Source: Sphaerisporangium krabiense
Lineage (GTDB): Bacteria; Actinomycetota; Actinomycetes; Streptosporangiales; Streptosporangiaceae
NCBI RefSeq assembly: GCF_014200435.1
Contig: NZ_JACHBR010000001.1
Location: 3,937,501-4,001,500 of the forward strand
Length of the DNA stretch: 64,000 nucleotides
Direction: 5' to 3'
Below the pieces are notes generated by a model, which saw only the letters and a program-made list of their open reading frames with translations, ran no database searches and was not told the origin of the DNA. Within the stretch, counting starts at the first letter, position 1; every line of letters starts with the position of its first letter. The position numbers and the translations under genes are program-made. Shown here in pieces: positions 1 through 64,000 of this stretch.

Positions 1-1
1 G

Positions 2-952
2 CGCGGCCGGGTGACGGCGTCCGCCTCCTCCCCGCCCGCCACCTCGCCGCCCCCCGCGCCGCCGCCCGCCTCCCCGGCCGCGTTCGCGCCGCCTCCGGCC
101 TACCCGCCCGCCCCGTACGGCCCGCCGCCGTACCCGGACCAGCGGGTCGCCTACCCGCCGCCTCCGCCCGCGCCGGGCGCGACCCGGGGCTCGGCGCCGC
201 CGCCGACCGCGCCCCGGCCGTACCAGCCCGAGCCCTACCGGCCCGATCCGCGTCGCGGCCCCGAGGGCGAGGCCAGGCCCGACCGTCCCCGCTACCGCGC
301 CGGACACCCTGTGCTCGCCGCGGCGCTGCTGGTGGTCGCGGTCACCGGCGCGCGCCTGCTGCCCGTGCTGGTCGGCGTCTTCATGGTGGTCGTGGTGCTG
401 TGCCTGCGCGTCGGCGAGAACCTGTGGGGAGACCTGGCCGAGCGCCGCTCGGTGCGGGGGAGCAGCGCGAGCGATCCTCTGCTGGCCGTGCTGGGCACCC
501 CGTGGGCGCTGGTGAAGGCGACGCTGGCCACGATCGTGATCACGCCGCTGGCGGCGATGCTCGGCGTCTGCGTCTGGGGCGGGCTGCGCTTCCTCGGCGA
601 CATGAGCACCGATTCCGCGGCGGCCTGGGGGGCCTCGGCGTTCGTCGCCGGGCTGTTCCTGCTGCCCGGGGGGAGCAAGCCCCGCAAGGCGGTGGCCCGC
701 ACGCTGACCGCGGTGATCCGCAGCCCGGGGGCGGGCATGGTGGCGACGATCATCGTGGGCACCGTGGCGTTCTTCGCGGTGGTGACGGCCGTCTCCGCGG
801 TGCCGTCGTGGGTGCCCTGGCGGCCGCCGTCGCAGGCCATCGCGTCGCTGAGCGCGTCGGCCCAGCACAGCGCGACGGGGCTGATCGGGGGCTTGGTCAA
901 GAGCCTTTTGAAGGACCTGGGCCTTGGTTTTCTGGCGTTCTGGGGGAAATGA
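2..952 (+). CDS. Pro-rich multi-pass membrane protein, 5' end outside window
   Basis: The frame is open to the left edge, so the gene probably starts upstream; a GTG at 11 is the first internal start. About 100 residues of proline-rich, alanine-rich linker (many PP and PY pairs) are followed by four or five hydrophobic segments, at roughly residues 100-132, 165-192, 203-218, 240-265 and 290-310. This layout of disordered linker then membrane block is what one sees downstream of a kinase domain in actinobacterial Ser/Thr kinases. The next gene is such a kinase, so this may be the C-terminal part of a sister kinase. That is inference; no catalytic motif lies inside the window. It ends 89 nt before the kinase on the same strand. 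Confidence 0.6.
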   Translation, partial: RGRVTASASSPPATSPPPAPPPASPAAFAPPPAYPPAPYGPPPYPDQRVAYPPPPPAPGATRGSAPPPTAPRPYQPEPYRPDPRRGPEGEARPDRPRYRAGHPVLAAALLVVAVTGARLLPVLVGVFMVVVVLCLRVGENLWGDLAERRSVRGSSASDPLLAVLGTPWALVKATLATIVITPLAAMLGVCVWGGLRFLGDMSTDSAAAWGASAFVAGLFLLPGGSKPRKAVARTLTAVIRSPGAGMVATIIVGTVAFFAVVTAVSAVPSWVPWRPPSQAIASLSASAQHSATGLIGGLVKSLLKDLGLGFLAFWGK

Positions 953-1041
953 CCCGGGAGGGTCATCGTTTCCTCCAGGGTGAGTGTGGAAATGAGGCTG
1001 CCGAAGGCACGATGTGAGCGGGGTGGGCCGGAAGGAGTCGC

Positions 1042-2265
1042 ATGAGCGTGCCGGCGGCCGAGCAACTCGGCCCGTACCGTCTGCTGTCCCGGCTCGGGGC
1101 GGGCGGGTTCGGCGAGGTCCACCTGGCCCTCGACCCCGAGGGGCACACGGTGGCGGTGAAGGTCCTGCATCCGCACGTCGCCTCCGACGAGGTCGCGCTC
1201 GCCAGGCTCGGCCGCGAGGTCGAGACCATGCGGCTCGTGCGCGGCCCGCACATCGCCGAGGTGCTGGACGCCTCGATGTCCGGCCCCCGGCCCTACCTGG
1301 TCACCCGGTACGTCCAGGGCCGCGCGCTCGGCGCGGTCGTGGCGGCGGGCGGGCCGGTCAGAGGGGACGATCTGCAGCGGCTCGCCGCGGGGCTCGCCGA
1401 GGCCCTGGCGGCCGTCCACGCGGCGGGGGTGGTGCACCGCGACCTCAAGCCCGCGAACGTGATCATCGCGGACGGCGAGCCGCACGTCATCGACTTCGGC
1501 ATCGCGTACGCGCTCGACTCGGCCTCGGTGACGGCGTCGGGCGCGGTGCTCGGCACCCCCGGCTATCTGGCCCCCGAGCTGCTGGAGGGCCGCGAGACGG
1601 GTCCGGCGGCCGACGTGTTCTCCTTCGGCGCCACGATGGCCTACGCCGCCTCGGGCCGCCAGCCGTACGGCACCGGGCCCGCGCCCGCGGTGGCCTACCG
1701 CGTCGTGCACGGCGAGCCGGACCTGGCCGACGTGCCGTCCTGGCTGGCCCCGCTGCTGGAGGAGTGCCTGCGCCCCGACCCCGCCGCGCGGCCCACCGCC
1801 CGCGACCTGTGCGCCCGGCTCGGCGCCCCGCTCCCGCAGGTCGTGGTGCCGCCGCCGCGCAGGAGCGTGCCCGGCGGCGAGCCTCCGACCGAGGAGTGGC
1901 GTCCCGCCGCCCGGCGCGGGGCCGCGGGCGCGGTGGACTCCGCGCACGCGCGGCAGCGCGAGAAGGTCAGGAAGCGCTGGGTGGTGGGCTCGGGCGTGGT
2001 GTCCGGCCTGGTGGCCGCGGCGGCGCACGGCTACGTCTCGGAGCTGTCGGTGCTGGTCCTCGCGGCGTACGGGGTCGGGGTGCTGGTGGACGCGGGGTTC
2101 GGCGTCGTGGCCAGGTCCAGGCCGCGCGTGGTGTTCGACCTGGTGGCCGGGGCGGGTACCGTCGGGCTGTACGCGCTGCTCACGGCCCTGTTCAGCCCGT
2201 TCACGCTGGTGCTCGCGCTCGGCACCGTGATGGTCGTGCTCGTGACGATCGCGTTCGCGAGCTGA
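1042..2265 (+). CDS. Membrane-anchored Ser/Thr protein kinase (PknB-type)
   Basis: Eukaryotic-type (Hanks) kinase of 407 residues. Visible motifs in order: glycine-rich loop GAGGFGEVHL near residue 20, the AVKVL lysine near 37, catalytic loop HRDLKPAN near 131, DFGIA near 150 and GTPGYLAPE near 170. After the kinase fold comes a short Pro/Arg linker and three hydrophobic segments from about residue 315 to the end. There is no PASTA or other extracellular sensor domain, so the ligand side is unclear. The start is set by GGAAGGAG four bases before ATG. It probably phosphorylates Ser/Thr in partner proteins; the FHA protein at 41.8-42.4 kb is the kind of reader such kinases use, but a link is not shown. 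Confidence 0.9.
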   Translation: MSVPAAEQLGPYRLLSRLGAGGFGEVHLALDPEGHTVAVKVLHPHVASDEVALARLGREVETMRLVRGPHIAEVLDASMSGPRPYLVTRYVQGRALGAVVAAGGPVRGDDLQRLAAGLAEALAAVHAAGVVHRDLKPANVIIADGEPHVIDFGIAYALDSASVTASGAVLGTPGYLAPELLEGRETGPAADVFSFGATMAYAASGRQPYGTGPAPAVAYRVVHGEPDLADVPSWLAPLLEECLRPDPAARPTARDLCARLGAPLPQVVVPPPRRSVPGGEPPTEEWRPAARRGAAGAVDSAHARQREKVRKRWVVGSGVVSGLVAAAAHGYVSELSVLVLAAYGVGVLVDAGFGVVARSRPRVVFDLVAGAGTVGLYALLTALFSPFTLVLALGTVMVVLVTIAFAS

Positions 2266-2366
2266 GCACCCCTTCCGAGCAATGTTCTGGAATAAAGTTC
2301 GGTAGACTCGGGAAGGGATGTCCCGGGCTCCGTGGTGAGCCGCGCGACCGCCGGGGTCGCCGTCAG

Positions 2367-2391
2367 GTTACTAGCGGGTAACATGTAAAAT
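2367..2391 (+). promoter_or_regulatory. etfBA promoter with embedded operator dyad
   Basis: Dyad GTTAC-N6-GTAAC at 2367-2382, directly upstream of a strong -10-like TAAAAT at 2386-2391. A repressor bound here would cover the spacer. The remainder of the 328-nt gap after the kinase holds a second -10-like TAGACT near 2302. The word AATAAAGTT also occurs twice, near 2292 and 2389. The regulator is unknown. Confidence 0.45.
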
Positions 2392-2593
2392 AAAGTTGTG
2401 TGCAGGGGCGACTCGCCCTGTGGCACCCGCTGTCGTGGCGCTCCCGGGCCCATGACAGGCTGAAGGAGCCTCCGGTGCCGATCACCGGGGCGGTTCGTAC
2501 GACGTGCGCGTGCCCCGCGCGCACGTGCCGAGGGAATCGACGCCATCCCAGCGATGCGGTGGCGCCAGCGAAACGGGAGGTCGGCCACCGGCC

Positions 2594-3373
2594 ATGAACA
2601 TCGTCGTCTGCGTGAAGCAGGTCCCCGACACGGCGACCGAGCGCAAGCTGAACGCCAAGGACAACACGCTCGACCGTGACGCCGCGGACGGCGTCATCAA
2701 CGAGCTGTGCGAATACGCCGTCGAAGAGGCACTCAAGATCAAGGAAGCCCACGGCGGCGAGGTGACCGTGCTCACCATGGGGCCGGACAAGGCCACCGAC
2801 ACGATCCGCAAGGCGCTGGCCATGGGCGCGGACAAGGCCGTCCACCTCGTCGACGACGCCCTGCACGGCTCCGACGCCCTCTCCACCTCCTACGCGCTGG
2901 CCCAGACGCTGAAGAAGATCGGCTTCGACCTGGTCATCCTCGGCTCGGAGTCCACCGACGCGCGCACCGGCGTGCTCGCCGCCATGCTGGCCGAGCGCCT
3001 CGGCGCCCCGCAGCTCACGCTGGCCCGCAAGGTCGAGATCGACGGCTCCTCGATCACCATCGAGCGCCTCACCGACTACGGCTTCGACCGCGTGCAGGCC
3101 TCGCTGCCCGCCATCGTCTCCGTGGTCGAGAAGATCAACGAGCCGCGCTACCCGTCCTTCAAGGGCATCATGGCCGCCAAGAAGAAGCCGGTGCAGACGC
3201 TCGGCATCGCCGACGCCGAGATCGACGCCGCCCAGGTCGGCCTCTCCGGCGCCTGGAGCGAGGTGGCCGACTTCGCCGTCGCGCCCCCGCGCGCGGCCGG
3301 CACCATCGTCAAGGACGAGGGGGACGGCGGCGCCAAGGCCGCCGAGTACCTCGCGTCGAAGAAGTTCATCTGA
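2594..3373 (+). CDS. etfB: Electron transfer flavoprotein beta subunit
   Basis: EtfB, 259 residues, the AMP-binding partner of EtfA in the heterodimer that carries electrons from acyl-CoA and other dehydrogenases to the respiratory quinone pool. The N-terminus MNIVVCVKQVPDTATERKL and the internal LVILGSESTDARTG and AAKKKP stretches are characteristic of the family. An ATG at 2504 gives a longer frame, but homology begins at 2594, which has GGGAGG about 13 nt upstream. etfA follows after 10 nt, so the pair is cotranscribed. A repressor dyad lies about 200 bp upstream. Confidence 0.95.
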   Translation: MNIVVCVKQVPDTATERKLNAKDNTLDRDAADGVINELCEYAVEEALKIKEAHGGEVTVLTMGPDKATDTIRKALAMGADKAVHLVDDALHGSDALSTSYALAQTLKKIGFDLVILGSESTDARTGVLAAMLAERLGAPQLTLARKVEIDGSSITIERLTDYGFDRVQASLPAIVSVVEKINEPRYPSFKGIMAAKKKPVQTLGIADAEIDAAQVGLSGAWSEVADFAVAPPRAAGTIVKDEGDGGAKAAEYLASKKFI

Positions 3374-3383
3374 GAGGGCCCCG

Positions 3384-4337
3384 ATGGCTGAGATCCTGGT
3401 TCTCGTCGAGCACGTCGACGGAGAGGTCAAGAAGGTCACCCTCGAACTGCTGACGCTGGCCCGCACGCTCGGCAGCCCGTCGGCGGTGTGGGCCGGTCCC
3501 GGCTACTCCGAGGCCGCCAAGGCGCGGCTGGCCGAGTACGGCGCCGACAAGATCTACGTGGCGGGCTCGCAGGACATCGCCGACCACGTCGTCGCGCCGA
3601 AGGCCGAGCTGCTCGCCCGGCTCGTCTCCTCCGCGTCCCCGGCGGCGGTCCTGGTGGCCGCGACCGCCGAGGGCAAGGAGGTCGCGGGACGCCTGGCGAT
3701 CAAGACCGACTCCGGCGTCCTCACCGACGCGGTGGGCCTGAGCGACGCTCTCGTGGCCGAGCAGTCCATCTTCGGCGGCGGCGTCAACGTCAGGTCCAAG
3801 GTCGTCAAGGGCACGCCGATCGTCGCCGTGCGGCCGAACTCCACCGCGCCCGAGGCGTCGGCGGGGGCCGGGGCCGAGGAGCAGGTCGAGGTCGAGCTGT
3901 CGGACGCCGCCAAGGCCGCCCGGGTGGTGGAGCGCGTCGCCCAGGACAAGGGCGCGCGTCCCGAGCTGACCGAGGCCGCGATCGTCGTCTCCGGCGGGCG
4001 CGGCGTCGGCTCCGCGGAGAACTTCGCGATCATCGAGAAGCTGGCCGACGCGCTCGGCGCGGCCGTCGGCGCCTCGCGCGCCGCGACCGACGCCGGCTGG
4101 TACCCGCACCAGTTCCAGGTCGGGCAGACGGGCAAGACCGTGTCGCCGCAGCTCTACATCGCCGCGGGCATCTCCGGCGCCATCCAGCACCGGGCCGGCA
4201 TGCAGACCGCCAAGACCATCGTGGCGATCAACAAGGACCCCGAGGCCCCGATCTTCGAGCTGGCCGACTACGGCATCGTGGGCGACCTGCACCAGATCGT
4301 CCCCCAGCTCACCGAAGAGGTCCAGAAGCGCAAGTAA
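3384..4337 (+). CDS. etfA: Electron transfer flavoprotein alpha subunit
   Basis: EtfA, 317 residues, holds the FAD of the heterodimer. The C-terminal FAD domain is clear: [14 protein letters not shown] near residue 200, then [32 protein letters not shown], and [19 protein letters not shown] near the end. The start ATG follows GAGAGGGCC. It forms an operon with etfB and is followed by a strong hairpin terminator. Confidence 0.95.
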
Positions 4338-4393
4338 CCGCCGCCGCCCGCCCGGAACGGGAAGGGCGGGAAGGGCGCCATCCAACGCGGTTC

Positions 4394-4438
4394 CGAACGG
4401 CGCCGCACCCGATCACGTCACGGGTGCGGCGCCGTTCG
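4394..4438 (+). terminator. Terminator hairpin after etfA
   Basis: Perfect 18-bp stem, CGAACGGCGCCGCACCCG at 4394-4411 with its reverse complement at 4421-4438, and a 9-nt loop. There is no T-run, as is usual in actinobacteria. Confidence 0.85.
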
Positions 4439-4480
4439 CATGCCCGCCGGGACGGCGGGGGCGCTGCGGTCGTGGCGCGA

Positions 4481-4523
4481 TTGACATCGTTAGCCGACTA
4501 GGGAATTCTGTTAGTCGGCTAAC
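4481..4523 (+). promoter_or_regulatory. SDR promoter with twin operator half-sites
   Basis: TTGACA at 4481-4486 can serve as -35, with a weak -10 near 4504-4509. Two inverted copies of a 12-mer, GTTAGCCGACTA at 4489-4500 and TAGTCGGCTAAC at 4512-4523, flank the -10. Each copy is itself nearly palindromic (GTTAGYCGRCTAAC), so two repressor dimers could bind. This style suits a TetR or MarR repressor, but none lies beside it. Confidence 0.6.
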
Positions 4524-4537
4524 GAAAGGTGGGGGTC

Positions 4538-5302
4538 ATGGACCTGGGACTGTTGGGAAAGACGGTGCTGGTCACCGGGGGGTCGCGGAACATCGGGCGG
4601 GCGATCGCGGCGGGGTTCGGCGCGGAGGGGGCGACGGTCGCCGTCGGCTACCACTCCGACGAGGCGGGGGCCGCGCGCACCGCCGAGCTGGTGGAGAAGC
4701 GCGGCGGGCGGGCGAGCACCGTGCGGATCGACCTCGGCGACCAGGCGTCCGTCGAGGCCGCGGCGGCCGAGGTCGTCGGGGCCTACGGCGGGGTGGACGT
4801 CCTGGTGAACAACGCGGTGGCCTGGCCCGGGTTCCCCGCGCCCGGCGAGGTGTTCGAGACCGCGCCGGTCGCGATGATGCGGGCCTCGCTGGAGGCCAAC
4901 CTCCTCGGCCACTACGTGCTGTCCCGGACCGTCGTCGGGCCGATGCGCCGCAACGGCTGGGGCAGGATCGTCCACATCTCCACCGGCCTGGTGGAGGACG
5001 GCCGGCCGGGCAGCTCGTCGTACGTCACGCCGAAGTCCGGCCTGCACGGGCTGGCGCGGACGATGTCGCGCGAGCTGGCCGGCGCGGGAATCCTTACGAA
5101 CGTGGTCATGTCCGGGTTCGTCGTCGACGAGCATGACATGCCAGAAGAGGTCATCGCCAAGGCCGCGGCCGCCGCCGCGACGAAGAGGACGACCACGGCC
5201 GCGGAGGTCGCCGCCGTGGTCGTCTTCCTCTGCTCGGCGGCCAACGGCGCGGTGACCGGCGAGCTCGTCCGGGCCGACGGCCACCTGCTCGCGCCGCTCT
5301 GA
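4538..5302 (+). CDS. Short-chain dehydrogenase/reductase (SDR)
   Basis: Classical SDR of 254 residues. Cofactor motif TGGSRNIGRAI near residue 14, NNAV near 90, catalytic serine in HISTG and YVTPK near 166. The C-terminus resembles FabG-type 3-oxoacyl reductases (GELVRADGHLLAPL), but the substrate cannot be told from sequence. ATG 4538 is preferred over GTG 4529 because AAAGGTGG lies five bases before it. It stands alone between a terminator and a convergent MFS gene and is probably repressible through the twin operator. Confidence 0.85.
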   Translation: MDLGLLGKTVLVTGGSRNIGRAIAAGFGAEGATVAVGYHSDEAGAARTAELVEKRGGRASTVRIDLGDQASVEAAAAEVVGAYGGVDVLVNNAVAWPGFPAPGEVFETAPVAMMRASLEANLLGHYVLSRTVVGPMRRNGWGRIVHISTGLVEDGRPGSSSYVTPKSGLHGLARTMSRELAGAGILTNVVMSGFVVDEHDMPEEVIAKAAAAAATKRTTTAAEVAAVVVFLCSAANGAVTGELVRADGHLLAPL

Positions 5303-5347
5303 CCGCCCCGGACGCGCGGGCGGTCGGAGCGGTCGGAGCGAGCGGGG

Positions 5348-6547
5348 TCAGGCGGCCAGCTTGACGGGTTCCGCGCGGCGCTCCGGGATCGGGGTGATCT
5401 CGGCCACGGCGGGACCGCGGGGCAGGAACCTGGCCGCCACCGCGATCAGCACGCCGAGCACGACCGCCACGCCGAGCGCGGTCCGCAGCGTCGCGGCGTG
5501 GCTCAGGAAGCCGATCACCACGGGTCCGAGGAGCAGGCCGGCGTACCCCATGGCGCCGGTCTGCGCGATCGCCGGGCCCGGCGTGGCGGTGGCGGAGCCC
5601 GCCAGTGAGATCGCCATCGGCGAGACGGTGGCGACGGCGACGCCGATGAGCAGCATGCCCGGCACGGCGACCAGCGCGGACGACGTGGCGATGACCAGTG
5701 CGAACGCCACGGCCGTGCCGAGCCCGGAGAGGATGATCAGGCGGCGCGTGCCGATGCGGAGGCGCAGCCGGTCGCCCGCGAGGCGGGCGGCCAGCATGCC
5801 GGCCTCGAAGATCGGATACCCCAGCGCGGCCACCGCCTCCGGCGCGCCCACCGTGTCCCGCAGGAACAGCCCGTTCCAGTCGGCGACGGCACCCTCGACC
5901 ATGAACGCGCAGAACGCGATGACGCCGAGCAGGTACACGACCGGGGGAACCCTGCGCCGCGCGCGCTCGCCGGACGGGGTGTGGGCGGCGGGGTCGGGCA
6001 GGTAGCCCCTGCTGAGCAGGAACGCCATCGGCGCCGAGACCACGGCGACGGCCACGAGGTTGGCGGAGAAGGACACGCCCGTCGTGATGGCCACCGTGCC
6101 GAGCGCTCCCGCCGCCATGGCCCCCACGCACCACCCGGCGTGCATGCCGTTCATCAGCGGACGCCCGAACGCGCGCTCCACCGTCGAGCCCTGCGCGTTC
6201 ATGGCGATGTCCACCGCGCCGAACGCCATGCCGAACACCGCCGCCGCGGCGATCAGCCACGGCACCGAGGGGGCGAACGCGACGCCCGCCAGGGACGCCG
6301 CGGTCAGCGGGGCCCCGACGCGCAGGACCGCGCGGCTGCCGGCCCGTGCCATCACGCCGCGCATCGCCTGCATCGTCACGAGCGCCCCGACCCCCCACGC
6401 GAGGAGCACGACGCCCACCGACGCCTCGGACATGCCGAGTTTGTCGGACAGCGCCGGGATGCGGACGGTGAACGTCCCGCACATCAGGCCGGCCAGGACG
6501 AAGGTGAGGAGCGCCCGGTTGCGGGCGACCCTCAGGTCGCGCGTCAT
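5348..6547 (-). CDS. MFS transporter
   Basis: Major facilitator protein of 399 residues with about twelve hydrophobic segments; the N-terminal half reads ALLTFVLAGLMCGTFTVRIPAL and the segment GVGALVTMQAMRG matches the loop 2-3 region. It resembles putative drug or small-molecule exporters of the YbjJ/inner-membrane type. The start is ATG 6547, with AAAGGA seven bases upstream; a GTG at 6550 is the alternative. It lies 271 nt downstream of, and on the same strand as, the TetR gene, which may control it. I see no gene in the 271-nt gap. Confidence 0.85.
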   Translation of the reverse strand: MTRDLRVARNRALLTFVLAGLMCGTFTVRIPALSDKLGMSEASVGVVLLAWGVGALVTMQAMRGVMARAGSRAVLRVGAPLTAASLAGVAFAPSVPWLIAAAAVFGMAFGAVDIAMNAQGSTVERAFGRPLMNGMHAGWCVGAMAAGALGTVAITTGVSFSANLVAVAVVSAPMAFLLSRGYLPDPAAHTPSGERARRRVPPVVYLLGVIAFCAFMVEGAVADWNGLFLRDTVGAPEAVAALGYPIFEAGMLAARLAGDRLRLRIGTRRLIILSGLGTAVAFALVIATSSALVAVPGMLLIGVAVATVSPMAISLAGSATATPGPAIAQTGAMGYAGLLLGPVVIGFLSHAATLRTALGVAVVLGVLIAVAARFLPRGPAVAEITPIPERRAEPVKLAA

Positions 6548-6818
6548 CACAAGTTCCTTTCAACAGTGGTTCGATCGGTCGCCGGGCCGTCCCGGCGGCG
6601 GCGGGATGCGTACGGGCATGGGGGAGGGGCGAGACCCGGGGAACCGGGCATGCCGATGCCGGGCCGCTGGACGGCTCGGAGTTGGAGTGGCAGTGGGGGA
6701 AGTGGGGGAAGGTGACGCGGACGCCGAGGGGGAAGGGGCGGCGTGCCGGGGGAGGTGGCACGCGGCGGCGGGCCGGAAGGGCTCCGGCCGGGTCACGGCG
6801 TCCGGGACGTCGGGAAGG

Positions 6819-7328
6819 TCAGGAACCGGGGAGGATCGCCAGGAGCCTGCGGTGCAGCTCCTCGTACTGCTCGTCGGCGTAGAAGGCGGGATCGTGGGTC
6901 ACGACGTCCCACAGCCCCTCACAGGTGAGGCGGACGATGCCGGCGGCGACGGGGTCGGACTCGGACTCCATGCCCTCGCGATGCCATCGGGCCATCGCCT
7001 CGCGCATCGGGGCCAATAACTGGGGGTCCCCCGCCGCGCCCGTGACGACGGCCCACCGCCGGAGCCGCCCGCTGCGGACCGCCGTGAGCGTCGCCGCGAG
7101 GTAGGCACGGGTGTAGGAGCTCTCGTCCTGGGCGGCCACCAGCTCGTCGAAGTCGGCGATCAGCCGCTCGATCATGCCCTTGATCAGGGCCTCTTTCGTG
7201 CTGAAGTGGTAGAGCAGACCGCCTTTGCTGACGCCGGCGCGCTCGGCCACGGCCGACAGCGTGAGGCACGTGGCCCCCTGCTCGGCCAGCAGCTCCTCCG
7301 CCGCGTTCAAAAGCTCGTCTCTCCGCAC
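6819..7328 (-). CDS. TetR-family transcriptional regulator
   Basis: TetR repressor of 169 residues. The N-terminal HTH reads [18 protein letters not shown], then [19 protein letters not shown], with the typical YHF at the end of the recognition helix; the rest is a helical ligand domain. The chosen start is GTG 7328. It has no ribosome site but lies seven bases after TACAGT, so the mRNA is probably leaderless. A longer open frame runs upstream across the operator and is not used. A perfect 24-bp palindrome lies eight bases upstream of the GTG, indicating autoregulation. Plausible targets are the downstream MFS gene and the divergent cysteine desulfurase. Confidence 0.85.
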
Positions 7329-7335
7329 GTCCGCT

Positions 7336-7359
7336 ACTGTACCGTCCGGACGGTACAGT
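7336..7359. promoter_or_regulatory. 24-bp palindromic TetR operator, divergent promoter
   Basis: The half-site ACTGTACCGTCC at 7336-7347 is followed at once by its exact reverse complement at 7348-7359. Each end contributes TACAGT, a -10-like hexamer, to one of the two directions. On the minus strand TTGCCG lies 18 bp before TACAGT. Binding would therefore block both the tetR gene and the cysteine desulfurase gene. Confidence 0.8.
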
Positions 7360-7387
7360 CGGCAAACGTGGGTACCCTGAAGGGGCC

Positions 7388-8548
7388 ATGGCATACCTAG
7401 ACCACGCGGCGACCACGCCGATGCTCCCCGAAGCGATCGAGGCGATGACCGCTCAACTCGCGCGGGTCGGAAACGCCTCATCCCTCCACGCCGCCGGACG
7501 CCGCGCGCGCCGGGTCGTCGAAGAGTCGCGCGAGACCGTCGCCGACGCCCTCGGCGCGCGGCCCAGCGAGGTCGTCTTCACCTCGGGCGGCACCGAGGCC
7601 GACAACCTCGCCATCAAGGGCCTCTACTGGGCCCGCCACATCGCCCGCGGCGCCCATCGCATCCTGATCAGCGCCGTCGAGCACCACGCCGCCCTCGACC
7701 CCGCGCACTGGCTCGGCGAACGGCAGGACGCCGTGATCGAGTCGCTGGAGGTCGACGAGCACGGCCGCGTCCATCCGGACACGCTGCGCGCGGCCGTCGA
7801 ACGCGACCCCGGCGGCGTGGCGCTGGTCAGCGTCATGTGGGCCAACAACGAGGTCGGCACCGTCCAGCCGGTCGCCGAACTGGCCGCCATCGCCGCCGGG
7901 CACGGCATCCCGTTCCACACCGACGCCGTGCAGGCCGTCGGGCAGCTCCCGGTGTCCTTCGCCGCCTCGGGCGCCCAGGCGCTGGCCCTGTCCGGGCACA
8001 AGCTGGGCGGCCCCATGGGCGTGGGCGCGCTGCTGCTGGCCAGGGGGACCGACCCCGTCCCCGTGCTGCACGGCGGCGGCCAGGAGCGCGACGTGCGCTC
8101 CGGCACGCTCGACGCCCCCGCCATCGCCGGTTTCGCCGCCGCCGTGCGCGCGGCCGTGGACCACCGCGAGGAGCACGCCGCGCGGCTGACCGCCCTGCGC
8201 GACGAGCTGATCGCCCGGGTCAGGACGGCCGTCCCCGACGTGATCCTCAACGGCCACCCCGAGGACCGCCTGCCCGGCAACGCGCACTTCTCCTTCCCCG
8301 GCTGCGAGGGCGACGCGCTGCTGATGCTGCTCGACGCCAAGGGCGTGGAGTGCTCCACCGGCTCGGCCTGCTCCGCCGGCGTCGCCCAGCCCTCCCATGT
8401 CCTCCTCGCCATGGGCGCCGACGCCACCCGCGCCCGCGGCTCCCTCCGCTTCTCCCTCGGCCACACCTCCACCCGCGCCGACATCGACGCCTTGCTCGCC
8501 GTCCTCCCCGGCGCCGTCGAACGCGCCCGGCGGGCCGGGGTGTCCTAG
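7388..8548 (+). CDS. Cysteine desulfurase (NifS/IscS type)
   Basis: PLP enzyme of 386 residues that takes sulfur from L-cysteine as an enzyme persulfide. Visible motifs: [11 protein letters not shown] at the N-terminus, [15 protein letters not shown] near 60, HTDAVQAVG near 178, the PLP lysine in LSGHKLGGP near 202 and the persulfide cysteine in STGSACSAG near 322. mnmA lies 4 kb downstream on the same strand; in actinobacteria such an enzyme commonly supplies the sulfur for MnmA. The ATG follows GAAGGGG. The divergent TetR operator 28 bp upstream suggests regulated expression, which is unusual for a housekeeping sulfur donor. Confidence 0.93.
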
Positions 8549-8564
8549 CGTCCCGGGCCGCCCG

Positions 8565-9506
8565 TCAGGAGGGGGGAACGGTCACGCCGAGGGCCCTGGC
8601 GATCCAGTGGTGGGCGATCGTCTCGGGTGGAGGCCAGGGGGTGCCGTTGATGACGGCCACCAGGCGCCACTGGTGTTCGGCGCGGGGGTCGTGTTCCTCG
8701 TAGCCGCGTGCCAGCGTGCGGCGTAGTTCGGGGCCGTCCTCGGCTCCGTGCATCCGCGCGAGGAGGGCCACCACCCGGTCGAGGACGGGGGCCGCCTCGG
8801 GTGTGCCGGGCTCGACGCCCTCGGCGATGGCGGCCCGCACCACCGCGACGACGGCGGCGTTCGTCTCCTGCCACCCCTTCGCGTCGAAGCCGCCTTCGCG
8901 CCGGTCCCAGTAATCCTCGCTCTGCCGGCGCAGCGCGGTGCGGTAGTCGTCGTCGGAGAGCAGGTCGACCAGTTCCAGCCAGGCGTCGAGCTGTTCGATG
9001 GTCGGCTCGGGCGGCAGTTCGGGCATCATCGCCTCGCGCAGGCACGTCAGCCACTGCTCGCGCGCGCCGACGCCGCCGCCGACCTCGGCCACGAACGAGT
9101 CCAGCAGCGCGTCCCGCTCGGCGGCGCCGATGCGGCCCAGGGTGTTCAGCCTGCGCAGGTCCTCCTCGGAGGGGTCGCCGCGCTCCAGCGTCGCCCGTAG
9201 CACGGCGCGGGTGCGCTGGAGGCTCTTGAGCTGGGACTCCACGGTGCGCAGGTGCAGGTCGAGCACCTGGCGGAGATCGCGCTCGCCCAGGGAGCGGATC
9301 GTGGCGAGGCCGACGCCGATCTCGCGCAGCGTGCGGACGAGTTCGAGGCGCGCGACGTCGGCCTCGCCGTACAGGCGGTAGCCGGCGGGGGTGCGGTCGC
9401 GCTCCGGCAGGACTCCGGCGTCGGAGTAGAAGCGGATGGTCTTGACGGGCAGGCCGGACAGCCGTGAGAGCTGGCCGATCGTGTACGTGTCAGGCGGCCT
9501 GGTCAT
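8565..9506 (-). CDS. MerR-family regulator with large C-terminal domain
   Basis: 313 residues. The N-terminal MerR winged HTH reads YTIGQLSRLSGLPVKTIRFYSDAGVLPERDRTP in two parts with the usual RFY and GYRLYG signatures. A dimerisation helix (about 75-110) follows, then a roughly 190-residue helical domain rich in W and E that resembles effector domains of drug-sensing MerR proteins such as the TipAS/BltR type. That resemblance is impressionistic. The start at 9506 lies seven bases after AATAAT on the minus strand, so it is probably leaderless. The gene is divergent from an L11 paralogue, and the intergenic DNA carries a MerR-type promoter. The likely job is to activate the L11 copy on an antibiotic signal. 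Confidence 0.85.
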   Translation of the reverse strand: MTRPPDTYTIGQLSRLSGLPVKTIRFYSDAGVLPERDRTPAGYRLYGEADVARLELVRTLREIGVGLATIRSLGERDLRQVLDLHLRTVESQLKSLQRTRAVLRATLERGDPSEEDLRRLNTLGRIGAAERDALLDSFVAEVGGGVGAREQWLTCLREAMMPELPPEPTIEQLDAWLELVDLLSDDDYRTALRRQSEDYWDRREGGFDAKGWQETNAAVVAVVRAAIAEGVEPGTPEAAPVLDRVVALLARMHGAEDGPELRRTLARGYEEHDPRAEHQWRLVAVINGTPWPPPETIAHHWIARALGVTVPPS

Positions 9507-9519
9507 ACGCCCGATTATT

Positions 9520-9554
9520 CCAGTTGAGCCTCCAGTAACTGGACACTTTACGGT
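9520..9554 (+). promoter_or_regulatory. MerR-type 19-bp-spacer promoter for L11 paralogue
   Basis: TTGAGC at 9524-9529 and TACGGT at 9549-9554 are 19 bp apart, the over-long spacing that MerR activators correct by distorting DNA. Inside the spacer is the 13-bp palindrome TCCAGTAACTGGA (9531-9543), and a wider dyad CCAGTT-N11-AACTGG spans 9520-9542. The ATG of the L11 gene begins eight bases after the -10, so the transcript would be leaderless. Confidence 0.75.
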
Positions 9555-9561
9555 TTCCGAC

Positions 9562-9987
9562 ATGGCGAAGAACAAGGTCACCAGAGTCGTGAAACTGCAG
9601 GTCAGGGCGGGGGAGGCCAGTCCCGCGACGGTCGGGAAGGACCTGGGGCCGCTCGGCATCAACCTGATGGACTTCTGCCGCAGGTACAACGCCGAGACCG
9701 AGGGCCGGCGGGGCTTCGTGGTCCCCGCCGAGATCACCGTGTACGAGGACCGCTCGTTCGACCTCGTCACCAAGATGCCCACCACGGCCTCGCTGCTGCG
9801 CCACGCCGCGGGCCTCCAGGCGGGCAGCCCCCGCCCCGGCCATCAGGACGCCGGGTCGATCACCCGCGAGGCGCTCCGCGAGGTGGCCCGCACGAAGATG
9901 CCCGACCTGAACACCACCGACCTCGCCCAGGCCGAGAAGATCATCGCGGGCACCGCACGCTCGATGGGCCTGGTGATCAAGGACTGA
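9562..9987 (+). CDS. Ribosomal protein L11 paralogue lacking the thiopeptide-contact prolines
   Basis: 141 residues, the normal length of L11. The C-terminal rRNA-binding domain is well kept (ARTKMPDLN, EKIIAGTARSMG), so it should bind the GTPase-centre RNA. The N-terminal domain departs from the norm: where bacterial L11 has a P-S-P-P-V-G-P-A-L-G stretch, this protein reads P-A-T-V-G-K-D-L-G, one residue shorter. It has lost the Pro pair (E. coli 22/23) and the Pro at 26, the region thiostrepton-type antibiotics contact and where resistance mutations arise. The housekeeping rplK normally lies with rplA near nusG/secE, which is not here, so this is very likely a second copy. It is under MerR control and has no ribosome site. 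A resistance L11 is the likeliest role. Confidence 0.88.
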   Translation: MAKNKVTRVVKLQVRAGEASPATVGKDLGPLGINLMDFCRRYNAETEGRRGFVVPAEITVYEDRSFDLVTKMPTTASLLRHAAGLQAGSPRPGHQDAGSITREALREVARTKMPDLNTTDLAQAEKIIAGTARSMGLVIKD

Positions 9988-10000
9988 CGCGGCGGGGCGG

Positions 10001-11044
10001 TCAGGTCAGGAAGGGGGAGACGACGAGCCAGCCGGGGTCGGGGGTGGACTCGACGGTCGGGGTGCCCTCGGTCCAGGTCTCGGCCACGTCCTCGGCGCGC
10101 TGGACGGCGTCGGTGGACGGGTCGGCGTAGACGTGCAGGACCCGGTTGCCCTCGCTGCTCATGTGGACGGCGAGCAGGGCGGTGTCGCCGAGCCGCGTGG
10201 TCAGCCGCTCCTCGAAGGCGCGCAGCGCCTCGGGCGCGTCTCCGGCGGGCAGGCCGTCCGCGTCGCGTTCGGCGTACGGCAGGGTGATCGCGATGTGCCG
10301 GTCGAAGAGGGGGTGGTCCACCGGGCGCAGGGGGTAGCGCGTGGCGGCGACCAGGGGCGCTCCGCCGGCCGTCTGCCCGGTGAGCAGGGCCCACTGCTCG
10401 CCCTGGTGCTCGGCGGCCAGGTCGGCGACCATGGTGGGCAGGTAGATGGCCGGGACGGCGTCGATGGGCGGGGCCGTGGCGGCGGTGACGTCGCCGATCC
10501 AGCGGGCGACCTCGTCCTCGCCGATCAGCCGGTCGAGCGCGAGGAAGGCCGCGGCGGCACGGTCCTCGTCCCCCAAGTCCGGAAAAATCGGGTGATAAGC
10601 GGAGATGTCCATGCGGGGCGCGCCGGGCGGCACCCGCAGGCCCAGCACCAGCTTGCCCAGGGCGAACTCGCGCCCGTCCACCTCCAGCACGAGATCGGCC
10701 GGGTGTGAGGACGCCTGCCGTGACGGGTGGAACTCCCACAGCGCGTCCGGCGGCGGCGCCGCGCGCGCCCAGCGGTGCGCGAGCGGGCGCAGCTCGGGAT
10801 CGCCGTCGCAGGAAACCACCAGCGACCGCAGCGCCTCCCGGCCCGGCGTGATCTCGGCGACCAGCCCGGGATCGACGGCCGCGACCGCCGAGGCGAGCAG
10901 CTCGCCCGCCCCCGAAGCGTCGTCGGCCTCCAGCAGCGCGTCGACCTGCGGCCGCGTCCGCGCCCACCAGACCCAGAAATCGACGACGGCGGCGTCCCCC
11001 TGGCGGCCCTGGTCGCTCTCCTGCCCGAAGAATTCCATGGGCAT
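10001..11044 (-). CDS. Uncharacterised protein, 347 residues
   Basis: A soluble acidic protein without a signal peptide or membrane segment. The N-terminal part (FWVWWARTRPQVDALLEA, then SCDGDPELRPLAHRWA) looks like the domain of unknown function found in proteins annotated as DUF695-like; I am not certain of this. The C-terminal half includes ITLPYAERDADGLPAG and LLAVHMSSEGNRVLHVY. The start at 11044 has GGAGG four bases upstream, and a second ATG at 11038 is possible. It is convergent with the L11 gene (13 nt apart). No function is proposed. Confidence 0.7.
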   Translation of the reverse strand: MPMEFFGQESDQGRQGDAAVVDFWVWWARTRPQVDALLEADDASGAGELLASAVAAVDPGLVAEITPGREALRSLVVSCDGDPELRPLAHRWARAAPPPDALWEFHPSRQASSHPADLVLEVDGREFALGKLVLGLRVPPGAPRMDISAYHPIFPDLGDEDRAAAAFLALDRLIGEDEVARWIGDVTAATAPPIDAVPAIYLPTMVADLAAEHQGEQWALLTGQTAGGAPLVAATRYPLRPVDHPLFDRHIAITLPYAERDADGLPAGDAPEALRAFEERLTTRLGDTALLAVHMSSEGNRVLHVYADPSTDAVQRAEDVAETWTEGTPTVESTPDPGWLVVSPFLT

Positions 11045-11125
11045 GGATCCTCCCAGCCGTCACCGGCGAACGCCAACGTGGACACGTTCGCCTTTCCGGC
11101 CTGTGAAGGCGCGGCGACAGGACGA

Positions 11126-11602
11126 TCAGCTGTCCGGCACGCCCGCGCGCCGCTCATGGCGTGCGCGGGCGAGGCGATAGGCCGTGCCCAGCAGCTCACG
11201 GGTCGCCGCCTCGGTGCGCGGGCCCGGGTTCACCACCGCCAGCCAGCCGAGCGTGCCGTAGACGGGATGGGCGATCACGGTGTCGGCGGCGGCGGGGTCG
11301 GCGTCCGCGGCGGCCGGTTCCCGGGGCGCGTGACCGGTCCACCGGACGAACTCCTCTTTCCCGGCGGAGACGTTCACGCGGAAGACGCCCGGCCGGTCCA
11401 GCCGCGACGCCTCGTCGTCGGGGTAGTTCTTGGTCACGATCGTCGCGAAGGGCTGGGTCGTCGTCGGGACGACGCCGTCGGGCGAGTAGTAGAAGAACGT
11501 GTCGCCCCAGGCGAGCTCCGGCGTGCCGTCACCGGGCCCCGGCCTGAGGGTCAGGACGCCGTCCAGGCCGCCGACGAGGCCGATGATCTCTTCCATGGTC
11601 AT
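11126..11602 (-). CDS. Small uncharacterised protein (DUF6194/MmcQ-like)
   Basis: 158 residues. MEEIIGLVGGLDGVL at the start, WGDTFFYYSPDG near 33, FATIVTKNYPDDEAS near 52, FRVNVS near 74 and HPVYGTLGWLAVVNPG near 112 match a common small actinobacterial family annotated as DUF6194, related to MmcQ/YjbR-like folds. No catalytic residues are evident. It is divergent from the double-HTH MerR gene with a 63-bp gap and lies upstream of the 347-residue gene on the same strand. Confidence 0.7.
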   Translation of the reverse strand: MTMEEIIGLVGGLDGVLTLRPGPGDGTPELAWGDTFFYYSPDGVVPTTTQPFATIVTKNYPDDEASRLDRPGVFRVNVSAGKEEFVRWTGHAPREPAAADADPAAADTVIAHPVYGTLGWLAVVNPGPRTEAATRELLGTAYRLARARHERRAGVPDS

Positions 11603-11665
11603 GTGTTCTAGCGTGGCATTGAAGTGCTTGTGGAGACTTCGTGGTGGATATCGAGGAGTTTTCCC

Positions 11666-12412
11666 GTGTCAGGTCGCCAATCGCATGGCATGCGCACCGT
11701 CGATGTCGCACGGCGTGCCGGGTGCTCCGTGCAACAGGTGCGCAATCTGGAGCGCGACGGCGTGCTGCCGCCGGCGGCGCGCACCGGCGCGGGCTACCGG
11801 GTCTACGGGGAGATACACCTGCGGTCCGCGCTGGCCTACCGCGCCCTGGCGGCGGGCGCGGGTCCGGCCGAGGCCAAGAAGATCGTCCGGACCGCTCATG
11901 GGTTCCCCGCCTCGGAGGTGCTCGCCCTCCTCGACGCGGCGCACGCCCGGCTCGACGCGGAACGCACGGAACTCCGGCAGGCCAGGCAGGCCGTCCAGGC
12001 GATCTCCGGCGAGCCGGTCGACGACGTGCGCGCCTCGGACGCGATGAGCGTCTCCGAACTCGCCGCCGCGCTCGGTGTGCGCCCGTCGACGCTGCGGCAC
12101 TGGGACGCGGAGGACCTCGTCGTCCCGGACCGCGACCCCGTCCGGGGGACGCGACGCTACACACCGGCCCAGGTGCGGGACGCCCGGATCGTTCACCAGC
12201 TCCGCAGGGCCGGTTACCGCATCGCACCGCTCCGGGCCCTGATGCCGGAGCTACGCCGCGCCCGCCGGCTGGACGAGGTCGCCACCGCGCTGGCCGCCAG
12301 AGACGCCGGCATCGCGGCGCGCTCCCAAGCCCTCCTCGACGGCGCCGCCGCGCTCAGCGCCGTGCTCACCCTGACAGCCCACGACGCCGCCGCCGCGCCC
12401 CATGGGGAGTGA
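11666..12412 (+). CDS. MerR-like regulator with two tandem HTH domains
   Basis: 248 residues, with two MerR-type winged helices in one chain. The first is [26 protein letters not shown] at the N-terminus, with [10 protein letters not shown] after it. The second is [26 protein letters not shown] near 124, with [23 protein letters not shown] after it. A helical linker joins them and a short helix ends the protein. A monomer could therefore read both half-sites of an operator. GTG 11666 is chosen because GAGGAG lies seven bases upstream; ATG 11690 is an alternative. The gene ends 71 nt before mnmA on the same strand. Confidence 0.8.
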
Positions 12413-12483
12413 GCCGGTCTTCGGCCGGAGGCCGTGCGCGGATACCCGAGGGGGGTCGTGGGCAGGGTAATCTCGGGAGTGTT

Positions 12484-13554
12484 ATGAGTCTTCGTGTGCT
12501 TGCCGCCATGTCCGGCGGCGTCGACTCCGCGGTGGCCGCGGCCCGGATCGCCGAGGCCGGGTACGACGTCACCGGGGTTCACCTGGCGCTCTCGTCGAAC
12601 CCCAAGTCGTACCGCACCGGCGCGCGCGGCTGCTGCACGCTGGAGGACTCCCGCGACGCCCGCCGGGCCGCCGACGTCATCGGCATCCCCTTCTACGTCT
12701 GGGACATGGCCGAGCGGTTCCACCGCGACGTCGTCGAGGACTTCGTCAGCGAGTACGCCGCGGGCCGCACCCCGAATCCCTGTCTGCGCTGCAACGAGAA
12801 GATCAAGTTCGAGGCCGTGCTCGACCGGGCGCTGGCCCTCGGCTTCGACGCGGTCGCCACCGGCCACCACGCCCGCCTGGAGGACGGGGTGCTGCGCCGG
12901 AGCGTCGACGCGGGCAAGGACCAGTCGTACGTCCTCGGCGTGCTGACGCGCGACCAGCTCTCCCACGCGATCTTCCCGCTGGGCGGCTCCACCAAGGCGC
13001 AGGTGCGTGAGGAGGCCGCCGCCCGCGGCCTGACCGTGGCCGACAAGCCCGACAGCCACGACATCTGCTTCATCGCCGACGGCGACACCCGCGGCTTCCT
13101 GGCCGAGCGGCTCGGCGCCGAGCGCGGCCCGATCGTGGACGAGACCGGTGCGGTCCTCGGCACCCACGAGGGCGCGTACGGCTACACGATCGGCCAGCGC
13201 AAGGGCCTGCGGCTGGACCGCCCGACCTCCGACGGCCGCCCGAGGTACGTGCTGTCCATCGAGCCGGTGTCCAACACGGTCACCGTGGGCCCGCGCGAGT
13301 CGCTGGCCGTGCGGGCGATCGTGGCCGAGCGCCCGATCTTCAACGGGCCGGTGGGGGAGCCGCACGAGCCGCTGGCCTGCCAGGTCCAGCTCCGCGCGCA
13401 CGGCGAGGTGTACGGCTGCCGCGTCCAGCTCTCCGGCGGCGTCCTGCACATCGCGCTGGACTCCCCGGCGACCGGCGTGGCGGCGGGTCAGGCGGCCGTC
13501 CTCTACAGCGGGGACACCGTCCTCGGCTCCGCCACCATCACCTCGTCGTCCTGA
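12484..13554 (+). CDS. mnmA: tRNA 2-thiouridylase MnmA
   Basis: 356 residues. Thiolates U34 of tRNAs for Lys, Glu and Gln using ATP and a protein persulfide. PP-loop [16 protein letters not shown] at residue 8, nucleophile cysteine in [11 protein letters not shown] near 97 and the second catalytic cysteine in [16 protein letters not shown] near 195, followed by the IGQRKGL domain and a C-terminal beta-barrel. The ATG at 12484 is chosen by homology; the same frame is open far upstream. The cysteine desulfurase at 7.4 kb is the probable sulfur donor. Confidence 0.95.
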
Positions 13555-13628
13555 GAGTCGTGCCCCGGGCCGGGTCCCGGGTCGTGTTCCGAGCCCTGTC
13601 CCCGTCCTGAGCCGTCGCGCGGGCCGGG

Positions 13629-14273
13629 TCAGCCGCCGATGACGACGCTCTCGCCCGGCTTCAGGCGCCGGAAGTCGCCGCCCTGGGCCTGCGCGCTGCG
13701 GTCGAGCAGGCCGTCCACCAGCGACAGCCCCACCTCGTTGTACAGGCCGTCGTGGATCGAGAACGCCCGCGTGGGGTTCACGGCCTTGAGGTAGTCGAGC
13801 ATCTCGGCGGCCTTCATCCACGGCCCGCCGGTCGGGGTGAGCAGCGTGCCCACCGGGCTGCCCGGGACGGTGAACGCGTCGCCGGGGTGGAAGACCTCGC
13901 CGTCGATGAGGAACCCGACGTTCTGCACCAGGGGCATCTCCGGCCAGACCTTGGCGTGCTCCCGCCCGGCCACGCCGATCTCGAAGCCCGCCGCGGTGAA
14001 CGCGTCGCCCTCGCCGACGACGTTGACCTTCACGCTCAGCCCCTCCAACTGCGCGGCCACCGCCGCGCAGGTCCAGATCTGGACACCGGAGGCGAGCGCG
14101 GCGAGGCGCTTGACCTCCAGGTGGTCGAAGTGCTCGTGAGTGATCAGTACGGCGTCGGCGCCCTCGACGGCCGACTCCTCGGTGAGGCCGCCGGGGTCGA
14201 TGACGAGGGTGGAGCCGTCCTTCTCCAGGCGCACGCACGCGTGGCCGTGCTTGGTCAGTGTCGTGAGCTTCAT
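13629..14273 (-). CDS. Metallo-beta-lactamase-fold hydrolase (UlaG-like)
   Basis: 214 residues. N-terminal MKLTTLTKHGHACVRLE and LVIDPGG strands, then the metal site THEHFDHLEVK near residue 48, HAKVWPEM near 112, FHPGDAFTVPG near 133 and a C-terminal histidine in FSIHDGLYNE near 175. This is the short MBL-fold group related to UlaG/YycJ-like proteins; the substrate is unknown. Its ATG overlaps the stop of the ABC exporter gene (ATGA), so the two are translationally coupled. It might act on the exported peptide's pathway or be a bystander core gene. Confidence 0.85.
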   Translation of the reverse strand: MKLTTLTKHGHACVRLEKDGSTLVIDPGGLTEESAVEGADAVLITHEHFDHLEVKRLAALASGVQIWTCAAVAAQLEGLSVKVNVVGEGDAFTAAGFEIGVAGREHAKVWPEMPLVQNVGFLIDGEVFHPGDAFTVPGSPVGTLLTPTGGPWMKAAEMLDYLKAVNPTRAFSIHDGLYNEVGLSLVDGLLDRSAQAQGGDFRRLKPGESVVIGG

Positions 14274-16447
14274 GTTCCCATCATGACCCCGGGCGCGGTC
14301 CGGCCGCCCACGAGCGCCGCGTACTCGCCGCCGAGGGCCAGCAGTTCCTCGTGGCCGCCGCGTTCGACGACCCGGCCCTCGCGCAGCACGAGGATCAGGT
14401 CGGCGTCCCTGACCGTGCTCAGGCGGTGCGCGATGACGATCCTCGTCTGGCGCAGGCCGGACAGGCGCGCCTCGATCGCGGCCTCGGTGGCGGTGTCCAG
14501 GTGGCTCGTCGCCTCGTCGAGGACGAGCACGCGCGGCTCCGACAGCAGAGCCCTGGCCAGCGCGATCCGCTGGCGCTGTCCTCCGGACAGGCCGTGGCCC
14601 TCCGGCAGCGGCGTGTCGTAGCCGAGCGGCATGCGGGCGATCTCGTCGTGCACGCAGGCGAGCCGGGCGGCGGCGACCACCCGCTCCAGCGGCGCGTCCG
14701 GGACGCCGAGGGCGATGTTGTCGCGGATCGTGCCGGAGAACAGCGCGGGATCCTGGGTGACGACGCCGAACCGGCGCCGTAGCGCGGGCGTCCACGCGGC
14801 GGGCGGGGCCACGCCGTCGTAGCGGACCTCGCCCTCCTCGGGCGCGTACAGGCCGAGCATGATCCGCGCCAGCGTGCTCTTGCCGGAACCCGAGCGCCCG
14901 ACCAGCGCGATCTTCTGGCCGGGCCCGGCCAGCAGCGACACCTCGCGCACGGTCCACGCCCCGCGCGGGTCGTACCGGAAGCCGACCCCGCGCAGCTCGA
15001 CGGCGCCCCGGAGCTCGGGCAGGCGCGGCTCGTCCCCGGCGCCAGGCTCCGGGTCGGCGTCCAGGATGTCGGCCAGCCTGCGGACCGCCGCGCCGGCGAC
15101 CTGCATGCGCTGCACGGCGCTCATCAGCGAGTTCAGTGGCGTGATCGCGGCCAGCGCGACGGCGTTCAGGGCGAGCAGCGTGCCGAGCGTCATGTCGTGG
15201 GCGAGCACGCGCCAGGCTCCGGCCCACAGCAGGACCATGGGCGTCATCACGTGGATCGAGGTCTGCGCGGCCACCACGCCGCCGACGGCCCGCGTGCCGC
15301 GCGCGGCGGCGTCGAGCTGGACCGCGAACAGCTCCGCCCACCGGTCGATCACCCGCCGCTCGGCGCTCATCGCCTTCAGCGACTCCACGCCCCGGATCGA
15401 CTCGATCAGACGGCCGTGGGCCTCCGCCTGCGCGGCGAGCTGCCGCTGCGCCAGCGCGCCGGTGCGCCGCCGCGTGCCGAACAGCAGCAGGGCGTGCGCG
15501 GCGACGATCCCGAGCAGGCAGAGGCCGAGCACACGGTCCCCGGCCATGACCAGGGCGATGTAGACGACGGCGAGCGGGCCGTCCAGCATCGCGGGGAGCA
15601 CCTGGCCGGTGGCCAGCTCCCTGATCGCCGTGACGCCCTCGGCCCTGGCGACCAGGTCGCCGGTGCCGCGCAGGGCGAAGAACCGGTACGGCAGCGAGAA
15701 CAGGTGACGCACGGTCTCGGTGGTGAGGTGGCGGTCGGCGCGCGTCTGGAGCGCCGCCAGCATGCGCACGCGCGCGAGGCCCAGCGCGAGCTGGGCGCCC
15801 GCGGCCACCGCCACGCCGGCGCCGATCAACGGCAGCGGGTCCGCGGAACCGGACGGCAGCACCCGGTCGACGATCAGTCCCGAGCCGAGCGGCAGCACCA
15901 GGCCGAGCGCCTGGAGCAGCACCGAGGCGAGCACGATCAGCGCGACCAGGCCGCGCGAGCGGCGCAGCGCGTCCAGGAGCATGCGCCGCCGCCAGGGCCG
16001 CACGGGCGGGTCGATCCGTCCTGGACGGAAGCCGGGGCCGGGCGTGGGGACGATGACGACGCCGGTGAAGCCGGCGGCGAACTCCTCGTGGGTGAGCCGC
16101 AGGCGGCCCCGTGCCGGGTCGGCGACCTCGACACCCCGGCGCCCGTGGCGCTCGACGACCACGAAGTGGCCGGACCTCCAGTGCGCGATGGCGGGCAGGG
16201 CCAGCCGGCCGAGCCCGTCCGGGGCGATCCGCATGGCGACCGGCGCGAGGCCGTACTCGCGGGCGGCGGCCACCAGCGCGCGTGCGGTCGTCCCGTCGCG
16301 GGACAGGCCGACCCTGCCGCCGACCTCGCGGAGCGTCGTGCGCAGCCCGTGGTGGCGCAGGACCATCGTCAGGCAGGCCGCCCCGCAGTCCGTCATGGTG
16401 TTCTGCCGCACCACCGGGACGCGGCGGCGCCGGGCCCGTCCGGACAC
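14270..16447 (-). CDS. Peptidase-containing ABC exporter (C39 protease, membrane and ATPase domains)
   Basis: 725 residues in the full bacteriocin-exporter layout. C39 cysteine protease at about 8-135: RQNTMTDCGAACLTMVLRHHG holds the nucleophile cysteine, GHFVVVERHG the histidine and ADPARGR the aspartate. A six-helix exporter domain covers about 150-440. The ATPase domain has Walker A GRSGSGKST, signature LSGGQRQRIALARAL and Walker B VLVLDEATSHLD. Proteins like this cut a peptide leader after Gly-Gly and export the core. GTG 16447 follows GGGGAGGAC. It lies 183 nt downstream of a GG-leader peptide gene on the same strand and overlaps the MBL gene by four bases. Confidence 0.93.
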   Translation of the reverse strand: MSGRARRRRVPVVRQNTMTDCGAACLTMVLRHHGLRTTLREVGGRVGLSRDGTTARALVAAAREYGLAPVAMRIAPDGLGRLALPAIAHWRSGHFVVVERHGRRGVEVADPARGRLRLTHEEFAAGFTGVVIVPTPGPGFRPGRIDPPVRPWRRRMLLDALRRSRGLVALIVLASVLLQALGLVLPLGSGLIVDRVLPSGSADPLPLIGAGVAVAAGAQLALGLARVRMLAALQTRADRHLTTETVRHLFSLPYRFFALRGTGDLVARAEGVTAIRELATGQVLPAMLDGPLAVVYIALVMAGDRVLGLCLLGIVAAHALLLFGTRRRTGALAQRQLAAQAEAHGRLIESIRGVESLKAMSAERRVIDRWAELFAVQLDAAARGTRAVGGVVAAQTSIHVMTPMVLLWAGAWRVLAHDMTLGTLLALNAVALAAITPLNSLMSAVQRMQVAGAAVRRLADILDADPEPGAGDEPRLPELRGAVELRGVGFRYDPRGAWTVREVSLLAGPGQKIALVGRSGSGKSTLARIMLGLYAPEEGEVRYDGVAPPAAWTPALRRRFGVVTQDPALFSGTIRDNIALGVPDAPLERVVAAARLACVHDEIARMPLGYDTPLPEGHGLSGGQRQRIALARALLSEPRVLVLDEATSHLDTATEAAIEARLSGLRQTRIVIAHRLSTVRDADLILVLREGRVVERGGHEELLALGGEYAALVGGRTAPGVMMGT

Positions 16448-16552
16448 CCGTCCTCCCCTTCCTGGCGTTCCCTGGCCCGGGTCGCCGTACGGCGGACCGC
16501 GACGGGCGGGCCCGGGGCGGCGACCCCGTCCCGGGCCCTTGTGTGAACGGAT

Positions 16553-16582
16553 CGGCGGCCCGCCGGGTACGGCGGGCCGCCG
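16553..16582 (-). terminator. Hairpin between precursor peptide and exporter (partial terminator)
   Basis: Perfect 13-bp stem CGGCGGCCCGCCG (16553-16565) with its complement at 16570-16582 and a GGTA loop, no T-run. In peptide operons such a hairpin commonly lets the precursor be made in excess over the exporter. Confidence 0.6.
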
Positions 16583-16630
16583 GTCTCGGTGCGGAGCGTG
16601 CGCCCGCCGGGCGTGGCGGGCGCGCCGGAC

Positions 16631-16759
16631 TCACACCGAGACGCAGATGCCCGGCGGGTCGATGTAGAGGCCCATCGAGACCTCCGGCTTCTGACCTCCG
16701 CTGAGCTGCTCCAGCTCCTCGTCGCCGAGCACCTGCCCGGTCGTCTCGTTCTGGTCCAC
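16631..16759 (-). CDS. Putative exported peptide precursor with double-glycine leader
   Basis: 42 residues. The leader ends LGDEELEQLSGG, a textbook double-glycine leader of the L-x-x-E-E-L-x-x-L-S-G-G type. Cleavage after GG would release the 20-residue core QKPEVSMGLYIDPPGICVSV, which has one cysteine, two serines and a PPG turn. GTG 16759 is the best start, because AAAGGAGG lies seven bases before it; GTG 16765 is too close to that site, and ATG 16840 would add a basic 27-residue extension unlike any leader. The next gene is the C39 exporter. No lanthionine synthetase, radical SAM enzyme, YcaO or other modifying enzyme is visible in the window, so the product is either unmodified or matured from elsewhere. 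I do not recognise the core. Confidence 0.72.
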   Translation of the reverse strand: MDQNETTGQVLGDEELEQLSGGQKPEVSMGLYIDPPGICVSV

Positions 16760-16950
16760 GCTCACCCCTCCTTTCGTCGAACCTTCACGGGCCGCCGGAT
16801 CGCCCCGGCGGCGTTCCCGGGGGTCGGCCCGGTGGTCCAAGGAATATGGGGCCGCTCTTGTAATCGGCTTGGACAGGACTGAACAGCACGGGACGGCTCC
16901 CGCGGCGGGCGCGTCACCCGATCGCCCGGCAGTCCCTAAGCTTGCGGCTT

Positions 16951-17961
16951 GTGAGCGAGTTTCCGTGGGGCGAGGCCAGCGCGACGGGGGTGGGCTCCCA
17001 CCCGGGCGCCGACCATGTCGAGACGTTGCGGACGGTGTTCGGCGAGGTCCCCGATCTGCCGTACCTGCCCGAGCTTCCCGACCGCGGCGTCGGCGCCGAC
17101 ATGGTGGGGCGCACGGCGTCGCTGCTGGTCGACCTGCCGGTGGAGGTCCAGCCGTCCGGGTGGCGTTTCACCGACAGGCCGGGCCGCGACCTGCGCAGGG
17201 CCAGGGAACACCTCGCCCGCGACCTCGACGGCCTGGAGGAGGTCGCCCAGGGGTACGAGGGCCCGCTGAAGATCCAGGTCTGCGGGCCGTGGACGCTCGC
17301 GGGCACCGTCGAGCTGCGCTACGGCGACCGCACGCTGGCGGACCCGGGCGCGGTCCGCGACGTGGCCGAGTCGCTGGCCGAGGGGCTCGCCGCGCACATC
17401 GCCGCCGTGCGGTCGCGCGTGCCGGGCGCCACGGTGGTGGTCCAGCTGGAGGAGCCCGGCCTGCCGGGGGCGCTCGCCGGGACGGTGCCGACGGCCTCGG
17501 GGTTCGGGCGGCTGGCCGCCGTGGAGCCGCCGATCGCGGCCGAGCGGCTGCGCGCGGTGCTCCCGCCCGAGGTGTTCACGGTCGTCCACTGCTGCGCGCC
17601 CGAGGTGCCGTTCGACGTGCTGCGCTCGGCCGGGGTGCGGGGCGTCTCGCTGGACGCGGGGCTGCTGCGGCGCAGGGACGAGGACAAGATCGGCGAGGCG
17701 ATCGACCGGGGGACGGCGCTGTTCCTCGGCGTCGTGCCCGGCACGGATTCCCGGCTGCCCGACATCGGCGTGGTGGCCAGGCCGGCCGTCGAGCTGTGGC
17801 GCAGGCTCGGCTTCGCGCCCGCCGGCCTGGCGCGCCAGGTGGTGCTCACCCCGTCGTGCGGGCTGGCCGGCGCCTCGCCCGGGTACGCCAGGGCCGCGCT
17901 CGCCCGGTGCCGCGAGGCCGCCCGCGTGCTGCGCGAGGACCCCGAGGACGAACGGGACTGA
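16951..17961 (+). CDS. MetE C-terminal-like (cobalamin-independent methionine synthase) family protein
   Basis: 336 residues, half the size of full MetE and corresponding to its catalytic C-terminal barrel. Near the N-terminus ATGVGSHPGAD matches the GSFP-type start of the family. IQVCGPWTLAGTVELRYG, VVVQLEEPGLPGALAG, VVHCCAP and LTPSCGLAGASPGYAR hold the residues used for zinc and substrate in MetE-like enzymes (His-Cys and the late Cys). Such stand-alone domains are annotated as methionine synthase in many actinomycetes, but the substrate is not proven. GTG 16951 is preferred over TTG 16942. No ribosome site is visible and TAAGCT lies just upstream, so it may be leaderless. Confidence 0.8.
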   Translation: MSEFPWGEASATGVGSHPGADHVETLRTVFGEVPDLPYLPELPDRGVGADMVGRTASLLVDLPVEVQPSGWRFTDRPGRDLRRAREHLARDLDGLEEVAQGYEGPLKIQVCGPWTLAGTVELRYGDRTLADPGAVRDVAESLAEGLAAHIAAVRSRVPGATVVVQLEEPGLPGALAGTVPTASGFGRLAAVEPPIAAERLRAVLPPEVFTVVHCCAPEVPFDVLRSAGVRGVSLDAGLLRRRDEDKIGEAIDRGTALFLGVVPGTDSRLPDIGVVARPAVELWRRLGFAPAGLARQVVLTPSCGLAGASPGYARAALARCREAARVLREDPEDERD

Positions 17962-18059
17962 GCCGGCCGTCTCCCGCGAGTGCGGTTCAAGTGCCTCGCA
18001 AGCGGCGTGCCCTATTCCTGGGAGTCGTGGAACGACCCAGGAATCCGGGAGAGAAAGTC

Positions 18060-18536
18060 ATGCGCAGCGGTCTTCGCGTCCTGCTCGGCCTCACCACCGC
18101 CGCGGCCCTCGGCCTCGGCCTGCCCGCCGCGGCCTCCGCGTCGGCCTCTGTGCCGGCCTCTGTGTCGACCTCGGGGGCCGCGGCCGGCACGGCCACGGCC
18201 GCCGAGAGGTGGGAGTGGGGGCCCACGGCGTCCACGGACTTCAAGGGCTGGGCGTCGGGCGAGATCCGGACGACGCGGTCCGGCCTGCGGATCAGCGGCG
18301 ACGTGTACGACGGCGGCGGCGCCCGCACGTGCACCTGGCTGAAGATCAAGTGGCTCACCGACCGCGGCAAGTGGCGCACCGCGACGTACAAGAACTGCTC
18401 GCAGTCCAGGACGCGGTCCTTCCGGATCAACGCCGGGTACATGCTGACCTCGTCCGCCAAGGTGTGCCGGGGCACCTCGGCCCGCGTCACGGGGAAGTGC
18501 TCGCACTGGGAGGGCGTGTGGTCCCAGGGCGGCTGA
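18060..18536 (+). CDS. Secreted small protein with four cysteines
   Basis: 158 residues. Signal peptide: RSGLRVLLGLTTAAALGLG, then an Ala/Ser-rich stretch with likely cleavage after an ASA around residue 27. The mature part has an acidic/aromatic start (ERWEWGPTASTDF) and four cysteines (in TCTWLK, KNCSQ, KVCRG and GKCSHW) that could form two disulfides. I recognise no family. GGAGAG lies six bases before ATG. A strong terminator follows at 18602. Confidence 0.75.
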   Translation: MRSGLRVLLGLTTAAALGLGLPAAASASASVPASVSTSGAAAGTATAAERWEWGPTASTDFKGWASGEIRTTRSGLRISGDVYDGGGARTCTWLKIKWLTDRGKWRTATYKNCSQSRTRSFRINAGYMLTSSAKVCRGTSARVTGKCSHWEGVWSQGG

Positions 18537-18601
18537 CCACGAAAGCCTGATAAGTCGGCAAATAGTGGTTGTCCCGGTCTTTGCCGGACACCCTGGTTCT
18601 T

Positions 18602-18638
18602 CAGGCGATCCCGGGTGGACGGCGCCCGGGATCGCCTG
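18602..18638 (+). terminator. Terminator hairpin before ligA
   Basis: Perfect 14-bp stem CAGGCGATCCCGGG (18602-18615) with its complement at 18625-18638 and a 9-nt loop. Confidence 0.85.
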
Positions 18639-18753
18639 TTGCGGCACGGGTCCGTTTCGTGGGGAAATGTCGGTGCGGGATGGCATGGTGGAGGTAACGA
18701 TTGCCCAGGTAGAGCGCCGATCCGCGGACGCGAGCACGCGCCGCTGCCCGTAG

Positions 18754-21030
<2,277 letters not shown>

Positions 21031-21040
21031 CGGCCGGAGG

Positions 21041-21982
21041 TCACGCGTCCAGCATGTCCGTCGTGACCTCCCACAGCCGGATGGCGGCCTCGGGGTCGAG
21101 GGCGTACTCCGCGACGCCCCTGCGCTCGCCGCCGGGCCGGTGCGGCTCCGCCTCCTGGCAGTCCTCGAAGTAGCGCCCGCCGACGCCGTCGAGCAGGGGA
21201 GAGGCCGCGAGCAGCACGGAGGTGGCGGCGCCCTGCTCGGGGGTCCGCCAGTTGATCTGCCGCAGACCGGACGCGGCCCGCATGCGCTCCAGCTGTTCCT
21301 CGCTGACGTGGCGCTGCAGGCGGGTGCGGATGCCGCCGGGCATCAGCGCGTTGGCGGTGACGCCGTCGTCGGCCCAGCGCCTGGTGGCCTCGACCGCCAG
21401 CAGGACGTTCGCCGTCTTGGACTGGCCGTACGCGGACCAGGGCTCGTATTCGCGGTCGCGGAAGTGGATGTCGTCGAAGACGATCGGCGAGCGCAGGTGG
21501 CCGCTGGAGCTGACCGAGACGACGCGGGCGCCCCCGGCGCGGGCGAGCGCCCGGTGGAGGCCGGTGGTGAGGGCGAAGTGGCCGATGTGGTTGGTGGCGA
21601 ACTGCAGCTCCCAGCCCTGCGGCGTGCGGGTCTCCGGGGTGGCCATCACGCCGGCGTTGTTGACGAGGATGTGCAGCGGGCCGTCCCACGCGGCCGTGAA
21701 GGCGGCGACGGACGCGGGGTCGGTGAGGTCGAGCCGCGCCACGAGCACCCGCTCGCCGCCGGTGGTGGCGGTGATGTCCTCGGCCGTGCGCTCGCCCGCC
21801 GCGGTGTCGCGGACGGCCAACGTGACCTCGGCTCCCGCGCCGGCGAGCGCGCGGGCGGTCTCGACGCCGATCCCCGAGGCGCCGCCGGTCACGACGGCGC
21901 GTCGGCCGGTGAGGTCGACGCCCGCCACGACCTCGGCGGCGGTGGACGAGGCGGTGAAGGGTGTGGTGACGCGTGCGGCCAT
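21041..21982 (-). CDS. Short-chain dehydrogenase/reductase, long N-terminus
   Basis: 313 residues. NAD(P) motif VVTGGASGIGVETARAL near residue 30, NNAGVM near 105, catalytic serine in SVSSSGHL near 155 and YGQSK near 187. It belongs with the retinol-dehydrogenase/WWOX-like SDR group that acts on unknown substrates. It is divergent from a TetR gene, and two identical palindromes lie between them, so the TetR protein probably represses it. Confidence 0.85.
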   Translation of the reverse strand: MAARVTTPFTASSTAAEVVAGVDLTGRRAVVTGGASGIGVETARALAGAGAEVTLAVRDTAAGERTAEDITATTGGERVLVARLDLTDPASVAAFTAAWDGPLHILVNNAGVMATPETRTPQGWELQFATNHIGHFALTTGLHRALARAGGARVVSVSSSGHLRSPIVFDDIHFRDREYEPWSAYGQSKTANVLLAVEATRRWADDGVTANALMPGGIRTRLQRHVSEEQLERMRAASGLRQINWRTPEQGAATSVLLAASPLLDGVGGRYFEDCQEAEPHRPGGERRGVAEYALDPEAAIRLWEVTTDMLDA

Positions 21983-22094
21983 GGTCTTTCCCGTCTGAGC
22001 GGTCGATGGGTGCCGGTGGAGGGCCCGATCCGGACCTCCGGCGAGGTCGAAGGGTGGCGATCGGCGCGGGTGGTCCCGGTACGATGACGCTATC

Positions 22095-22139
22095 CGGAGG
22101 ATCCTCCGATAGAGCCGACTCTAAGCGGAGGATCCTCCG
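22095..22139. promoter_or_regulatory. Two identical 14-bp palindromic operators
   Basis: CGGAGGATCCTCCG occurs at 22095-22108 and again at 22126-22139. The centres are 31 bp apart, about three helical turns, so two dimers would sit on the same face of the DNA. They lie between the SDR and TetR genes and are probably the TetR protein's binding sites. Confidence 0.8.
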
Positions 22140-22239
22140 GATGGCAAGCCGGGGCATGCCGTCCGGACGCCGGCGGTCCGGGTCATGACCGGCGGCCACG
22201 AGATCGGCCGTCAGGCCAGGAGGAACCAGGAGGAACACC

Positions 22240-22815
22240 GTGGAGCCCAGCGGCGCCCGACCCCTGCGCGCGGACGCCCGGCGCAACCGCGACCGCCTGC
22301 TCGACGTCGCCGCGCGCGTGTTCTCCGAGGACGGGCCGGAGGTGACGCTCGACGCGGTCGCCAAGAAGGCGGGCGTCGGCATCGGCACGCTGTACCGGCA
22401 CTTCCCCACGCGCGAGGCCCTGGTGGAGGCCGTGTACCGCGAGGAACTGGCCCGCCTGTGCGGGGCCGCGGCGGAGCTCCTGGAGTCCATGCCGGCCGAC
22501 CGGGCGTTGCGGGCCTGGATGGACTTCTTCGTGGACTACGCCACCAAGAAGCGGGAGATGGCGGACGCGTTGCGCGCGGTGATCGCCTCCGGCGGCGACC
22601 CCTACTCCGAGAGCCGCGCCCGCATGACGGACGCCGTGACGAGTCTGCTCCGGGCCGGCGCCGCGGCGGGGACCGTCCGTGAGGACGTGCTGCCCGAGGA
22701 CGTCCTGGCGAGCCTGACCGGGCTCTCCATGGCGGCGCGGGAGCGCCGTGACCAGGCGGCCCGCATGCTCGACCTGCTCATGGACGGCCTGCGCCACACC
22801 GCCGCCCCCCGCTGA
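22240..22815 (+). CDS. TetR-family transcriptional regulator
   Basis: 191 residues. HTH: RRNRDRLLDVAARVFSEDG, then LDAVAKKAGVGIGTLYRHFPTREALVEAVY, a very typical TetR recognition segment. The C-terminal ligand domain belongs with a common actinobacterial TetR group (residues MADALRAVIASGGDPYSESR). GTG 22240 has AGGAGGAACACC before it. It is divergent from the SDR and most likely controls it, and itself, through the twin palindromes. Confidence 0.9.
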   Translation: MEPSGARPLRADARRNRDRLLDVAARVFSEDGPEVTLDAVAKKAGVGIGTLYRHFPTREALVEAVYREELARLCGAAAELLESMPADRALRAWMDFFVDYATKKREMADALRAVIASGGDPYSESRARMTDAVTSLLRAGAAAGTVREDVLPEDVLASLTGLSMAARERRDQAARMLDLLMDGLRHTAAPR

Positions 22816-23134
22816 CCCCGGGGCCGTGCGGGGACCGGCCCGCCGTCGTCGGAGGGTTCGCGCGGCCCTACCGAACCTGGACACCTGCGCGGAAGCCGCG
22901 CGGCGCGGGCGCCGGTGAATCAGAATGGTCAAGTGCGGGTCAAACCGCGTGTGGACTCTTGTGGAGGGTTCCAGGGGGCATTTCACGGGATCCGGACCGG
23001 CTGGGGGAGCCGGCGGAAGGGTGACAGAACACGAGGTCCCGAAATATTCGGTGACGCAACGTGCCCAACCGGTTTCGCGAAGTGGCCCAAAGGCCGTACC
23101 CTCCCATAGTGACCTCTTGGGGGTTTACTTGCCT
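22816..23134. other. 319-nt intergenic region without a supported gene
   Basis: Holds small hairpins (CCGGCT-N5-AGCCGG, CCGAA-N3-TTCGG) and a -10-like CATAGT near 23106. I see no supported gene and no riboswitch that I can defend. Confidence 0.5.
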
Positions 23135-25207
23135 ATGACGGACCCATCCGACACACGCGACACCGCACCGCGCCCGTTCTCCCCGCTCTGGACCTACATC
23201 ACGGGAGTCGTGGTCACGGGGCTCGCGGCGCTGGGCGTCGCCGAGGTGCGGCTCGGTGTCTGGGAACTCGTCACGCTGGCGCGCACCTCGCTGTTCTGGG
23301 TGCTGGTGGTGCTGGTCGTGCTCGGGGAGCTCCGCCCGCTCGTCGTCTCCACCTCGCGCCTGGTCGGCGGCACCGCCACCTCGACCATGTTCACGTTCGC
23401 GATATTGCTCTACTACGGCCTCTCGGTGGCCGTGCTCATCCACGGGCTCGCCCTGGTGGTGAGCGGCCTGTCCCACCGCAGGGCCTGGCACCGCGTGGCG
23501 TTCAACGTGGCCCAGGTCACGCTGGCGTCCACCGCCGCCGGGGTGGTCCTCGGCCTGTTCGGGCACCATCCGCGCCCGGCCGTCCCCTGGGTGCCCGAGG
23601 GCGTCGACATGACGGCGGTCGCGCTCGCCGCCCTCGCCTACTTCGCCGTCCGCGGCGTGCTCGTCTGCGGGGCCGTCGCGCTGCACGAGCGCCGCTCGCT
23701 GGCCCGCGTGCTGCGCACCACGATCGGACACCAGAGCGTGGTCTACGCCGCGCTGCTCGGCCTCGCGCCGCTGGTCGTGGTCGTGATGAGCCGCTCGCCC
23801 GCGCTGGTCCCGCTGTTCGTGGCGCCGCTGGCCACCATGTACTTCACCGCCTCGATGTCGGTGCGCCGCGACCACCAGGCCATGCACGACGGCCTGACGT
23901 CCCTGCCGAACCGCAAGCTGCTGATCCTGCGCACCGAGGAGGCCCTGGCGGAGGCCCGCGACGACACGCGGGTGGGCCTGCTGCTTCTCGACCTGGATCG
24001 CTTCAAAGAGGTCAACGACACGCTCGGGCACCCCGTGGGGGACCGGCTGCTGCAGATCGTCGCCCACCGCCTCACCCACAGCGTGCGGCCGGGCGACGTG
24101 GTGGCCCGGCTCGGCGGCGACGAGTTCGCCGTCCTGCTGCCGACCGTCCGGGACGCCATGGCCGCCCGCGAGGTCGCCGCGCGGCTGCGCGCCGCGCTCA
24201 CCCAGCCGGTGCGCCTGGAGGGCATGACCTTCGACATGGACGCCTCGGTCGGCATCGCGCTCTACCCCGACCACGCGCCCGACTTCGAGCTGCTCCTCCA
24301 GCGGTCCGACGTCGCGATGTACTTCGCCAAGGAGGGCCGCACCGGCGTCGAGGTCTACAACGCCGAGAAGGACCGCAACTCGCCCGAGCGGCTCAACCTG
24401 CTCGGCGACCTGCGCAGGGCCGTCGGCGGCAGCGACCTGCGCCTGCACTACCAGCCCAAGGTGAACCTCGCCTCCGGCATGGTCGAGGGGGTGGAGGCCC
24501 TGCTGCGGTGGTGGCACCCGGAGCGCGGCCCGATCTCCCCGTCCGACTTCATCCCCCTGGCCGAGCAGTCCTACCTGATGCACCAGATCACCCAGCACGT
24601 GATCGACGCCGCGCTGGAGCAGGCCGCCGACTGGTGGCACGCCGGGCTGGAGGTGCCGATCTCGATCAACGTCTCGGCCCGCGACCTGCTCGACTCCGCG
24701 CTGCCGGACACGCTGGAGGCCGGGCTGGACCGCCTCGGCCTGCCGCCGCGGGCGATCCAGCTCGAGGTGACCGAGCGCATCCTGATGACCGACCAGGCGT
24801 ACACCTCCGACTCGGTCCACGCCCTGGTCGAGCTGGGCATCCCCTTGTCCCTGGACGACTTCGGCACCGGGTACTCCTCGCTGGTCCGGCTCCAGCGCCT
24901 CCAGGTGTGCGAGGTGAAGATCGACGCCTCGTTCGTGCAGCAGCTCGGCAAGTCGATGGACGACGAGCGCATCGTCCGCTCGATCGTCGACCTGGTCCGC
25001 TCGCTCGGCCTGCGGTCGGTGGCCGAGGGCGTGGAGACCGAGGAGGTCGCGCGCCGCCTGCGCGACATGGGCTGCGACGCCGCCCAGGGCTGGCGGTTCG
25101 CCGAGCCGATGCCCGCCGAGGACGCGACCGGGTGGCTGCGGGCCCGCATGGGCGGGGCCCCCGACTCCTACGACCGCCGCGGATCCGCCGAGGTGACGGC
25201 CTGCTAG
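23135..25207 (+). CDS. Membrane GGDEF-EAL protein (cyclic di-GMP turnover)
   Basis: About 690 residues. Eight or so hydrophobic segments over residues 15-245 form a membrane sensor of unknown ligand. GGDEF domain: ARLGGDEFAVLL near residue 326 with an intact active site, and R-P-G-D five residues before it, which is an intact inhibitory site. The EAL domain (from about 450) has all usual catalytic residues: VEALLRWW, SINVSARD, LEVTERIL, LDDFGTGYSSL, VKIDASFV, AEGVETEE and AQGWRFAEPMP. So it may both make and break cyclic di-GMP. The start is uncertain: ATG 23135 is chosen at the first hydrophobic-domain context, and the frame is open further upstream. Confidence 0.85.
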   Translation: MTDPSDTRDTAPRPFSPLWTYITGVVVTGLAALGVAEVRLGVWELVTLARTSLFWVLVVLVVLGELRPLVVSTSRLVGGTATSTMFTFAILLYYGLSVAVLIHGLALVVSGLSHRRAWHRVAFNVAQVTLASTAAGVVLGLFGHHPRPAVPWVPEGVDMTAVALAALAYFAVRGVLVCGAVALHERRSLARVLRTTIGHQSVVYAALLGLAPLVVVVMSRSPALVPLFVAPLATMYFTASMSVRRDHQAMHDGLTSLPNRKLLILRTEEALAEARDDTRVGLLLLDLDRFKEVNDTLGHPVGDRLLQIVAHRLTHSVRPGDVVARLGGDEFAVLLPTVRDAMAAREVAARLRAALTQPVRLEGMTFDMDASVGIALYPDHAPDFELLLQRSDVAMYFAKEGRTGVEVYNAEKDRNSPERLNLLGDLRRAVGGSDLRLHYQPKVNLASGMVEGVEALLRWWHPERGPISPSDFIPLAEQSYLMHQITQHVIDAALEQAADWWHAGLEVPISINVSARDLLDSALPDTLEAGLDRLGLPPRAIQLEVTERILMTDQAYTSDSVHALVELGIPLSLDDFGTGYSSLVRLQRLQVCEVKIDASFVQQLGKSMDDERIVRSIVDLVRSLGLRSVAEGVETEEVARRLRDMGCDAAQGWRFAEPMPAEDATGWLRARMGGAPDSYDRRGSAEVTAC

Positions 25208-25343
25208 CCCCTGGCCGGGCGCCCGTGGCGCGGCGGAGGGTCCAGTCCGGCCGAACGGAGGTTAATGGTTCGGCCACGTTCGGTCACGCGCCCTAGGATG
25301 ATGTCACTGTCCGATTGCCATCCATGAAACGGGTTAACGACTC

Positions 25344-25643
25344 ATGTCCGCCATAACCCGCGACGAGGTCGCTCACCTCGCCCGGCTCTCCCGGCTGGCG
25401 CTGAACGACGCCGAGCTCGACCACTACGCCACCCAGCTCGACGCCATCATCGGCGCGGTCGCGCGGGTGTCCGAGGTCGCCACCGACGACGTCCCGCCGT
25501 CCTCGCACGCGCTGCCGCTCACCAACGTCTACCGTCCCGACGAGACGCGGCCGAGCCTGACCCCGGAGCAGGCGCTGGCGGCCGCCCCGGCCGTCGAGGA
25601 CGACCGCTTCCGCGTCCCGCGCATCCTCGGGGAGGAGGCATGA
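25344..25643 (+). CDS. gatC: Asp/Glu-tRNA amidotransferase subunit C
   Basis: 99 residues, normal GatC length. [22 protein letters not shown] and the later [15 protein letters not shown] are characteristic. It clamps GatA to GatB in the complex that converts Glu-tRNA(Gln) and Asp-tRNA(Asn) to their amides. TAGGAT at 25294-25299 is a probable -10. gatA begins within its stop codon region (four-base overlap). Confidence 0.95.
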
Positions 25644-27130
25644 GTCTCACCCGCAAGACCGCCGCCGAGCTCGGCGCGCTCATGGCCTCGGGCGAGGTCT
25701 CGGCCGTCGAGGTCACCCAGGCCCACCTGGACCGCGTCGCCGAGGTCGACGGGCAGGTCCACGCCTTCCTGCACGTCGCCGCCGAGTCGGCGCTGGCCCA
25801 GGCCCGCGCGGTCGACGCCCGCCGCGCCGCCGGCGAGGAGCTCGGCCCGCTGGCCGGCGTGCCCATCGCCCACAAGGACGTCTTCACCACCACGGACATG
25901 CCGACCACGGCCGGTTCCAAGATCCTCGAAGGCTACCGCCCGCCCTACGACGCGACCGTGACCGCGCGCCTGCGCGAGGCGGGCCTCGTGATCCTCGGCA
26001 AGACCAACCTGGACGAGTTCGCGATGGGCTCCTCCACCGAGAACTCCGCCTACGGCCCGACCCGCAACCCGTGGGACCTCGGCCGCATCCCCGGCGGGTC
26101 CTCCGGCGGCTCCAGCGCCGCGGTGGCCTCCTACCAGGCCCCGCTGTCCACCGGCACCGACACCGGCGGCTCGATCCGCCAGCCCGCCGCCGTCACCGGC
26201 ATCGTCGGCATGAAGCCCACCTACGGCGGCTCCTCGCGGTACGGGCTCATCGCCTTCGCGTCCTCGCTGGACACCCCCGGCCCGTTCGCCCGCACCGTCC
26301 TTGACGCCGCCCTGCTGCACGAGGCGTTCTCCGGCCACGACGTGATGGACACCACGTCCATCCACGCCGAGGTCCCGCCGGTGGTCGAGGCCGCGCGCCA
26401 CGGCGACGTCGCCGGGCTGCGCGTCGGCGTGGTCAAGGAGTTCGGGGGCGAGGGCTACCAGCCGGGCGTGCTGGCCCGCTTCCACGAGGCCGTCGAGCTG
26501 CTGGAGTCGATGGGCGCCAAGGTCGCCGAGATCTCCTGCCCGAACTTCGGCTACGCGCTCCCGGCCTACTACCTGATCGCCCCCTCGGAGTGCTCCTCGA
26601 ACCTCGCCAGGTTCGACGGCATGCGCTACGGCCTGCGCGCCGGCGACGACGGCTCGCGCAGCGCCGAGGAGGTCATGGCCCTCACCCGCGCCGCCGGGTT
26701 CGGCCCCGAGGTCAAGCGCCGCATCATGCTCGGCACCTACGCGCTGTCCAGCGGCTACTACGACGCCTACTACGGCTCGGCGCAGAAGGTCCGCACGCTG
26801 ATCGCCCGCGACTTCGAGGCCGCGTTCCACCAGGTCGACGTGCTGATCTCGCCGACCACCCCGACCACCGCCTTCCCGATCGGCGAACGCGCCGACGACC
26901 CCATGGCGATGTACCTGGCCGACCTCTGCACGATCCCGGCCAACCTCGCCGGCAACGCCGCCATCTCCGTCCCCTGCGGCCTCGCCGACGAGGACGGCCT
27001 CCCGGTAGGCCTCCAGATCATGGCCCCGGTCCTCGGCGACGACCGCTGCTACCGCGTCGCCGCCGCCGTAGAGAAGGCCTTCGAGTCCCGCTGGGGTGGC
27101 CCGCTGCTGAAGGAGGCTCCGTCCCTGTGA
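25640..27130 (+). CDS. gatA: Asp/Glu-tRNA amidotransferase subunit A
   Basis: 496 residues, amidase-signature enzyme releasing ammonia from glutamine. The catalytic Ser-cisSer-Lys set is seen as IAHKD near residue 75, then [14 protein letters not shown] and [12 protein letters not shown] near 155-180. It overlaps gatC at ATGA and gatB at GTGA, so all three subunits are translationally coupled. Confidence 0.96.
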
Positions 27131-28635
27131 CCACGACCCACACCTCCATGCCGTTCGACGAGGCGCTGGAGCGGTTCGAGCCGGTGCTCGGGCTGGAGAC
27201 GCATGTCGAGCTCGGTACGGCGTCCAAGATGTTCTGTGGGTGCCCGACCACGTTCGGGGCGCCGCCGAACACGCATGTCTGTCCGGTGTGCCTGGCGTTG
27301 CCGGGGGCGTTGCCGGTGGCCAACGACAAGGCCATCGAGTCGACGATTCGCATCGGGCTGGCGCTGAACTGCACGATCGCGGAATGGTGCAGGTTCGCCC
27401 GGAAGAACTACTTCTATCCGGACATGCCGAAGAACTACCAGATCAGCCAGTACGACGAGCCGCTCTGCGTCAACGGCTACCTCGACGTCGAGGTGGACGG
27501 CCGTCCGTTCCGGGTCGAGATCGAGCGGGTGCACCTCGAAGAGGACACCGGCAAGTCGACCCACGTCGGCGGCGCCACCGGCCGCATCCACGGCGCGGAC
27601 CACTCCATCGTCGACTACAACCGGGCGGGCATCCCGCTGGTCGAGATCGTCACCAAGCCGATCCCGGGAACCGACCGGCTCGCGCCCGAGGTCGCCCGGG
27701 CGTACGTCACGGAGCTGCGTGAGCTGATGCGGGCGCTGGGCGTGTCCGACGTGCGCATGGAGGAGGGCTCGCTGCGCTGCGACGTCAACGTGTCGCTGAT
27801 GCCGCGCGGCTCCTCCGAGTGGGGCACCCGCACCGAGACCAAGAACGTCAACTCGCTGCGCAGCGTCGAGCGGTCCGTACGCGGCGAGATCGAGCGTCAG
27901 GCCGCCGTCCTCGCCGAGGGCGGCAAGATCGTGCAGGAGACCCGCCACTTCCACGAGGACACCGGCGCCACCACTTCCGGCCGCTCCAAGGAAGAGGCGC
28001 AGGACTACCGCTACTTCCCCGAGCCCGACCTGCTGCCGATCGCCCCGACCCCCGAGTGGGTCGAGGAACTGCGCGCGGAACTGCCTGAGCTGCCGTCCGC
28101 GCGGCGCCGGCGCCTGCAGGGCGAGTGGGGCGTCTCCGACCTGGACATGGCGGCCATGCACAACGCGGGCGCCATCGACCTGGTGGAGGCCACGGTGTCG
28201 GCCGGGGTGCCCGCCGCCGACGCGCGCAAGTGGTGGATGGGCGAGCTGGCCCGCCGCGCCAACGAGTCCGGCACGGCCCTGGCCGACCTGCCGATCACGC
28301 CCGCGCAGATCGCCCGGGTCGTCGAGCTGGTCGCCTCCGGCGCGCTGAACGACAAGCTGGCCCGCCAGGTGCTGGAGGGCGTGCTCGCGGGCGAGGGCTC
28401 GCCCGACGAGGTCGTCGAGGCCAGGGGCCTGCGCATCGTCAGCGACGAGGGCGAGCTGTCCTCGATCATCGACCAGGTCCTCGCGCAGAACGCCGACGCG
28501 GCCGACAAGGTGCGGTCCGGCAAGATCGCCGCGGTCGGCGCCCTGGTCGGCGGCGTGATGAAGGCCAGCAGGGGCAAGGCCGACGCCGGACGCGCCCGGG
28601 AGCTGATCCTGGAGAAGCTGGGCGTCGAGGCGTAA
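27127..28635 (+). CDS. gatB: Asp/Glu-tRNA amidotransferase subunit B
   Basis: 502 residues, the normal GatB length. Binds tRNA and activates the acyl group. Signatures: [71 protein letters not shown], and a C-terminal YqeY-type tail ([17 protein letters not shown]). GTG 27127 overlaps the gatA stop, and homology begins there although the frame is open upstream. A terminator follows. Confidence 0.96.
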
Positions 28636-28659
28636 CCCGGCCGCCGCACACCTGTCCGA

Positions 28660-28690
28660 GCGGGCCCCGCGACACGGTCGCGGGGCCCGC
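28660..28690 (+). terminator. Terminator hairpin after gatB
   Basis: Perfect 14-bp stem GCGGGCCCCGCGAC (28660-28673) with its complement at 28677-28690 and a 3-nt loop. Confidence 0.85.
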
Positions 28691-28853
28691 CGCCGTTTCC
28701 GGCGGTGGTGCTCCCATCGCACGGGGGAGGAGTTTCACTCTCCGAACGTCCGTCCGTGGGGCGGAATTCATCCGTTGATGTAGAAGAATTTGCGCGTGCC
28801 CGTGGTTTAGGGTGAGGCGGGGGAACAGGTACGGAGCGGGAGGAGACGAGGGC

Positions 28854-31238
<2,385 letters not shown>

Positions 31239-31347
31239 GCCCGGCTCCTGAGACGCCGCCCCCGCCCCGCGCCGGCGAGAACACCCGGCTCCCCCTCAGA
31301 GCACCCTCCCCCATCAGCGCACCCCGCCTGACCCGCCCCTTCGGGGC

Positions 31348-32484
31348 CTACTTCAACGGGACGACCAGGATGCGGTCGTCGCCCGGCCTCGGGTTTCCCC
31401 GTCCGTCCTTGTTGCTCGTCCCCACGTACAGGTTCCTGTCCGGGGACGTCGCCACCGCGCGCAGCCGCCCGTACTCTCCCTTGAAGCGGGCGATCGGCTC
31501 GCCCACCCGGCCCGCCGCGGTCAGGGGGATCTGCCAGAGCCGCTGTCCCCGCAGCGCCGCCGCCCACAGGGACCCGCGCGCGTAGGCCAGCCCGGACGGT
31601 GAGGACTCGCTGGTCGGCCAGGTGAGCAGCGGGTCGGTGTACTTGCGTCCGCCGCCGAAGCCCTCGACCTCGGGCCAGCCGTAGTTGTGCCCCTTCTGGA
31701 TGAGGTTGACCTCGTCGTAGGTGTTCTGGCCGAACTCGGTGGCGTACATGCGGCCCGAGGGGTCCCAGGCCATGCCCTGCACGTTGCGGTGGCCGTAGGT
31801 CCAGACGACGCTGCCGAACGGGTTGCCGGGCGCGGGCCTGCCCTCGGTGGTCATGCGAAGGATCTTGCCGCCCAGCGAGCCGAGGTCCTGGGAGAGGGGA
31901 CGGTCGCCCGACTCGCCGGTCGAGGCGTACAGGTAGCCGTCCGGGCCGAACGCCAGGCGCCCGCCGTTGTGGATGGCGCCCTTGGGGATGCCGCTCAGGA
32001 TCGTCACCGGGTTCGACAGCGTCCGGTCGTAGCGGTAGCGCACGATGCGGTTGTCGTTCGCGGCCGTGAAGTACACGAAGACCGACCGGTCCTGGGCGAA
32101 CCTGGGCGAGACGGCGACACCGAGCAGCCCGCCCTCCCCGGCGGGGGACACGTTCCGGATCACTCCCACCTCGCCGACCCGCCCGGCCGGGGTGACGCGC
32201 AGCAGCCGGGCCGAGTCGCGCTCGGTGACCAGCGCGTCGCCGGAGGGCAGGAAGGCGACGGCCCACGGCACGGCCAGGTCCGCGACCAGGGTCCTCGGTG
32301 TCCTGGGCCCGCTCTCGGGCGTGACGGTGGGCGGCGCGGGCCGGGTGGCGGGCGGGTCGCCCGCGTCGGCGCGCCCGGCGCCGTCCGGGACGCACCCGGC
32401 CGTGAGCGCGGCCGCCAGCGCCCCGGCGAGCACCGTGGCGGCCGCGCCCCGGCGGGCCCCGCGGCGGAACGTTCGATTGGACAT
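31348..32484 (-). CDS. PQQ-type sugar dehydrogenase-like lipoprotein (beta-propeller)
   Basis: 378 residues. Signal peptide with lipobox LTAGC near residue 27-31, so a lipoprotein outside the membrane. The remainder matches the soluble glucose/aldose dehydrogenase (Asd/YliI) propeller: VPWAVAFLPSGDALVTERD, GEGGLLGVAVSPRF, HNGGRLAFGPDGYLYASTGE, YGHRNVQGMAWDPSGRMY, NYGWPEVEG. Such enzymes oxidise aldoses with PQQ; whether this host makes PQQ is not shown here. GGAGGAGG lies before ATG 32484. It is divergent from the D-hydroxyacid dehydrogenase. Confidence 0.88.
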   Translation of the reverse strand: MSNRTFRRGARRGAAATVLAGALAAALTAGCVPDGAGRADAGDPPATRPAPPTVTPESGPRTPRTLVADLAVPWAVAFLPSGDALVTERDSARLLRVTPAGRVGEVGVIRNVSPAGEGGLLGVAVSPRFAQDRSVFVYFTAANDNRIVRYRYDRTLSNPVTILSGIPKGAIHNGGRLAFGPDGYLYASTGESGDRPLSQDLGSLGGKILRMTTEGRPAPGNPFGSVVWTYGHRNVQGMAWDPSGRMYATEFGQNTYDEVNLIQKGHNYGWPEVEGFGGGRKYTDPLLTWPTSESSPSGLAYARGSLWAAALRGQRLWQIPLTAAGRVGEPIARFKGEYGRLRAVATSPDRNLYVGTSNKDGRGNPRPGDDRILVVPLK

Positions 32485-32565
32485 GTGACCTCCTCCGTGA
32501 ACTCCATACTCGCCCGCGGACGGCGAGGTTCCCGGCTGGCGGGGCGGTGGTTAGGGTTGACGGTC

Positions 32566-33474
32566 ATGAAGATTTGGGCTCCGTCTCAGGACGTCGTGGA
32601 CGTCCTGGCCGATCTGCCGGGCGTGGAGTGCGAGGTCTACGACGGCGGCCCCGAGCCGCCCAAGGGCGCGGACGAGGTGGAGGTCTGGATTCCTCCGCTG
32701 ATGCCGCCGCGCGCCACGGCCGGGATGCTCGCGCGCATGACGAGCCTGCGCCTGCTGCAGACCGTGTCGGCCGGTGTGGACGCCTACGTTCCGCATCTGC
32801 CGGACGGCGTGATCCTGTGCAACGCCCGCGGCGTGCACGACGCCGGCACCGCCGAGTGGGCCGTGGGCGCCATGATCGCGGTACTGCGCGAGTTCCCCGC
32901 CTTCGCCCTCGCCCAGGAGCGCGGCGAGTGGACCTACCGCCACACCGGCGTGCTCGCCGACGCCACCGTGCTGATCGTGGGATACGGCTCGATCGGCCAG
33001 GCGCTGGAGCGCCGCCTCGACGGCTTCGAGGTGGACGTCGTGCGCGTGGCGCGGACGCCGCGCGAGGGCGTGCACGGCGAGGACGAGCTTCCCCGCCTGC
33101 TGCCCGAGGCCGACGTGGTGGTGCTGCTCGTGCCGTCCACCTCGGGCACGGCCCGGCTCGTGGACGCCCGCTTCCTCGCGTCGATGAAGGACGGCGCGCT
33201 GCTGGTCAACGCCGCCAGGGGGCCGGTCGTGGACACCGGGGCGCTGCTCGCCGAGCTGCGCGCCGGCCGGCTGCGCGCCGCGCTGGACGTCACCGACCCC
33301 GAGCCGCTGCCCGCCGGCCACCCGCTGTGGTCGGCGCCGGGCGTGTTCATCACCCCGCACGTCGCCGGCAGCACGGCCGCCTCGCAGCGGCGGCTGCGTA
33401 AACTCCTGAGGTCTCAGATGCTGAGATACCTGTCCGGGGAACCGCTGAAGAACGTCATCACGGGCTCTTACTGA
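32566..33474 (+). CDS. D-isomer specific 2-hydroxyacid dehydrogenase
   Basis: 302 residues. NAD-binding VLIVGYGSIGQALERRL near 140, then LLPEADVVVLLVPSTSGTARLV and LLVNAARGPVVDTGALLAELRAG with the catalytic Arg. The Glu is in DVTDPEPLPAGHPLW and the His in ITPHVAGST. The N-terminal substrate half is short. It may act on phosphoglycerate-like or other 2-oxoacids; true serA is at 49.8 kb. ATG 32566 lies eight bases after TAGGGT, so it is probably leaderless. Confidence 0.88.
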   Translation: MKIWAPSQDVVDVLADLPGVECEVYDGGPEPPKGADEVEVWIPPLMPPRATAGMLARMTSLRLLQTVSAGVDAYVPHLPDGVILCNARGVHDAGTAEWAVGAMIAVLREFPAFALAQERGEWTYRHTGVLADATVLIVGYGSIGQALERRLDGFEVDVVRVARTPREGVHGEDELPRLLPEADVVVLLVPSTSGTARLVDARFLASMKDGALLVNAARGPVVDTGALLAELRAGRLRAALDVTDPEPLPAGHPLWSAPGVFITPHVAGSTAASQRRLRKLLRSQMLRYLSGEPLKNVITGSY

Positions 33475-33693
33475 CACGCTTGACATCCATTCCTGACTCG
33501 GAACGATAAGAAAGCAAAGTCAGACCGTGGCTGCCTCGTGACCTCCGCTGCGTACGGTGAATCTCACCGCGCGACCGTTCGGAAGGCGCGGCGGTTATCA
33601 GAACGGTGACGACCGGACGGTTGTCGCCTCCCGCGCCACCGGTCGAGCGGGACACTGGCGACGTGACAGGGATGAGCCGCATGGGCGACGACG

Positions 33694-36339
33694 TTGAACG
33701 GCCTACGTGACCCGAGGGTCCCGCTGACCGCCGCGGCCGGTCTCGGTGCGGTGGCGCTCGCGGCCGCCCTCCTGGTCAACGGGTCCTCCGTGGTCGTCAC
33801 CGCGGTGGCGGGGGTCGTCGCGGGCCTCGTGGCCGCCGCGGGGCTGCTGGTCGGCTCCGTGCGCGCCGCGCGCCGCTCGCGCCGCCGCCGTGCCTCGTCC
33901 CTGCGCCGCCTGGCCTTCGGGTCGATCATCTGGCTCACCGGCGAGGGGGTGCGCCCCATCGCCGAGGGCACGCCCTTCGTGCTCACCTTCGCCGACGTGC
34001 TGTTACTCGTCGGCGTCCTGCTCCTGGCCTTCGGCTGCGGGAGCACCGCGCGCCGGACCGCCTACGGCCGGTCGCTGCTCCACTACGCGGCGGGCGCCTA
34101 CGTCGGCGCGGCGTCGCTGTTCATGATCTGCTGGGTCACGCTGCTCGCCCCCGTCTACGCCAGGACCGACGAGCCCGGCTCCCTGGCCTCGCCGGTCGTG
34201 TGCCTGCTCGCGACCTGCGCCGTCGCCCCGGCCGTGCTGGCCTCGCGCTCGCCCGAGCGGCGCATGGGCCTCGGCGCGCTCGGCGTGCTCGCCGCGATCA
34301 CCGTCCAGGAGTTCGCGACCTCGGTAGGCCGGGCCGCCGCGGACGGCCAGCCGTCCCTCATCGCGGGCATGCTGGCCCCGGTCGCGTTCCTCCTGCTCGC
34401 GGTCACCCCCTGGTCGGGCCGGGCCCGCCCCCGTCGCGGCTGGCCCGCCGCCGTGGTGGACGCCACGCCGCTGGCCCTGGTCGCCGTCGCGACCGTCGTC
34501 GTCGCCGTACGGGTGGTGACCGGCGGGCCGGGGCCGTGGACTCCCGCGCTGCCGGTCGTGGCGGGGTCGGTCGTGCTGGTGCTGCTGGTCAAGGTGTTCG
34601 TCCTGGACATCTCCACCGCCAGCATGCGGGGCACGCTGGAGTCGGGGGAGCGCCAGCTCGTCCAGCTCGCCGAGCACGCCGGGGACGTCGTCCTGGTCGT
34701 GGACCACGACGGCGTGATCCGCGAGATGGGCGCCGGGGTGGAGGCCATGTACGGCTACCGCCCGCAGGACCTGCTCGGCCAGCCCATCTACGGCTACGTC
34801 CACCCCGAGGACGTCCCGCCCATCCAGACCGCGCTGCGCGGCATGGCCGCCGACGAGGACGGCGACCGTCCCGGCGCCTGCCGCCTCGCCTGCCGGGTGC
34901 GCGCCGCCGACGGCACCTGGCGGCCCGCCGAGTCCGTCGCCACCCGCCACCCGCGCGAGGGTGAGGACCTGGTCCTGATCTCCACGCGCGACGTCAGCGA
35001 CCAGGTCGCGCTGCGCAACCAGGTCACCCACCTGACCTTCCACGACGGCGTGACCGGCCTGCCGAACCGCGCCTACTTCGAGGAGCGCACCCGCGAGGTG
35101 CTGGCCCGCAGGGGCGCCTCCCGCGCCGCCGTGATCTTCATGGACCTGGACGGCTTCACCGGCGTCAACGACTCGGTGGGGCACGCCAGCGGCGACTACC
35201 TGCTCAGCCAGGCCGCCCGGCGGCTGCGCGCGGCCGTCAGCACCGACGACACGCTGGCCCGGTGGGGCGGCGACGAGTTCGCGCTCCTGCTCGAGTCCGG
35301 CGGTTCCGGGTCGGCCGACGCGCAGTCGGCCATCGACCTCGCGGAGCGGTTGCTGCGCGCGGTGTCCACCGAGCCGTTCCGCGTGGCCGACCGCGACATC
35401 GCGCTGACGGCCAGCGTCGGCGTGGCCTTCGCCGAGGACGGCCTGCCCGCCGGCGACCTGATCCGCAACGCCGACGTCGCGATGACCCGCGCCAAGGAGC
35501 ACGGCGGCCGCCGGGTCGAGGTCTTCGCCGCGCACATGCACGCCGACGTCGTGCGCCGCCTGGAGCTGGCCGCGGATCTTCAGCGCGCCCTGCTGGCCGA
35601 GCAGTTCGCGGTCGAGTACCAGCCGGTGGTGGACCTCGCCACCTCGCGGATCACGGCCGTGGAGGCCCTGGTGCGCTGGTGGTCGGGCGGGGCGTTCGTG
35701 CCGCCGCAGCAGTTCCTCGGCGCCGCCGAGGACACGGGGCTGATCGTCCCGCTCGGCGAGTGGATCCTGCGCGAGGCGTGCCGCGAGGTCGCGGCCTGGC
35801 GGGCCTCATCCTGGGACATCGGCCTGTCGCTCAACCTGTCCAGCCGCCAGATCACCGCGCCCCGGTTCGTGGAGACCGTCGAGGCCGCGCTCGCCGACAG
35901 CGGCCTGCCCGCGAGCGCCCTCACCCTCGAAGTGATCGAGGAGATGCTGGTCGAGGACGCCGAGGAGGTCATCGAGCGGCTCACCTCGCTGCGCGCGCTC
36001 GGCGTGCGGCTGGCCATCGACGACTTCGGCACCGGCTACGCCTCCCTGGCCCTGCTGCGCACGCTGCCCGTCGACATCATCAAGATCGACCCGTCGTTCG
36101 TGTCCGGCCTGGGCCGCGACGAGGCGCTCACGCTGCTGACCCGCACCATCGTCCGGCTCGGCCACGACCTCGGGCTGACCGTCGTGGCCGAGGGCATCGA
36201 ACGGCCGGAGCAGCTCGACCTCCTGCGCGAGATGGGCTGCTCGCGCGGCCAGGGCTACCTGGTGGCGCGGCCGATGGCGCCCCGGGGCGTGGACACCCTC
36301 ATGCGCACGGACTGCCCGCCGCTGCAGAACACCGCCTGA
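33694..36339 (+). CDS. Membrane PAS-GGDEF-EAL protein (cyclic di-GMP turnover)
   Basis: About 881 residues. Eight to nine hydrophobic segments (residues 10-315), a PAS domain (QLAEHAGDVVLVVDHDGVI near 325 to 425), GGDEF (ARWGGDEFALLLE near 525) and EAL from about 650. The EAL catalytic set is complete: VEALVRWW, SLNLSSRQ, LEVIEEML, IDDFGTGYASL, IKIDPSFV, AEGIERPE and GQGYLVARPM. The residues five before GGDEF are S-T-D-D, so the usual RxxD inhibitory site is missing. The start is doubtful: TTG 33694 is the first start after the stop and lacks a clear ribosome site. Confidence 0.82.
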   Translation: MNGLRDPRVPLTAAAGLGAVALAAALLVNGSSVVVTAVAGVVAGLVAAAGLLVGSVRAARRSRRRRASSLRRLAFGSIIWLTGEGVRPIAEGTPFVLTFADVLLLVGVLLLAFGCGSTARRTAYGRSLLHYAAGAYVGAASLFMICWVTLLAPVYARTDEPGSLASPVVCLLATCAVAPAVLASRSPERRMGLGALGVLAAITVQEFATSVGRAAADGQPSLIAGMLAPVAFLLLAVTPWSGRARPRRGWPAAVVDATPLALVAVATVVVAVRVVTGGPGPWTPALPVVAGSVVLVLLVKVFVLDISTASMRGTLESGERQLVQLAEHAGDVVLVVDHDGVIREMGAGVEAMYGYRPQDLLGQPIYGYVHPEDVPPIQTALRGMAADEDGDRPGACRLACRVRAADGTWRPAESVATRHPREGEDLVLISTRDVSDQVALRNQVTHLTFHDGVTGLPNRAYFEERTREVLARRGASRAAVIFMDLDGFTGVNDSVGHASGDYLLSQAARRLRAAVSTDDTLARWGGDEFALLLESGGSGSADAQSAIDLAERLLRAVSTEPFRVADRDIALTASVGVAFAEDGLPAGDLIRNADVAMTRAKEHGGRRVEVFAAHMHADVVRRLELAADLQRALLAEQFAVEYQPVVDLATSRITAVEALVRWWSGGAFVPPQQFLGAAEDTGLIVPLGEWILREACREVAAWRASSWDIGLSLNLSSRQITAPRFVETVEAALADSGLPASALTLEVIEEMLVEDAEEVIERLTSLRALGVRLAIDDFGTGYASLALLRTLPVDIIKIDPSFVSGLGRDEALTLLTRTIVRLGHDLGLTVVAEGIERPEQLDLLREMGCSRGQGYLVARPMAPRGVDTLMRTDCPPLQNTA

Positions 36340-36453
36340 CCGTTCCGGGCGGGCATCCCGGCGAACGGGCACGGGCGGGGCCCGGCGTGGCGTCCCGCGC
36401 CGGGGCCGCCCGCCGTCCGAGATCCCATATCGTGAGACTTGTTGTCCGGGGAT

Positions 36454-36484
36454 TTGACACGTCGGTTGTGTCAGGGGCTATCGT
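36454..36484 (+). promoter_or_regulatory. ilvB promoter with dyad over the -35
   Basis: TTGACA at 36454-36459 and TATCGT at 36479-36484 (19-bp spacer; GCTATC at 17 bp is an alternative). The dyad TGACAC-N7-GTGTCA (36455-36473) covers the -35. The leader peptide ATG lies seven bases after the -10, so the leader mRNA is leaderless. Confidence 0.65.
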
Positions 36485-36490
36485 TGCGGC

Positions 36491-36568
36491 ATGCGTAACA
36501 CTGGGGACCAGATCGCCGGGCTCGTCCGGCTCGATGGCGTAGTACTTCGCCGGCGCGCGGGTCGCTGA
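36491..36568 (+). CDS. ilvB leader peptide (attenuation)
   Basis: 25 codons starting ATG CGT AAC ACT and including Ile, then [15 protein letters not shown] and a TGA. The Leu/Val/Ile codons in the last two thirds are what a branched-chain attenuator needs. The first part can pair with the RNA just after the stop: CTGGGGAC (36501-36508) with GTCCCCAG (36575-36582). A T-run terminator follows. Confidence 0.75.
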
Positions 36569-36592
36569 CGGAGAGTCCCCAGCCTGCGCGCA

Positions 36593-36630
36593 GCCCCAGC
36601 ACCGCCTCTCGGCGGGGCGGGGCATTTTTT
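36593..36630 (+). terminator. ilvB attenuator terminator
   Basis: Stem GCCCC...CCGCC (36593-36606) with GGCGG...GGGGC (36611-36623), then A and six Ts (36625-36630). T-runs are rare in this DNA, so the intrinsic terminator is significant. Confidence 0.85.
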
Positions 36631-36669
36631 ATGGCCACACCCAGCTCAGCCACGCGAGGAAACGAGCCG

Positions 36670-38421
36670 ATGACCGAAGAATTGACAGGTGCGCAGGCCC
36701 TGGTTCGGGCGCTGGAGCACGTCGGGGTCGACACGGTGTTCGGAATTCCCGGCGGCACCATCCTGCCCGCCTACGACCCGCTCTACGACAGCACCAAGGT
36801 CAGGCACGTCCTTGTACGGCACGAGCAGGGCGCCGGCCACGCGGCCGAGGGGTACGCCCAGGCCACCGGCCGTGTCGGGGTCTGCATGGCCACCAGCGGG
36901 CCCGGCGCGACGAACCTGGTCACCGCCATCGCCGACGCCTACATGGACTCGGTGCCGATCGTCGCCATCACCGGGCAGGTCGCCACGCCGCTGATCGGCA
37001 CCGACGCGTTCCAGGAAGCCGACATCTGCGGCATCACCATGCCGATCACCAAGCACAACTTCCTGGTCACCGACGTCGCCGACATCCCGCGCATCGTCGC
37101 CGAGGCGTTCCACATCGCCTCGACGGGACGGCCGGGGCCGGTCCTGGTCGACATCCCCAAGGACGTCCTGCAGACCAAGGGCCCCTTCTCCTGGCCGCCC
37201 ACCATGCGGCTGCCGGGCTACCGTCCGGTCACCCGGCCGCACTCCAAGCAGATCAGGGAGGCCGCGCGCCTCATGGCCGAGGCCAGGCGGCCCGTGCTGT
37301 ACGTCGGCGGTGGCGTCCACAAGGCCGGCGCCGCGGCCGAGCTGACCCAGCTCGCCGAGCTGACCGGCATCCCGGTGGTCACCACGCTGATGGCCCGGGG
37401 CACCTTCCCCGACAGCCACCCGCTGCACCTGGGCATGCCGGGCATGCACGGCACGGTCGCGGCCGTCGGGGCGCTCCAGCGCAGTGACCTGATCATCGCC
37501 CTCGGCACCCGCTTCGACGACCGCGTGACCGGCAGGCTGGACAGCTTCGCCCCGCACGCCAAGGTGATCCACGCCGACATCGACCCGGCCGAGATCTCCA
37601 AGAACCGGCACGCCGACGTCCCCATCGTGGGCGACTGCCGCGAGGTCCTCACCGACCTGATCGGGGCCGTCAAGCACGAGCAGGCCGAGGGGCACGGCGG
37701 CGACTACGCCGCCTGGTGGAGCATCCTGAACGGCTACAAGGAGACCTACTCCCTCGGGTACGACGACTTCGCCGACGGCTCGCTCGCCCCGCAGCACGTC
37801 ATCAAGCGGCTCGGCGAGATCGTCGGCCCGGACGCCCTCTACCTCGCCGGCGTGGGCCAGCACCAGATGTGGGCCTCGCAGTTCATCTCCTACGAGCGGC
37901 CGGGGGCGTTCATCAACTCCGGCGGCGCGGGCACGATGGGCTTCGCGGTGCCCGCGGCCATGGGCGCCAAGATGGGCAGGCCGGACGCCGTGGTGTGGGC
38001 CATCGACGGCGACGGCTGCTTCCAGATGACCAACCAGGAGCTCGCCACCTGCGCGCTGGAAGGCGTGCCGATCAAGGTCGCCGTGATCAACAACGGCAAC
38101 CTCGGCATGGTCCGGCAGTGGCAGACGTTGTTCTACAACGAGCGCTATTCCAACACCGACCTGCAGGCGGTGCGCCGGATTCCCGACTTCGTGAAGCTCG
38201 CGGAGGCGTACGGTTGTGTCGGCCTGCGGTGCGAGCGCCCCGAGGACGTCGACGCGACGATCCGCAAGGCCATGGAGATCAACGACGTGCCGGTGGTCGT
38301 CGACTTCGTCGTCCACAAGGACGCCATGGTCTGGCCCATGGTCGCGGCGGGCACCAGCAACGACGAGATCAAGATCGCGCGGGACATGGCTCCCGTGTGG
38401 GACAACGAGGAGGACCTGTGA
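36670..38421 (+). CDS. ilvB: Acetolactate synthase large subunit
   Basis: 583 residues. ThDP/FAD enzyme making acetolactate or acetohydroxybutyrate, the first common step to Val, Leu and Ile. Signatures: [14 protein letters not shown], the ThDP glutamate in [38 protein letters not shown], and the [12 protein letters not shown] with [12 protein letters not shown]hDP motif. ATG 36670 has GAGGAAAC before it. The in-frame ATG at 36631 directly abuts the T-run of the terminator and is rejected. First gene of ilvBNC, under leader-peptide attenuation. Confidence 0.96.
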
Positions 38422-38479
38422 CCGGGCATCTGCCCCGCGCGCGGTCCGGACGCCTGACAGGTTTCGCGGGAGGGAACGC

Positions 38480-40031
<1,552 letters not shown>

Positions 40032-40055
40032 CCTTCTCCCGGGCGTGACTCTCAG

Positions 40056-40100
40056 GACGAGGCCGGTTCCCCCCTATTCGGGGTGAGGGCCGGCCTCGTC
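40056..40100 (+). terminator. Terminator after ilvC
   Basis: 11-bp perfect outer stem GACGAGGCCGG (40056-40066) with CCGGCCTCGTC (40090-40100), plus an inner CCCC/GGGG pairing. It may serve both convergent genes. Confidence 0.8.
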
Positions 40101-40119
40101 GCTCATCCTCGGCGTTCGT

Positions 40120-41679
40120 TCAGCACGAGACGGGCTTGCGCCAGGAGCATTCGAGGTCGCCGTCCGGCGCCGGCTTGGCGCTCCTGTGCGCGCCGGTCGT
40201 GTCCGCGGGCGTCGTCCGGGAGAACCTCGCCAGCCGCACGGCCACCGCGTCCTCGAAGTCCTTGAGGCTCCCCGACAGGTAGTTGTTGGTCAGGATGGAG
40301 AAGACGAGCGGCTCGCCGTCCACGCCGGTCACGTAGCCCGACAGGCCGCTGACCCCGGTGAGCGAGCCGGTCTTGGCGTGGACGTTGCCGGCCGCGGGGG
40401 TCCCGGCCATGCGACTGCGCAGCGTGCCGCCGGTGAGGCGGTCGGAGACGCCCGCGACGGGCAGCGCGTCGTACCAGGCCGGGAACCACGGCTTGGCGCG
40501 CAGCGCGATCAGGTAGGCCGTCAGCTCGCCCGGCGTGACGCCGTCCGCGCGTGACAGCCCGGAGCCGTCGCGCAGGCTCAGCGCCTTGATCCCGTTGGCG
40601 GCGGCGAACGCCCGGGTCACGGCCAGCCCGGCGCTCCAGCTTCCCGCGCCGGACACCTTGCGGCCCATCGCCTTGGTGAGGATCTCGGCGTGCATGTTGT
40701 TGCTCAGCTTCATGAACGGCACCAGCAGCTCGCGCAGGGGCATGGACGTCCGCGCGGCGACGCTCGTGGCCGTCCCCGGCGCCGCGCCCCGTGACGTGCG
40801 GCCGAGCACGCGGACGCCGTGCCGGGTCAGCGCCGTCCTGAACAGCGACGCGGCGTACCCGGTGGGGTCGTCCACGGCGATCCACTCGTCGTAGGCGCCG
40901 GCGACGGTGCCGGTGACGACGATCCTGTTCGTGCCGTGCTCCCGGGTCACGGTCACGTCGGTCCTCGCACCCGTCGTGGCGTGGTTCTCGATCGTGACGT
41001 GGCCGGTCTGCGGCGTGGTGCCCACCTTGGCGGGCGAGCCCTGCGCACCGCCCGGCGCCACCGAGACGATCAGCGACCCGGCGTCGTAGTCGGTGTCCGG
41101 CGCGGCGGTGAGCGCCGAGATCTGCGCCGCGTAGGAGTACGGCTCGTCGTCCTGCGCCCAGTCGGTGCCGAGGCGCGAGGCGTCGAACCACGTGTCGTCC
41201 GCCACCAGCCTGCCGGTGACCAGCTTGACCCCGGCGGAGGCGACCTTGGCCGCGAGCGCGTCGTAGTCCGAGGCGAGCATGGTCGGGTCGCCGGTCCCCT
41301 TCAGGTACAGGTCGCCCGTCAGCGTCGCCCCCGCCCGGCGGCCCGCGCTCAGCACGCTCGTGGTGAAGCGGTAGTCGAGGCCGAGGGTGTCCACGGCGGC
41401 GGCCGAGGTCAGCAGCTTGGTGTTCGACGCCGGGGCGAGCACCTTGCCCGCGTCCTTGGCGTACAACTGCTCGCCGGTCGCGGCGCTCCTGACGACGAGG
41501 CCGGAGCCGGCCACGACCAGGCGCGGATCGCCGAGCAGGCGGTCCAGGTCCTGGACGAGGTCCGTGACCCCCGGCGCCGGGTCGTCGGCCGTGGCGGTGG
41601 CCCCGCCCGTGGCCTGCGTGAGGGTCGCGGCCAGGGCCGCCGCCACCGACAGGGTGATCCATGGTCTGCGCTTGCGCAC
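40120..41679 (-). CDS. dacB: D-alanyl-D-alanine carboxypeptidase/endopeptidase (PBP4, S13 family)
   Basis: 519 residues. N-terminal signal peptide (RKRRPWITLSVAAALAATL). Penicillin-binding motifs in order: SNTK (in APASNTKLLTSAAA near 85), SNN (LSNNMHAEIL near 325) and KTG (HAKTGSLTGVSGLSGYV near 435). The long insert between the first two is typical of S13 enzymes, which trim or cut peptidoglycan peptides. GTG 41679 has GGAGG five bases before it. It is convergent with ilvC. Confidence 0.93.
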   Translation of the reverse strand: MRKRRPWITLSVAAALAATLTQATGGATATADDPAPGVTDLVQDLDRLLGDPRLVVAGSGLVVRSAATGEQLYAKDAGKVLAPASNTKLLTSAAAVDTLGLDYRFTTSVLSAGRRAGATLTGDLYLKGTGDPTMLASDYDALAAKVASAGVKLVTGRLVADDTWFDASRLGTDWAQDDEPYSYAAQISALTAAPDTDYDAGSLIVSVAPGGAQGSPAKVGTTPQTGHVTIENHATTGARTDVTVTREHGTNRIVVTGTVAGAYDEWIAVDDPTGYAASLFRTALTRHGVRVLGRTSRGAAPGTATSVAARTSMPLRELLVPFMKLSNNMHAEILTKAMGRKVSGAGSWSAGLAVTRAFAAANGIKALSLRDGSGLSRADGVTPGELTAYLIALRAKPWFPAWYDALPVAGVSDRLTGGTLRSRMAGTPAAGNVHAKTGSLTGVSGLSGYVTGVDGEPLVFSILTNNYLSGSLKDFEDAVAVRLARFSRTTPADTTGAHRSAKPAPDGDLECSWRKPVSC

Positions 41680-41842
41680 TCATGCCTCCGAGTAGGGGGT
41701 TGCACGGATCATCGGCGAGATCGCCGGCGCGGGCGATACGAGAACCTCCGTATGTCCCGCCCGCTGCCCCGGCGATCACGGCCCGGTGGCCGGCGACGGA
41801 AGGGCATCGACACGCCTTGCCCGGCGTGGTCCCGGCCGCGTC

Positions 41843-42382
41843 TCAGGTGGCCGTCGTCAGGACGAACGCGCACTCGCCGAACGACACCTCGTCGCCGATG
41901 CGCACCCGCGCGGGACCGACCAGCCGCCAGCCGTTCAGGCGCGTCCCGTTGAGCGACCCGAGGTCGATCAGCATCCAGTCCTCGGTGTCCCGCCGCAGCT
42001 CGGCGTGTACGCGCGAGACCGTGAGGTCGGTCAGCACCAGATCGCACTCCGACCCCCGCCCGACCACGTACCGCACGCGGCTGTCCCCGGGCAGCGCGAG
42101 CCGGGGGAGCCTGGGCCGCTTCCAGGCGCTCTCGACCCGGTTGGTGAACTCGGAGATCGCCGCGACGGACTCGGTGAACCTGCGCCGCCACTTCCCGCGC
42201 GGCGGCAGGTCGGACACGAGGTCGGTCAGCTCGACCTGACTGCGCGCCCGCAGCGCCTGGTCGACCCGTCCGAGGAACGTGTCGTGTGAGATCTTCCCCT
42301 CGGCGGCATGATCGCGCAGTTGATCGATCGCGCGATCACGATCCCCGTCGGAGGCGCGCACAGGCGGGTGCGTCGAACTCAT
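41843..42382 (-). CDS. DUF1707-FHA domain protein
   Basis: 179 residues. N-terminal DUF1707 (RASDGDRDRAIDQLRDHAAEGKIS in two parts, then FLGRVDQALRARSQVELTDLVSDL). The C-terminal FHA phosphothreonine reader has YVVGRGSECDLVLTDLTVSRVHAELR, DLGSLNGTRLNG and GDEVSFGE. FHA proteins bind targets of Ser/Thr kinases. No membrane segment is present. Divergent from padR. Confidence 0.92.
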   Translation of the reverse strand: MSSTHPPVRASDGDRDRAIDQLRDHAAEGKISHDTFLGRVDQALRARSQVELTDLVSDLPPRGKWRRRFTESVAAISEFTNRVESAWKRPRLPRLALPGDSRVRYVVGRGSECDLVLTDLTVSRVHAELRRDTEDWMLIDLGSLNGTRLNGWRLVGPARVRIGDEVSFGECAFVLTTAT

Positions 42383-42508
42383 GTCCCGAGTATCGGTCTG
42401 GCAACGGCAGGGTGTCCAGAATATACGGGATCTCGGCCATTACGGCGAGCCCATTCCCGCCCGTTGCGAGCGGCCGTCAGTCCGGCTCCGACAGAACCGG
42501 GATGTGGG

Positions 42509-42538
42509 TTGTGCGGAGCATACCGAGTATGCATACTC
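42509..42538 (+). promoter_or_regulatory. padR operon promoter with palindromic operator
   Basis: TTGTGC (42509-42514), 17 bp, CATACT (42532-42537). The perfect 14-bp palindrome GAGTATGCATACTC (42525-42538) covers the -10. ATG 42546 follows eight bases after the -10, implying a leaderless, self-repressed transcript. Confidence 0.7.
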
Positions 42539-42545
42539 AGTATTC

Positions 42546-43124
42546 ATGTCGGTCCGTCATGGTCTGCTGGCTCTTCTGACGCAGGGGCCGCGGTACGGGT
42601 ATCAGCTTCGGGCTGAGTTCGAGGCGTCCACAGGGGCGACCTGGCCACTGAACATCGGCCAGGTCTACACGACGTTGTCGCGCATGGAGCGGGACGGGCT
42701 GGTGGCGCCCGGGGAGCAGGACGAGCAGGGGCGTGTCGTCTACGCCATCACGGAGGAGGGCCGGGCCGAGCTGCGGCGATGGTTCGGCACCCCCATCGCG
42801 CAGGCCGACCGGCCACGGGACGAGCTGGTGATCAAGCTCGCCATGGCCGTCACCGCGCGGGAGGTCGACGTGCGGCGGGTGGTCCGGGCACAGCGCACCG
42901 CGACCATGCGCGCGCTCCAGGAGCTGAACCGCGCCAAGCGGGCGCAGTCCGGGGCGGCGCAGCGGCTCGTGCTCGACTCCATGATCTTCCAGGCGGAGGC
43001 GGAGCAGCGCTGGCTGGACCACTGCGAGGCCGTGCTCGCCGAGCCGCCGCCGTCCTCAGGGCGGACATCGGGCCGCCCCACGTCCAACGGCAGGACTTCT
43101 CAGGAGACGAGTGATGATGAGTGA
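42546..43124 (+). CDS. PadR-family transcriptional regulator
   Basis: 192 residues. Winged helix: MSVRHGLLALLTQGPRYGYQL, then WPLNIGQVYTTLSRMERDGLV and VYAITEEGRAELRRWF, all standard PadR. The C-terminal half is helical for dimerisation. The tail is Ser/Thr/Arg-rich. The gene overlaps the ABC ATPase gene, so the repressor and its exporter are coupled. An operator covers its own -10. Confidence 0.93.
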   Translation: MSVRHGLLALLTQGPRYGYQLRAEFEASTGATWPLNIGQVYTTLSRMERDGLVAPGEQDEQGRVVYAITEEGRAELRRWFGTPIAQADRPRDELVIKLAMAVTAREVDVRRVVRAQRTATMRALQELNRAKRAQSGAAQRLVLDSMIFQAEAEQRWLDHCEAVLAEPPPSSGRTSGRPTSNGRTSQETSDDE

Positions 43125-43842
43125 GCGTGTGGTGCGGCTCGCCGAGGTGACCCGCGTGCACGGGGAGGGTCCACAGGCGGTTCGCGCCCTGGACGGCGTG
43201 AGCTTAGAAGTGGCCGCGGGCGAGCTCGTGGCCGTCATGGGCCCTTCGGGGTCGGGCAAGTCGACATTGCTGAACATCGCCGGAGGGCTCGACCGGCCCA
43301 CCTCGGGCACGGTCGCCGTCGAGGGCGCCGAGCTCGGGACGCTGTCGGCCAAGGCGCTGGCCAGGCTGCGCCGCCGGCACGTCGGGTACGTCTTCCAGGA
43401 CCTCAACCTGATCCCGTCGCTGACGGCCGAGGAGAACGTCATGCTCCCGCGCGAGCTGGACGGCGTCGCGGCCCGCCAGGCACGGCGGGAGGCCAGGGAG
43501 GTCCTGGACGAGGTCGGGGTCCCCGGGGCCGGCGGCCGGTTCCCCGACGAGCTGTCCGGCGGGCAGCGGCAGCGGGTGGCCATCGCGCGCGCCCTGGTGG
43601 GGGAGCGCAGGCTGCTGCTCGCCGACGAGCCGACCGGCGCGCTCGACACGGCCGCGGGGGAGGAGATCCTCGCCCTGCTCAGGGCGCGGTGCGACGCGGG
43701 CGCGGCGGTGCTGCTGGTCACCCACGAGCCCCGCCACGCCGCCTGGGCCGACAAGGTGATCTTCCTGAGGGACGGCGCCGTCGCCGACCGCACGGACGAG
43801 GGCGCGGACGAGCTCCGTACGCGTTCCGGAGGGGCGAGATGA
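43114..43842 (+). CDS. ABC transporter ATP-binding protein (MacB/LolD type)
   Basis: 242 residues. Walker A MGPSGSGKSTLL near residue 43, Q-loop YVFQDLNLIPSLTAEENV, signature LSGGQRQRVAIARAL, Walker B LLLADEPTGALDT, H-loop VTHEPRHA. ATG 43114 is used; GTG 43111 and ATG 43117 are alternatives. It overlaps padR and, by ATGA, the permease. Confidence 0.93.
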   Translation: MMSERVVRLAEVTRVHGEGPQAVRALDGVSLEVAAGELVAVMGPSGSGKSTLLNIAGGLDRPTSGTVAVEGAELGTLSAKALARLRRRHVGYVFQDLNLIPSLTAEENVMLPRELDGVAARQARREAREVLDEVGVPGAGGRFPDELSGGQRQRVAIARALVGERRLLLADEPTGALDTAAGEEILALLRARCDAGAAVLLVTHEPRHAAWADKVIFLRDGAVADRTDEGADELRTRSGGAR

Positions 43843-46529
43843 GCGGGGCGCGCGCCGCGCTGCGGATCTCGCGCCGGGGCGCCTGGCGTGCCAAGGGCAG
43901 GAGCTCGCTGGTGGTGGCCATGATCGGCCTGCCCGTCCTGGCGATCACGGCGATGCTGACCCTGCTCGTCACGTTCGACATCTCTCCCCAGGAGGGCCTG
44001 ACGGCTCGGCTCGGGTCGGCCGACGCGCTGATCCAGACCAACACGTGGTCGAACGAGGAGGGTGTCGAGCAGGACTACAGCGGCACCTACATCACGAGTC
44101 TCGCCTCCGGGGAGCCGGGGAAGGAGCCGGTGCCCGCGCGGCCGTGGACGGCGGAGGAGATCGCGGGCCTGCTGCCCGCGGGCAGCGAGGTCGTCCCATG
44201 GACCAGCTCGGCCGAGTACTACCAGAGCGGCCGATGGATGGGGGACGCCTCGGTCAACGAGCTCGACCTGCGTGAGCCGATCACCCGGGGCATGTTCGTC
44301 GTCGGCGAGGGCCGGCTGCCGGGCGCCACGGACGAGGTGGTGGTCTCGCCCGACTTCGCCGCCCACGGAGTCACGGTCGGATCGGCCCTCACCCTGCTGG
44401 GGAACACGCGTACGTACCGGGTGGTCGGCACCGTCACCGCGCCTCAAGCGGTTCGCGAGGGCCTCGTGGTGGGCCTGCCCGGCGGCCGGCTGGCGCTCCG
44501 CGGGCCGGCGACCGAGTGGCTCGTCGACACACCGAGGCCCGTGACCTGGGACGACGTGAAGCGGTTCAATGCCCGGGGGTCGGTCGTCGTCTCGCGCGCG
44601 CTGGTCATGAACCCCTCCCCCGAGGCCCTGGAGTCCGGCGCGGCGCCCGAGCCCCGGGCCGGCCTCCAGGTGCTGCTGATCGGGATGAGCGTGATGATGA
44701 TCGTGCTCGAGGTCGTCCTGCTGGCGGGGCCGGCCTTCGCGGTCGGGATACGGCGGCGCCGCCGGGAGCTCGCCCTGATCGCCGCCCAGGGCGCGTCGGA
44801 GGCGCAGCTCCGCCGGGTGGTCCTCGCCGACGGCCTCGTGCTCGGCGGCCTCGCCGCGGTGCTCGGCGTGCTCGGCGGGCTGGGCCTGGCCTGGGCGACG
44901 CTCGCGATGGGGCTGGGGACCGCGCTCACCCCCTCCTCAGGGCCGTTCGAGGTGCCGTGGGTCCTGGTCGCGGCCGTGGCCGCGCTCGGGCTGGTCAGCG
45001 CGCTGCTGGCCGCCGTGGTGCCGGCGCGCCAGGCCGCGCGCGCCGACGTCGTGGCCGTCCTGGCCGGACGGCGCGGCGTCGTGGCCGCCCGCAAGGGGTG
45101 GCCGCTGGCCGGCGTGGTCATGACGGTGCTCGGCCTGGCGCTCACCATCGGTGGCACCAGGCAGGGAGCCTTCTTGGTCACCGGCTCCCGCGAGTCGCCC
45201 GGCGTCTGGGCCACGACCTACCTCGGCGTCATCGGCGGATCCCTGCTCGCGATGCTCGGCCTGGTGGCCATGACGCCGATGCTGGTCGGGGCCGTCGCCC
45301 GCGTCACCGCATGCCTGCCGCTGCCGTTCAAGCTCGCCGGACGCGACGCCGCGCGCAACAGGGGCCGCACGGCGCCGGCCGTGGCGGCGGTGCTGGCCGC
45401 GACGGCGGGGCTGGTCGCGGTGTCGATCATCTCCGCGAGCGAGGCGGAGCGCGAGGCCCGCCAGTACAGTCCGAGCTGGACACGCGGATCCCTGGTGGTC
45501 CAGGGCCTGAGCGGCACGGGCGCGGAGATGCCGCTCGTGCGGGCCGCCGTCGCACAGGCGCTGCCCGGAGTGCCGACCGCGCTGGTCTACCGCCATTCCA
45601 TCGAGGCGGGCCGCTCCAGGAACGTGGCCGTGGTCGAACCTCCGGGCGCCTGTGCCGGCCAAGGCGGTGATCCGGGGCTGTGCGACCGCCCGACCGGCGA
45701 CGTCATGATCGGCGGCGCCGACGTCCTGCGGTATCTGGTGGGCCGGGACGACCCGGCGTCGGCCGCCGCGCTGGCGGACGGGAAGGCCGTGCTGCTCGCC
45801 GCGCTCGCCCGGGACGGTAAGGCCACGCTGAGCATCACGGATAGCGACGCCGTGGGGCGCACCTCCGCGCGGCAGGTGCGGGTTCCGGCGGTGACCGTGA
45901 ACCCCGAGCGCAGGCCGCCCGCCGACGCGCTGCTGCCGCTCTCCCTGGCCGCCACGCTGAAACTCGGCGCGCGCCCGGCGGAGCTGGTCGTCGACCCCGC
46001 GGTTCACCAGGTGACCTCCGAGGAGGAGGCGCGGATCGCGCGCCAGGTGGCAGCGGTCACCTCACTCGCCTACATCACCCTGGAGCAGGGCCCGCGGCGC
46101 GACTGGATCCCGTTCCTGGTGCTGATCGGGGCCGCCGTCATCCTCGTCCTCGGCGGCACCTTCGCCGCGACCGGGCTCGCCGCCGCCGACGCGCGGCCCG
46201 ACGTCGCCACGCTCGGCGCGGTGGGGGCGCCGCCCCGGCTGCGACGCCTGGTCACGGCCGGTCAGGCGTGGTTCGTCGCGGCCACGGGCGTCACCCTCGG
46301 GGCCCTGGTCGGGCTCGTGCCGGGCATCGCCACGACCTGGCAGATGAACGTGTTCCCCGGATACGACGTCTGGCTGTCGCGCAGCTCCATCTCCCGGCTG
46401 CCCGTGCCGGTCGTGGTGATCCCGTGGCCGTCCATCGTCGCGCTGGTGGTGCTGCTTCCCGCGGTCGCCGCGCTCGTCGCGGGGCTGCTCTCGCGGACGC
46501 GGATCCCGTTGGCGCGCCGCATGGAGTGA
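43839..46529 (+). CDS. ABC transporter permease, FtsX-like, two-module
   Basis: 896 residues. One membrane helix, then a large extracytoplasmic domain (about 65-275). Three helices with an FtsX motif follow (RRRRRELALIAAQGASEAQLRRVV near 305), then a fourth helix region, a second external domain and a final FtsX block (ATLGAVGAPPRLRRLVTAGQAW near 790). These permeases extrude peptides or antibiotics in the MacB/BceB style. It is the third gene of a PadR-controlled operon. Its stop is two bases from the stop of the convergent transporter gene. Confidence 0.9.
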   Translation: MSGARAALRISRRGAWRAKGRSSLVVAMIGLPVLAITAMLTLLVTFDISPQEGLTARLGSADALIQTNTWSNEEGVEQDYSGTYITSLASGEPGKEPVPARPWTAEEIAGLLPAGSEVVPWTSSAEYYQSGRWMGDASVNELDLREPITRGMFVVGEGRLPGATDEVVVSPDFAAHGVTVGSALTLLGNTRTYRVVGTVTAPQAVREGLVVGLPGGRLALRGPATEWLVDTPRPVTWDDVKRFNARGSVVVSRALVMNPSPEALESGAAPEPRAGLQVLLIGMSVMMIVLEVVLLAGPAFAVGIRRRRRELALIAAQGASEAQLRRVVLADGLVLGGLAAVLGVLGGLGLAWATLAMGLGTALTPSSGPFEVPWVLVAAVAALGLVSALLAAVVPARQAARADVVAVLAGRRGVVAARKGWPLAGVVMTVLGLALTIGGTRQGAFLVTGSRESPGVWATTYLGVIGGSLLAMLGLVAMTPMLVGAVARVTACLPLPFKLAGRDAARNRGRTAPAVAAVLAATAGLVAVSIISASEAEREARQYSPSWTRGSLVVQGLSGTGAEMPLVRAAVAQALPGVPTALVYRHSIEAGRSRNVAVVEPPGACAGQGGDPGLCDRPTGDVMIGGADVLRYLVGRDDPASAAALADGKAVLLAALARDGKATLSITDSDAVGRTSARQVRVPAVTVNPERRPPADALLPLSLAATLKLGARPAELVVDPAVHQVTSEEEARIARQVAAVTSLAYITLEQGPRRDWIPFLVLIGAAVILVLGGTFAATGLAAADARPDVATLGAVGAPPRLRRLVTAGQAWFVAATGVTLGALVGLVPGIATTWQMNVFPGYDVWLSRSSISRLPVPVVVIPWPSIVALVVLLPAVAALVAGLLSRTRIPLARRME

Positions 46530-46531
46530 CG

Positions 46532-47884
46532 TCAGGTCGTCCGCGGGGTCGCCGAGGCCAGGTGGGCGGCGGTCAGGCGGTACTTCAGCGTCATCAGGAC
46601 GCCGGCGAAGGTGATGAGCGCGGGGACGACGGTCTGCACGAGCAGGACGGCGGTCACCGCGCCGCCGGGCTGGGTGACGGGGTTCTCGGGGTCGGAGGAG
46701 ACGAACCCGCCCATCGCCAGCCCGGCGCCGACCACCAGGGCGCCGAGGGCGGTGACCACGTTCTCGGCGGCGGTCCACAGGCCGGTGAAGACGCCGCCCC
46801 TGCGCTTGCCGCTCACGGCGGAGTCGTGGGCGATCACGTCGGCCAGCATGGAGAACTGCAGGAGCTGGAGCCCGGCGTACCCCACGCCGACGATCACGAT
46901 CATGGCGTGCGCGTACACCATGCCGAGCAGCGGGGTCAGCACGGTCAGCAGCGCCCCGCCCATGAACAGCACGCCCGAGAGCAGCATCGCGCCGCGCTTG
47001 TCCATCCTGCGGGCGATCCACACCCACAGCGGCATCGTGACGAGCATCGGGCCGACGAGCGCCGCGAACAACGTGCTGGTGGCCGAGGTGTCCTCGGCGA
47101 TGTAGGCGGCGAAGTACGGGGCCGCCGCGAGCATGACCCCGGCGGCCAGGGTCTGCGCGCACGACAGGCCGAGCAGCCACAGGAACGGGCGGCTGTCCCT
47201 GGCCGCGGCGAGCTGGGCGCGCAGACCGGCCTCCGGTTCCGCGCTTCCGGTGAACGGCGCCCTGGCCGTCCCGAGGAACGACGCCAGCATGGCGGCCAGC
47301 AGGACCGCGCCGCAGACGATGCCCATCACCCGGTAGCCGTCCAGGGAGTGCGCGGCGATCTCGGGGGCGATGATGCCGCTCAGGGCCACCGCGAGCGCGA
47401 TGAAGATCATGCGCCACTGCAGCAGGGACGTGCGCTCGTGGTAGTCCTCGGTCATCTCGGCGGGCATCGCCTTGTACGGCACCTCGTACAGCGCGTACCC
47501 GGTGGCCGCGAGCAGGAAGAACACCCCGACGAACAGGGCGGCGGGCACGCCCTTCAGCGGCGGGCCGGCGAAGGTGAGCGCGAAGCTCACCGGGAGGATC
47601 AGCGCGCCGGCCAGCATCCAGGGGCGGCGCGGCCCCCAGCGGGAGACCGTGCGGTCCGACCACTGGCCGACCAGCGGGTTGGCGAACAGGTCCCACGCCT
47701 TGGGGGCGAAGACGATCAACCCGGCCAGCCACGCGGGCACCGCGAGGATGTTCGTCAGGTAGAACAGCAGCAGGAGGCCGGGGACGGTGGTGAAGGTGGC
47801 CGTGCAGAACGATCCGACGCCGTAGCCGAGCCGGACGCCACGCGAGACGCCGTCCGCCACCGGCGCCTCAGGGGGAGGGACCAT
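46532..47884 (-). CDS. GPH-type (MelB-like) sugar or solute transporter
   Basis: 450 residues with twelve hydrophobic segments. RLGYGVGSFCTATFTTVPGL at the N-terminus, APKAWDLFANPLVGQWSDRT near 60-80 and YHERTSLLQWRM match the MFS_2/GPH family that couples solute to cation. The substrate is not predictable. ATG 47884 is used; an in-frame ATG further upstream would add about 23 residues. Confidence 0.85.
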   Translation of the reverse strand: MVPPPEAPVADGVSRGVRLGYGVGSFCTATFTTVPGLLLLFYLTNILAVPAWLAGLIVFAPKAWDLFANPLVGQWSDRTVSRWGPRRPWMLAGALILPVSFALTFAGPPLKGVPAALFVGVFFLLAATGYALYEVPYKAMPAEMTEDYHERTSLLQWRMIFIALAVALSGIIAPEIAAHSLDGYRVMGIVCGAVLLAAMLASFLGTARAPFTGSAEPEAGLRAQLAAARDSRPFLWLLGLSCAQTLAAGVMLAAAPYFAAYIAEDTSATSTLFAALVGPMLVTMPLWVWIARRMDKRGAMLLSGVLFMGGALLTVLTPLLGMVYAHAMIVIVGVGYAGLQLLQFSMLADVIAHDSAVSGKRRGGVFTGLWTAAENVVTALGALVVGAGLAMGGFVSSDPENPVTQPGGAVTAVLLVQTVVPALITFAGVLMTLKYRLTAAHLASATPRTT

Positions 47885-47985
47885 TGCGTCATTACAGCCC
47901 ACCCCTCCCCGGCCCCGCCAGCCCCTGAACCCCACGCCCCGCAATAGATCCATATTTCCGGCGCGGGCAAGGCCGGCCCTTGGCT

Positions 47986-48528
47986 TCAGGACTTCCGGGC
48001 CGGCTGCCAGTCCTGGACGAGGAGGCCCAGCAGCACCTGGTCCAGGAACTCGCCCATCACCCAGACCGAGGAGCGCAGCACGCCCTCGCGGACGAAGCCG
48101 TTGCGCTCGGCCGAGCGCAGCATCGCGGCGTTGTCCGACAGCGTCTCGACCTGCAGCCGCCGCAGGCCCCGCACGACGAAACCGTAGTGGCACAGCACCG
48201 CGACCACGTCGCTGCCGTAGCCCTTGCCGCGGGCCGACGGCCGCAGTCCCAGCCCGACGTGCGCGGACCGGTTGTGGTCGTCGACGCCCCACAGCGACGC
48301 GACGCCGGCCAGCGTGCCGCCGTCCAGCTCCACCACGGAGAAGGCGATGTCCCGCTGCTCCTTGTCGTCCACCGCGAACTGCGAGTCCTTCGAGCCGGGC
48401 GTGATCGGCCGCCACGGCCGGCCCAGGGCCCGCGAGGTGGTGACCACGTCGTCGTGGAGCTCGGCCTCCAGGATCGGGATGTCGTCCTCGTGCCGAGCCC
48501 TGAGCCCGACTTTGCTGCCTTTTAGCAC
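47986..48528 (-). CDS. GNAT N-acetyltransferase (RimJ/RimL-like)
   Basis: 180 residues. VGLGLRPSARGKGYGSDVVAVLC near 90 is the acetyl-CoA loop; LQVETLSDNAAMLRSAERNGFVREGV near 125 is the RimL signature. Target unknown. GTG 48528 with AGGAAG upstream. Confidence 0.88.
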   Translation of the reverse strand: MLKGSKVGLRARHEDDIPILEAELHDDVVTTSRALGRPWRPITPGSKDSQFAVDDKEQRDIAFSVVELDGGTLAGVASLWGVDDHNRSAHVGLGLRPSARGKGYGSDVVAVLCHYGFVVRGLRRLQVETLSDNAAMLRSAERNGFVREGVLRSSVWVMGEFLDQVLLGLLVQDWQPARKS

Positions 48529-48573
48529 GCAAGCTTCCTAGCCGACCGGGCGGGCCGGCGGCAACCCGATAAG

Positions 48574-49551
48574 TCAGTGGTCGCGGACGTCGGCGCAGAC
48601 GACGTGGGCGGCCAGCTCGATCATCCGGCGCTCGGTGTAGGCGTCGGCGACGCGGGCCATCAGGACGGGCGCCTCGCTCGCGGCGAGCTGCGGCAGGCGG
48701 GCGCGGACCATGCGGTGCAGGTCCCTGACCATGTCCTCGGCGGCCCTGGTGTGGACCTTGACGTGCAGCATGATCCCCGAAGAGCCGGACACCGTGCGGG
48801 CCTCGGAGATCCACACGTGGTGGACCAGCGGGAAGTCGCGGAGCAGATCGGCGATCGCGAAGCGCAGCGCCGGCAGGATCGGGTGCTCGCACCGCTTGTA
48901 CCCGGGATCGACCTGCTGCATCGGCCCCGACAGGTGGGGCCGGGGGGCGGGGATCCACGGCGCGGACGGGGCCTCGGGCGCGCCGTTCGGCACGGGGGCG
49001 GTCAGCGTCTCCTCGCCCCGGTAGGAATCACGGCCGAAGCCGTTCCCGGCGTAGGAGTCCCGGCCGTAGGAATCCCGGCTGTAGGAGTCGCGGTCGTAGG
49101 AGCCCTGCGTCGTCGTCTGCTGGGTGACCGTCGCCATGGCGCCGGTGGCGTACGCCGTCGGGGTGGCGCTGGACATCGCGGGCGCGGCGGTGGTGTTCCG
49201 CCCGCCGCGGGTGGAGGCGAGGTACCGCTGCACATCCTCGATCGGGACGGCGGCGGCGGCGGGCCCCGCGGCGTCGATGACGATCTCGCGCACGCCCGTG
49301 ACGCGCTGGATGTCCAGGATGGTGTCGGCGTCGCAGGCCGACAGCGAGTGGTTGCCGCGGTGCCGCGCGTAGGTGCCCGGGCCGGTGTAGCCGAGCAGGA
49401 CGCGCTCTCCCGCCTGCGTCGTGCCGAGGACGACGGAGCGGTCAGGCCGTACGGCGACCAGGATGCCCCACTCGGCGAGCGCCGCCAGAAGCCGGTGCGG
49501 GCTGCCGTGCTGTGCGAGCACTTCTCCGAGAGAGGGGTTCCCGATGCTCAT
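48574..49551 (-). CDS. SseB-N-terminal-like protein with Ser-Tyr repeats
   Basis: 325 residues. The N-terminal region (SLGEVLAQHGSPHRLLAAL, then VLGTTQAGERVLLGYTGPGTY) resembles the SseB N-terminal domain, seen by eye only. A central low-complexity stretch has DRDSYSRDSYGRDSY-type repeats. The C-terminal 110 residues (CEHPILPALRFAIADLL, LMARVADAYTERRMIELA) form a separate unknown domain. ATG 49551 is used. Lies upstream of the GNAT gene on the same strand. Confidence 0.65.
   Translation of the reverse strand: MSIGNPSLGEVLAQHGSPHRLLAALAEWGILVAVRPDRSVVLGTTQAGERVLLGYTGPGTYARHRGNHSLSACDADTILDIQRVTGVREIVIDAAGPAAAAVPIEDVQRYLASTRGGRNTTAAPAMSSATPTAYATGAMATVTQQTTTQGSYDRDSYSRDSYGRDSYAGNGFGRDSYRGEETLTAPVPNGAPEAPSAPWIPAPRPHLSGPMQQVDPGYKRCEHPILPALRFAIADLLRDFPLVHHVWISEARTVSGSSGIMLHVKVHTRAAEDMVRDLHRMVRARLPQLAASEAPVLMARVADAYTERRMIELAAHVVCADVRDH
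49019..49105 (-). repeat. Degenerate 15-nt repeats coding RDSYG
   Basis: Five near-copies of a 15-nt unit within the SseB-like gene give Arg-Asp-Ser-Tyr-Gly style repeats, with one diverged GNGFG unit. Confidence 0.6.
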
Positions 49552-49783
49552 ACGACACACGATAGGTAGTAGGGCACGGCTAATGAGCCTAATCGTCAAG
49601 AAATGTTGCGATCAATACCAAGATGGCGGCATGGGGGTGGAATGCCCAACAGGTGGGTACCCCGCCCGGCGGGTTGATAACCCCGGTCCGGCGTCTCGGA
49701 TGGCGGACGCTCGTGAGAGCTTTCACAAGCACGGATAGACTCGAACCTTGTCCGTGCATCCGCACTTCCCAAAGGACCCACCC

Positions 49784-51373
49784 GTGAACAAGCCCGTCGT
49801 GTTGGTCGCAGAGGAGCTCTCCGAAGCAGGTCTCGCCGTGCTCGGGGCGGACTTCGAGGTCCGTCACACCGACGGCGCCGACCGCTCGCAGTTCCTTCCC
49901 GCCCTCGCCGAAGTGGACGCCCTCATCGTCCGCAGTGCCACCCAGGTGGACGCCGAGGCGCTGTCCCACGCGCCGCGGCTGAGGGTCATCGCCCGCGCCG
50001 GGGTCGGCCTGGACAACGTCGACGTCGAGGCCGCCACCAAGGCCGGCGTCATGGTCGTGAACGCGCCCACCTCCAACATCGTCAGCGCCGCCGAGCACAC
50101 CGTCGCCCTGATCCTGGCCAGCGCCCGCAACGTGGCCCAGGGGCACGCCGCGCTGAAGGGAGGGGAGTGGAAGCGCTCCAAGTACACCGGCGTCGAGCTC
50201 GACGGGAAGGTCGTCGGCGTCCTCGGCCTCGGCCGGATCGGGCAGCTCGTGGCCCAGCGCCTCGCGCCGTTCGGCGTCGAGCTGATCGCCTACGACCCCT
50301 ACCTGCAGCCCGCCCGGGCCGCGCAGATGGGCGTGCGGCTGGTGTCCCTCGAGGAACTGCTGAAGCAGGCGGACTTCATCACCGTCCACCTCCCCAAGTC
50401 CAAGGAGACCATCGGTCTCATCGGCGACCGCGAGCTGCACACGGTCAAGCCCTCGGTCCGCATCATCAACGTCGCCCGCGGCGGCATCGTGGACGAGGCC
50501 GCGCTGTACTCCGCGGTCAAGGAGGGCCGGGTCGCCGGCGCCGGCATCGACGTGTTCTCCAAGGAGCCCGTCACCGACAGCCCGCTGTTCGAGCTGGACG
50601 CCATCGTGGTGACCCCGCACCTCGGCGCCTCCACGCACGAGGCGCAGGAGAAGGCCGGCACCCAGGTCGCGCGCAGCGTCAAGCTGGCCCTCGGCGGCGA
50701 GTTCGTGCCGGACGCGGTGAACGTCCAGGGCGGCGCCGTCGCCGAGGACGTCAAGCCGGGCCTGCCGCTGGCCGAGAAGCTCGGCCGGGTCTTCACGGCG
50801 CTGGCCGGCGAGGTCGCGACCCGCCTGGACGTCGAGGTCCGCGGCGAGATCGCCTCCCAGGACGTCCGGGTGCTGGAGCTGGCCGCGCTCAAGGGCGTGT
50901 TCACCGACGTCGTCGAGGACGCCGTCACCTACGTCAACGCCCCGCTCCTGGCCAAGGACCGCGGCGTCACGGTCGAGCTGGTCACCAGCGACGAGAGCCC
51001 CGACTGGCGCAACGTGCTCACCGTCAGGGGCGTGCTGGCCGACGGCCGCACGGTCTCGGTGTCGGGCACGCTGTCCGGGCCGCGCCAGATCACCAAGATC
51101 GTCGAGGTCAACGGCTACCAGATGGAGATCGAGCCGACCGACCACCTGGCGTTCTTCACCTACGCCGACCGCCCCGGCATCGTGGGCATCGTCGGCAGGA
51201 TTCTCGGCGAGCGCTCGGTCAACATCGCCTCGATGCAGGTCTCGCGGGACGCCAAGGGCGGCAAGGCGCTCATCGCGCTCACCGTCGACACGGCCATCTC
51301 CGCCGAGGTCACCGACCAGATCGCGCAGGAGATCGGCGCCGAGGGCGGCCGCACGGTCGACCTGGGCGACTGA
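49784..51373 (+). CDS. serA: D-3-phosphoglycerate dehydrogenase (long form)
   Basis: 529 residues, the long actinobacterial form. First step of serine synthesis. VGVLGLGRIGQLVAQRL near 145, VRIINVARGGIVDEAAL near 228, and the His in VTPHLGASTHEAQEK near 280. After the catalytic part come the allosteric substrate-binding domain and a C-terminal ACT domain (RPGIVGIVGRILGERSVNIASMQVSRD) for serine feedback. GTG 49784 follows AAAGGACCC. Confidence 0.95.
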   Translation: MNKPVVLVAEELSEAGLAVLGADFEVRHTDGADRSQFLPALAEVDALIVRSATQVDAEALSHAPRLRVIARAGVGLDNVDVEAATKAGVMVVNAPTSNIVSAAEHTVALILASARNVAQGHAALKGGEWKRSKYTGVELDGKVVGVLGLGRIGQLVAQRLAPFGVELIAYDPYLQPARAAQMGVRLVSLEELLKQADFITVHLPKSKETIGLIGDRELHTVKPSVRIINVARGGIVDEAALYSAVKEGRVAGAGIDVFSKEPVTDSPLFELDAIVVTPHLGASTHEAQEKAGTQVARSVKLALGGEFVPDAVNVQGGAVAEDVKPGLPLAEKLGRVFTALAGEVATRLDVEVRGEIASQDVRVLELAALKGVFTDVVEDAVTYVNAPLLAKDRGVTVELVTSDESPDWRNVLTVRGVLADGRTVSVSGTLSGPRQITKIVEVNGYQMEIEPTDHLAFFTYADRPGIVGIVGRILGERSVNIASMQVSRDAKGGKALIALTVDTAISAEVTDQIAQEIGAEGGRTVDLGD

Positions 51374-51462
51374 CCTACCCGCGCACCAGGCCCGCCGCCG
51401 CTCCGGTGGCGGGCCTCGTCATGCCCGGACATCTCACATAGTAAGATGGTCGGCCGTCCTGC

Positions 51463-51491
51463 GAGACAGCGCTCTCGTCACCAGGTAGCCT
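51463..51491 (+). promoter_or_regulatory. Promoter of leader peptide 51500
   Basis: GAGACA (51463-51468), 17 bp, TAGCCT (51486-51491). The leader ATG begins nine bases after the -10, so the RNA is leaderless or nearly so. Confidence 0.6.
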
Positions 51492-51499
51492 GGAAGGCG

Positions 51500-51547
51500 A
51501 TGACGCGCCAGGTTCTCGTACTCATTACCTGCCGCGGCGGGGCCTGA
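51500..51547 (+). CDS. Leader peptide MTRQVLVLITCRGGA
   Basis: 15 codons and TGA. Val-Leu-Val-Leu-Ile in the middle suggests a ribosome sensor for branched-chain amino acids; the following Thr-Cys are also candidates. The stop lies inside a strong stem: CCGCGGCGGG (51532-51541) with CCCGCCGCGG (51566-51575), around an inner GGCCTG/CAGGCC pairing. Confidence 0.65.
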   Translation: MTRQVLVLITCRGGA

Positions 51548-51699
51548 TCAAGGGCAGGCCGGCGACCCGCCGCGGTGTGCGGCGTTGGTCGGCTGTGAGT
51601 CCCCCTCCTGATCCGTGACCCGGACGGGAAGGAGCCCCGGTCCGGATTCGCGACCGGAATCCGAACGTTCCCGACCATCGCACGCGCCCGGCGCGCGTG

Positions 51700-51716
51700 C
51701 TCTCAGCGAATGAGAG
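51700..51716 (+). promoter_or_regulatory. Ribosome-site-masking hairpin before 40-residue ORF
   Basis: CTCTCA (51700-51705), GCGAA loop, TGAGAG (51711-51716). The right arm holds the GAGAG ribosome site of the ATG at 51721. CACGCGC/GCGCGTG hairpin lies just before it (51681-51699). Confidence 0.55.
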
Positions 51717-51720
51717 AAAA

Positions 51721-51843
51721 ATGTACGAGATGTATCCCTGGGACGCCCCGGAAGAGCAGCAGCACCACGAGGACGAGGCCCCGCGCGCCGTCCAGACCGC
51801 GCTGGACCGCCGCGACAACGGCGGCGCCTCCGCCGCCTACTGA
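51721..51843 (+). CDS. 40-residue acidic microprotein
   Basis: Begins MYEMYPWDAPEEQQHHEDEA and ends in NGGASAAY. Acidic, no signal peptide or membrane segment. GAGAG lies four bases before ATG, inside a hairpin. It sits between serA and a ROK gene and is the first frame downstream of the leader peptide. Not recognised. The aromatic-rich start and non-random composition support a real gene, though it is too short to be sure. Confidence 0.6.
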   Translation: MYEMYPWDAPEEQQHHEDEAPRAVQTALDRRDNGGASAAY

Positions 51844-52087
51844 CGGCCCTGGGACGTCCCTGAGTCCCCGCCACACGCGGTCACGGCGAGCGCGCGCCGT
51901 GAGGGGAGAGGGCGGCCACCACGCGGAGGTTCTCGCGGAGTGCGGGATCTCGAGGGACGATGGCGTGTCCGTTCCGGGCGATCAGGCGTACTTGCGCACG
52001 CCGGATCCCTTACGCGCCCCTCCGCGGGCCTGCCGCGGACTTTGTTCGCGACCTTGCCTGGGCCGATGATGTGCGAGTCTGGGGGAC

Positions 52088-53293
52088 GTGGTGACTATCG
52101 GCGGCACGGCCAGCACGACAGCGGTGCTACGCGTCATGAACGAGCGCGCGGTCTTCGCGGAGATCTTCAAACGCGGCAAGGTCTCCAGGCCCGAGCTGGC
52201 CCAGGCCACGGGGCTGTCCAAACCGACCATCTCCATGGCCCTGGCCGACCTCGAACGCGCGCGCCTGGTGCGCCCGGTCGGCCTGCGCACCGGTAACGCC
52301 GGGCGCGCCGCCCTGCTGTACGAGATCCGGCCCCAGGCGGGGTACGTCCTCGCCGTCGACATCGGCAGGGAGTTCGTCCGGGTGGCCATCGCCGACCTGG
52401 TGGGCGACATCGCCGCCCGCAAGGACGAACACCGCAAGGGCGGCGAGTCGCCCCGCGAGCTCGTCGCCTGGCTGGCCGGGCTGGCGCACACCCTCGCCGA
52501 CGAGGCCGGCGTCGCGCTCGCCGACATCACCCTCACCGTCTTCGGCACCCCCGGCGTCCACGACAAGGGCACCTCCTCGCTGCAGCTCGCCCCGAACCTG
52601 CCCGGCTGGGACCGGCCGGGGTCGATCGGCCTGTTCGAGGGCGTCGCCGGCGACGCGCCCTACCTCGTGGAGAACGACGTCGACCTCGCCGCCGTGGGCG
52701 AGGGGGCGTACGGCCTCGGCCAGGGCATCGCCCATTTCGCCCTGGTCTGGATTGGCACGGGCATCGGCATGGGCATCATGATCGACGGCAAGCTGTACCG
52801 CGGGTGCCAGGGGGCGGCCGGCGAGATCTCCTATCTCCCGGTCGGCGAGGGCGATCCGCTGGTGAACCGGGGCAGGGGAATGCTGGAGTCGGTGGCCTCC
52901 GCCGACGGCGTCGTGGCGCTCGCCGGCCGTCTCGGCATGCGCGGGGTGAGCAGCGCCAAGGACGTGTTCGACGCCGCGCGCGCCGGGGACGAGGCAGCGC
53001 GCGAGGTCGTCGCCGCCGAGGCCGACCACATCGCGCACGCCCTGGCCGGCATCATCGCCGTGCTGGACCCGGAGCTGGTGGTGCTCGGCGGCGGCATCGG
53101 CGTCCAGGCGGGCGACATGCTGATCGGGCCGGTCACCGAGTTCCTGGGCGACCTGGTGGCCCTGCGCGTCCCCATGATCAAGGCTTCGACGCTCGGCACC
53201 GACGCCGTGCTGCTCGGCGCGATGGCCGTCGGCCTCACCAGGGCCCGCGATCTCGTCTTCGAGCGCGCCGTCGCCCAGGCGCCGCTCGGGTGA
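52088..53293 (+). CDS. ROK-family transcriptional regulator lacking the zinc motif
   Basis: 401 residues. N-terminal winged HTH (FAEIFKRGKVSRPELAQATGLSKPTISMALADLE), then an ROK sugar-kinase-like domain with VLAVDIGREFVRVAIADL, ENDVDLAAVGEGAYG and IGTGIGMGIMIDGKLYRG. The usual zinc motif (CxCGxxGCxE) is absent: its place reads EISYLPVGEGDPLVNRGRGM. It probably acts as a repressor for an unknown sugar or other effector. GTG 52088, or GTG 52091 next to it. It lies between serA and leuB on the same strand and has no partner sugar genes. Confidence 0.85.
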   Translation: MVTIGGTASTTAVLRVMNERAVFAEIFKRGKVSRPELAQATGLSKPTISMALADLERARLVRPVGLRTGNAGRAALLYEIRPQAGYVLAVDIGREFVRVAIADLVGDIAARKDEHRKGGESPRELVAWLAGLAHTLADEAGVALADITLTVFGTPGVHDKGTSSLQLAPNLPGWDRPGSIGLFEGVAGDAPYLVENDVDLAAVGEGAYGLGQGIAHFALVWIGTGIGMGIMIDGKLYRGCQGAAGEISYLPVGEGDPLVNRGRGMLESVASADGVVALAGRLGMRGVSSAKDVFDAARAGDEAAREVVAAEADHIAHALAGIIAVLDPELVVLGGGIGVQAGDMLIGPVTEFLGDLVALRVPMIKASTLGTDAVLLGAMAVGLTRARDLVFERAVAQAPLG

Positions 53294-53370
53294 CCGCCTT
53301 CCCGCCGACCGGCTGTCCGTTACGTGAGACGCCGTGTTCGACCTCCGAGACCGCCCGGTAAGGTACCTGC

Positions 53371-54435
53371 ATGCGGGATTCTCTCAACATCCGTCTGGCT
53401 GTCATCCCCGGGGACGGCATCGGCCGTGAAGTCGTCGCCGAGGGGCTGAAGGTCCTGGACGCGGTCGGCCTCAAGCTGGAGACCACCACCTACGACCTCG
53501 GCGCCGCGCGCTACAACGCCACCGGTGAGACCCTGCCCGACGAGACCCTCGCCGAGCTGCGCGGGTTCGACGCGATCCTGCTCGGCGCGGTCGGAGACCC
53601 GAGCGTGCCGCCCGGCGTCCTCGAGCGCGAGCTGCTGCTCAAGCTCCGCTTCGAGCTCGACCACTACGTCAACCTGCGCCCGGTCAAGCTCTTCCCGGGG
53701 GTCGAGACCCCGCTCGCCGCGGCCCGCCCCGAGGACATCGACATGATCGTCGTCCGCGAGGGCACCGAGGGTCCGTACGCGGGCGCGGGCGGCATCATGC
53801 GGCGCGGCACCGCCCAGGAGATCGCCACGCAGGAGAGCCTCAACACCGCCTACGGCGTCGAGCGCGTCGTGCGCTACGCCTTCGACAAGGCGGTGGCGAG
53901 GCCGCGCAAGAAGCTCACCCTGGTCCACAAGACCAACGTCCTCACCTACGCGGGCGACCTGTGGTCGCGCGTGGTCGAGCGGGTGTCGGCCGAGTACCCC
54001 GAGGTCACGACCGACTACTGCCACATGGACGCCGCCTCCATGTTCTTCGTCACCCAGCCGCAGCGCTTCGACGTGGTCGTCACCGACAACCTGTTCGGCG
54101 ACATCCTCACCGACCTCGGCGCCGCCATCGCGGGCGGCATCGGCCTGGCCGCCAGCGGGAACGTCAACCCGTCGCCGAAGGGCTCGGAGTCCTGGGCGCC
54201 CAGCATGTTCGAGCCGGTCCACGGCAGCGCGCCCGACATCGCGGGCCAGGGCAAGGCCGACCCGACCGCGACCATCCTCTCCGTCGCCATGCTCCTGGAC
54301 CACCTCGGCCTGACCGAGGAGGCCGCCCGCGTCGAGCAGGCCGTCGCCGACGACCTCATCGGACGCCAGACGGCCTGGGCGCAGCGCTCGACCCGCGAGA
54401 TCGGCGACGACATCACCGCACGAGTAACCGGCTAG
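53371..54435 (+). CDS. leuB: 3-isopropylmalate dehydrogenase
   Basis: 354 residues, the actinobacterial short form. [21 protein letters not shown] at the start, [19 protein letters not shown] near 90, [14 protein letters not shown] near 128, [17 protein letters not shown] near 235 and [20 protein letters not shown] near 280. Leucine synthesis, third step. A terminator with a short T-run follows. Confidence 0.96.
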
Positions 54436-54457
54436 GGGCCGCCCCCGACGCCGAACG

Positions 54458-54498
54458 ACGCGCATGGCGGCCCCCGGACGGGCCGCCATGCGCGTTTT
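54458..54498 (+). terminator. Terminator after leuB
   Basis: 16-bp perfect stem ACGCGCATGGCGGCCC (54458-54473) with its complement at 54480-54495, six-base loop, then TTTT. Confidence 0.9.
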
Positions 54499-54648
54499 CG
54501 CGTCTTCGGGCCGCCCGACCCCCACCGTCCGCGTCGAAGTCCCCGGGGACACACTCCCGTGTGTCCAAATGATGCAGTAGTTTCCCGTTACCCGGTCAGT
54601 CGCACAATGGATGCAGGCGAGACCACAGAAAAGAGAAGGATCTTCGAC

Positions 54649-55746
54649 ATGACCACCGCTCCCAAGCTCAGCTTCGACGTGCAGCAGTCCCACGCCGCTC
54701 GTACCCCGGCCGAGCGCGAGCGGGTACTGGCCGCGCCGGGGTTCGGGCAGACCTTCACCGATCACATGGTCAGCATCGACTACACCGAGGGCCAGGGGTG
54801 GCACGACGGCCGGCTCACGGCGTACGGGCCGCTCACCCTCGATCCGGCGACCTCGGTGTTCCACTACGCCCAGGAGCTGTTCGAGGGCCTCAAGGCCTAC
54901 CGGCAGGAGAACGGATCGATCGTCGCCTTCCGCCCGTACGCCAACGCCTCCCGCTTCAACATCTCCGCCCGGCGCATGGCCATGCCGGAAGTGCCCGAGG
55001 AGACGTTCGTCGAGGCGCTGGAGCTCCTGGTGCAGACCGACCGCGACTGGGTGCCGTCCACCGAGGGCCACAGCCTCTACCTGCGTCCGTTCATGATCGC
55101 CACCCAGGTCGGCCTCGGGGTCAACTATCCTTCGAAGAGCTACCGCTTCATGGTGATCGGCTCGCCCGCCGCCGCGTACTTCGCCGGCGGGGTCAAGCCG
55201 GTCTCGGTGTGGCTCTCGCAGGACTACACCCGCGCGGCCCCCGGCGGCACCGGCTTCGCCAAGTGCGGGGGCAACTACGCCGCCGCCTTCGTCGCCCAGC
55301 GGCAGGCCGTCGAGAACGGCTGTGACCAGGTCGTGTGGCTGGACGCCTTCGAGCACCGCTACGTCGAAGAGATGGGCGGCATGAACCTGTTCTTCGTCTT
55401 CGGCGACCGTCTGGTCACCCCCGACCTCACCGGCACGCTGCTCGCCGGCATCACCCGCGACTCCCTGCTCACCCTGGCCGCCGACCTCGGGCTCGCCGCC
55501 GAGGAGCGCAAGATCAGCATCGACGAGTGGCGGGAGGCCTGCGCCTCCGGCGAGCTGACCGAGGTCTTCGCGTGCGGCACCGCCGCCGTGATCACCCCCG
55601 TCGGCTCGGTCAAGGGCGTCGAGGGCGGCTGGACCATCGGGGACGGCGCTCCCGGCCCGGTCACCCTCCGCCTGCGCGACGAGCTGATGGGCATCCAGTA
55701 CGGCACCCGCCCCGACCCGCACGGCTGGGTCCACAAGATCTGCTGA
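54649..55746 (+). CDS. ilvE: Branched-chain amino acid aminotransferase
   Basis: 365 residues, class IV PLP enzyme. Last step of Val, Leu and Ile synthesis. [15 protein letters not shown] near 75, [11 protein letters not shown] near 145, the PLP lysine region in [13 protein letters not shown] near 205, and [15 protein letters not shown] near 305. ATG 54649 is set by homology, with AGAAGGA upstream; upstream in-frame ATGs are not supported. Confidence 0.95.
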
Positions 55747-55856
55747 CGACCTCGTCCCGAAGGACCCGGCCGGGCCGCGGCCGGGTCCTTCTCGTGTGTC
55801 CGGGCAGGTGGGGAGCCCCTTCCGGCCGCCACGGCTCCCAGATGGTGAGACCGATG

Positions 55857-55885
55857 TGCCACATGGTGGTGGGATGTGGCAGACT
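55857..55885 (+). promoter_or_regulatory. cimA promoter with 8-bp dyad
   Basis: Perfect dyad TGCCACAT (55857-55864), N9, ATGTGGCA (55874-55881), running into CAGACT (55880-55885), a probable -10. The leader ATG at 55896 is 11 bases after it. The binding protein is unknown. Confidence 0.5.
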
Positions 55886-55895
55886 GCGAGGCACC

Positions 55896-55937
55896 ATGTT
55901 CTACGGTCTGCTCATTATCGGCAGGCGCGCCGGCTGA
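55896..55937 (+). CDS. cimA leader peptide MFYGLLIIGRRAG
   Basis: 13 codons and TGA with Leu-Leu-Ile-Ile in the centre. It is followed by a pause hairpin and an intrinsic terminator, i.e. a full attenuator layout before an isoleucine-pathway gene. Confidence 0.8.
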   Translation: MFYGLLIIGRRAG

Positions 55938-55961
55938 CATACAGGGACTTCGCCGGCGCGC
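55925..55961 (+). promoter_or_regulatory. cimA leader pause or antitermination hairpin
   Basis: GCGCGCCGGC (55925-55934), which overlaps the end of the leader frame, pairs perfectly with GCCGGCGCGC (55952-55961). Confidence 0.65.
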
Positions 55962-55993
55962 AGACCTCTCACGTCCGTGAGGGGTCTTTTTGT
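55962..55993 (+). terminator. cimA attenuator terminator
   Basis: AGACCTCTCAC (55962-55972), GTCC loop, GTGAGGGGTCT (55977-55987; one G-U pair), then TTTTGTTT. Confidence 0.85.
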
Positions 55994-56063
55994 TTGGGTC
56001 CAGACCTCCCCGCCCCAGGGTCCGCGCGCGGCGAACGATCGCATCCGCGAAGGAGACGAAATC

Positions 56064-57638
56064 ATGGCCGACGACCGATTCCACGTCTACGACACGACGC
56101 TGCGCGACGGCGCGCAACAAGAGGGGCTGTCCCTGACCGTCACGGACAAGCTCGCCATCGCCCGTCAGCTCGACGATCTCGGCGTCGGCTTCATCGAGGG
56201 AGGCTGGCCCGGGGCCAACCCCAAGGACACCGAATTCTTCCGGCGGGCTCGAACAGAGCTCGGCCTGAAGCACGCGCAGCTCGCCGCGTTCGGCGCGACC
56301 CGCCGGGCAGGAGTGAAGGCCGCCGACGACCCATTGGTGGCCGCGCTGCGCGAATCCGGCGCGCCGGTCGTGACCCTTGTCGCCAAGAGTCACGACCGGC
56401 ACGTGGAGCTGGCCCTCCGCACGACTCTCCAGGAGAACCTCGCGATGATCCGCGACACGGTCTCTCACCTTCGTGCGGAGGGACAGCGAGTCTTCCTCGA
56501 CGCCGAGCACTTCTTCGACGGATACAAGTCCAACCCAGCGTACGCGCTGGAGGTCCTGCGCACCGCCGCCGAGGCGGGCGCCTCGGTGGTCGCCCTGTGC
56601 GACACCAACGGCGGCATGCTGCCCGACGAGCTGGCCGAGGTCGTCCACGAGGCGGTGAGCACGGGCGCCCGGGTCGGCATCCACTGCCACGACGACACCG
56701 GCTGCGCGGTGGCCAACTCGCTGGCCGCCGTCAAGGCGGGCGCCACCCACGTCCAGGGGTGCGCCAACGGGTACGGCGAGCGCTCCGGCAACGCCAACTT
56801 GTTCACGGTCGTGGCGAACCTCCAGCTCAAGCGCGGGTTCGACCTGGTGCCCGAGCAGTCGCTCGCCGAGATGACCCGCATCGCGCACGCGATCAGCGAG
56901 GTGACCAACGTCACCCCGAACTCCCACCAGCCCTACGTCGGCGTCTCGGCGTTCGCGCACAAGGCCGGCCTGCACGCCAGCGCGATCAAGGTGGACCCGA
57001 ACCTGTACCAGCACATCGACCCGGGCCAGGTCGGCAACGACATGCGCATGCTCGTCTCGGACATGGCGGGCCGGGCGTCGGTCGAGCTGAAGGGCAAGGC
57101 GCTCGGCTACGACCTCACCGGCCAGCAGTCCCGCGAGCTGGTCGAGCGGGTCAAGGAGCTGGAGGCCCGGGGCCACACCTTCGAGGCCGCCGACGCCTCC
57201 TTCGAGCTGCTGCTGCGCGACACGGTCACCGGCGAGCGCAGGCGGCACTTCAGCGTCGAGTCCTGGCGCGTGATCGTCGAACGGCGGCCAGGCGGCGACG
57301 TGGTGAGCGAGGCCACGGTCAAGCTGCACGCCAAGGGCGAGCGCATCGTCGCGACCGGCGAGGGCAACGGCCCCGTCAACGCCCTGGACCGCGCCGTGCG
57401 GCTGGCGCTGGAGAAGCTCTACCCCGAGCTGGCCGAGGTCGAGCTGATCGACTTCAAGGTCCGCATCCTGGAGGGCACCCACGGCACCGACGCCGTCACG
57501 CGCGTGCTCATCGCCTCCAGCGACGCGGCGGGCGAGTGGGCCACGGTCGGCGTGGACGAGAACATCATCGAGGCGTCCTGGCAGGCGCTGGAGCAGGCGG
57601 TGACGTTCGGCCTGCTCAGGGCGGGCCACACCCTCTGA
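56064..57638 (+). CDS. cimA: Citramalate synthase
   Basis: 524 residues. HMG-CoA-lyase-like barrel with DTTLRDGAQQEGLSLT near 10, FIEGGWPGANPKD near 45, CDTNGGMLPDEL near 190 and HCHDDTGCAVANSLAAV near 216. The C-terminal regulatory domain matches LeuA/CimA. The GGWPGANPKD form and length fit the citramalate synthase group rather than leuA, giving isoleucine from pyruvate and acetyl-CoA. ATG 56064 follows AAGGAGACG. Controlled by the attenuator just upstream. Confidence 0.9.
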   Translation: MADDRFHVYDTTLRDGAQQEGLSLTVTDKLAIARQLDDLGVGFIEGGWPGANPKDTEFFRRARTELGLKHAQLAAFGATRRAGVKAADDPLVAALRESGAPVVTLVAKSHDRHVELALRTTLQENLAMIRDTVSHLRAEGQRVFLDAEHFFDGYKSNPAYALEVLRTAAEAGASVVALCDTNGGMLPDELAEVVHEAVSTGARVGIHCHDDTGCAVANSLAAVKAGATHVQGCANGYGERSGNANLFTVVANLQLKRGFDLVPEQSLAEMTRIAHAISEVTNVTPNSHQPYVGVSAFAHKAGLHASAIKVDPNLYQHIDPGQVGNDMRMLVSDMAGRASVELKGKALGYDLTGQQSRELVERVKELEARGHTFEAADASFELLLRDTVTGERRRHFSVESWRVIVERRPGGDVVSEATVKLHAKGERIVATGEGNGPVNALDRAVRLALEKLYPELAEVELIDFKVRILEGTHGTDAVTRVLIASSDAAGEWATVGVDENIIEASWQALEQAVTFGLLRAGHTL

Positions 57639-57720
57639 CGCGCGGCGGCGCATGCCGGGGATCGGGCCGGCCGGCCCGGTCCGCGGCGGTCCCGGGGTAG
57701 AGGGCGCGGGCCGAGTGATC

Positions 57721-57726
57721 TAACGT
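57721..57726 (+). promoter_or_regulatory. -10 element of terC leader
   Basis: TAACGT; the riboswitch-like leader begins about seven bases later. Confidence 0.4.
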
Positions 57727-57732
57727 GGAGGC

Positions 57733-57859
57733 AACACGAGGGGAGTACTTCCCAAGTGCCGATCCCGGTCAGTACGGACCTGCGAGAGGGTCCCCGGGCG
57801 GCCGCCCGCGTGCGCCGGGTGAAGGAGACCTCGAACGACTTGGCGTTCGAGGAGGTTCC
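57733..57859 (+). promoter_or_regulatory. yybP-ykoY-type (manganese) riboswitch before terC
   Basis: The leader carries GGGGAGTA (57740-57747), then GGTCAGTACGG, and near the end GGTGAAGGAGACC (57818-57830), the two conserved ends of the yybP-ykoY class. P1 pairs CGAGG (57737-57741) with CCTCG (57829-57833). The same CCTCG also begins CCTCGAACG (57829-57837), which pairs perfectly with CGTTCGAGG (57844-57852) and so overlaps the GGAGG ribosome site (57851-57855). P1 and the masking hairpin are mutually exclusive, so bound ligand should turn translation on. The class call is by eye. Confidence 0.8.
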
Positions 57860-58858
57860 ATGCCCGGTACGACGGCTCTGTTCGCCGCCGGTCCGGAAAC
57901 GGTCGGCTCGCCCCGCATGTGGGCGATCACCGTGGCGGTCCTGGCGGTGCTGCTCCTGCTCGACTTCCTGGTGACCCGGCGCCCGCACGAGGTGCGGATG
58001 CGCGAGGCGGTCGGCTGGTCGGTCTTCTACCTGGCCCTGCCGCTGACGTTCGGCATCTTCCTGTGGGCGTGGTTCGGATCCACCGCGGCCGTGGAGTTCT
58101 TCACCGGCTACGTGGTGGAGAAGTCCCTGTCGGTGGACAACCTGTTCGTGTTCATGCTCCTGCTGGCGGCCTTCGCGGTCCCGGCGGCGCTGGCCCAGCG
58201 CGTGCTGCTGTACGGCATCGTCGGCGCGCTGCTGCTGCGCGCCGTCTTCATCGCGCTCGGCGCGGCGGCGCTGCGCAGCGGCACCTGGGCCTTCCTGCTG
58301 TTCGGCGCGATCCTCGTCGTGACCGCCGTGAAGGTCTTCAGGAGCGCGCTGCGCGGCCATGAGCAGGAGACGGACGTCTCCGCCATGCGCTCCACCCGGC
58401 TGCTGCGCCGCGTCATGCCGGTCACCGACGACTACCGGGGGTCGCGGCTCGTCGTGCGGGAGGGCGGCCGGTACGCGCTGACCCCGCTGGCGCTCGCCGT
58501 CGTGGCCGTGTTCGCCACGGACATCGTCTTCGCCGTCGACTCGGTGCCGGCGGTCTACGGCGTGACCGAGGATCCCTTCATCGTCTTCACCACCAACGCC
58601 TTCGCCCTGCTCGGCCTGCGCGCGCTGTACTTCGTGCTGCGGGGGGCCCTCACCAGGCTCCGGCACCTCAACCACGGGCTGGCCCTGATCCTCGCCTTCA
58701 TCGGGATCAAGCTCGTCCTGCACTGGGCGCACGGCGTCTGGCCCCAGGTCCCCGAGATCCCCACCCTCGCCTCGCTCGGGGTCATCGTCGTGGTCCTGGT
58801 CACGGTCACGCTGACCAGCCTGCGCGCCGACCAGCGTGACCGTCTCCGTGGCTCCTAG
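57860..58858 (+). CDS. TerC/Alx-family membrane protein (probable manganese exporter)
   Basis: 332 residues with eight to nine membrane segments. Family signatures: FFTGYVVEKSLSVDNLFVFMLL near 75, RVLLYGIVGALLLRAVFIALGA near 115, FATDIVFAVDSVPAVYGVTEDPFIVFTTN near 215-240 and GLRALYFVLRG near 255. The acidic membrane residues (E in VVEKS, D in VDNLF and AVDSVPA) are those linked to metal export in the family. GAGGAGG precedes ATG 57860. The upstream manganese-type riboswitch fits. The stop overlaps the stop of the convergent gene. Confidence 0.92.
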   Translation: MPGTTALFAAGPETVGSPRMWAITVAVLAVLLLLDFLVTRRPHEVRMREAVGWSVFYLALPLTFGIFLWAWFGSTAAVEFFTGYVVEKSLSVDNLFVFMLLLAAFAVPAALAQRVLLYGIVGALLLRAVFIALGAAALRSGTWAFLLFGAILVVTAVKVFRSALRGHEQETDVSAMRSTRLLRRVMPVTDDYRGSRLVVREGGRYALTPLALAVVAVFATDIVFAVDSVPAVYGVTEDPFIVFTTNAFALLGLRALYFVLRGALTRLRHLNHGLALILAFIGIKLVLHWAHGVWPQVPEIPTLASLGVIVVVLVTVTLTSLRADQRDRLRGS

Positions 58859-60558
58859 GACAGGTTGCCGGCCGCGGCGCGGAACGAGACCGCGCCGCCG
58901 GAGGTGGAGACCTTGACGTGGGTGCCCGAGCAGGTGACCTCGGGGTCGCCGGCGCCGGGGACGACGACGGTGAGCAGCGAGGTCGCGGGCGGGGACACGA
59001 TCACCGTGGCGGGCACCCGCTTCATGTAGGACGGGGAGATCCAGCCCTGGTAGGGGTTCGTCCGGCCGCGCGCCAGCGTCTGGCCGGACACCGGGGCGCA
59101 CGACGGCATCGCGAGCTGCACGACCGTGGCCTTCCAGCCCGTCTTGTCCTTCACCACCACGCGCCCGCCGCCCGTGGACACCGGGGTCAGCGCGGGGTCC
59201 AGGTGCCAGTAGCCGCGCGCCCGCGTGCCCGCGGGGACGGTGTCGAGCACGGCCAGCAGGTCGTCGCCGTGGTTGACCAGCACGGTCCTCTTGCGGCTCA
59301 CGCCGTAGGCCTTGTCGGTCAGCGTGTAGGACTGCCGCTCCTTGCCGACGGACGAGCGGACCAGCGCGGTCGGCGTGCGCCCGCGGAACGGCCTGCCCTC
59401 GACCACCGGCACGTTGTGCGCCTCGGGGGACATCGTCCAGTAGCGGTACGCCGTGTTCTCGTAGGAGTGGAACCCGGCCTCCACCAGCACGTCGCGGCCC
59501 TGCGCGTAGTAGGTGACGCCCATGTGGTCCTCGTGGCCGTGGAACTTCAGGGCGGGGCCGAAGCGGATCGAGTAGTAGGCCGACGCCGGGTCGTCCCACG
59601 CCGTGCGGCCGAAGACGTACCCGGCCTTGAAGATCTGCACGGTCTTGGACGGGCGCGCGTAGCCCGACGGCCTGACGTCCGCGCCGCCGTCGCCGATCGG
59701 GGTCATGAACCCGCTGGGCTCGGTGGCGTGCGAGATGTAGCCCTGAAGGGAGTCCCAGCGCTTCTCGATCTCGGCGGGCACCTGGCGGCCGCAGTCCTTG
59801 ATGGCCTCCATGCCCACCTTGAGGCGTTCGTGGACGTAGATGCCGTACCGGGGCGCCTGCTCCTGGAGCGCGCCCTGGGAGTCGATGTCGAGCTTCACCG
59901 ACCCGGTCATGCGGCGCACCGCGAGGTCGGCCCACTCCTTGTGGCCGGTGCGGCAGCCGATGCGCAGCAGGGCGATGTCCTGGTCCAGGCCGTGGTTGTG
60001 GCCCTTCTGGTACAGGGCGGGGTCGGCCAGCACCCGGGCGTGGTCGACGAGGCTGCCGGTGAGCCAGGACGCCTTGACGTGCTTGCTCAGGCAGACCAGC
60101 ACGGGGGCGCGCAGCGCGACGGGGTGCTCGTCCCAGGCGTAGGCGCTGGCGCCCCGGCCGCCGCGCGGGTTGCTCTCGACCCAGCTCTTGATCAGCTCGG
60201 TGGCGCGGTCGAGGTAGGCCTGCTCGCCGGAGGTCTCGTAGTCGGCGACCAGCCTGCCCACCCAGCGCAGCGAGGCGAAGACCATGTCCCAGGAGCGGTT
60301 CTTGTAGGGGCTCCACTTCCAGTTGATCCTCTCGCCGATCTTCACGGGCGGGAGGTCGAGGAACTGCACCTCGCCCGACATGACCTGGGTGGAGGTCGGG
60401 GTGGAGGGCAGCCAGTCGCCCTGGCATTCCGCCGTGCGCCTGGCCTGGGCCGTGCGGGTGTCCAGGGTTCCGGCGCCGGCCGGGGCGGCCTGCGAGAGGG
60501 CGGCGCCGGCCAGGAGGAGCGTCAAGAGAGTACCGGCAGCTCGAATGCGGCGGCGCAC
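58855..60558 (-). CDS. Secreted heparinase II/III-like polysaccharide lyase
   Basis: 567 residues. Signal peptide (RRRIRAAGTLLTLLLAGAAL). An alpha-helical toroid domain holds NWKWSPYKNRSWDMVFASLRW and GHNHGLDQDIALLRIGCRTG near 175-200. A beta-sandwich domain begins about 330 (FHGHEDHMGVTYYAQGRDVL), where the HGHEDH and the earlier H and Y are the likely catalytic and metal residues. Such lyases cut uronate-containing polymers; the substrate is unknown. GTG 60558 follows AAGGAA. Confidence 0.85.
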   Translation of the reverse strand: MRRRIRAAGTLLTLLLAGAALSQAAPAGAGTLDTRTAQARRTAECQGDWLPSTPTSTQVMSGEVQFLDLPPVKIGERINWKWSPYKNRSWDMVFASLRWVGRLVADYETSGEQAYLDRATELIKSWVESNPRGGRGASAYAWDEHPVALRAPVLVCLSKHVKASWLTGSLVDHARVLADPALYQKGHNHGLDQDIALLRIGCRTGHKEWADLAVRRMTGSVKLDIDSQGALQEQAPRYGIYVHERLKVGMEAIKDCGRQVPAEIEKRWDSLQGYISHATEPSGFMTPIGDGGADVRPSGYARPSKTVQIFKAGYVFGRTAWDDPASAYYSIRFGPALKFHGHEDHMGVTYYAQGRDVLVEAGFHSYENTAYRYWTMSPEAHNVPVVEGRPFRGRTPTALVRSSVGKERQSYTLTDKAYGVSRKRTVLVNHGDDLLAVLDTVPAGTRARGYWHLDPALTPVSTGGGRVVVKDKTGWKATVVQLAMPSCAPVSGQTLARGRTNPYQGWISPSYMKRVPATVIVSPPATSLLTVVVPGAGDPEVTCSGTHVKVSTSGGAVSFRAAAGNLS

Positions 60559-60691
60559 GCCGATTTCCTTCCGTGACCAGGGGTGGGGGGCGGATCATGC
60601 TTGCCGAATCACACCAGACCGGTCAAGAGGCCCGCATCACAACAGTCACATTGTTAACAAACCGGGTCATCTACGCCCGGGGGATAGCGGT

Positions 60692-60711
60692 CACATTCGG
60701 ACCGCAATGTG
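60692..60711 (+). promoter_or_regulatory. Dyad upstream of the WYL regulator
   Basis: CACATT (60692-60697), N8, AATGTG (60706-60711), 17 bases before the ATG at 60728. A probable autoregulatory site. A second CACATT lies near 60645. Confidence 0.45.
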
Positions 60712-60727
60712 CGGCAGGCTTGAGGGC

Positions 60728-61693
60728 ATGGCCAACACGAGCTCGCGCACGCTGCGGCTGCTGTCCCTGCTCCAGACCCACCGCTACTGGCCGGGCTCCG
60801 AGCTCGCCGACCGGCTCGGCGTCTCGGTCCGCACGCTGCGCCGCGACGTGGACCGGCTGCGTGAGCTCGGCTATCCCGTCGAGGCCCACCGCGGGGTGGA
60901 CGGCGGCTACCAGCTCGCCCCCGGCGCCGCGCTGCCCCCGCTGCTGGTGGACGACGAGGAGGCCGTGGCGCTGGCCGTCGGCCTGCGCCTGGCCGCGCAG
61001 GGGGCGATCGCGGGCATCGAGGAGTCCTCCGTGCGCGCGCTGACCAAGGTCGTGCAGGTCATGCCGCCCCGCCTGCGCAACCGCATCGAGGCCCTGCGCG
61101 CGGCCACGCTGCCCACCGTATGGGGCGCGGGCCCGACCGTCGACGCGGGGACGCTCACCACCGTGGCCCAGGCGTGCCGGGACGAGGAGCGCCTGCGCTT
61201 CACCTACACCGCGCGGGCGGGCGAGGCGAGCGAACGGCACGTCGAGCCGCACCGGCTGGTCCCGCTCGGCCGCCGCTGGTACCTCGTGGCCTACGACCTC
61301 ACCCGGCACGACTGGCGCAGCTTCCGCCTCGACCGGCTGAGCGACCCGCGCGGCACGCGGGACCGCTTCCGCCCGCGCGAGCTGCCCGCCGAGGACGCCG
61401 CCGCGTTCGTCCGCGCGGGCATCGACACGCTGACCACCCAGCACTCCGTCGAGATCATCGTGCACGCGCCCGTTGAGACGGTCCGCAAGCGCCTCGGCTG
61501 GTGGGCGACGGTCGAACCCCTGGACCCGGAGCGCTGCCGTCTGCGGATGAGCGTGGACAGCATGGACTGGCCGGTGTTCGCGCTCGGCGCCACCGGGGCG
61601 GACTTCGAGGTCGTCCACCCGCCCGAACTGTCCGACCGGCTCCGCGAATGGGGCACCCGCTTCCTGCGGTCCACGGGCGCGGCGGGCACGTGA
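60728..61693 (+). CDS. HTH-WYL transcriptional regulator
   Basis: 321 residues. DeoR-like HTH (RTLRLLSLLQTHRYWPGSELADRLGVSVRTLRRDVDRLRELG in parts) followed by the WYL domain with PHRLVPLGRRWYLVAYDL near 175 and a C-terminal WCX-like extension. WYL domains sense nucleotides or other ligands. ATG 60728 is chosen by homology; ATG 60707 is possible. Divergent from the heparinase-like gene by about 170 bp. Confidence 0.9.
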   Translation: MANTSSRTLRLLSLLQTHRYWPGSELADRLGVSVRTLRRDVDRLRELGYPVEAHRGVDGGYQLAPGAALPPLLVDDEEAVALAVGLRLAAQGAIAGIEESSVRALTKVVQVMPPRLRNRIEALRAATLPTVWGAGPTVDAGTLTTVAQACRDEERLRFTYTARAGEASERHVEPHRLVPLGRRWYLVAYDLTRHDWRSFRLDRLSDPRGTRDRFRPRELPAEDAAAFVRAGIDTLTTQHSVEIIVHAPVETVRKRLGWWATVEPLDPERCRLRMSVDSMDWPVFALGATGADFEVVHPPELSDRLREWGTRFLRSTGAAGT

Positions 61694-61781
61694 TCCCTCC
61701 TGCGATCCGGACGGATTCTGTCCTCTATCGCCGCTAGCGTCGGACGTGTCGAAGCAACCCCCTGAGGAGGAAGCGCCGGTC

Positions 61782-62891
61782 ATGAGCGAAAGATCCGCGG
61801 TCTCCCTGCGCACGCTGAACCGGACGCTGCTGGAGCGCCAGCACCTGCTGCGCCGCAGCACGGGCACGGCCCTGGACGTCGTCCGGCACCTGGGCCCGGT
61901 GCAGGGACAGGAGCACAACGCGCCGTACATCGGCCTGTGGACGCGGATCGCGGGCTTCCGTCACGACGACCTCGCCGCCCTGCTGCACGACCGGAGCGTG
62001 GTGCGCGGCACCTTGATCCGCATGACCCAGCACCTGGCCGCCGCGGAGGACTACCTGCGGCTGCGCCCGCTGATCCAGCCCGCGCTGACCCGCATGGCCT
62101 TCCAGGGCACCGGCGCCGAGGTGGCCGGCCTCGGCGCCGCCAAGATCGCCGAGGTGGCGGCGGAGCTGCTCGGCGACCGTACGATGCGCCGGCCCGAGCT
62201 CGGCCGCCTGCTCGCCGAACGGTTCCCCGGGTACGGGACCGCCGCGCTGACCCGGACCGCGCACTGCCTCGTCGCGCAGATCCACCCGCCGCCCAGCGGC
62301 CTGTGGGGCGGCTGGGCCGGGCGCGGGGCCGTCCCGTGCGCGCTCGCCGAGCGGTGGATCGGCCGTCCCCTGGAGGAGCCGCGCCCCGAGGCGCCCGAGG
62401 AGATGGTCCTGCGCTACCTGGCCGCGTTCGGCCCGGCCACGGTGAAGGACGTCCAGCTCTGGTCCGGCGTCACCCGCCTGCGCGAGGTGGTCGAACGGCT
62501 CCGCCTCGGCCTGCGCGTCCTGCGCGGCGAGCGGGGCGGCGAGCTGTTCGACCTCCCGGACGCCGTGCTCGCCGACCCGGAGGTCCCCGCGCCGCCGCGC
62601 TTCCTGCCCGCCTACGACAACGTCCTCATCGGCCACGCCGACCGGACGCGGATCATCGCCGACGAGCACCGCCCGGCCGTGATGGCCGGCCGGGCGCTGG
62701 TGCTGCCCACGTTCCTGCTCGACGGCTTCGTCCGGGGCACGTGGGAGGTGGACGGCCGCTCGCTGAGGATCAGCCCCTTCGCGCCGCTGCGGGACGCCGA
62801 GGCCGCGGAGCTGCTCGCCGAGGCCGAACGTCTGCTGGACTTCGTCGCGCCCGCCGCCGAGCGCGCCGCGTGGACCACCGCGCTCGGCTGA
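61782..62891 (+). CDS. Winged-helix DNA-binding protein (HTH_42/AlkZ-like)
   Basis: 369 residues. SLRTLNRTLLERQHLLRRS at the start, HLGPVQGQEHNAPYIGLWTRI and RGTLIRMTQHLAAAEDY, then PAYDNVLIGHADRTRII and FLLDGFVRGTWEVD. This is the winged-helix family related to AlkZ/YcaQ DNA glycosylases, although the QxQ-type catalytic motif is seen only as PVQGQ. Start: GTG 61746 or ATG 61782 (GAGGAGG 12 bases before the latter). Probable role in DNA binding or lesion repair. Confidence 0.82.
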   Translation: MSERSAVSLRTLNRTLLERQHLLRRSTGTALDVVRHLGPVQGQEHNAPYIGLWTRIAGFRHDDLAALLHDRSVVRGTLIRMTQHLAAAEDYLRLRPLIQPALTRMAFQGTGAEVAGLGAAKIAEVAAELLGDRTMRRPELGRLLAERFPGYGTAALTRTAHCLVAQIHPPPSGLWGGWAGRGAVPCALAERWIGRPLEEPRPEAPEEMVLRYLAAFGPATVKDVQLWSGVTRLREVVERLRLGLRVLRGERGGELFDLPDAVLADPEVPAPPRFLPAYDNVLIGHADRTRIIADEHRPAVMAGRALVLPTFLLDGFVRGTWEVDGRSLRISPFAPLRDAEAAELLAEAERLLDFVAPAAERAAWTTALG

Positions 62892-62954
62892 GCCTTTCGG
62901 CCCGGGACCGCGGCGGTGGCCCGGCCCCGCCGGGCGCCGCGGGCGTCGTGGTGT

Positions 62955-63329
62955 TCAGGCGTCCTTGCGGCCGGCGGACTGGACGACCTCGAACGTCCAC
63001 AGCTCCGACCCGGTCGCCGCGGGACCGCCGTGCCCGTGCCCCTGTCCGTGCCCCTGTCCGTGGCCGTGGCCCTGGGCGGCGGCGTCGGCGGCGGCTCGGG
63101 CGTGGCCGGCCTGGAAGGCCTCGCTTCGCTGCCAGGCCTCGAAGTCCTCCTCGCTGCGCCAGCGGGTGTAGACGAGGTACCTGTCGGTGCCCTCGACCGG
63201 CCGCAGCAGCTCGAACCACTCGAACCCGTCCGACGACTCGACCATCCCGGCGCGGTCGCCGAACCTGCTCTCCAGGGCCGCGCGCATCTCGGCCGGCACG
63301 GACAGAACGTTGATCTTCACAACCGACAT
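62955..63329 (-). CDS. Antibiotic biosynthesis monooxygenase (ABM) domain protein with His-Gly loop
   Basis: 124 residues. VKINVLSVPAEMRAALESRF, ESSDGFEWFELLRPVEGTDRYLVYTRWRSEEDFEAWQ in part, and SELWTFEVVQSAG form the ABM ferredoxin-like fold used by IsdG-type and other cofactor-free oxygenases. Between the last helix and strand is a repeated Gly-His-Gly-Gln loop, with about seven histidines in 16 residues, which the family does not usually have. It may bind metal. ATG 63329 follows GGGAG. Confidence 0.85.
   Translation of the reverse strand: MSVVKINVLSVPAEMRAALESRFGDRAGMVESSDGFEWFELLRPVEGTDRYLVYTRWRSEEDFEAWQRSEAFQAGHARAAADAAAQGHGHGQGHGQGHGHGGPAATGSELWTFEVVQSAGRKDA
63028..63076 (-). repeat. 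Tandem repeat coding Gly-His-Gly-Gln
   Basis: Short repeats of CCCCTGTCCGTG type on the plus strand give the His-Gly loop of the ABM protein. Confidence 0.7.
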
Positions 63330-63527
63330 GGCCACTCCCTCGTCAGACGGATCTCCCGGGACGGCACGCCGAGGCGGGCCGTCCACTGAGGCCCACCCTA
63401 TGATCCGGCCCTCCCGCCCCTCGGCCCGCCGGGTCACGGCACGCCAGGACGGTCCGCCGGCCGGTGGCCGATGCGGCGCGCGGCGGCGGTGTGCGTGCCG
63501 GTTTCGCGGCGGCACTAGCCTTGTGGG

Positions 63528-64000
63528 GTGCGTATCGCAAGGTTCTCCACAGGTGAGGGCGTCGCGTTCGGCGTGGTCGAAGGCGCCCAGGGCGAAGAGT
63601 TCGTCTCCAGGATCGACGGGCATCCGTTCGCGGCGATCCAGTTCACCGGCGAGCGGTACCCGCTCCAAGAGGTGCGTCTGGTCACGCCGATGCTGCCCAG
63701 CAAGGTCATCGCGGTCGGAAAGAACTACGCCGGGCACATCCGCGAGATGGGCGGCGAGGCGCCGGTCGAGCCGCTGATCTTCGGCAAGCCCTCCACCTCG
63801 GTGATCGGGCACGGCGAGGCCATCGCCTACCCGCACAAGCTCACCGAGCACGTCGACTACGAGGGCGAGCTGGCCGTGGTGATCGGCCGCCTCTGCCGCG
63901 AGGTCCCCGTCGAGCGCGCCCACGAGGTGATCTTCGGTTACACCTGCGCGAACGACGTGACCGCCCGCGACCTCCAGCGGAGGGACGGGCAGTGGACCCG
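63528..64000 (+). CDS. Fumarylacetoacetate hydrolase family protein, 3' end outside window
   Basis: The first 157 residues or so. VTPMLPSKVIAVGKNYAGHIREMG near 55, PLIFGKPSTSVIGHGEAI near 80, and DYEGELAVVIGR near 107 with the metal Glu, then FGYTCANDVTARDLQRRDGQW. FAH enzymes hydrolyse or isomerise oxo-acid substrates using Mg. GTG 63528 lies six bases after TAGCCT, so it is probably leaderless. Confidence 0.88.
   Translation, partial: MRIARFSTGEGVAFGVVEGAQGEEFVSRIDGHPFAAIQFTGERYPLQEVRLVTPMLPSKVIAVGKNYAGHIREMGGEAPVEPLIFGKPSTSVIGHGEAIAYPHKLTEHVDYEGELAVVIGRLCREVPVERAHEVIFGYTCANDVTARDLQRRDGQWT

Follow-up and report, generated by a model that had tools for sequence, protein, structure and literature searches.

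A MerR-type regulator gene divergent from a second ribosomal protein L11 without the thiopeptide-contact di-proline: a probable thiopeptide-inducible resistance module in actinobacteria

In a 64,000-nucleotide stretch (the window) of an 8.5 Mb actinomycete genome, whose closest named relatives belong to Sphaerisporangium, we found a second gene for ribosomal protein L11, here called L11p, which has lost the di-proline that thiopeptides contact and is divergent from a gene for a MerR-family regulator (Table 1). The nearest protein among the matches listed is that of S. siamense, with 98% identity. The gene, its loop change, its promoter and operator, and the regulator are present together and are conserved in related genomes. 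We propose, with a probability of roughly 0.7, that the MerR–L11p pair is a resistance module that is induced by thiopeptides and replaces their target.

Table 1. Features of the MerR–L11p locus, in window coordinates.
Feature	Position	Strand	Basis
Divergent MerR-family regulator, 313 aa; HTH and helical effector domain (about aa 110-313) resembling TipAS/AlbA	8568..9506	-	Profiles, fold search
MerR-type promoter: TTGAGC (9524-9529), 19-bp spacer, TACGGT (9549-9554)	9524..9554	+	Sequence; same layout in 31/31 loci
Palindromic operator TCCAGTAACTGGA within the spacer	9531..9543	.	Sequence, conservation, genome pattern search
Second ribosomal protein L11 (L11p), without thiopeptide-contact di-proline, 141 aa	9562..9987	+	Domain profiles, alignments
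Altered contact loop, codons 19-32, ASPATVGKDLGPLG, one residue shorter than rplK	9616..9657	+	Alignments, codon count

L11p exceeds the Pfam cut-offs for both domains of the family (Ribosomal_L11_N, 75.8 bits; Ribosomal_L11, 79.5 bits) and scores 160.3 bits against the NCBIfam L11_bact equivalog, whose cut-off is 141.85. Its rRNA-binding C-terminal half is well conserved in the alignments, which bears out the initial annotation of a full-length paralogue with this half intact. That annotation had also suggested looking for a housekeeping rplK near nusG and rplA; this gene lies between the two (C1:769022-769441), its product aligns with L11p at 54% identity, and L11p is not the only L11 gene of the genome. 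The presence of two diverged L11 genes rules out that L11p is the housekeeping gene or an assembly duplicate. An origin as a plasmid or phage gene was also rejected: tblastn matched 78 plasmid and 19 phage records, all of them with less than 60% identity at the best place. Over 15 pairs from six members of the genus, dN/dS was 0.08-0.23 for L11p and 0.02-0.16 for rplK, and L11p is under purifying selection.

The contact loop of L11p reads ASPA-TVGKDLGP in the alignment, where the housekeeping rplK has ATPAPPVGTALGP and E. coli has ANPSPPVGPALGQ. Three prolines had initially been described as lost together with a one-residue deletion. The loss of the Pro pair and the deletion stand, whereas the position of the third proline (25/26 in E. 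coli) is Lys in L11p but already Thr in the housekeeping L11, and thus only the loss of the Pro pair is a change relative to the cell's own ribosome. Thr occupies this position in the native L11 of the aligned actinomycetes (including the own rplK, L019), and likewise in TclQ, an L11 paralogue of thiopeptide producers. The interdomain linker changes from PPAP to PTTA.

We compared the intergenic region in 31 of the 33 actinobacterial carriers of L11p (G245 and G248 left out). The initial reading of a 19-bp-spacer MerR promoter next to a divergent MerR gene extends well beyond the window: the promoter pattern TTGA-n2-19 bp-TA-n3-T occurs in 31/31 orthologous loci, and a divergent MerR gene lies 23 to 55 bp off in 30, although it is matched in pieces only in two of these (G335 and G238). 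The exception, G001, has its MerR orthologue about 21 kb away on the same contig. The L11p ATG starts 7 nt after the -10 box in the window, and the start codon is found 6 or 7 nt past the box in 28/31 loci; for the other three (L022, L024 and L029), where the start was set by alignment, an in-frame ATG 7 nt past the box is visible. Because of this short distance, the L11p mRNA is predicted to be leaderless, and it probably is. The exact operator pattern has one site in the 8.5 Mb and one more with three mismatches, and a reversed control pattern has none.

The regulator carries a MerR HTH and, with the 19-bp-spacer promoter and its dyad, shows both hallmarks of the MerR family. Since a fold search with the whole protein was filled by HTH matches, the effector domain was used alone, and its best structural matches are the drug-binding domains of TipAS and AlbA. 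The TipAS profile PF07739 scores 14.4 bits on the regulator, under the Pfam cut-off of 23.8, and neither hhalign nor a profile search of solved structures gave sequence-level support for TipAS, so the likeness to these drug-binding domains is suggestive only. One close homologue (P0128) has a precomputed PF07739 domain. Further MerR proteins, one to three per genome and 34-42% identical over nearly their full length, occur in 10/11 genomes of the genus and form a family of probable sensors.

L11p is present in 6/11 genomes of the genus, in 19/200 of a family sample and in 33/345 of an order sample, in which 341 genomes belong to the family of the window; all 33 carriers are members of this family and are spread over 10 genera. 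A wide score gap separates L11p matches (at least 227 bits) from other L11 matches (at most about 201 bits). Outside the L11p clade, seven family genomes (G017, G043, G069, G070, G129, G133 and G182) each gave a pair of L11 matches, which may represent further paralogues, genes of clusters or split genes. Any of seven tested neighbour genes was found in only 3/25 named actinobacterial loci, all from Sphaerisporangium, and in these three the pair is inverted relative to its DUF695 neighbour. As flanking genes are rarely shared and the orientation changes, the MerR–L11p pair itself is the conserved unit.

Decay of the pair was also observed. In G004 (L020) the match to L11p is limited to its first 27 residues and the start codon is CTG, while the promoter is preserved and the MerR gene is open. 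MerR orthologues with 71% and 68% identity are present in G010 (L138) and G006 (L140), each preceded by an operator-like palindrome, and a search of both genomes for an L11p gene found none; the sensor may outlive its target there. In the window, the pair lies with a DUF695 gene, a DUF6194 gene and a regulator gene (11624-12412) whose product contains two MerR HTH stretches, between a gene at 7388-8548, whose only profile match is Aminotran_5 and which we take to be cysteine desulfurase-like, and one at about 12480-13554, presumably mnmA-like.

Two peptide patterns, run against 84,980 species genomes, gave 35 loci, namely 25 actinobacterial paralogues, eight full-length Bacilli-type paralogues, a fragment from an actinobacterium and a truncated copy from Shouchella; these counts are lower bounds because the patterns are strict. 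The Bacilli-type paralogues come from Paenibacillus, Evansella, Shouchella and one record labelled Roseburia. Six of them were aligned and read ANPA-[RK]VGKDLA in the loop, with the same deletion as in the window. All eight carrier genomes searched hold a second, rplK-like L11 (the L087 genome not among them; the paralogue of G352 is truncated). A 19-bp spacer with an ACGT-n-ACGT-like dyad precedes L11p in 8/9 genes read, two of them identical, and no such promoter or dyad was found at the truncated copy. In L095 (Shouchella rhizosphaerae), the L11p gene has decayed, its frame ending at about 49 residues. Promoter type and dyad recur at the gene of the best TipAS regulator in 8/8 Bacilli genomes, and in two Paenibacillus genomes a TipAS regulator (E values of 1.5e-40 and 2.6e-39) lies directly upstream of L11p. 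Read from gene order and operator sequence, this neighbourhood and the shared operators appear to be the strongest link between this type of L11 and drug sensing. Against it, the dyad is also near second TipAS genes (L122, L124 and L125), and TipAS proteins occur in 3/14 control genomes, including B. subtilis.

Whether the paralogues of the two phyla have one origin or two was evaluated with trees. With all columns and 45 rows, actinobacterial and Bacilli paralogues each fall near their own phylum (65/93), whereas a 33-row tree joins them weakly (47/35). When the loop columns are dropped, actinobacterial paralogues group with actinobacterial rplK (97/90), and the same data do not reject a single clade for both (p-AU 0.185). 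The two phyla possibly arrived at the same loop deletion independently.

According to the accessible part of PMC7136475, thiopeptides sit between the N-terminal domain of L11 and helices 43/44 of the 23S rRNA, and L11 changes P22S, P23L and G25V raise thiopeptide tolerance in an excerpt from PMC9769715; on the contrary, a review passage states that thiostrepton binding is not stopped by L11 mutations (PMC3917276). In the proposed mechanism, in which the ligand, the induction, the incorporation into ribosomes and the resistance are what we infer, the regulator would occupy the operator between the genes and hold the promoter off. Once a thiopeptide that targets the cleft between L11 and 23S rRNA, such as thiostrepton, micrococcin or nosiheptide, has entered the cell, it would bind the TipAS/AlbA-like effector domain, and the drug-bound regulator would then remodel the promoter in the usual MerR manner so that L11p is made. 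With its rRNA-binding half kept, L11p would replace the housekeeping L11 in new 50S subunits, and on such ribosomes the drug would lack the proline shelf that otherwise supports it. This inducible ribosome swap is supported by the structural matches of the effector domain, by the promoter type and dyad that Bacilli L11p shares with TipAS regulator genes, and by the L11 paralogues of thiopeptide producers, the presumed functional precedent.

A different possibility, which we regard as unlikely, is that L11p builds a stress ribosome whose communication with translation factors or the (p)ppGpp synthetase is altered, relaxed in the manner of relC, with the drug as a mere incidental signal or with no drug involved. 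Relaxed mutants of L11 are known, and inducible control suits a stress function equally well. Part of PMC7136475 moreover describes an overlap of the thiopeptide site at L11 with those where IF2, EF-G and EF-Tu bind. However, the regulators are, or resemble, the drug-binding type, and the change affects residues whose mutation gives thiopeptide tolerance in the PMC9769715 excerpt.

It is less probable still that L11p serves a thiopeptide producer for self-immunity, in the manner of TclQ/TclT. YcaO is needed for thiopeptide assembly, and a YcaO gene of some kind, thiopeptide-related or other, is present in 28/33 actinobacterial and 3/8 Bacilli carriers. The search found none in the remaining five actinobacterial carriers (four of them 99-100% complete; G102, 78%) or in five Bacilli carriers, one of which holds a truncated L11p only; as 10 of the 41 carriers thus have no YcaO, producer immunity is not a general explanation. 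No YcaO hit on the L11p contig came closer than 140 kb to the gene in any of the 33 actinobacterial carriers, although draft contigs may hide some. The closest hit on a shared contig, that of the genome studied, lies beyond the window at a distance of about 144 kb, and since none of the neighbours at 5-13 kb is of a thiopeptide-cluster kind, L11p does not sit in a biosynthetic cluster. L11 paralogues do occur in such clusters, in line with the initial statement that some producers carry extra L11 genes: we found them in two micrococcin-type plasmid clusters (pBac115 and an S. hominis plasmid), and the accessible text of PMC10704990 describes one in B. cereus. Similarly, rplK is among the core genes flagged in producers of protein synthesis inhibitors in part of a footprinting study (PMC9290621). 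A strain (L078) of Nonomuraea jiangxiensis, a species recorded in partial sources as making GE2270 congeners, has the pair, but GE2270 targets EF-Tu, not L11. Both plasmid paralogues keep APPVGT; TclQ retains the di-proline and has Thr where native Bacilli L11 has the next Pro, a P-to-T change that is described as a resistance change in the passage available. The L11p clade (100/99) is apart from the two TclQ rows of the tree, and a TclQ relative was therefore rejected. Twelve Staphylococcus plasmids carry an L11 that is 53.9-55.6% identical to Paenibacillus L11p, and in the plasmid inspected further, that of S. hominis S34-1, a thiopeptide cluster lies next to this gene. Least probable is a regulator that senses another compound, with L11p giving protection from some other inhibitor that acts at the GTPase-associated centre: such domains do take different drugs (TipAS thiopeptides, the related AlbA albicidin; PMC6078987, in part), but the inhibitors described between the L11 N-terminal domain and 23S rRNA in the accessible part of PMC7136475 are thiopeptides.

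If the ribosome swap is correct, a TipA-type sensor wired to an L11 altered at the drug site would provide a concrete and testable purpose for such sensors, a clean natural case of on-demand ribosomal protein exchange to evade an antibiotic, and a sign that soil bacteria already keep resistance to L11-site drugs in reserve in the form of an inducible gene. The available parts of the open-licence PMC papers listed yielded no description of a regulator-controlled L11 paralogue outside producers. A broader idea, to which we give somewhat less than even odds, is that TipA-type thiopeptide sensors, at least in these lineages, exist to switch ribosomes: modules of sensor and L11 replacement would occur in two phyla, possibly independently with the same loop deletion, and also in bacteria unable to make thiopeptides, and the actinobacterial message, if leaderless as predicted, may be translatable on ribosomes whose IF2-dependent initiation is blocked by the drug.

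Several known systems resemble the pair in part. Mta of Bacillus subtilis and its relatives are TipAS-type MerR proteins, and some Bacilli carriers hold such proteins with the same dyad. The known targets of Mta are efflux genes. Like L11p, TclQ and TclT of the thiocillin and micrococcin P1 clusters are second L11 proteins, presumed in partial sources to take the place of the native protein and to confer immunity to thiopeptides; they differ in lying inside a biosynthetic cluster, besides their di-proline and separate lineage. AlbA, a structural match to the window's effector domain, is a MerR-like protein whose 221-aa effector domain has two TipAS-like halves; it binds albicidin and protects by drug binding, and the accessible part of PMC6078987 mentions no target-replacement gene. 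TipA (TipAL/TipAS) of Streptomyces lividans belongs to the MerR family as the window's regulator does, and has long been known as a thiostrepton sensor (a 1989 reference cited in passages of PMC3917276 and PMC6078987). It has a drug-binding C-terminal domain, is self-activating and is found in many non-producers, and a 2010 paper calls its role unclear in the portion available (PMC6078987, PMC2893106). The output named for TipA in these excerpts is TipA itself, whereas the regulator described here has a larger effector domain that is only TipAS-like, and faces an L11 gene.
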